From a virus: DNA of 23,904 nucleotides. The number at the start of each line of letters is the position of its first letter. Positions within the stretch are counted from its first letter, which is position 1. This document shows, in pieces, positions 1 to 23,904 of this stretch. Both the position numbers and the translations under genes were made by a program. Location: positions 1 to 23,904 of IMG/VR virus record IMGVR_UViG_3300036715_002301. The stretch is one strand, 5' to 3'. The notes under the pieces were generated by a model, which was given only the letters and a program-made list of their open reading frames with translations, was not told where the DNA came from and searched no databases.

Positions 1-114
1 CAATATCCATTAATAGAACAATACGAATCAAAAGCTGTACAAAGATTCCAGCAAGACATTAAAAACACCGTAAAACAAGTTGTACAACTCTTAATAACGA
101 TATCAAATGAATAA
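1..114 (+). CDS. C-terminal end of an upstream gene, probably portal protein (partial)
   Basis: The first reading frame is open from the window edge and ends at TAA 112-114, giving the last 37 residues of a protein (begins QYPLIEQYESKAV, ends TISNE). The tail is a charged helix rich in Gln. The stop overlaps the next gene's ATG at 107 by 8 bases, so the two are translationally linked. The portal assignment is inference from position: in tailed phages the portal gene usually sits directly before the MuF-type head morphogenesis gene region. The 37 residues themselves are not diagnostic. Confidence 0.55.
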   Translation, partial: QYPLIEQYESKAVQRFQQDIKNTVKQVVQLLITISNE

Positions 115-1948
115 TTACGACAGACAAAAAAATATAGTAGAGCAAAATCTAAGAAACATCTACAAAAGTGAAGAAAATGATCTTGAGAAAGGTGGTGCAG
201 GTAGTAAGGGCGGAAAGATCGTAGGATACACTACTAGTGGGAAACCTATCTACGCCTCTTCTAAAGCTCAAGAACACAAGACATATACACCTCAAGAGCA
301 AAAAGAAGTTAGCGATCATCACGATAATGTTCAAAGAGGAGCTTCGATAGGTAAAACTCGATCAGGGAAAGACATTCACAGCCATAGATCCAACGCGAAT
401 CAATGGTCTAACCCCACTCGAGATAAAGATTTAAAATCATACTCAAAAGAAGATCATGAGGACGCCAAAGAGGCTCACACTAAGTTGAGAGACGAGCATA
501 GAGAAAAAGCAAAAAAAGCATCAGATGAAGGAAAAGACGCTGCTTGGTATAAACATGATCAAGCTGCATATAAGCACGACAGCTACGCGAAAGAGCATGA
601 AAATTCAGCTAAGCGAGTTGAAAAGTCTGAGTCAGACAACTTTCTTGAAAAAGGAGGTGCAGGTAGTAGGGGTGGAAAGATTATTGGATACACTAAAGGC
701 GGTCATGCAATTTACGAGTCAGGAACTGAGGGAAGAAAATTCACTCCTGATAACTTGCAGCGCATCAAAGATATGCACGACAAGCTTAAAGCAGAGGGCT
801 ACAATAACGATGCTATCGATGGAGCTATAGCTAACAGACATCAAAACCTTACTAACAAACAGCTCGATGAGGCGTATCATCATCACGGCATCTTAGATCA
901 CGCGGAAGGCAACACTCAAAAGCCAACATATTCGCATAAAAAAGCTACTGCAGTCAAGAAGTCTGAGTCAGAAGACCTTTCTGCACCACATCTACATCAG
1001 CAATTAATTAAAAGCCGAATAGCGCAGTGCTTCAAAGCAGATTCACCTCAAGTGACCACTGAGGAGTTAGAGAAAAGTGCAGACAACTTCCTTGAGAAAG
1101 GTGGTAAGCGCGCAGTGATCGGAGAGAGAAGAACATTTGGTGGACGAGAATACATCAAAACATCTGCAGGATGGAAGTTTCACGGGAAAGGCGGAGGAGC
1201 GAAAGCTATAGCACATCGCGAAGGAGCGTTAGATCATCACGTAGAAGCAGGTAAGGGTGAAAAGAAAGACACCACAAAAGAAGGAGATCAATCTACCATC
1301 AAAGACCTTGAAAGAGAGGCAGGCAAAACTCACTCCTCATTTGCCGACAATAGAGATAGAGGAACAGGATATGTGTACGATATCTCTCAAGATGGACAAA
1401 TTACAAGCTCAGGCAATTTGAGACATAATAAAAAATTCAAAACACCTGAACTTGCACAAGAATACTTGAAAAAGCAAGGATTCACTTTAAGAGAAGGTTT
1501 ACCTAAACCTACCTCTAAACACATTGGAGATATGAGCTTAAAAGAAAAGAAAGCTGCAGCTGATAAACTAGGAATATCTACCGAAGGTAAAACAGTAAAG
1601 CAAATCAACAAAGAGCTTGCTGACGCTAATGTAGATAAGGCTATTGCTGATTTTAAAGAAAAGAAAGCCATCCAGTTTGAATCTGCAGACGCGTTGGCAG
1701 AATTTGTGTCAGATTCTGAAGAAGGACATGAAGTTTTGAATGACGTTTTAGAAGATGGTGAGACAGCGTATTGGTTACTTTACGATGAATACATGTTAAA
1801 AACTTCAAAAGGCAAAGGTATGAAAAAGGATGGATATTCAGAAGGAGACATCGTTAGACAACTTCAAGACGAAGGAGACTATCACGATAAAGCGTCAGAT
1901 CATGCATTTAAAAAAATCTACGCTAAAATAAAAGGAGCGGGAAAGTAG
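107..1948 (+). CDS. LEKGG-repeat structural or cargo protein, 613 aa (short form of a frameshifted gene)
   Basis: A hydrophilic protein of unknown function with no membrane segment or signal peptide. It is modular. LEKGGAGS-K/R-GGK-I-x-GYT modules lie at residues 26-49 and 180-203, a half-copy (IGKTRSGKDIHSH) at about 81-93, and a related LEKGGKRAVIGE...GWKFHGKG module at 329-361. Each module is preceded by a KSE/EKS-acidic stretch and followed by His- and Lys-rich helix (DHHDN, DHEDAKEAH, KHDSYAKEH). The C-terminal third (about 400-610) looks like a mixed alpha/beta domain. The gene starts inside the end of the upstream gene and stops at TAG 1946-1948, immediately after a slippery heptamer, so a longer 719-aa product is likely. 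Its place between the probable portal gene and a MuF gene suggests a head-associated or packaged protein. Family knowledge: similar KGGEGSxGGK...GHTKSGKPIY modules recur in Bacteroidota phage proteins. The function is not known to me. Confidence 0.85.
   Translation: MNNYDRQKNIVEQNLRNIYKSEENDLEKGGAGSKGGKIVGYTTSGKPIYASSKAQEHKTYTPQEQKEVSDHHDNVQRGASIGKTRSGKDIHSHRSNANQWSNPTRDKDLKSYSKEDHEDAKEAHTKLRDEHREKAKKASDEGKDAAWYKHDQAAYKHDSYAKEHENSAKRVEKSESDNFLEKGGAGSRGGKIIGYTKGGHAIYESGTEGRKFTPDNLQRIKDMHDKLKAEGYNNDAIDGAIANRHQNLTNKQLDEAYHHHGILDHAEGNTQKPTYSHKKATAVKKSESEDLSAPHLHQQLIKSRIAQCFKADSPQVTTEELEKSADNFLEKGGKRAVIGERRTFGGREYIKTSAGWKFHGKGGGAKAIAHREGALDHHVEAGKGEKKDTTKEGDQSTIKDLEREAGKTHSSFADNRDRGTGYVYDISQDGQITSSGNLRHNKKFKTPELAQEYLKKQGFTLREGLPKPTSKHIGDMSLKEKKAAADKLGISTEGKTVKQINKELADANVDKAIADFKEKKAIQFESADALAEFVSDSEEGHEVLNDVLEDGETAYWLLYDEYMLKTSKGKGMKKDGYSEGDIVRQLQDEGDYHDKASDHAFKKIYAKIKGAGK
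182..253 (+). repeat. LEKGG module, copy 1 (type A)
   Basis: This encodes residues 26-49 of the 613-aa protein: LEKGGAGSKGGKIVGYTTSG followed by KPIY. It resembles copy 2 at 644-715 closely in protein (only a few substitutions) and clearly in DNA, consistent with internal duplication. Gly/Lys-rich with a small beta-prone core (KIVGYT...KPIY). Confidence 0.8.
644..715 (+). repeat. LEKGG module, copy 2 (type A)
   Basis: This encodes residues 180-203: LEKGGAGSRGGKIIGYTKGG followed by HAIY. It is preceded by VEKSESDNF, much like the SEEND before copy 1 and SADNF before copy 3, so the repeating unit includes an acidic Ser/Asp lead. Confidence 0.8.
1091..1189 (+). repeat. LEKGG module, copy 3 (type B)
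   Basis: This encodes residues 329-361, LEKGGKRAVIGERRTFGG then REYIKTSAGWKFHGKG. It is a different subtype from copies 1 and 2 and matches the module at 11337-11438 in another gene: LEKGGKRA-x-IGE-x-R-x-F-x-GR-x-x-IKT-x-x-GWK. Confidence 0.8.
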
Positions 1949-1981
1949 ATAGCTCCTCCTCAAAAGAAGAGGGTGGAGCTA
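1939..1981 (+). other. Putative programmed -1 ribosomal frameshift signal (GGGAAAG plus hairpin)
   Basis: GGGAAAG occupies 1939-1945 in the exact X_XXY_YYZ register of the 613-aa frame (G GGA AAG) and is followed directly by the TAG stop. Four bases later an inverted repeat begins: TAGCTCC (1950-1956) pairs with GGAGCTA (1975-1981), and after one T/T mismatch three more pairs form (1958-1960 with 1971-1973), leaving a 10-nt loop. The -1 frame has a stop at 1924-1926 and then is open to 2265, and this heptamer is the only one in that overlap. The same heptamer is used for the -1 shift in the phage lambda G/GT tail genes (established). Efficiency and function here are inferred. Confidence 0.8.
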
Positions 1982-2265
1982 AAATACCTCTAAGAGACAT
2001 CAATAAGATCAACAAATTAGCTGAGTGGTTGCAAGACAACTACAAGTCGATCGGTCAGCATTCAGATTATAACGAATACTACTACGCGACCGAAGAGCCT
2101 ATTTCTTCTAAGAGATGGAAGATTTTGTATGACGAATACACCAAAAAAGATCGAGAGCTTAATGAGGTGACTGATCAATACAGTAGAGATCAATTACTCG
2201 ATCAAATTGATAATGAAGACTTTAGAGGACTGAACGATGCAGGAGATTACGGATATAGAGAGTAA
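1945..2265 (+). CDS. Frameshift extension of the LEKGG-repeat protein, 106 aa
   Basis: After a -1 slip at 1945 the ribosome would read VDSSSSKEEGGAKIPLRDIN and on to ...GDYGYRE, ending at TAA 2263-2265, giving a 719-aa fusion. The frame has no ATG before the stop. The only likely independent start in range is TTG at 2029, which has no convincing ribosome binding site and falls inside a continuous helix (KINKLAEWLQDNYKSIG), so a separate gene is less likely. The extension is acidic and Tyr/Asp-rich (EYYYATEE, LNDAGDYGYRE). The next gene begins 3 bases after its stop. If no frameshift occurs, the remaining alternatives are a 78-aa TTG-start gene or a broken gene. Confidence 0.7.
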   Translation, partial: VDSSSSKEEGGAKIPLRDINKINKLAEWLQDNYKSIGQHSDYNEYYYATEEPISSKRWKILYDEYTKKDRELNEVTDQYSRDQLLDQIDNEDFRGLNDAGDYGYRE

Positions 2266-2268
2266 GAT

Positions 2269-3210
2269 ATGAACTTAACACCTAATCAAACCAACAAGCT
2301 ACTCAAGATCATAGACAAAAATCAAGCTATGGTTTTGGGTAGAGAGTTTGGAACAGATTTTCTAACAGATTACGATAAGCAACTTCTCGAAGAAAGTGGC
2401 GTAGATCTCGAATCGCTATATAGTGAAGCGACTGACACTGCTTTCACATCATTTCACTTTGGAATGCTTTCTGACTCTTTGAAAGAGATGGGATTAGCGG
2501 GTAAAACATCGTACAACGATTTATATGAGTATATCTCTAAAGGAGAGTATATTCCACTCACTCATTCAGAGATCGAAGCTATAAACAGCATAAAAACACA
2601 ATCACTAGCAAGCCTTCGTTCAGTAGGCGGTAAGATCTTTCAAGACATCAATCAAATACTTCCCGATTCATCAAGAGAGACTCAAGAAGCTTTCATTCGC
2701 AAAGAAGTGGAAGAGGGGATAAGATACAAGAAGACCACTCGCGAAATAGCAAGTGAAATAGCTCACAAAACAGGAGATTGGAGCAGAGATTTCGATCGAA
2801 TAGTACAGTATATGTCTCAAGCTGCTTTTGAAAGAGGCAAGGCGTCTGCAATGACAAGACAATACGGAGAAGATATCTTCGTTTACAAACAAGTATATCC
2901 AGGAGCGTGTAAGCACTGTATAAGACTATATCTCACTCAAGGACTAGGTAGTAAACCTAAGACATTCAAACTTGCAGAGCTAGTAGCTAACGGAAGCAAT
3001 ATTGGAAGAAAGGTCGCAGATTGGAAAGCTACATTAGATCCAATTCATCCGTACTGCAGATGCGTATTACAATACCTTTCTCACGAGAATAACTTCGATT
3101 GGAAAATTGACAAAAAGAAGTTTGAAACAACAGCCCCACCAAGTGTAGCGCCTACAAGAACTCGACCAAAAATCAAAGCTATTGTAGGTGGCAAAGAAGT
3201 TTGGGTATAG
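2269..3210 (+). CDS. MuF-type phage head morphogenesis (minor capsid) protein, 313 aa
   Basis: The C-terminal half carries the MuF pattern: a helical FERGKASAMTRQYG segment (about 187-200), then CKHC (C214, C217), a spacer, and HPYCRC (H260, C263, C265), a likely metal-binding set typical of the Mu gpF / SPP1 gp7 family. Members sit inside or on the procapsid close to the portal and aid assembly or DNA delivery. Residues 1-130 are helical and not recognisable. The tail after 285 is Pro/Thr/Lys-rich and ends with VGGKEVWV. The gene follows 3 bases after the frameshift extension and comes after the probable portal, the usual order in tailed phages. Length is normal for the family. Confidence 0.85.
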   Translation: MNLTPNQTNKLLKIIDKNQAMVLGREFGTDFLTDYDKQLLEESGVDLESLYSEATDTAFTSFHFGMLSDSLKEMGLAGKTSYNDLYEYISKGEYIPLTHSEIEAINSIKTQSLASLRSVGGKIFQDINQILPDSSRETQEAFIRKEVEEGIRYKKTTREIASEIAHKTGDWSRDFDRIVQYMSQAAFERGKASAMTRQYGEDIFVYKQVYPGACKHCIRLYLTQGLGSKPKTFKLAELVANGSNIGRKVADWKATLDPIHPYCRCVLQYLSHENNFDWKIDKKKFETTAPPSVAPTRTRPKIKAIVGGKEVWV

Positions 3211-3248
3211 TGTTTACTTTGTATTTTTAACCAAAAAATTTTCAAGAT

Positions 3249-3542
3249 ATGCTACAAGATTTAACTATCAAAAAAGACGGTGTAACAATAGCAGTAGCTA
3301 AAGTGGATATCGCAGGAACTACAGGGAACGTCAAACAAAAACAAGTATGTATTCAAGGCATTTCGTATATTGATGCAGCAACTGTTCCGCAAGCAACCAA
3401 CGAAGAGATTGCAGCAATGAAAGCTGACCAAGATCTAGTTGAAAAAAACGCGTCACTAAAAAATCAATTGTTCGGAAAGCTAGTAACAAGCTTCCAACTA
3501 TTAGATATGACAGTGGTGTTGGGTGGAGTTACTTATAGCTAA
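3249..3542 (+). CDS. Hypothetical phage protein, 97 aa
   Basis: The family is not recognised. The N-terminus (LTIKKDGVTIAVAKVDIAGT) and C-terminus (MTVVLGGVTYS) look like beta strands around a helical, charged middle (NEEIAAMKADQDLVEKNASLKNQL). The start has an A-rich leader (AACCAAAAAATTTTCAAGAT). The 38-base gap before it holds no hairpin. Small beta proteins here could be head decoration or virion accessory proteins, but nothing in the sequence proves this. Confidence 0.7.
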   Translation: MLQDLTIKKDGVTIAVAKVDIAGTTGNVKQKQVCIQGISYIDAATVPQATNEEIAAMKADQDLVEKNASLKNQLFGKLVTSFQLLDMTVVLGGVTYS

Positions 3543-3560
3543 ACCAAACCAAATTAGACT

Positions 3561-3899
3561 ATGAACACGATAAGATTCTCTCGATCGTTAAACGATATAG
3601 TGGTTGAATATAAGGCGACCATCAAGAATGTTAATGATCAAGACGAGAACTTTACCATTAATCATCCGTCTAAGATAAACTCATACATCGAGCGTCAACT
3701 TTTCTACTATTTTGATAGAAAAAAATGGACGCTCAATGAAATGATCTTTTTCGCCAATAACAATCAACTATGTTTGGCGATATGTAATGCTCAGGGACTG
3801 CAGTTAATTCAGTATGGAATGTGCCTTGATTGTTCTCAGGGATTCAAGATTAACGACCAATGCTTTATGATTAACAGTCAATTCCTCCAAATAAACTAA
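3561..3899 (+). CDS. Hypothetical phage protein, 112 aa
   Basis: The family is not recognised. The protein contains four Cys in its last 40 residues (LCLAICNAQGL, MCLDCSQGF, DQCFM), including a CxxC, which could bind metal or be redox-active, though no complete known finger pattern is seen. The N-terminal part is mixed charged and hydrophobic (RFSRSLNDIVVEYKAT). It sits 18 bases after the preceding small gene and 6 bases before the next one, as part of one transcription unit. Confidence 0.7.
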   Translation: MNTIRFSRSLNDIVVEYKATIKNVNDQDENFTINHPSKINSYIERQLFYYFDRKKWTLNEMIFFANNNQLCLAICNAQGLQLIQYGMCLDCSQGFKINDQCFMINSQFLQIN

Positions 3900-3905
3900 C
3901 TCGCT

Positions 3906-4529
3906 ATGGCTGCTACAATATTTGACGTTCCATACAAAGATCCGCAAACCAACTCTCTAGGTGAGAGTATTATGGTTCATGACTTATCTAAACCACCACA
4001 AGAAAGCACTACACAAGTACCAGTTCCTCAGTTTTTAGCAAAAGAGCTACCATTCTATTTAACTCCTCTTAGCAACAACGTCAAAACTGAAACCACAATA
4101 GCTTGTCCAACCACACCAAGTAAAGCTAACTTCATTGCAGTAATCAACCAGCTACCAGCGTTTATTGTAGCTCCAATACAGATTCCTACATTTAAAGCAG
4201 TCTCTGCAGAAGCTGATCCTATAACATACTACATCGAACTACTTGATATAGGAGCAGGAGATTATGGCGTAGGCGAAACGCAACTGACGGTAGATAACAT
4301 CAAGATAACATCGTTTGCAAGCACTCCACTAAAGGGGTTTTCATTTGCACGATTAAATATATTCAAACATCATTTGAATACAGACGTGTCTAAAATAGAC
4401 AAACTTGAAATTAACGACGTCGCAGCAGGATGGATAACGAAAACGTTATTTATGCCATTCGGTCAATTCTTAGGAGGAGACCCTACAGACGAAGCTAATT
4501 GGAACGGTTCTCCTTTCACATTTATATAA
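3906..4529 (+). CDS. Hypothetical structural protein, 207 aa
   Basis: The family is not recognised. The protein is rich in Thr, Pro and Ile with alternating polar/hydrophobic stretches (QLPAFIVAPIQIPTFKAVSA, TQLTVDNIKITSF), suggesting a beta-sandwich virion protein. It contains a GDYGVGE turn and ends DEANWNGSPFTFI. It lacks a signal peptide and ends 11 bases before the fibre gene's ATG, so it could be a baseplate, fibre-attachment or decoration protein; this is inferred only from location and composition. Confidence 0.65.
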   Translation: MAATIFDVPYKDPQTNSLGESIMVHDLSKPPQESTTQVPVPQFLAKELPFYLTPLSNNVKTETTIACPTTPSKANFIAVINQLPAFIVAPIQIPTFKAVSAEADPITYYIELLDIGAGDYGVGETQLTVDNIKITSFASTPLKGFSFARLNIFKHHLNTDVSKIDKLEINDVAAGWITKTLFMPFGQFLGGDPTDEANWNGSPFTFI

Positions 4530-4540
4530 TAGATCAAACT

Positions 4541-7500
4541 ATGAAAAAATTTATCACATTAATCATTGCATTTATCATTTCTGCCTCGTGTGTCGCACAA
4601 ACGCAGACGATAAATGGTAACAAGAACAATACAGGAATACATACATTCCAACAACCGATTGTGCAAAAGAGTTTGCCGGAAAGCACTACCAACACCAATG
4701 CTATAACTGTTGATGCTCAAGGTAATACAGCTACTACACCGGTAAGTAGATTTAGTCCTCTCGCTATAAAAAATGGAACTACACTATTCACCAACTCTAC
4801 AGGAAATGAGGCAGGGAATGGAAGTGGAGCGACTATATATAATTCAAACTTATTTGGACAAGGGGCAGGAACAGCAGCAACTGGAGTAAATAACGTCAAC
4901 TTCTTCGGATCGAGTGCAGGGTCATTTGCAACGTCAGCTTATCAAGCGAATTTCTTTGGACCAAGTGCAGGATATAATGCTACCAATGCTTATAATTCAA
5001 ACTTTTTTGGTCCAAATGTGGCGTTTTCAGCAATCAACGCCAACAACTCAAACTTTTTCGGACGTAGTGCAGGATATTCAGCAACCAACGCCAACAGCTC
5101 AAACTTCTTTGGACAATTCGCAGGATATGGGGCAGCTAATGCAAGTGTATCCAACTTATTTGGATTTCAAGTCGGATACAATCCAGGAGGAGCAGGAATT
5201 GGAGAGAATAACATCATAATAGGAACAAACATATCATTGCCTGCTACAACAGCAAATTCTATTAATATAGGAGGAGTATTGTTCGGAACGGGATCGTATA
5301 GCACTTTAACAGGAAATCCATCGACAACACCGAATAGTGGAGGTAAGATAGGAATAGGAATAGTTGCCCCAACTGAGAAGTTAGACGTTGCAGGAAAGAT
5401 AAAAACACTCGACGGAATAACATCGCCTATTGATCACAGCTCAACGATAACTGATTTAGACTACACACAAAAAATATATGTAGATGCAGCAGACGCTACT
5501 CTAGTTGATCAAATAACCAACATTCAAAGCCAAATTAACCCAAACACTTATGTAGTTACTGATGCTGGAAGTTCACTTGTAATCAATGATTTTACATTGA
5601 ATGCTGGTTGGTCTTGGAAGATAAATAACGTTACAAATACCAATGCTTCGCCAGTTGTCATTACTATACCACTAGCAACTTCTGGGTATCAAAGAATAGA
5701 TTTGATTGTTTTGAACGCTTCAAACGCAGCTGTAAGAGTTGCGGGAACTGAAAGCGCAGGAACGGCTGCATCGCCAACAACACCTATTAATACCATTGCG
5801 ATAGCTTCTATCTTTAGTGACTCTACGGTTCACACATCTGCTACTCCTAAACCAAAATACCCAGTTACTCAATTTTTGAGGAATGGAGTTACGGACTATT
5901 CACCGAGTGAGGATGTGGTTTATGATGCATTAGCTTTAAAAGTCGACAAAAATACAGCCATTGCAGGCTCGACCAATACCAAAATAACTTATGATTCAAA
6001 AGGATTAGTTACATCAGGAACTTCATTAGTTGCTGGAGATATTCCGAACATTGCAGAAAGTCAAGTGACTGGTTTGGTGAGTGATTTATCTACAAAGAAA
6101 TCCGTAGCCACAGGAAACAACTACAAATGGGAGACTACAAGTGCAACAGGAAATTTACAAGAAACTACGGTAACGCCGAGTAGAGCAGTTGCAACTGATG
6201 TGAATGGATTACCAATAGCAAGCACTACCACAGCCACTGAGCTTAGTTTTGTTAATGGAGCTACTTCAAACCTACAGGCACAAATTAACACAAAACTAAG
6301 TTCTAACATTGGTACTATAAACTATCTTCCAAAAGTAACTGGCGCAAATAGCCTAGGAAATAGTAGGATAGTGGATACAGGAACTTACTTAGGAATAGGC
6401 ACTGCTAATGCTCCTACTAAGGATATAACGTTAGGGAATCAAACTAGTCGAGAAATAGGTGTTGAGCAAAGTAGTAATACAATTGCTGGAAGAGGTTTAC
6501 AAATACGTGGAGGAAGAACTATCAATTTTATCACCTCTTCTGATTTTATTCTTGTAAATCAAGATGTCGCAAGAGATTATCTTAGTTTTACAGCAAGTAG
6601 TAATGGCAGCGTATATGCTATATCAGGTGGCTTTCTTTACAGAAAAGTAGGGGGAGATAGTAATTTTACAGCAGTTTCAACCCCAGGAATTGGAAGTATT
6701 AATGGAATGTGTATTTCTTCATCAGATGACATGTATGTATCTACTAGTACTGGTATTTATAAACAAATTAATTTAACAGGTAGCTGGACTCTTTTATCTT
6801 CAGACTCATCTTTAAGAGCTATTGATATAGCTCCAAATGGAGATTTATATGGAGTAATTGGTTTATACTTTTTTTATGCTGGAGATGCGTATAAATTACC
6901 CAATGGTTCAAACACTCTTGTTCCTTTAGGACTTAATCCTACTTATAGCTATGCTGGAGTAGCAATTGCTAATGATGGTAGTGTTTATATTTCAGGGTAT
7001 GCCGCAGGAATACTTAAACAGCCAAATGGAAGCAGTACATTTACTCAAATTAATACTTCGGAAGCTACTTCAATATGTATTGATAATGCTAATAATTTAT
7101 ATTCAATTGGATGGAATGGTGGTGTAGTAAAAAAACAAACTAATTTAACTGGTCCCTTTTTAACAGTTAGCTCTGTGTTAGGTGAAGGTGTAGCCATAGG
7201 TTCTGACTTTAATAATAATATATATGCAAATGCTGGTGGTGGTTTATACTTACAAACTAACTATACTATAGGGTATCCTGATTTAGCTGGAGGAGACCTC
7301 AATCTATATACTGGAACAGGTAAAGGAACAGGAGATAATAATTTTAATGTCTATACAGGACAAAAATTAGCTTCGGGCACTGATATGCAAGTAGAAACCT
7401 TGCGAGCAAGAATCAACAACGAAGGTCTCATGACCTTGCCAAGTGTAACTAATGCTCTTATTTCTGCAGACGCTACTGGGAAAGCTGTTGTTACTAAAGA

Positions 7501-8536
7501 GTACCTTTCTAGTAATCAGTCACTACTTCCATTAACACTTGACGCTCCTAATTCAAAAGTATCTATAAACGGTAAGTTATTGGTAGGTGCTGATAATAGT
7601 TTCAGCGTTGAGCAGGTAACATCTACAAATCCTAGAATTACAAAAATAATAGCCGACAAAAAGAGTGGAACGGTTGGGGCTGGCTGGCTAAGTAATTTAG
7701 AATTTTACACAAAAGACGGAGATACAGAAAGACTTTCTATGTCTATAGAAGGGGGAACTGTTCCTAAAGTTAAAGTTCAAGGTGATTTTCAAGTTTATGG
7801 AAATTTTGTTCAAAATTATTTAAACTTAACTCCTACTGATTTGAGGATTTTAGACGCTGGTAATTATGCGTCAAGAAATACTTTTAAAATAAATAGACTT
7901 TTCTCTTCACCTTATGAATCAATCGACTTTGATTTTAATTCAACCAATGGTTTAGGTTGGTACCCTAAATATAGGTTTTTAGTTAAAAGCCCTTTAGATA
8001 CCGCTTCATATAGCGCACTAGATATTGAAAGTACAGCTGTAGATGGAAAGGCTTTGGCAACTTTAAATGGAGATATTATGGTGATGGGCAATTTTAATTT
8101 GAACGGTTCTTTTTCTCCAAAAAAAATAACTTTATTGCCTAATGATCTTGAGATTATAAATGGAGGCTCCTTTAACGCCATTGATTTTAGTATTAAAAGA
8201 ACAGTCGTCTCCAATTACAGAGGTGTTGATTTTAACGTCAATCAAACACCATCCGGAGGGGGATGGTACGGAAGATATAGATTTTTTATAAAAGGTGAAT
8301 CAGATACTGCCTCATATAGTGCATTAGAAATTGAAAATACAGCTGTAGATGGAAAGGCTCTAGTGTCTATAAATGGAACTTCTAAAGCGTCTAATTTTAA
8401 GTTGTCCGCTTTAAATACAGCTCCATCTTCAGCAACGGACACAGGAGTAACTGGGGAGATAAGAATTACAGCAACCTACGTTTATGTGTGTATAGCAACG
8501 AACACTTGGGTAAGAACAGCATTGACAACTTGGTAA
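4541..8536 (+). CDS. Giant fibre/adhesin-like protein with Sec signal peptide, 1331 aa
   Basis: I chose the ATG at 4541 because it begins a classic signal peptide, MKKFITLIIAFIISASCVAQ; an in-frame ATG at 4499 lies inside the previous gene and would bury it. The next in-frame Met is residue 723, so the signal cannot be skipped from another ATG. Domains in order: signal (1-20); seven copies of a 17-residue unit around N-F/L-FG-x-SAG (about 101-219); a LDVAGKIKTLDG fibre-type linker (about 283-294); a low-complexity beta region; six beta-propeller-like blades (about 680-908); two tandem roughly 100-aa repeats (about 1085-1285); and a C-terminus TGEIRI...YVYVCIATNTW found at the end of many Bacteroidota phage fibres. 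Probable role: host-surface binding. Alternatively it is an exported surface protein made during infection or lysogeny. Confidence 0.8.
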   Translation: MKKFITLIIAFIISASCVAQTQTINGNKNNTGIHTFQQPIVQKSLPESTTNTNAITVDAQGNTATTPVSRFSPLAIKNGTTLFTNSTGNEAGNGSGATIYNSNLFGQGAGTAATGVNNVNFFGSSAGSFATSAYQANFFGPSAGYNATNAYNSNFFGPNVAFSAINANNSNFFGRSAGYSATNANSSNFFGQFAGYGAANASVSNLFGFQVGYNPGGAGIGENNIIIGTNISLPATTANSINIGGVLFGTGSYSTLTGNPSTTPNSGGKIGIGIVAPTEKLDVAGKIKTLDGITSPIDHSSTITDLDYTQKIYVDAADATLVDQITNIQSQINPNTYVVTDAGSSLVINDFTLNAGWSWKINNVTNTNASPVVITIPLATSGYQRIDLIVLNASNAAVRVAGTESAGTAASPTTPINTIAIASIFSDSTVHTSATPKPKYPVTQFLRNGVTDYSPSEDVVYDALALKVDKNTAIAGSTNTKITYDSKGLVTSGTSLVAGDIPNIAESQVTGLVSDLSTKKSVATGNNYKWETTSATGNLQETTVTPSRAVATDVNGLPIASTTTATELSFVNGATSNLQAQINTKLSSNIGTINYLPKVTGANSLGNSRIVDTGTYLGIGTANAPTKDITLGNQTSREIGVEQSSNTIAGRGLQIRGGRTINFITSSDFILVNQDVARDYLSFTASSNGSVYAISGGFLYRKVGGDSNFTAVSTPGIGSINGMCISSSDDMYVSTSTGIYKQINLTGSWTLLSSDSSLRAIDIAPNGDLYGVIGLYFFYAGDAYKLPNGSNTLVPLGLNPTYSYAGVAIANDGSVYISGYAAGILKQPNGSSTFTQINTSEATSICIDNANNLYSIGWNGGVVKKQTNLTGPFLTVSSVLGEGVAIGSDFNNNIYANAGGGLYLQTNYTIGYPDLAGGDLNLYTGTGKGTGDNNFNVYTGQKLASGTDMQVETLRARINNEGLMTLPSVTNALISADATGKAVVTKEYLSSNQSLLPLTLDAPNSKVSINGKLLVGADNSFSVEQVTSTNPRITKIIADKKSGTVGAGWLSNLEFYTKDGDTERLSMSIEGGTVPKVKVQGDFQVYGNFVQNYLNLTPTDLRILDAGNYASRNTFKINRLFSSPYESIDFDFNSTNGLGWYPKYRFLVKSPLDTASYSALDIESTAVDGKALATLNGDIMVMGNFNLNGSFSPKKITLLPNDLEIINGGSFNAIDFSIKRTVVSNYRGVDFNVNQTPSGGGWYGRYRFFIKGESDTASYSALEIENTAVDGKALVSINGTSKASNFKLSALNTAPSSATDTGVTGEIRITATYVYVCIATNTWVRTALTTW
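4841..5197 (+). repeat. Seven tandem 51-bp units (17-aa NFFGxSAG repeats)
   Basis: Anchoring on N-L/F-FG, successive copies are spaced by exactly 17 residues (residues 103, 120, 137, 154, 171, 188, 205). A middle unit reads NFFGRSAGYSATNANSS. The DNA copies have diverged but keep shared blocks such as TCAAACTT and AGTGCAGGATAT. The Gly/Ala/Asn-rich periodic pattern suggests a beta-solenoid stalk comparable in style to trimeric adhesin repeats. Confidence 0.8.
7790..8395 (+). repeat. Tandem duplication of about 300 bp near the fibre 3' end
   Basis: Two consecutive segments (about 7790-8085 and 8086-8395) encode parallel motifs: LTPTDLRILDAG / LLPNDLEIINGG, SIDFDFNSTNGLGWY / GVDFNVNQTPSGGGWY, DTASYSALDIESTAVDGKAL / DTASYSALEIENTAVDGKAL. 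The block around CTGTAGATGGAAAGGCT is identical in the DNA. This is an in-frame domain duplication. Boundaries are approximate. Confidence 0.75.
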
Positions 8537-8538
8537 GA

Positions 8539-8730
8539 ATGAAAAGCCTAATCCTATTATTGCTCGTAACCTCATTCACTTTTGCACAAAATCAATTCCG
8601 TTTAAATACGACAGAGTTTCAGCAGTTTTCAGTAGTGGCTGACCCTTGCGCTTCAATCAAAGAAAACAGCTTGCATATTGTAAACCAATGGCGAAAGAAT
8701 GGATTATTACGATTGAGTTTTAAATTTTAA
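8539..8730 (+). CDS. Small exported protein, 63 aa, with signal peptide
   Basis: The ATG at 8539, 2 bases after the fibre stop, begins MKSLILLLLVTSFTFAQ, a clear signal peptide with a flavobacterial-type cleavage site. An earlier in-frame ATG at 8488 lies inside the fibre gene and would add 17 polar residues in front, so it was rejected. The mature part is about 46 residues with one Cys (DPCASIKEN) and ends GLLRLSFKF, an amphipathic strand. The family is not recognised. Its tight coupling to the signal-bearing fibre gene suggests a partner in export, assembly or surface display. Confidence 0.7.
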   Translation: MKSLILLLLVTSFTFAQNQFRLNTTEFQQFSVVADPCASIKENSLHIVNQWRKNGLLRLSFKF

Positions 8731-8734
8731 TAAA

Positions 8735-9016
8735 ATGAGCAGGCTGTTTAAGTGTGAATATTGCGAAGCAAAGCCAACAACAACTCACGGTAAAGAATTT
8801 CTTTGCAATAGACATTACAACGTTTTATACGGACATATTTCGGGAGAACAAATAGTAGATGTGCCAAAGACAAAAAAAGAAAAAGAATTGTACGAGCATT
8901 ATATGAGAATATTAGACAAGCACAATTTTGTCGATGCTCAAAAAACAAGAAGGATAGTAAGGCAATTTCTAAAAGATGTAAATGAAATAAAAATTGCAAA
9001 CTCTATATATCATTGA
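8735..9016 (+). CDS. Small zinc-finger-like protein, 93 aa
   Basis: The N-terminal 27 residues contain CEYC (C7, C10) and CNRH (C24, H27), a CCCH arrangement expected to bind one zinc. The rest is basic and helical (KTKKEKELYEHYMRIL, KTRRIVRQFLKDVNE). It may be a nucleic-acid- or protein-binding regulator. Comparable short CxxC...CxxH phage proteins exist, but no family is assigned. It lies 4 bases after the small exported protein and shares the A-rich leader style (TTTTAATAAA). Confidence 0.75.
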   Translation: MSRLFKCEYCEAKPTTTHGKEFLCNRHYNVLYGHISGEQIVDVPKTKKEKELYEHYMRILDKHNFVDAQKTRRIVRQFLKDVNEIKIANSIYH

Positions 9017-9045
9017 GAAAATTTAACCTTTAAATACTAATAATT

Positions 9046-9207
9046 ATGAAAAATTGGAAAACAAGTCTATTTGGAACCGTAGCAACAATCTTCGGGACAT
9101 TAGCAACTATTGAAACTCCTTACAAAAGCTATTTCATAGCTGGTGCGGCTATTTGTACTGCTTTGTTTGCTTTATTTAGCAAAGACTACAATGTTTCGGG
9201 AGAGTAA
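9046..9207 (+). CDS. Small membrane protein, 53 aa, holin candidate
   Basis: ATG at 9046 to TAA at 9205-9207 gives a short protein beginning MKNWKTSLFGTVATIFGTLA. It has two hydrophobic segments (about residues 7-22 and 28-44) separated by a short ETPYKSY loop, and a polar C-terminus (SKDYNVSGE). Size, topology and position directly before the XhlA-like and amidase genes fit a small holin. Family knowledge: similar short proteins occur in Bacteroidota phages near lysis genes. The leader (TTTAAATACTAATAATT) is A/T-rich as for neighbouring genes, and a terminator follows at once. Confidence 0.7.
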   Translation: MKNWKTSLFGTVATIFGTLATIETPYKSYFIAGAAICTALFALFSKDYNVSGE

Positions 9208-9211
9208 ACTA

Positions 9212-9243
9212 AGAGGGCGTGGCCTGCCACGCCTTATTTTTTA
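9212..9243 (+). terminator. Rho-independent terminator after the small membrane protein gene
   Basis: GGCGTGG (9216-9222) and CCACGCC (9227-9233) form a perfect 7-bp GC-rich stem with a CCTG loop, followed by TTATTTTTTAATT. It starts 8 bases after the stop codon of the 53-aa gene and lies 20 bases before the next ATG, so it may lower expression of the downstream lysis genes or be bypassed by antitermination. Confidence 0.85.
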
Positions 9244-9263
9244 ATTATTAAAACTACAAATCA

Positions 9264-9506
9264 ATGGCAGATCCAGAAAAATCAACCATAAACCAGAAAT
9301 TAGACCGCGTTCTTTACATTCTCGAAAACGACGAAAAAACAAACCGCACCGGACTTGTAGAAGACGTGGCTAATATGAAGGAAACACTCGATCAGCTTAT
9401 TTTTAATCAAAAAGTGTTTGCTGCAAAAGTGGCATTGCTTGGAGTTGTTGGAGGTTTTATATTTTCAATTTTAGTTTGGGCTTACGATAAGGTTACTTTA
9501 AAATAA
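9264..9506 (+). CDS. XhlA-like single-span membrane protein, 80 aa, lysis-associated
   Basis: Residues 1-50 form a charged helix/coiled coil (NQKLDRVLYILENDE, VEDVANMKETLDQL), and residues 54-74 are one transmembrane segment (KVALLGVVGGFIFSILVWAY) with a short basic end. This organisation, coiled coil plus C-terminal anchor, matches the haemolysin XhlA type found next to holins and amidases. It lies 7 bases before the amidase gene. It may act as holin or holin partner; the function is inferred from topology and context. Confidence 0.7.
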   Translation: MADPEKSTINQKLDRVLYILENDEKTNRTGLVEDVANMKETLDQLIFNQKVFAAKVALLGVVGGFIFSILVWAYDKVTLK

Positions 9507-9513
9507 AATAATT

Positions 9514-10059
9514 ATGATATATATTTCAGCAGGCCACAACCCAAAGGGTTTACGACCAGATCCAGGAGCAATAGGCAACGGATTTCACGAAGCAGACCTT
9601 ACAGTCGAGTTCCGAAACCTTGTTGTTGCTATTCTTCGAGGCAAAAAAATAGAAGTCATCACAGACAATGACGACGAACGCCTGGGAACCTATCTCGAAA
9701 GAATCAAAACCGGAAACGGATCGGTTGTGTTAGAGTTTCATTTTGATGCAGCAGCTTCTGCAACTGCCACAGGAACTACCGCTTTAATCGGGAACGATGC
9801 AGACAGGCTTGACAAAGCTTTCGCTAAAGAACTTGTTGACGCCAACGCTTCAATTCTAGGAATAAAAAACCGTGGCGTAAAAACCGAAGCTGACAGCCAC
9901 CGAGGAAGCCTTGGACTAATGCGGGAGCAAGGAACCGTGGCCCTTCTTGAACTCTGCTTCATCTCTAATTCAGAAGATTTGCGAAAATACCAACAAAATA
10001 AAAATGCCTCGGCTTCAAAAATTGCCGAAATTGTAGAACGTTACGAAAAATTGATTTAA
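9514..10059 (+). CDS. N-acetylmuramoyl-L-alanine amidase (Amidase_3), endolysin, 181 aa
   Basis: A zinc amidase that cleaves the bond between muramic acid and the peptide stem of peptidoglycan. Visible signature: ISAGHNPKG with H8, FHEADL with E26, LEFHFDA with H76, and LLELCF with catalytic E146, in the standard order and spacing of the family. It is a catalytic domain only, with no signal peptide and no wall-binding domain, as expected for a phage endolysin of a Gram-negative host that passes the membrane through a holin. It sits between the XhlA-like protein and a spanin-like protein. Its codons are richer in G/C at third positions (GTGGCC, GAACTC) than the neighbouring AT-rich genes, suggesting separate acquisition. 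Confidence 0.92.
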   Translation: MIYISAGHNPKGLRPDPGAIGNGFHEADLTVEFRNLVVAILRGKKIEVITDNDDERLGTYLERIKTGNGSVVLEFHFDAAASATATGTTALIGNDADRLDKAFAKELVDANASILGIKNRGVKTEADSHRGSLGLMREQGTVALLELCFISNSEDLRKYQQNKNASASKIAEIVERYEKLI

Positions 10060-10062
10060 CAA

Positions 10063-10719
10063 ATGAATTATCTTACTTACATAAAATCCGCAATAATATT
10101 AATTGCTGTTTGCGCTAGTATTTGGTTTTACAAAGACTACATTGACAAATCTGCCTTTAAAAAAGATACTGAAAATAATCAAGCTTGGAGTGACAAGCTT
10201 GACAGTTTGAGAATTTCATATATTGTTTTAACAGACAAACAAATGATTGAACATTTGAGTAATGACAAAAAAACAAATGCAATACTAAAAGAAAACAATA
10301 TAAAACTGGCACATGTAACGTCAATAATGAATCACGTTCTAAAATACAGAGATACTACAATTGTTCGAACAGATTTTAGCGATATGATTACAGCTATAAA
10401 TGAAAGAAAACCATACAAGCAACCTTTCAAAGATTCTACCGACTGTATGGTACTTAAAGGCTTTTTGGAATATCAACCAGGCACTATTGAAGTAGATGAA
10501 TTTGGAGGTTTAAGAAATGGAAGTCACGCTTCGCCTCTTTCATTTTCAATCACTGAAAGGTCTTTTGATAATGAAACAACAGCAGTTGCATACTGGCAAC
10601 ATAGACAATGGAAATTTCTAGGGATTAAAACTAGACTATTTGGTAAAAAAGAAGCTACAGCAAAAGTAGTAGATAAGTGTGGCAAAAGCCAAATTATTAA
10701 TATTGAAAAAGCTAAATAA
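10063..10719 (+). CDS. Membrane-anchored spanin-like protein, 218 aa
   Basis: An N-terminal transmembrane anchor (residues 8-23, KSAIILIAVCASIWFY) is followed by a periplasmic helical region (to about 105) and a mixed C-terminal part ending GIKTRLFGKKEATAKVVDKC-GKSQ. Similar anchored proteins ending in FGKK + beta strands follow amidases in Bacteroidota phages and prophages. By position it could be the inner-membrane spanin, which disrupts the outer membrane at the end of lysis, but no nested Rz1-type lipoprotein gene is apparent, so the role is inferred. Its TAA shares one base with the next ATG (TAATG). Confidence 0.65.
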   Translation: MNYLTYIKSAIILIAVCASIWFYKDYIDKSAFKKDTENNQAWSDKLDSLRISYIVLTDKQMIEHLSNDKKTNAILKENNIKLAHVTSIMNHVLKYRDTTIVRTDFSDMITAINERKPYKQPFKDSTDCMVLKGFLEYQPGTIEVDEFGGLRNGSHASPLSFSITERSFDNETTAVAYWQHRQWKFLGIKTRLFGKKEATAKVVDKCGKSQIINIEKAK

Positions 10720-13172
10720 TGTTCAAGGAGTTTACAACGACGATTAAGCAATTCTTAGGTCTAAAAAAAGGCTTAACGCATTATGCTGACTGTATTATAC
10801 GCAACGAAAAAGGACAACTCCTTTTTCTTGAAAGAAGCGCTCAGAGCAAAATAGAGCCTAGCAAATGGTGCCTACCAGGAGGACATCTTGATCCAGGAGA
10901 AATGCCTGAATACGCTGCAGCGAGAGAGTTGTTAGAAGAAACCAACTTACAGACGCCACTACAATTCATTGAAAGCGAAGAGAGAGCTGATAGTGTTAGC
11001 TTCTATTTTGAAGGCTATGTATTGTCAAGTCAACCAATTATTTTAGATAATAACGAACACTATCGCTATCAATGGGTTGAGGTAGAGGATATTGCAAAAT
11101 ACGATCTATTGTTTGATCTCAAACACATCCTAATGCATAAGATAGGGTTGCCAATTTACTCCACGAAGTTAATGGAGTTGGATTTAGTGGACGCCAATGA
11201 TCTATTCAAAAGAGTAGAGCTAGTTGAGAAAAGCTTCGACGCAGATCAAATGACTGTTGAGGAGTTTTTTAAATGCAAAGAACTTGCTAAAACACACGCA
11301 GCGACAATCATAATTCAAGCGCAAGAGCAAAATGAGCTTGAAAAGGGAGGAAAGCGCGCTTTTATTGGAGAGAAAAGAGAGTTTGCAGGCAGAATGCATA
11401 TCAAGACTATCGACGGATGGAAGTACTTTGGAGACGGCTTAGGAAAGAAAGCTAAAGAACATAGTATATCGAGTCCTACGGTTAAAGCAGCGAGAGCGGT
11501 AGTTTATCCTACCAAATCGACAGAATCTACCACCAAATCGTCGTTGCCGGAAATCTCAGACTTAGACTTTTCATCTAAAGTAGGTGCAGGAGGTAGCGGT
11601 AGAGCTTATATTATTTCAGATTCAACCGGTAAGAAATACGTTATCAAAGAAGCTCAAGAGTATGGCGATAAAAACACGTTAGAACAGCTTAAAAACGAAC
11701 AACTAGCCGATTCGATATATGCAGCTATGGGGGTAGCTAATAGTGGAGGAGAGCTTAAGAAAGACGCATCAGGAACTACTTTCAAAATCGCCCCTTTTAT
11801 TGAAAAATCAAAAGAGTTGGGATCTTTATCTACATCGTCTGACGAATACAAGACTGCAAAAAAAATACTGCAGAAAAATTTCGTCCTAGACTGCCTACTT
11901 TTGAATTGGGACGTTATAGGGGCTGGTAAAGACAATGTAGTAGTGACTGGACTCGGAATGCCTCATAGAATAGATAATGGAGGATCTTTGCTGTATAGAG
12001 CTAAAAATGGCCTTAAAAGTGAAGCTTCATTAACAGAAACAGTTAGTGAAATAGATGTGATGAGAAGTTCAAAAAATCCATCAGCTAAAGAGATTTTTGG
12101 CGACATTGCTGATGATGAGATATTTAAACAAGTCGAAGAGATAGTTGCTAAAAGAGATGACATTCTACAAGCAATAATGGAGTCAGAGAGTTCATCGAAA
12201 TCAAAACTTCACTCACTGATTGCAAAGCGAATCGACTCTCTTGAAAGTAAATATGTTAAGGGAGAGCGAACAAGCATCGAGCCTACTATAGCTGAAATAG
12301 AAAAAGAGAGATTGAGACCAGGCTCAACTACAGATAAGTGGAAAGAGAAGATGATAGAAGGAGAGACTATTGTTGGCCATAGAGGCATTGCTCATGGAAT
12401 TATCGAGCATGTGGAAGAGGTAGAGAAAATCAACGAGAAATATTATAAACAGTATGCCGACAGGCGTGGAATATCTATAGAGGAGTATAAAAGCAAACTA
12501 CAAGATAAGATCGAAAGAATAGCTAATTCAGTATCTCTATTCAGAGCGACTGATATTGAGATACTAGATATCGTTTTAAACGTGTCTAAACGATTCAAAT
12601 CGCAATTTGAGACATCTACTAGTCACGGATCATTATCTCCCGAATCGAGATCGAGAGCAGAGGCAAACTATTTTGGCTTCCCTAAAAGCGCGTCAATGAA
12701 CAAAGAGATGCGTCCAATTTACGGATATTGTTCAACCAATATACATGGAGTGCAAAATAGCTCAGGATCACATCCTCCCGCTAATAGCGCTTCTCACTAC
12801 GGAGGAGTTACGATCAAGATTAAAGACGAGGTAAAAAAACAAGCGACATTCACATTTGGAGACAGTCTTGGTTCAGACGGTAGTAGAGCTGCTACGCCGT
12901 TATTAGCGCCTCACTTTACATCATTTAAAGCACACAGCGATCCGTTAGATTTAAGCGAAGATATATCTAAGTATAGTGGGGATTATGTAGAAGTGCAGTT
13001 TCACAACCAACTAACAGTAAACGAAATAGAGTCGGTAGAGCTCTCTCCATTAAATGTCTCCTCTTCATCTAGTGGAGAAGGACTAACAAAGAAACAGTTA
13101 GAATACATCAATAAAGTAATCGAAGTGACGAGAAAGACGCACTTAAAAATAGAGATTTATGGAGATAAGTAG
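10719..13172 (+). CDS. Nudix / LEKGG / kinase-like / DUF3626-like (ART-like) multidomain protein, 817 aa
   Basis: Domains in order. Residues 18-145: Nudix hydrolase; G55-x5-E61-x7-R69-E70-L-L-E73-E74-T-N-L matches the Nudix box except Asn for the usual Gly at 76; such enzymes cleave nucleoside diphosphate-X compounds. Residues 207-240: LEKGG type B module. Residues 285-430: protein-kinase-like fold with Gly-rich loop GAGGSGRAY, K310, helix-C Glu327, NWDVIG (D398), DN (N406) and RIDNGGSL (D419). Residues 510-610: charged helices. Residues 620-780: QFETSTSHG, RPIYGY, SHYGG and YVEVQFHN (E758), the pattern of DUF3626, which I read as ADP-ribosyltransferase-like. Such fusions fit the 'polyvalent protein' concept of Iyer, Aravind and colleagues: enzymes carried by phages to modify or counter host systems. 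It overlaps both neighbours slightly, placing it in the late operon. Confidence 0.8.
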   Translation: MFKEFTTTIKQFLGLKKGLTHYADCIIRNEKGQLLFLERSAQSKIEPSKWCLPGGHLDPGEMPEYAAARELLEETNLQTPLQFIESEERADSVSFYFEGYVLSSQPIILDNNEHYRYQWVEVEDIAKYDLLFDLKHILMHKIGLPIYSTKLMELDLVDANDLFKRVELVEKSFDADQMTVEEFFKCKELAKTHAATIIIQAQEQNELEKGGKRAFIGEKREFAGRMHIKTIDGWKYFGDGLGKKAKEHSISSPTVKAARAVVYPTKSTESTTKSSLPEISDLDFSSKVGAGGSGRAYIISDSTGKKYVIKEAQEYGDKNTLEQLKNEQLADSIYAAMGVANSGGELKKDASGTTFKIAPFIEKSKELGSLSTSSDEYKTAKKILQKNFVLDCLLLNWDVIGAGKDNVVVTGLGMPHRIDNGGSLLYRAKNGLKSEASLTETVSEIDVMRSSKNPSAKEIFGDIADDEIFKQVEEIVAKRDDILQAIMESESSSKSKLHSLIAKRIDSLESKYVKGERTSIEPTIAEIEKERLRPGSTTDKWKEKMIEGETIVGHRGIAHGIIEHVEEVEKINEKYYKQYADRRGISIEEYKSKLQDKIERIANSVSLFRATDIEILDIVLNVSKRFKSQFETSTSHGSLSPESRSRAEANYFGFPKSASMNKEMRPIYGYCSTNIHGVQNSSGSHPPANSASHYGGVTIKIKDEVKKQATFTFGDSLGSDGSRAATPLLAPHFTSFKAHSDPLDLSEDISKYSGDYVEVQFHNQLTVNEIESVELSPLNVSSSSSGEGLTKKQLEYINKVIEVTRKTHLKIEIYGDK
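11337..11438 (+). repeat. LEKGG module, copy 4 (type B) inside the Nudix/kinase protein
   Basis: This encodes residues 207-240, LEKGGKRAFIGEKREFAG then RMHIKTIDGWKYFGDG. About 20 of 33 positions agree with copy 3 at 1091-1189. It is located between two catalytic domains, preceded by Gln/Glu-rich helix and followed by a Ser/Thr/Pro linker, so it behaves as an independent mobile module. Confidence 0.8.
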
Positions 13173-13432
13173 TAACATTATAGCAATAGGAGCAACTGAG
13201 GGAGATGGAATGATTCTTCTTATAGCTCAAGAAAATATGCAAAGTGACAAAGCAAAATGTATATGCTTTGATCGCTCAATGAAGCAAATTAACCGCATTG
13301 ATAGTGTAGCTAAAGCTACGACGTTCAATGCGTTCAATCAACTGGATGCTAAAAAAGCGGAAATAGTAAAAGAGATAATCGAAAGAGAGCTGTCGGAAGA
13401 GCAAGTATATAACATTAACACCTATTTACAAG

Positions 13433-13443
<11 letters not shown>
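13159..13443 (+). CDS. Hypothetical protein, 94 aa
   Basis: The family is not recognised. An N-terminal beta-rich half (SNIIAIGATEGDGMILLIAQ, then KCICFDRSMKQINRIDS) is followed by a helical half (NQLDAKKAEIVKEIIERELS). It overlaps the preceding gene by 14 bases and the following protease gene by 11, so it is coupled to both. It might be a small partner of the multidomain protein or of the protease; nothing in its sequence decides this. Confidence 0.7.
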
Positions 13444-15409
<1,966 letters not shown>

Positions 15410-15471
15410 GAGTCTGTTAATCGATAATAGGGCACTGAATAGTTTAATCGAAAACAATAAAAACAATTAAG

Positions 15472-16938
15472 ATGACGACACTTAACGATTATGCAGGAGA
15501 AGGATTCTTGGGCGGAGAAAACGACGGCCAAATCGAACTTCAAAAAGCAATGCAGGCTGGTGCTATTACCGGTCGCGATACGACAGGACAAACTCTTTCA
15601 CAAGAGCCCCTTAAAGCTGAGAGCTTAGAGAAAACTCTCAAACTTCTTGAATACAGAGCTTCTGACATCAAGTTAATGAATTTGATGCCGAAACTGACAG
15701 CTTACAATACAGTAGAGGAGTTCTTACAACTTTCTTCTTATGGTAGCCAAAGAGGAGGTTTCTACGATGAAGGTGAACTTTCTGACGTAGAAGATTCTCA
15801 ATACATCAGACGTTCCGAGCTAGTGAAATACATGCAAGTAACCGGTGAGGTAACTATGCAAGCTCAAATGGTACGTTCTTATGTAGATGCAATGAGACAA
15901 GAGGTTGAAAACAAAATGATGTGGATCATGAGATTGGCTAACAAGTCATTGACTCACTCTGACTCAGAGGTGATTCCACAACAATTCAACTCGATCTACA
16001 AACAGCACGCTTCTGTAGGAATAACACAAGATTACTTGTATGCTACGTTTGAAGCTTACTACAATGCCGAAGTAGTAGTGGATTTGAGAGGTGCTTCTTT
16101 GAAACAAGGAGATGTAGAAGACGCTGCTGTAAAAGTAGATGCTAACTACGGAAACGTATCTCACCTTGTAGCTCCAACTACAGTGATCTCAGCTTTCGCT
16201 AAAGATTACTACCAAACTCAAAGAATCATGATGAATGGTGGATTTGACGGTGGAGTGAATACAGTGCCAAAAGTGATTTCAACCACACTTGGAGATGTTC
16301 AGTTGGTTTCTGACAAATTTATGAAAACTGATCCTTCAAGATTAAGCACAACTCCAGCAACTTCTGTTAAAGCGCCTGCAGCACCGGTTATCAGTGGCAT
16401 CACTGTTCCAGCAGATGTGAACGCTAAGTTTAAAGCAGCAGAAGTAGGAAACGTTTACTATGCTGTTTCAGCTGTGAACAGATACGGAGAATCAAACATC
16501 ACTATTCACCCAACTGCGGTAACGTTAGCGGTAGGTAGTGCAGCTCAGATTGCATTCACTCAAGGGGTTGGTTCAATCTCAGCTAGTGGATTTGTAGTGT
16601 ATAGAACTAAAGTTACTGTAGCAGGATCTGCCGCAGGATTAGAGTTCTTCCCAATCTTCTCAGTTTCTGAATCTGGAAGAGCTAGTGGATACCAAGGAGC
16701 TGCAGCAGGAGCTGTGAGAGATGCAGGATACTTCTTGCCTGATACAGAGCAAGCTTTTGTAACTGACATCAACGACGAGGTAATGTCGTTCAAACAGTTG
16801 GCTCCTATTTCTAAATTGGACTTAGCGGTTCAATCGATGAGTAGAAGATTCATCTGCTTCTTATTTGGTACACCACAAGTGTATGCTCCTAAGAAAATTG
16901 TGAGATTCATCAACGTTGGTAAGAAATATACTACATAA
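15472..16938 (+). CDS. Major capsid protein with Ig/FN3-like insertion, 488 aa
   Basis: An HK97-fold-type capsid protein by motif and place. The N-terminal ELQKAMQAGAITGRDTTGQ and ASDIKLMNLMPKLTAYNTVEE...QLSSYGSQRGGFYDEGELSD segments are typical of a large family of tailed-phage capsids. The body continues with VENKMMWIMRLANKSLTHSD and the closing RRFICFLFGTPQVYAPKKIV. Residues about 300-405 (KAPAAPVISGITVPAD ... IFSVSESGRASG) read as an Ig/FN3-like beta domain with the phrase VYYAVSAVNRYGES, likely exposed on the capsid surface. It follows the protease-scaffold gene by 62 bases and is followed by a strong terminator. Codon choice is clean and uniform, fitting high expression. An N-terminal cleavage site is not evident. 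Confidence 0.88.
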   Translation: MTTLNDYAGEGFLGGENDGQIELQKAMQAGAITGRDTTGQTLSQEPLKAESLEKTLKLLEYRASDIKLMNLMPKLTAYNTVEEFLQLSSYGSQRGGFYDEGELSDVEDSQYIRRSELVKYMQVTGEVTMQAQMVRSYVDAMRQEVENKMMWIMRLANKSLTHSDSEVIPQQFNSIYKQHASVGITQDYLYATFEAYYNAEVVVDLRGASLKQGDVEDAAVKVDANYGNVSHLVAPTTVISAFAKDYYQTQRIMMNGGFDGGVNTVPKVISTTLGDVQLVSDKFMKTDPSRLSTTPATSVKAPAAPVISGITVPADVNAKFKAAEVGNVYYAVSAVNRYGESNITIHPTAVTLAVGSAAQIAFTQGVGSISASGFVVYRTKVTVAGSAAGLEFFPIFSVSESGRASGYQGAAAGAVRDAGYFLPDTEQAFVTDINDEVMSFKQLAPISKLDLAVQSMSRRFICFLFGTPQVYAPKKIVRFINVGKKYTT

Positions 16939-16962
16939 GTACACCTAACCAATAGTTCATAC

Positions 16963-16998
16963 AAAGCATCTACTGAATTAAAGGTAGATGCTTTTGTT
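16963..16998 (+). terminator. Rho-independent terminator after the capsid gene
   Basis: AAAGCATCTAC (16963-16973) and GTAGATGCTTT (16984-16994) form a perfect 11-bp stem with a 10-nt loop, followed by TGTTATTT. It begins 24 bases after the capsid stop. It would limit read-through into the neck genes and stabilise capsid mRNA. Confidence 0.85.
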
Positions 16999-17056
16999 AT
17001 TTAAACTGAGAAGCATTAAATTTCCTTCTCATTATTTAATCTTTAAAACACTAAAA

Positions 17057-17524
17057 ATGGCAAAGTTAAAAACAGAAGAACAGTACAAATTTGGTCAAAC
17101 GAACATTATCCCTTTCGCAGGGGAGGTGCAGATTTCAGACAAAGGAATTATCGAAGTAGATGACGACGTCGCTCAAGATATTGTCAACAGCAATATTGGG
17201 TTTTCGTTCGCTGAAGAAGGTCAAGGAGGCCCAGTAAAGGGACCTACTGACGAAGAACTAGGCGACAACCTAGGACAACAAGAGTCTGACGACCTTAGTA
17301 AGCAAGATCAAGATGACTTAGGAAAACAAGAGCCTAACGAAGAAGAAGAAATTGAAAAAGCGGAGGTGCAAAACACTCAACCGTCATTGGAAGACGTTAA
17401 GGCCGAACTAGACAAAAGTATTTTAGCTGAATTGAAAGAGTTGGCTAAACCATTCCCATCTGCAGAGTGGAGAAATCTTGCAAAGGCAGAGCTGATTGAT
17501 TATTTAGCTTCTAAAACAGTTTAA
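17057..17524 (+). CDS. Acidic protein with C-terminal HeH/LEM-like domain, 155 aa
   Basis: I chose ATG 17057 (leader TTAAAACACTAAAA) because the in-frame ATG at 16988 lies within the terminator's 3' arm and would add a non-conserved-looking basic lead. Residues 1-55 form a small beta-rich domain (FGQTNIIPFAGEVQISDKGI-IEV). Residues 60-115 are a very acidic Gln/Asp/Glu linker (DDLSKQDQDDLGKQE). Residues about 120-153 are a helix-extended-helix motif (LAELKELAKPFPSAEWRNLA-KAELIDYL), as in small phage head or neck proteins after the capsid gene. Probably a head decoration, fibre or accessory protein. The next gene starts 2 bases after the stop. Confidence 0.72.
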   Translation: MAKLKTEEQYKFGQTNIIPFAGEVQISDKGIIEVDDDVAQDIVNSNIGFSFAEEGQGGPVKGPTDEELGDNLGQQESDDLSKQDQDDLGKQEPNEEEEIEKAEVQNTQPSLEDVKAELDKSILAELKELAKPFPSAEWRNLAKAELIDYLASKTV

Positions 17525-17526
17525 AA

Positions 17527-18375
17527 ATGCCACAGATAACCTTGGTTTGCAATAGCGTTAAAGACACCGCAACAGTAATTGTTTCGGTAGAGGATCTCAA
17601 AAAGAAATATCTCTTTGGTATTCCGCTTGAAAAAGATGGAGTACCAATGCCTGATGAGTTATTTGAGAATTTCATAGACGTTGCTACACAGCAGATAGAA
17701 ATGCTCCTCAACTTAAAGTTAAGGCAAGCCGAGATTACTGAACAAAAAGACTTTCGCTACGACGATTGGGTGAGAAACAGTTACGTTAAAGCATCGTATC
17801 CCGTAGTATGTGCGCTGTCTTTAGATGGATTTTTAGGAACGACAAAACAAGCGTCATATCCGAAAAATTGGCTAGTAAGCAGAAAGACAAGTGACGACAA
17901 ATTATATTCAAGAATCCTGTATATGGTTCCCGTTTACAATGGAAGTGCGGGTAATCAAAATTCAATAATCACATCGGGAGTTGTGCCGAATCTTAATTGG
18001 TTCGCTAGACAAAGCCACATTCCAGGATATTGGACTTTGAAATACATCACAGGATGGAGTGCAATTCCTTCCGAAATAATAGACGCTATTTGTAAGATTG
18101 CTACTCTGCAAATATTAGCTGTAGTAAGCGATATGCTTATGGGTAGTGGAAGCTCTCAAATCCAAGGATCAGGTGTAGGATGGGGAATTAGTTCTAAATC
18201 AATCAGTATCGATGGACTATCACAGTCTTTATCAAGTACAGCTCCACAAGGAGGAATATTTGGAGCGAGAACAAAGCAATACCAAGCAGCATTAGGAGAC
18301 ACTTCGGGTAAAAATCCTGGAGAATTACAAAACTTGATCGATTATTATAAAGATATCAACTGGATTTCAGCATAG
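17527..18375 (+). CDS. Head-tail connector (adaptor)-like protein, 282 aa
   Basis: Position right after the capsid block, plus an N-terminal helical segment (DELFENFIDVATQQIEMLLNL), Trp/Tyr-rich beta stretches (NLNWFARQSHIPGYWTLKYI) and TGWSAIPSEIIDAICKIATL followed by a hydrophobic helix, fit the adaptor proteins that dock under the portal (HK97 gp6 / SPP1 gp15 role). The SSSQIQGSGVGWGISSKSIS segment is Gly/Ser-rich and flexible. The last A of the TAG stop region overlaps the next gene's GTG (TAGTG). Specific family membership is not proven. Confidence 0.65.
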   Translation: MPQITLVCNSVKDTATVIVSVEDLKKKYLFGIPLEKDGVPMPDELFENFIDVATQQIEMLLNLKLRQAEITEQKDFRYDDWVRNSYVKASYPVVCALSLDGFLGTTKQASYPKNWLVSRKTSDDKLYSRILYMVPVYNGSAGNQNSIITSGVVPNLNWFARQSHIPGYWTLKYITGWSAIPSEIIDAICKIATLQILAVVSDMLMGSGSSQIQGSGVGWGISSKSISIDGLSQSLSSTAPQGGIFGARTKQYQAALGDTSGKNPGELQNLIDYYKDINWISA

Positions 18376-19511
18376 TGGACAAAACATTTATAACATCACC
18401 TCCTAGAGCGGATTTGCACAAGAGAGAATTCGACACATTAATCCACCAAAAGGGGAGAGATGTACTATTGGAGACTGCGCTACAATGTCCGTGCAAATCC
18501 CCATCAACAAACCAACAAAGCGATTGTAATAATTGTGGAGGTACGGGTTGGGTATTTATCAATCCAAGGAAAACGCGAATGGTGCTTACTGCAATAAATG
18601 CAGTGACTGAATTTCGCCCATGGTCAGAGGAGTTGAGAGGTACCGTAAATATAACAGCTCACGTTGAAGATCAAATGTCTATAATGGACAGAATCACAGC
18701 ACTTGATGGAGAGTCTATTCACAACGAAGTGCTCTTTATAAAGAAAAGAGGCAGTGTTTATTTCTGCTACACCACATATAATATAAAGAACCTATTATAC
18801 ATCGGACTATACGTTTCGCAAAAACAACCACTTAAAAGATTGGTATTGAATGTAGATTATGTAATAGTTGACAATGTTGTAAGATTCAGTGAATCATTTA
18901 TATTAGCAAACACTACCAACTTTGTTTCCGGAGAGTCTTCATCGATAACAATAAGATATCAACACGCTCCACAGTTTCACGTTATTGAAATGAAGAGAGA
19001 TACAATGCAGACGTACGTTTGGAGTGGAGGAGTGGAGAACAATCAGAATATGCCTGTTTCAGCTATGGCGAGGAGATCTCACTATCAATTAAGTGCTGAA
19101 AACTTATCAGGAGATCGCTTTATCAACAACTCATATCTTGATGAGGATGGAAGACAAGAGAGCGTAGTGATACAGACGTTTGCGACAAATTCCGACTTCT
19201 ACTTAACGCAGGGAGATAATTTCAACTACGTATTAAGTATAGTTCAGCAAGGTCAAGCGATAGACATTACCGCTCGAACTTATAAAATTCAAGTAAGAGA
19301 CATAAATAACGCTGTTGTATTCGAGTTTATTCAAGGAGTAGATCTAAACATCATTGCGCCTAATTTCATTTCATTAATCAAGTCTATACAGCAGACTACA
19401 GTGATGATTCCTGGCATATATTCTTACGACTTGCAAGAACAGATAGGCAACGCACAGATAGAGACGATTTTATCAGGCAAATTCATTGTAGTACAACAAC
19501 AAACAGTATAA
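18375..19511 (+). CDS. Neck protein with zinc knuckle and C-terminal beta domain, 378 aa
   Basis: It starts at GTG 18375, sharing one base with the upstream TAG; no better ATG occurs near. Residues 38-56 carry CPCK...CNNCGGTGW (C38, C40, C51, C54), a rubredoxin/DnaJ-like zinc knuckle seen in some phage neck proteins. Residues 60-260 are mostly beta. Residues about 270-378 (DFYLTQGDNFNYVLSIVQQG ... ITARTYKIQVRD) resemble the BppU-type/tail-fibre N-terminal Ig-like domain, so a virion connector carrying or binding a fibre is plausible. It lies 3 bases before the next gene. Confidence 0.65.
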   Translation: MDKTFITSPPRADLHKREFDTLIHQKGRDVLLETALQCPCKSPSTNQQSDCNNCGGTGWVFINPRKTRMVLTAINAVTEFRPWSEELRGTVNITAHVEDQMSIMDRITALDGESIHNEVLFIKKRGSVYFCYTTYNIKNLLYIGLYVSQKQPLKRLVLNVDYVIVDNVVRFSESFILANTTNFVSGESSSITIRYQHAPQFHVIEMKRDTMQTYVWSGGVENNQNMPVSAMARRSHYQLSAENLSGDRFINNSYLDEDGRQESVVIQTFATNSDFYLTQGDNFNYVLSIVQQGQAIDITARTYKIQVRDINNAVVFEFIQGVDLNIIAPNFISLIKSIQQTTVMIPGIYSYDLQEQIGNAQIETILSGKFIVVQQQTV

Positions 19512-19514
19512 ACT

Positions 19515-19841
19515 ATGCAGACTACAAGAACGATGGTTATCGAAAGAGATCTGCCAGTTGAAGTGGATCCAATGGCGTCTGTTAAAACAATACAGAGACA
19601 GCCTAGTTATTTGCCAAATACAGTAGGATTAGATTTACCACTCAATATAGAGTTTGATGGACAAGTACTATTCAATATCTTTGAAACACCGGTTCAATCG
19701 AACTTATTCATTAATAATTCAACATACTTTGAGGGAGAGAGTTATATAATTCAAAACACATCAGGGAGTTGGAAGTTGCAGTGGCTAAATGAGTTTGAAT
19801 TAACATTAACTGACACAATCGTTTTAAGAAAATATCAATAA
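19515..19841 (+). CDS. Hypothetical phage structural protein, 108 aa
   Basis: The family is not recognised. A compact beta-rich sequence (NTVGLDLPLNIEFDGQVLFN, then SGSWKLQWLNEFELTLTDTI) with no signal or membrane segment. It starts 3 bases after the neck gene stop and ends 17 bases before the fibre-like group, suggesting a connector or fibre-attachment role; this is inference. Confidence 0.65.
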   Translation: MQTTRTMVIERDLPVEVDPMASVKTIQRQPSYLPNTVGLDLPLNIEFDGQVLFNIFETPVQSNLFINNSTYFEGESYIIQNTSGSWKLQWLNEFELTLTDTIVLRKYQ

Positions 19842-19858
19842 TCTAAAAAAACACAACC

Positions 19859-20644
19859 ATGACAGACGGGAAACAAATAAAAGATGGCACAATTACCGAA
19901 GCTAAAATAGCAGCCTTGCCAACAACTCCTTCAGGGGCAAATTCGCCAGCAAGTAAAACCTACGTTGATACACAACTAGCGCAATCCATCAACAACCAAG
20001 ATTGGAAAGCATCAGTTAGAGCAGCATCAGCAGCAAATATTGTTGTAGCTTCTCCAGGCGCAACAATTGGAGGTGTATCGATGAATACAAGTGACCGTGT
20101 ATTATTATACGGTCAATCTACAGGATCACAAAACTGGATTTACATTTGGAATGGAGCATCTACTCCAATGACAAGAGCAACGGATTCTGACGGCAATTCA
20201 GAAGTAACTCCACAAGCAGCTGTTTCGGTAGAAGAAGGAGCTGACGCCAATAAGTCTTTCCGAATCACTAATACTGGAGCGATAATCGTCGGAACTACTA
20301 CAATTGTAGTAGCTAATTTTGTTACTTTAACAAGTGCAAATCCAAGTGTAAGCAATAAGTTTATGGCAGCGAGTGTAACCACTACTAACGGAGATGTTGC
20401 GTGTGTGACAGGTATGATTTCGACACCAAATAATGGAAGCTTTGTGAAAGTGACTATCAATGGCGACGAACCGGAAATTGGAGATGGAGTAAAAACTAAA
20501 GACTGTTATTTTAGTGGAGATGCAGGAGCGACAGCCAAAGCGTTTACTACTATAATAGCAGGAGACAAACTGTATTGGAATGGCAGTATTGCTGGGTATC
20601 AACTAGCGATAACAGATAAAATATCATTTGAATACAATGTATAA
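19859..20644 (+). CDS. Tail/head-fibre-like protein, 261 aa
   Basis: The start MTDGKQIKDGTITEAKI and following SPASKTYVDTQLAQSI are typical of short phage fibre N-termini, leading into DWKASVRAASAANIVVASPG, VLLYGQSTG and WNGASTPMTRATDSDGNSEV, a pattern common in many phage fibre proteins with a repeated beta organisation. The C-terminal half is a Thr/Gly/Val-rich beta domain with CVTGMISTPNNGSFVKVTIN. It probably forms a trimeric receptor-binding or head fibre. Its stop shares one base with the next ATG (TAATG). Confidence 0.75.
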   Translation: MTDGKQIKDGTITEAKIAALPTTPSGANSPASKTYVDTQLAQSINNQDWKASVRAASAANIVVASPGATIGGVSMNTSDRVLLYGQSTGSQNWIYIWNGASTPMTRATDSDGNSEVTPQAAVSVEEGADANKSFRITNTGAIIVGTTTIVVANFVTLTSANPSVSNKFMAASVTTTNGDVACVTGMISTPNNGSFVKVTINGDEPEIGDGVKTKDCYFSGDAGATAKAFTTIIAGDKLYWNGSIAGYQLAITDKISFEYNV

Positions 20645-21006
20645 TGGACGGCAAACAGGTAAAGAATAAAGCTAATCCAACGGGAACTGGTAAGTATCTC
20701 AACGAGTCAGGAGCGTACGTTAATTTGCCTACAGCGGGTTCGCCTACAGTGACTGAGGTTGAAGTAGATTTTGGCGAAGAGCAATTTTCCAAGACATTTA
20801 CTATTACCGACGCTCTATCGACGGTGACGTCTAAAATACTCTGCTTCCCAAGTCCCAATCCAGGAACAGATAGAATAGGGAACGATTGGGAGTTGGAAGT
20901 GCCAAGCATAATCGCAGTGGCAGATGAAGGATTTTTCAATGTCACAATCTCCTTTAATGACATCGTGTCAGGAAAAAGAAAAATATATTATCAAATAATC
21001 AATTAA
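20644..21006 (+). CDS. Fibre-associated protein, 120 aa
   Basis: It begins MDGKQVKNKANPTGTGKYLN, echoing the MTDGKQIKDG start of the previous gene, so the two share an N-terminal attachment motif. The rest (VTEVEVDFGEEQFSKTFTIT, DIVSGKRKIYYQIIN) is a single beta domain recurrent in phage structural proteins. Translationally coupled to the previous gene by a one-base overlap. Probable fibre tip or fibre partner. Confidence 0.7.
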   Translation: MDGKQVKNKANPTGTGKYLNESGAYVNLPTAGSPTVTEVEVDFGEEQFSKTFTITDALSTVTSKILCFPSPNPGTDRIGNDWELEVPSIIAVADEGFFNVTISFNDIVSGKRKIYYQIIN

Positions 21007-21017
21007 AACAAAACATC

Positions 21018-22463
21018 ATGGCATATTTCGATTTTTTGGGAGGAGGAAAAGCTAAAGGAGATTCCACGTTTGGAGCTTTATTTACAAGACTCTTAGATTC
21101 CGCTGGTAACAATGTAAGTAAAAAGCATCGTCAAGCAATACCTATAGCTCAAGAAGGGTTAATGGTAATGGGTAAGAATGATGACATTGCCACATTTTTA
21201 AGAACCGACAGAAAAGGAAATTTACTTACAGGAAATTACATTCCTGAGCTTATAGAAAACTTTGAAGGGGCTACTGTTAATGTCCAAAAGTGGACTGCAA
21301 CATCAACAACCTTTGCACCAACTCAAGCAACTGGTAATGGATACTTATTTAATCCAGCTGCAAGTGTGGCTGCAAATGCAGTTTCTATATTGCAATCCCA
21401 ACGTTTATTTTATAAGTTTACTCGGGTTCCGCTGCAGTTAAAATCTAGGATAAGAGCTAACATTGTTACAAATAGTGTAATGGATTTAGGTTTTGGAATT
21501 CCTGCTACAACGACATTGATTGTTCCAAACGGTGTAGCAGTTAGATGTATAAATGGTTTATGGTACGCTGTTATAACATCAAACAGTGTTGAATTAACTA
21601 CAGCAAATATTAACGATTATGCTACAGGATTAGTGCAATTAAACACAGCGAATTTAAACGCAGAATTTTATGTAGTTGACATTATTACAGATGACGATAA
21701 TCTTGTGGTAACAATACAAAACACGCAAACAGGTATAATGGTAGGATATGCTGTTTTACAAGTGCCATTGTCAGCACTGAAAATGTTTGCAGCAACGGCT
21801 TTGCCTGTTTATCACAGAGTGTACAATAGTGCTGTCGCTCCTGCACAAGCTCCAAACTTAAACATTGCAGAAATGCAAGTAATGAGTTTGGATGTAAACA
21901 TTCAAATGGATGCCTCACAAATAGCTGGTAATTTAGGTTTAACAGCAGGAAGAAATCCATTTACTGGAGCGCAATTAGAAAACCATACAAATTCAACCGC
22001 TCCCACTTCTGCTACGCTATCGAACACGACTGCAGGTTACACAACACTAGGAGGAAAGTTTCAATTTGCAGCAGTAGCGGGAGCTGTTACAGACTATGCT
22101 TTATTTGGTTTTACTGTTCCAGCGGGCTCTAAATTTTTATGTGAAGGTATTCATATAGAATTATATAATACAGTTGTTGCGGTTGCTACAACTCCAACTA
22201 TTTTTGAGTGGGCAATGGGACTTAATAGTTCTGCTGTATCTCTTGCTACTGCAAATGTTATAAGAAGACAAGTTGGATGCCAAAACTTTCAAATAGGTGC
22301 TGGCGTAGGAGCTTGTGCAACTCCATTAGATGTAAACTTTATAACACCAGAAGTTGTGGAGTCGGGTAGGTTTGTTCACGTCATATTGACTATTCCAGTG
22401 GGAACAGCCACATCTACTGAAATATTTAGAGGGCAGGTTTTAATTAAAGGAAGATTTATATAA
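21018..22463 (+). CDS. Large virion or fibre-like protein, 481 aa
   Basis: The first 60 residues (DFLGGGKAKGDSTFGALFTR, AIPIAQEGLMVMGKNDD) look like a virion attachment segment. The long remainder is Ala/Thr/Asn/Val-rich beta sequence (TTANINDYATGLVQLNTANL, GFTVPAGSKFLCEG). No enzyme motif seen. From about 21280 on, codons are more AT-rich (TTA, AAT, ACA, GTT) than in the genes on either side, suggesting that the distal domain was exchanged, as receptor-binding parts often are. Leader: TTAAAACAAAACATC. Confidence 0.72.
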   Translation: MAYFDFLGGGKAKGDSTFGALFTRLLDSAGNNVSKKHRQAIPIAQEGLMVMGKNDDIATFLRTDRKGNLLTGNYIPELIENFEGATVNVQKWTATSTTFAPTQATGNGYLFNPAASVAANAVSILQSQRLFYKFTRVPLQLKSRIRANIVTNSVMDLGFGIPATTTLIVPNGVAVRCINGLWYAVITSNSVELTTANINDYATGLVQLNTANLNAEFYVVDIITDDDNLVVTIQNTQTGIMVGYAVLQVPLSALKMFAATALPVYHRVYNSAVAPAQAPNLNIAEMQVMSLDVNIQMDASQIAGNLGLTAGRNPFTGAQLENHTNSTAPTSATLSNTTAGYTTLGGKFQFAAVAGAVTDYALFGFTVPAGSKFLCEGIHIELYNTVVAVATTPTIFEWAMGLNSSAVSLATANVIRRQVGCQNFQIGAGVGACATPLDVNFITPEVVESGRFVHVILTIPVGTATSTEIFRGQVLIKGRFI

Positions 22464-22472
22464 CGCGACTAA

Positions 22473-23282
22473 ATGATTGTACCAATAGTCATAGACACCC
22501 AAGACATGATGAGTCAGTTTTCTTTAACTAGGAATCAGGTCGACGATGTGTGTGATAATTTAGCTAAAACATTAGCTGCAAGGTATGCTCAAGAATTAGA
22601 GAAGAGCGCTCAAAGAGAGTTGCATCAAACGAGACAAAGATACATTCGCAACATTAAAGTCGTTGATAGTGGAAGATTAGAAGGCACTGTGATGCTAGAT
22701 TATTCTAAAGATCGCATGGTGCAGATGTTAGAAGAAGGAGCGTCAGCTTTCGACATGAAAGACGGATTATTGAATGGGCCAAGAGCTAAGATTACCAAGA
22801 AAGGTAAAAGATATAACACTGTTCCATTCAGAATTGGCAATCCAAATGCGGTAGCAGATGCAGATGTGTTCTCGGGAACTTTACCTAAGTCAGTTTACAA
22901 AGCAATTAGAGAGATACCTCAAACAATTCCTGTAGCAGGAGGCGGAATGAGAACTGCAGGAATCAGTCCAATGCAACTACCTAGTGCGTTTTCTCAAGCA
23001 GGATCTCGCAAAAGCATTGTTGATTCCGCAGGTAAAGTATTGTTCAAAGAATATGAGCATAAAACATCTATCTATGCAGGAGTGGTTCAACAAAGCGATC
23101 CAACTACAGGACAGAATAGGTATTTTAGCTTTAGGAGAGTGAGCGAGAAATCAGACCCCGATGCATTTATCCATCCAGGAATCGAACAACACAACTTGAT
23201 ACAGAAGACCTTAGGCGAATTTGATCAAACCAAAGAACTATCTAACGCCCTCGATATAGAGTGGCAAAAATTAGGATTTTAA
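22473..23282 (+). CDS. Neck / tail-completion-like protein (HK97 gp10-like), 269 aa
   Basis: The N-terminal half has helices (LTRNQVDDVCDNLAKTLAAR and KSAQRELHQTRQRYIRNI) and the phrase MVQMLEEGASAFDMKDGLLN-GPRAKI, which resembles the HK97-gp10-like/neck family where a helix precedes GxxxYDMK-type loops. It has a conserved-looking NTVPFRIG and a C-terminal FSFRRVSEKSDPDAFIHPGI with a His/Pro loop. It probably joins head and tail. It follows the fibre-like genes by 9 bases and precedes the next neck gene by 1. Confidence 0.68.
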   Translation: MIVPIVIDTQDMMSQFSLTRNQVDDVCDNLAKTLAARYAQELEKSAQRELHQTRQRYIRNIKVVDSGRLEGTVMLDYSKDRMVQMLEEGASAFDMKDGLLNGPRAKITKKGKRYNTVPFRIGNPNAVADADVFSGTLPKSVYKAIREIPQTIPVAGGGMRTAGISPMQLPSAFSQAGSRKSIVDSAGKVLFKEYEHKTSIYAGVVQQSDPTTGQNRYFSFRRVSEKSDPDAFIHPGIEQHNLIQKTLGEFDQTKELSNALDIEWQKLGF

Positions 23283-23283
23283 A

Positions 23284-23904
23284 ATGGAAGACAAGGCGAT
23301 TATTCCCGAATTTATACTACTCCACGCAATTAAAACAGGCCTGCAGTTTATTAAGCAAGACTACGACATGCAATTGGCAGCGCAGACTGTAGATAACAGC
23401 TATCTGCATCGCATCTGTCATTCGGTTGGAATAGAGCGGTACAACTACCTTGATCAAGCTATGACAGTGTTATTCAGAGATGAAGATCACCCTCGCAAAA
23501 TAAAGGTCGACTTGATGTACAATATGGATTTCGATAAAGTGCCAAGCATTTACATTACACTACCAGGAGAGCAGCACGGACAGAACGCGCTATCAATAGA
23601 GCAAGACACTGAACCGTATTATAATTTAGATGTCGACGATCAAGTGACAGGAACTGTAGCTAATATGACGAGAAGAAAGAACGCTAATTATGGAATATAT
23701 ATCACTAGCGACAATGCGACAGAAGCCACTCTACTTTATTATATATTAGATTGCTTAATCATATCAATGACCACTCATCTCGCTTTAAGTGGATTGTATA
23801 ACATCACTCAAGGAGGACAAGATATTCAACTTGACAGCGAGAAGATTCCTAAAAATTTATTCATCAAAGCTCTAACTATAGGATTGCAATACTATCGTAG
23901 CGCT
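23284..23904 (+). CDS. Neck or tail-terminator-like protein, partial (207 aa to window edge)
   Basis: ATG 23284 opens a frame that runs to the window end without a stop. The visible part begins MEDKAIIPEFILLHAIKTGL and includes RICHSVGIERYNYLDQAMTV and TRRKNANYGIYITSDNATEA, mixed alpha/beta, with a Leu-rich helix (LLYYILDCLIISM) near the end. The family is not recognised. Its position one base after the gp10-like gene suggests a tail completion or terminator protein. Confidence 0.65.
   Translation, partial: MEDKAIIPEFILLHAIKTGLQFIKQDYDMQLAAQTVDNSYLHRICHSVGIERYNYLDQAMTVLFRDEDHPRKIKVDLMYNMDFDKVPSIYITLPGEQHGQNALSIEQDTEPYYNLDVDDQVTGTVANMTRRKNANYGIYITSDNATEATLLYYILDCLIISMTTHLALSGLYNITQGGQDIQLDSEKIPKNLFIKALTIGLQYYRSA

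Follow-up and report, generated by a model that had tools for sequence, protein, structure and literature searches.

In phage lambda, the tail-chaperone pair G/GT is expressed by a frameshift at the heptamer G GGA AAG. Slippage at this heptamer in the -1 direction is known not only for tail chaperones but also for SU10/phiEco32-like capsid genes (PMC4281155, PMC7881722; reviewed in PMC5009743). SU10, phiEco32-like phages, and Privateer are reported to slip at it within the gene for their major capsid protein, and in E. coli the sequence shifts very readily (PMC5009743). The E. coli dnaX gene uses A AAA AAG with an 11-bp hairpin behind a 5-nt spacer (PMC8861025). In addition, T4 Alt and internal proteins, P1 DarA, and polyvalent proteins are likely protease-processed, head-internal, modular proteins with genes next to MuF (PMC5512222, PMC12810830); the terms searched in these two papers gave no mention of frameshifting.

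The present analysis concerns the gene at 107-1948 of a 23.9-kb virus record from IMG/VR (the window, i.e., the whole stretch of DNA analysed), which encodes a 613-aa LEKGG-module protein with homologues in two related phages, L003 and MA9V-3; all features described below between positions 107 and 3210 lie on the plus strand. Based on the signal in the sequence, its conservation, and selection on the -1 frame protein, this gene is considered, with a probability of roughly 90%, to undergo a programmed -1 ribosomal frameshift by which one slip would make a short and a long form of a probably head-associated protein. The locus resembles lambda G/GT in its heptamer, a -1 shift near the 3' end of the gene, and a predicted minor longer product, but differs in lying upstream of the MuF, protease, and capsid genes and in having a strong hairpin and a TAG abutting the heptamer. 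Searches against PHROG, Pfam, and NCBIfam gave no chaperone match, and the gene is not located between a major tail protein and a tape measure. With the phiEco32/SU10/Privateer capsid genes, it shares the heptamer, the head-gene setting, and a C-terminal extension, and the capsid protein of the window is itself of the SU10 type; unlike in those phages, however, the slip site is not in the capsid gene (15472-16938), and the extension is predicted to be all-helical rather than Ig-like, with no structural match. The preliminary description had placed the heptamer in a head-region gene and not in a chaperone pair, and this position holds, but the oddity it implied was too strong given the capsid-gene precedents. 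With dnaX, the window has in common its hairpin and spacer geometry, and MA9V-3 its slip-to-early-stop design, whereas the heptamer and the gene are different and the upstream Shine-Dalgarno element of dnaX is unlikely to function in Bacteroidia. The T4, P1, and polyvalent proteins are alike in their probable head-internal, modular nature and gene position but have no homology with the window protein.

The final codons of the 0-frame ORF are GGA (1940-1942), AAG (1943-1945), and TAG (1946-1948), placing the heptamer G GGA AAG (1939-1945; identical in L003 and MA9V-3) in the X XXY YYZ slip register with the 0-frame stop abutting it. The last -1 frame stop before the slip site is a TAA at 1924-1926, and the frame then stays open until the TAA at 2263-2265, yielding an extension (1945-2265) of 106 residues after K613, which is predicted to be an all-helical domain. 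No ATG occurs in this frame; it contains two TTG (codons 31 and 63) and one GTG (codon 77), none of them at the junction. Codon positions and frame reading thus agree with the preliminary description on the register, the open -1 frame without ATG, and the predicted products of 613 aa and 719 aa (613 + 106). In-register GGGAAAG is unique to the slip site among plus-strand ORFs of at least 80 aa in the window. A census covering 173,549 codons, taken from ORFs of 200 aa or longer in the window and related loci, revealed 17 such heptamers. Apart from those of the window and L003, none had a 0-frame stop in the next 5 codons or a -1 extension reaching 50 codons; the window and L003 sites combine both features and carried the two strongest hairpins of the 17.

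A putative stimulatory hairpin of 12 bp with one bulge (1950-1981) begins 4 nt 3' of the heptamer, slightly below the usual spacer of 5-8 nt (PMC4066793). Its stem pairs 1950-1961 with 1969-1973 and 1975-1981, leaving a bulged U at 1974 and a 7-nt loop; a hairpin after the TAG had been recognized earlier, with its pairing understated as 7 bp plus three across a mismatch. The folding energy is -18 kcal/mol (45-nt fold; z = -3.5), and none of 200 shuffles was equally stable. Compared with synonymous recoding of the same peptides, the stability was exceptional in both the window (P = 0.002) and L003 (P = 0.02), so the encoded peptide does not by itself account for the strength of the hairpin. An AGGAG at 1933-1937 is almost adjacent to the heptamer, and in Bacteroidia the ribosome keeps its anti-Shine-Dalgarno sequence sequestered, leaving Shine-Dalgarno sequences normally unrecognised (PMC9976891). 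For both reasons no Shine-Dalgarno stimulator is claimed, and because such ribosomes are normally blind to this element, a hairpin stimulator is expected. The host group of the window's phage is probably Bacteroidota, judging from MA9V-3, a Chryseobacterium phage.

L003 (IMGVR_UViG_3300020045_012035) was found by a search with the window MuF protein, to which its own MuF is 67% identical. Its homologous gene (4797-5684) also has G GGA AAG TAG at its end, with an unchanged 5' hairpin arm behind it; the heptamer, the TAG, and the next 19 nt (29 nt in total) are identical to those of the window. Over the -1 ORFs, 89 of 321 nt differ (28%), and the L003 extension of 107 residues is 67% identical to that of the window. 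In the -1 frame, dN was 0.22 and dS 1.45 (dN/dS about 0.15), while in the other two frames over the extension dN was about equal to dS; purifying selection thus acts on the protein encoded in the -1 frame. No ATG, GTG, or TTG occurs in the L003 -1 ORF, which starts at the heptamer because a -1 frame TGA sits immediately before it. The 5' arm of the hairpin is common to both phages and the 3' arm lies about 6 nt earlier in L003, in a codon alignment ungapped across the hairpin, so it is the pairing that is conserved rather than the position of the 3' arm. Conservation of the signal and selection on the new frame were thus both observed, with L003 as the one relative. The comparison of related phages proposed in the preliminary description therefore came out as that description expected, with the heptamer and hairpin kept and the L003 -1 ORF lacking a start codon; together with the selection on the -1 protein and a hairpin beyond the amino-acid null, it supports the frameshift interpretation.

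The same arrangement in L003 and the protein-level selection also make a separate gene unlikely and effectively exclude an indel. A small separate gene would be translated by coupling or reinitiation after the TAG from a non-canonical start, the hairpin serving that process or RNA stability; a candidate start does exist in both phages at the 16th -1 codon, which reads ATA in the window and ATT in that of L003, and the first 9 identical codons could serve the RNA hairpin and not the peptide. Yet ATG, GTG, or TTG is nowhere conserved and wholly missing from L003, most other genes in these phages start with ATG, and an in-register heptamer abutting a stop would go unexplained, leaving this alternative a slim chance. 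For a metagenome-derived contig, where broken frames are common, an indel introduced by sequencing or assembly, or decay of the gene, comes to mind, but either is very improbable with the arrangement repeated in L003, whose -1 ORF differs by 28% at a dN/dS of about 0.15. TAG is reassigned in some Bacteroidota phages, which would favor a reassigned TAG or its readthrough; however, the 0 frame after the TAG is short and dissimilar between the window and L003, and the MuF gene and two others terminate with TAG, making this the least probable account of all.

Programmed frameshifting at this gene may also extend to MA9V-3 (locus L002), an isolated phage and a myovirus (PMC13120357) with a MuF of 63% identity. 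Its homologous gene (L002 6371-7933) shares with the window both the LEKGG module and the domain DMS..ADKLGI and runs in a continuous 0 frame to a 520-aa product. A continuous homologue had been named beforehand as grounds for rejecting the frameshift, and the MA9V-3 gene is indeed continuous, but its C-terminus is unrelated and it has its own slip site, which a swap of frames fits better than an indel in the window. This slip site is an in-register G GGA AAG just after the shared domain (one of two in 50 kb), followed again after a 4-nt spacer by a hairpin of 7 bp (27-nt hairpin, P = 0.005; the 105-nt fold is ordinary, z = -0.8). Past the heptamer, the 0 frame runs 135 codons and the -1 frame reads GGG AAA GTC TAA. 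With an open 0 frame and a -1 frame that terminates immediately, both forms would again arise, slipping yielding a 386-aa short form and the long form being encoded in frame 0. In-register heptamer, hairpin, and immediate -1 stop are the features of a dnaX-type truncating site, and such a function is presumed here. MA9V-3 thus probably keeps the two-form output with the frames exchanged, apparently lambda-type in the window and L003 and dnaX-type in MA9V-3.

No significant homology was detected when the MA9V-3 C-terminus was compared with the window extension and with the window's own 0-frame C-terminus. The slip sites lie 2, about 28, and about 90 residues past the shared domain in the three phages and cannot be aligned by residue; because the MA9V-3 site is equivalent by order only and its wider fold is ordinary, the frame-swap step is one that we infer. 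The site might be coincidental, with a single 520-aa product in MA9V-3 and a real signal in the window and L003, as its unalignable position, its ordinary 105-nt fold, and the roughly 5% of genes this length expected from the census to hold an in-register GGGAAAG would allow. Such a coincidence seems unlikely given that heptamer, 4-nt spacer, and 7-bp hairpin come together in precisely this gene, for which the rough chance of heptamer plus hairpin is about 1 in 500 to 1 in 3000 (heptamer about 5% per gene of this length; hairpin-start share of coding sites about 0.7-4%). A broader proposal, a capsid-internal protein of two lengths in fixed ratio, kept by frameshifting despite the frame swap and with exchangeable, unrelated C-terminal domains, is put forward tentatively, at slightly less than even odds.

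The extension was modelled as five helices (all-helical, pLDDT 83), and searches of the model against PDB and BFVD returned no matches. Homology searches of IMG/VR contigs, GTDB genomes, and INPHARED, and a search by exact DNA motif, recovered L003 alone as a homologue of the extension, and the upstream-domain search also recovered L003. In L109, reached via the LEKGG module, the upstream domain is in a separate ATG-started gene with no slip site. A 727-aa protein of L036 (433-2616), encoded before MuF, has a C-terminal stretch in the 0 frame resembling the end of the extension (DDENFKNLNTADDFG, E = 0.0055), hinting that an extension-like domain may be used elsewhere without slipping.

About 75 MuF neighbourhoods were surveyed for slip sites, and the other candidates that turned up were rejected, their overlapping ORFs having an ATG of their own. 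One example is an A AAA AAC in L080 (3471-3486), also found in L081 and L083, which lies before MuF where an upstream gene overlaps a Nudix gene; the Nudix ORF has its own ATG, so fusion is uncertain. Another is A AAA AAT in L036 and L037. Separately, in-frame intein-like segments were observed in the AAA-type ATPase gene of L003 (580-3309), at a site uninterrupted in the MA9V-3 homologue, and in the MuF gene of L004 (222-2204), just ahead of the conserved CRC motif.

The neighbours of the slip-site gene are a small conserved gene on one side and the MuF-like minor head protein gene (2269-3210) on the other; genes for the head protease and the SU10-type capsid protein follow further downstream. 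The MuF label originated with the preliminary description, to which a conserved C-x2-C...CRC pattern, relatives among head genes, and a weak PHROG match are added here. The slip-site gene itself had no match in domain libraries, PHROG, Pfam, and NCBIfam among them. It contains a first LEKGG motif at 182-196 (module GAGSKGGKIVGYT), a second at 644-658, and a third module at 1091-1252 (KRAVIGERRTFGGREYIKT) that is widespread in genes near MuF, as well as the domain SKHIGDMS..AADKLGI (1514-1666), conserved upstream of the slip site in L003 and MA9V-3. LEKGG modules recur near MuF in many phages, fused to unrelated domains (AAA-type ATPase, Nudix/DUF3626, and others), and their structure was predicted with low confidence as three strands. 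The motif [LIVMF][EQ]K[SGA] occurs 5 times in the slip-site protein (0.4 expected), 6 times in the window protease-scaffold protein (13433-15409; 0.4 expected), and 9 times in that of MA9V-3; P values for it serve as a guide only because the pattern was chosen after viewing these same proteins. It is also found at residue 23-24 of the capsid proteins of the window and MA9V-3 and is absent from MuF. In the simplest reading, this motif is a candidate mark of head-protease cleavage sites in this phage group, and motif and gene order together would make LEKGG proteins head-internal and trimmed. MuF adjacency, the LEKGG modules, and the shared motif likewise suggest that the slip-site product may be capsid-internal and protease-processed. 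In the protease-scaffold protein, the motif lies near residue 13 of the protease and is repeated in the scaffold part, and an uninterrupted Asp run (KDDDD...DDFEKA) was also seen. Another gene of the window (10719-13172) encodes an 817-aa protein combining a Nudix domain, a LEKGG module, a stretch kinase-like by eye, and DUF3626, which resembles a head-packed, injected multidomain effector and has a close relative in L104.

In the proposed mechanism, the majority of ribosomes would terminate at the TAG at 1946 to give the 613-aa protein, while the hairpin 4 nt downstream would pause a fraction of them, allowing the tRNAs to re-pair in tandem from GGA-AAG to GGG-AAA and bypass the TAG; the TAG as next codon may contribute via slow termination. 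Slipped ribosomes would make the 719-aa protein with the helical C-terminal domain, and the slip rate would set the ratio of short to long form. Both products would be expected in the virion, most likely within or as part of the head, trimmed by the head maturation protease.

Within the literature searched, three things are new: this family of genes, its helical extension, and what looks like a switch between lambda-type and dnaX-type designs from one relative to another. Well-established frameshifts of tailed phages mostly concern tail chaperones, major capsid, and major tail proteins. A conserved slip signal in a modular head-associated gene of Bacteroidota phages points to a stimulator consisting of a hairpin only and suggests that the slip controls the dosage of a protein that the head probably carries. 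Because MA9V-3 is an isolated phage, the swapped design can be put to a direct test.
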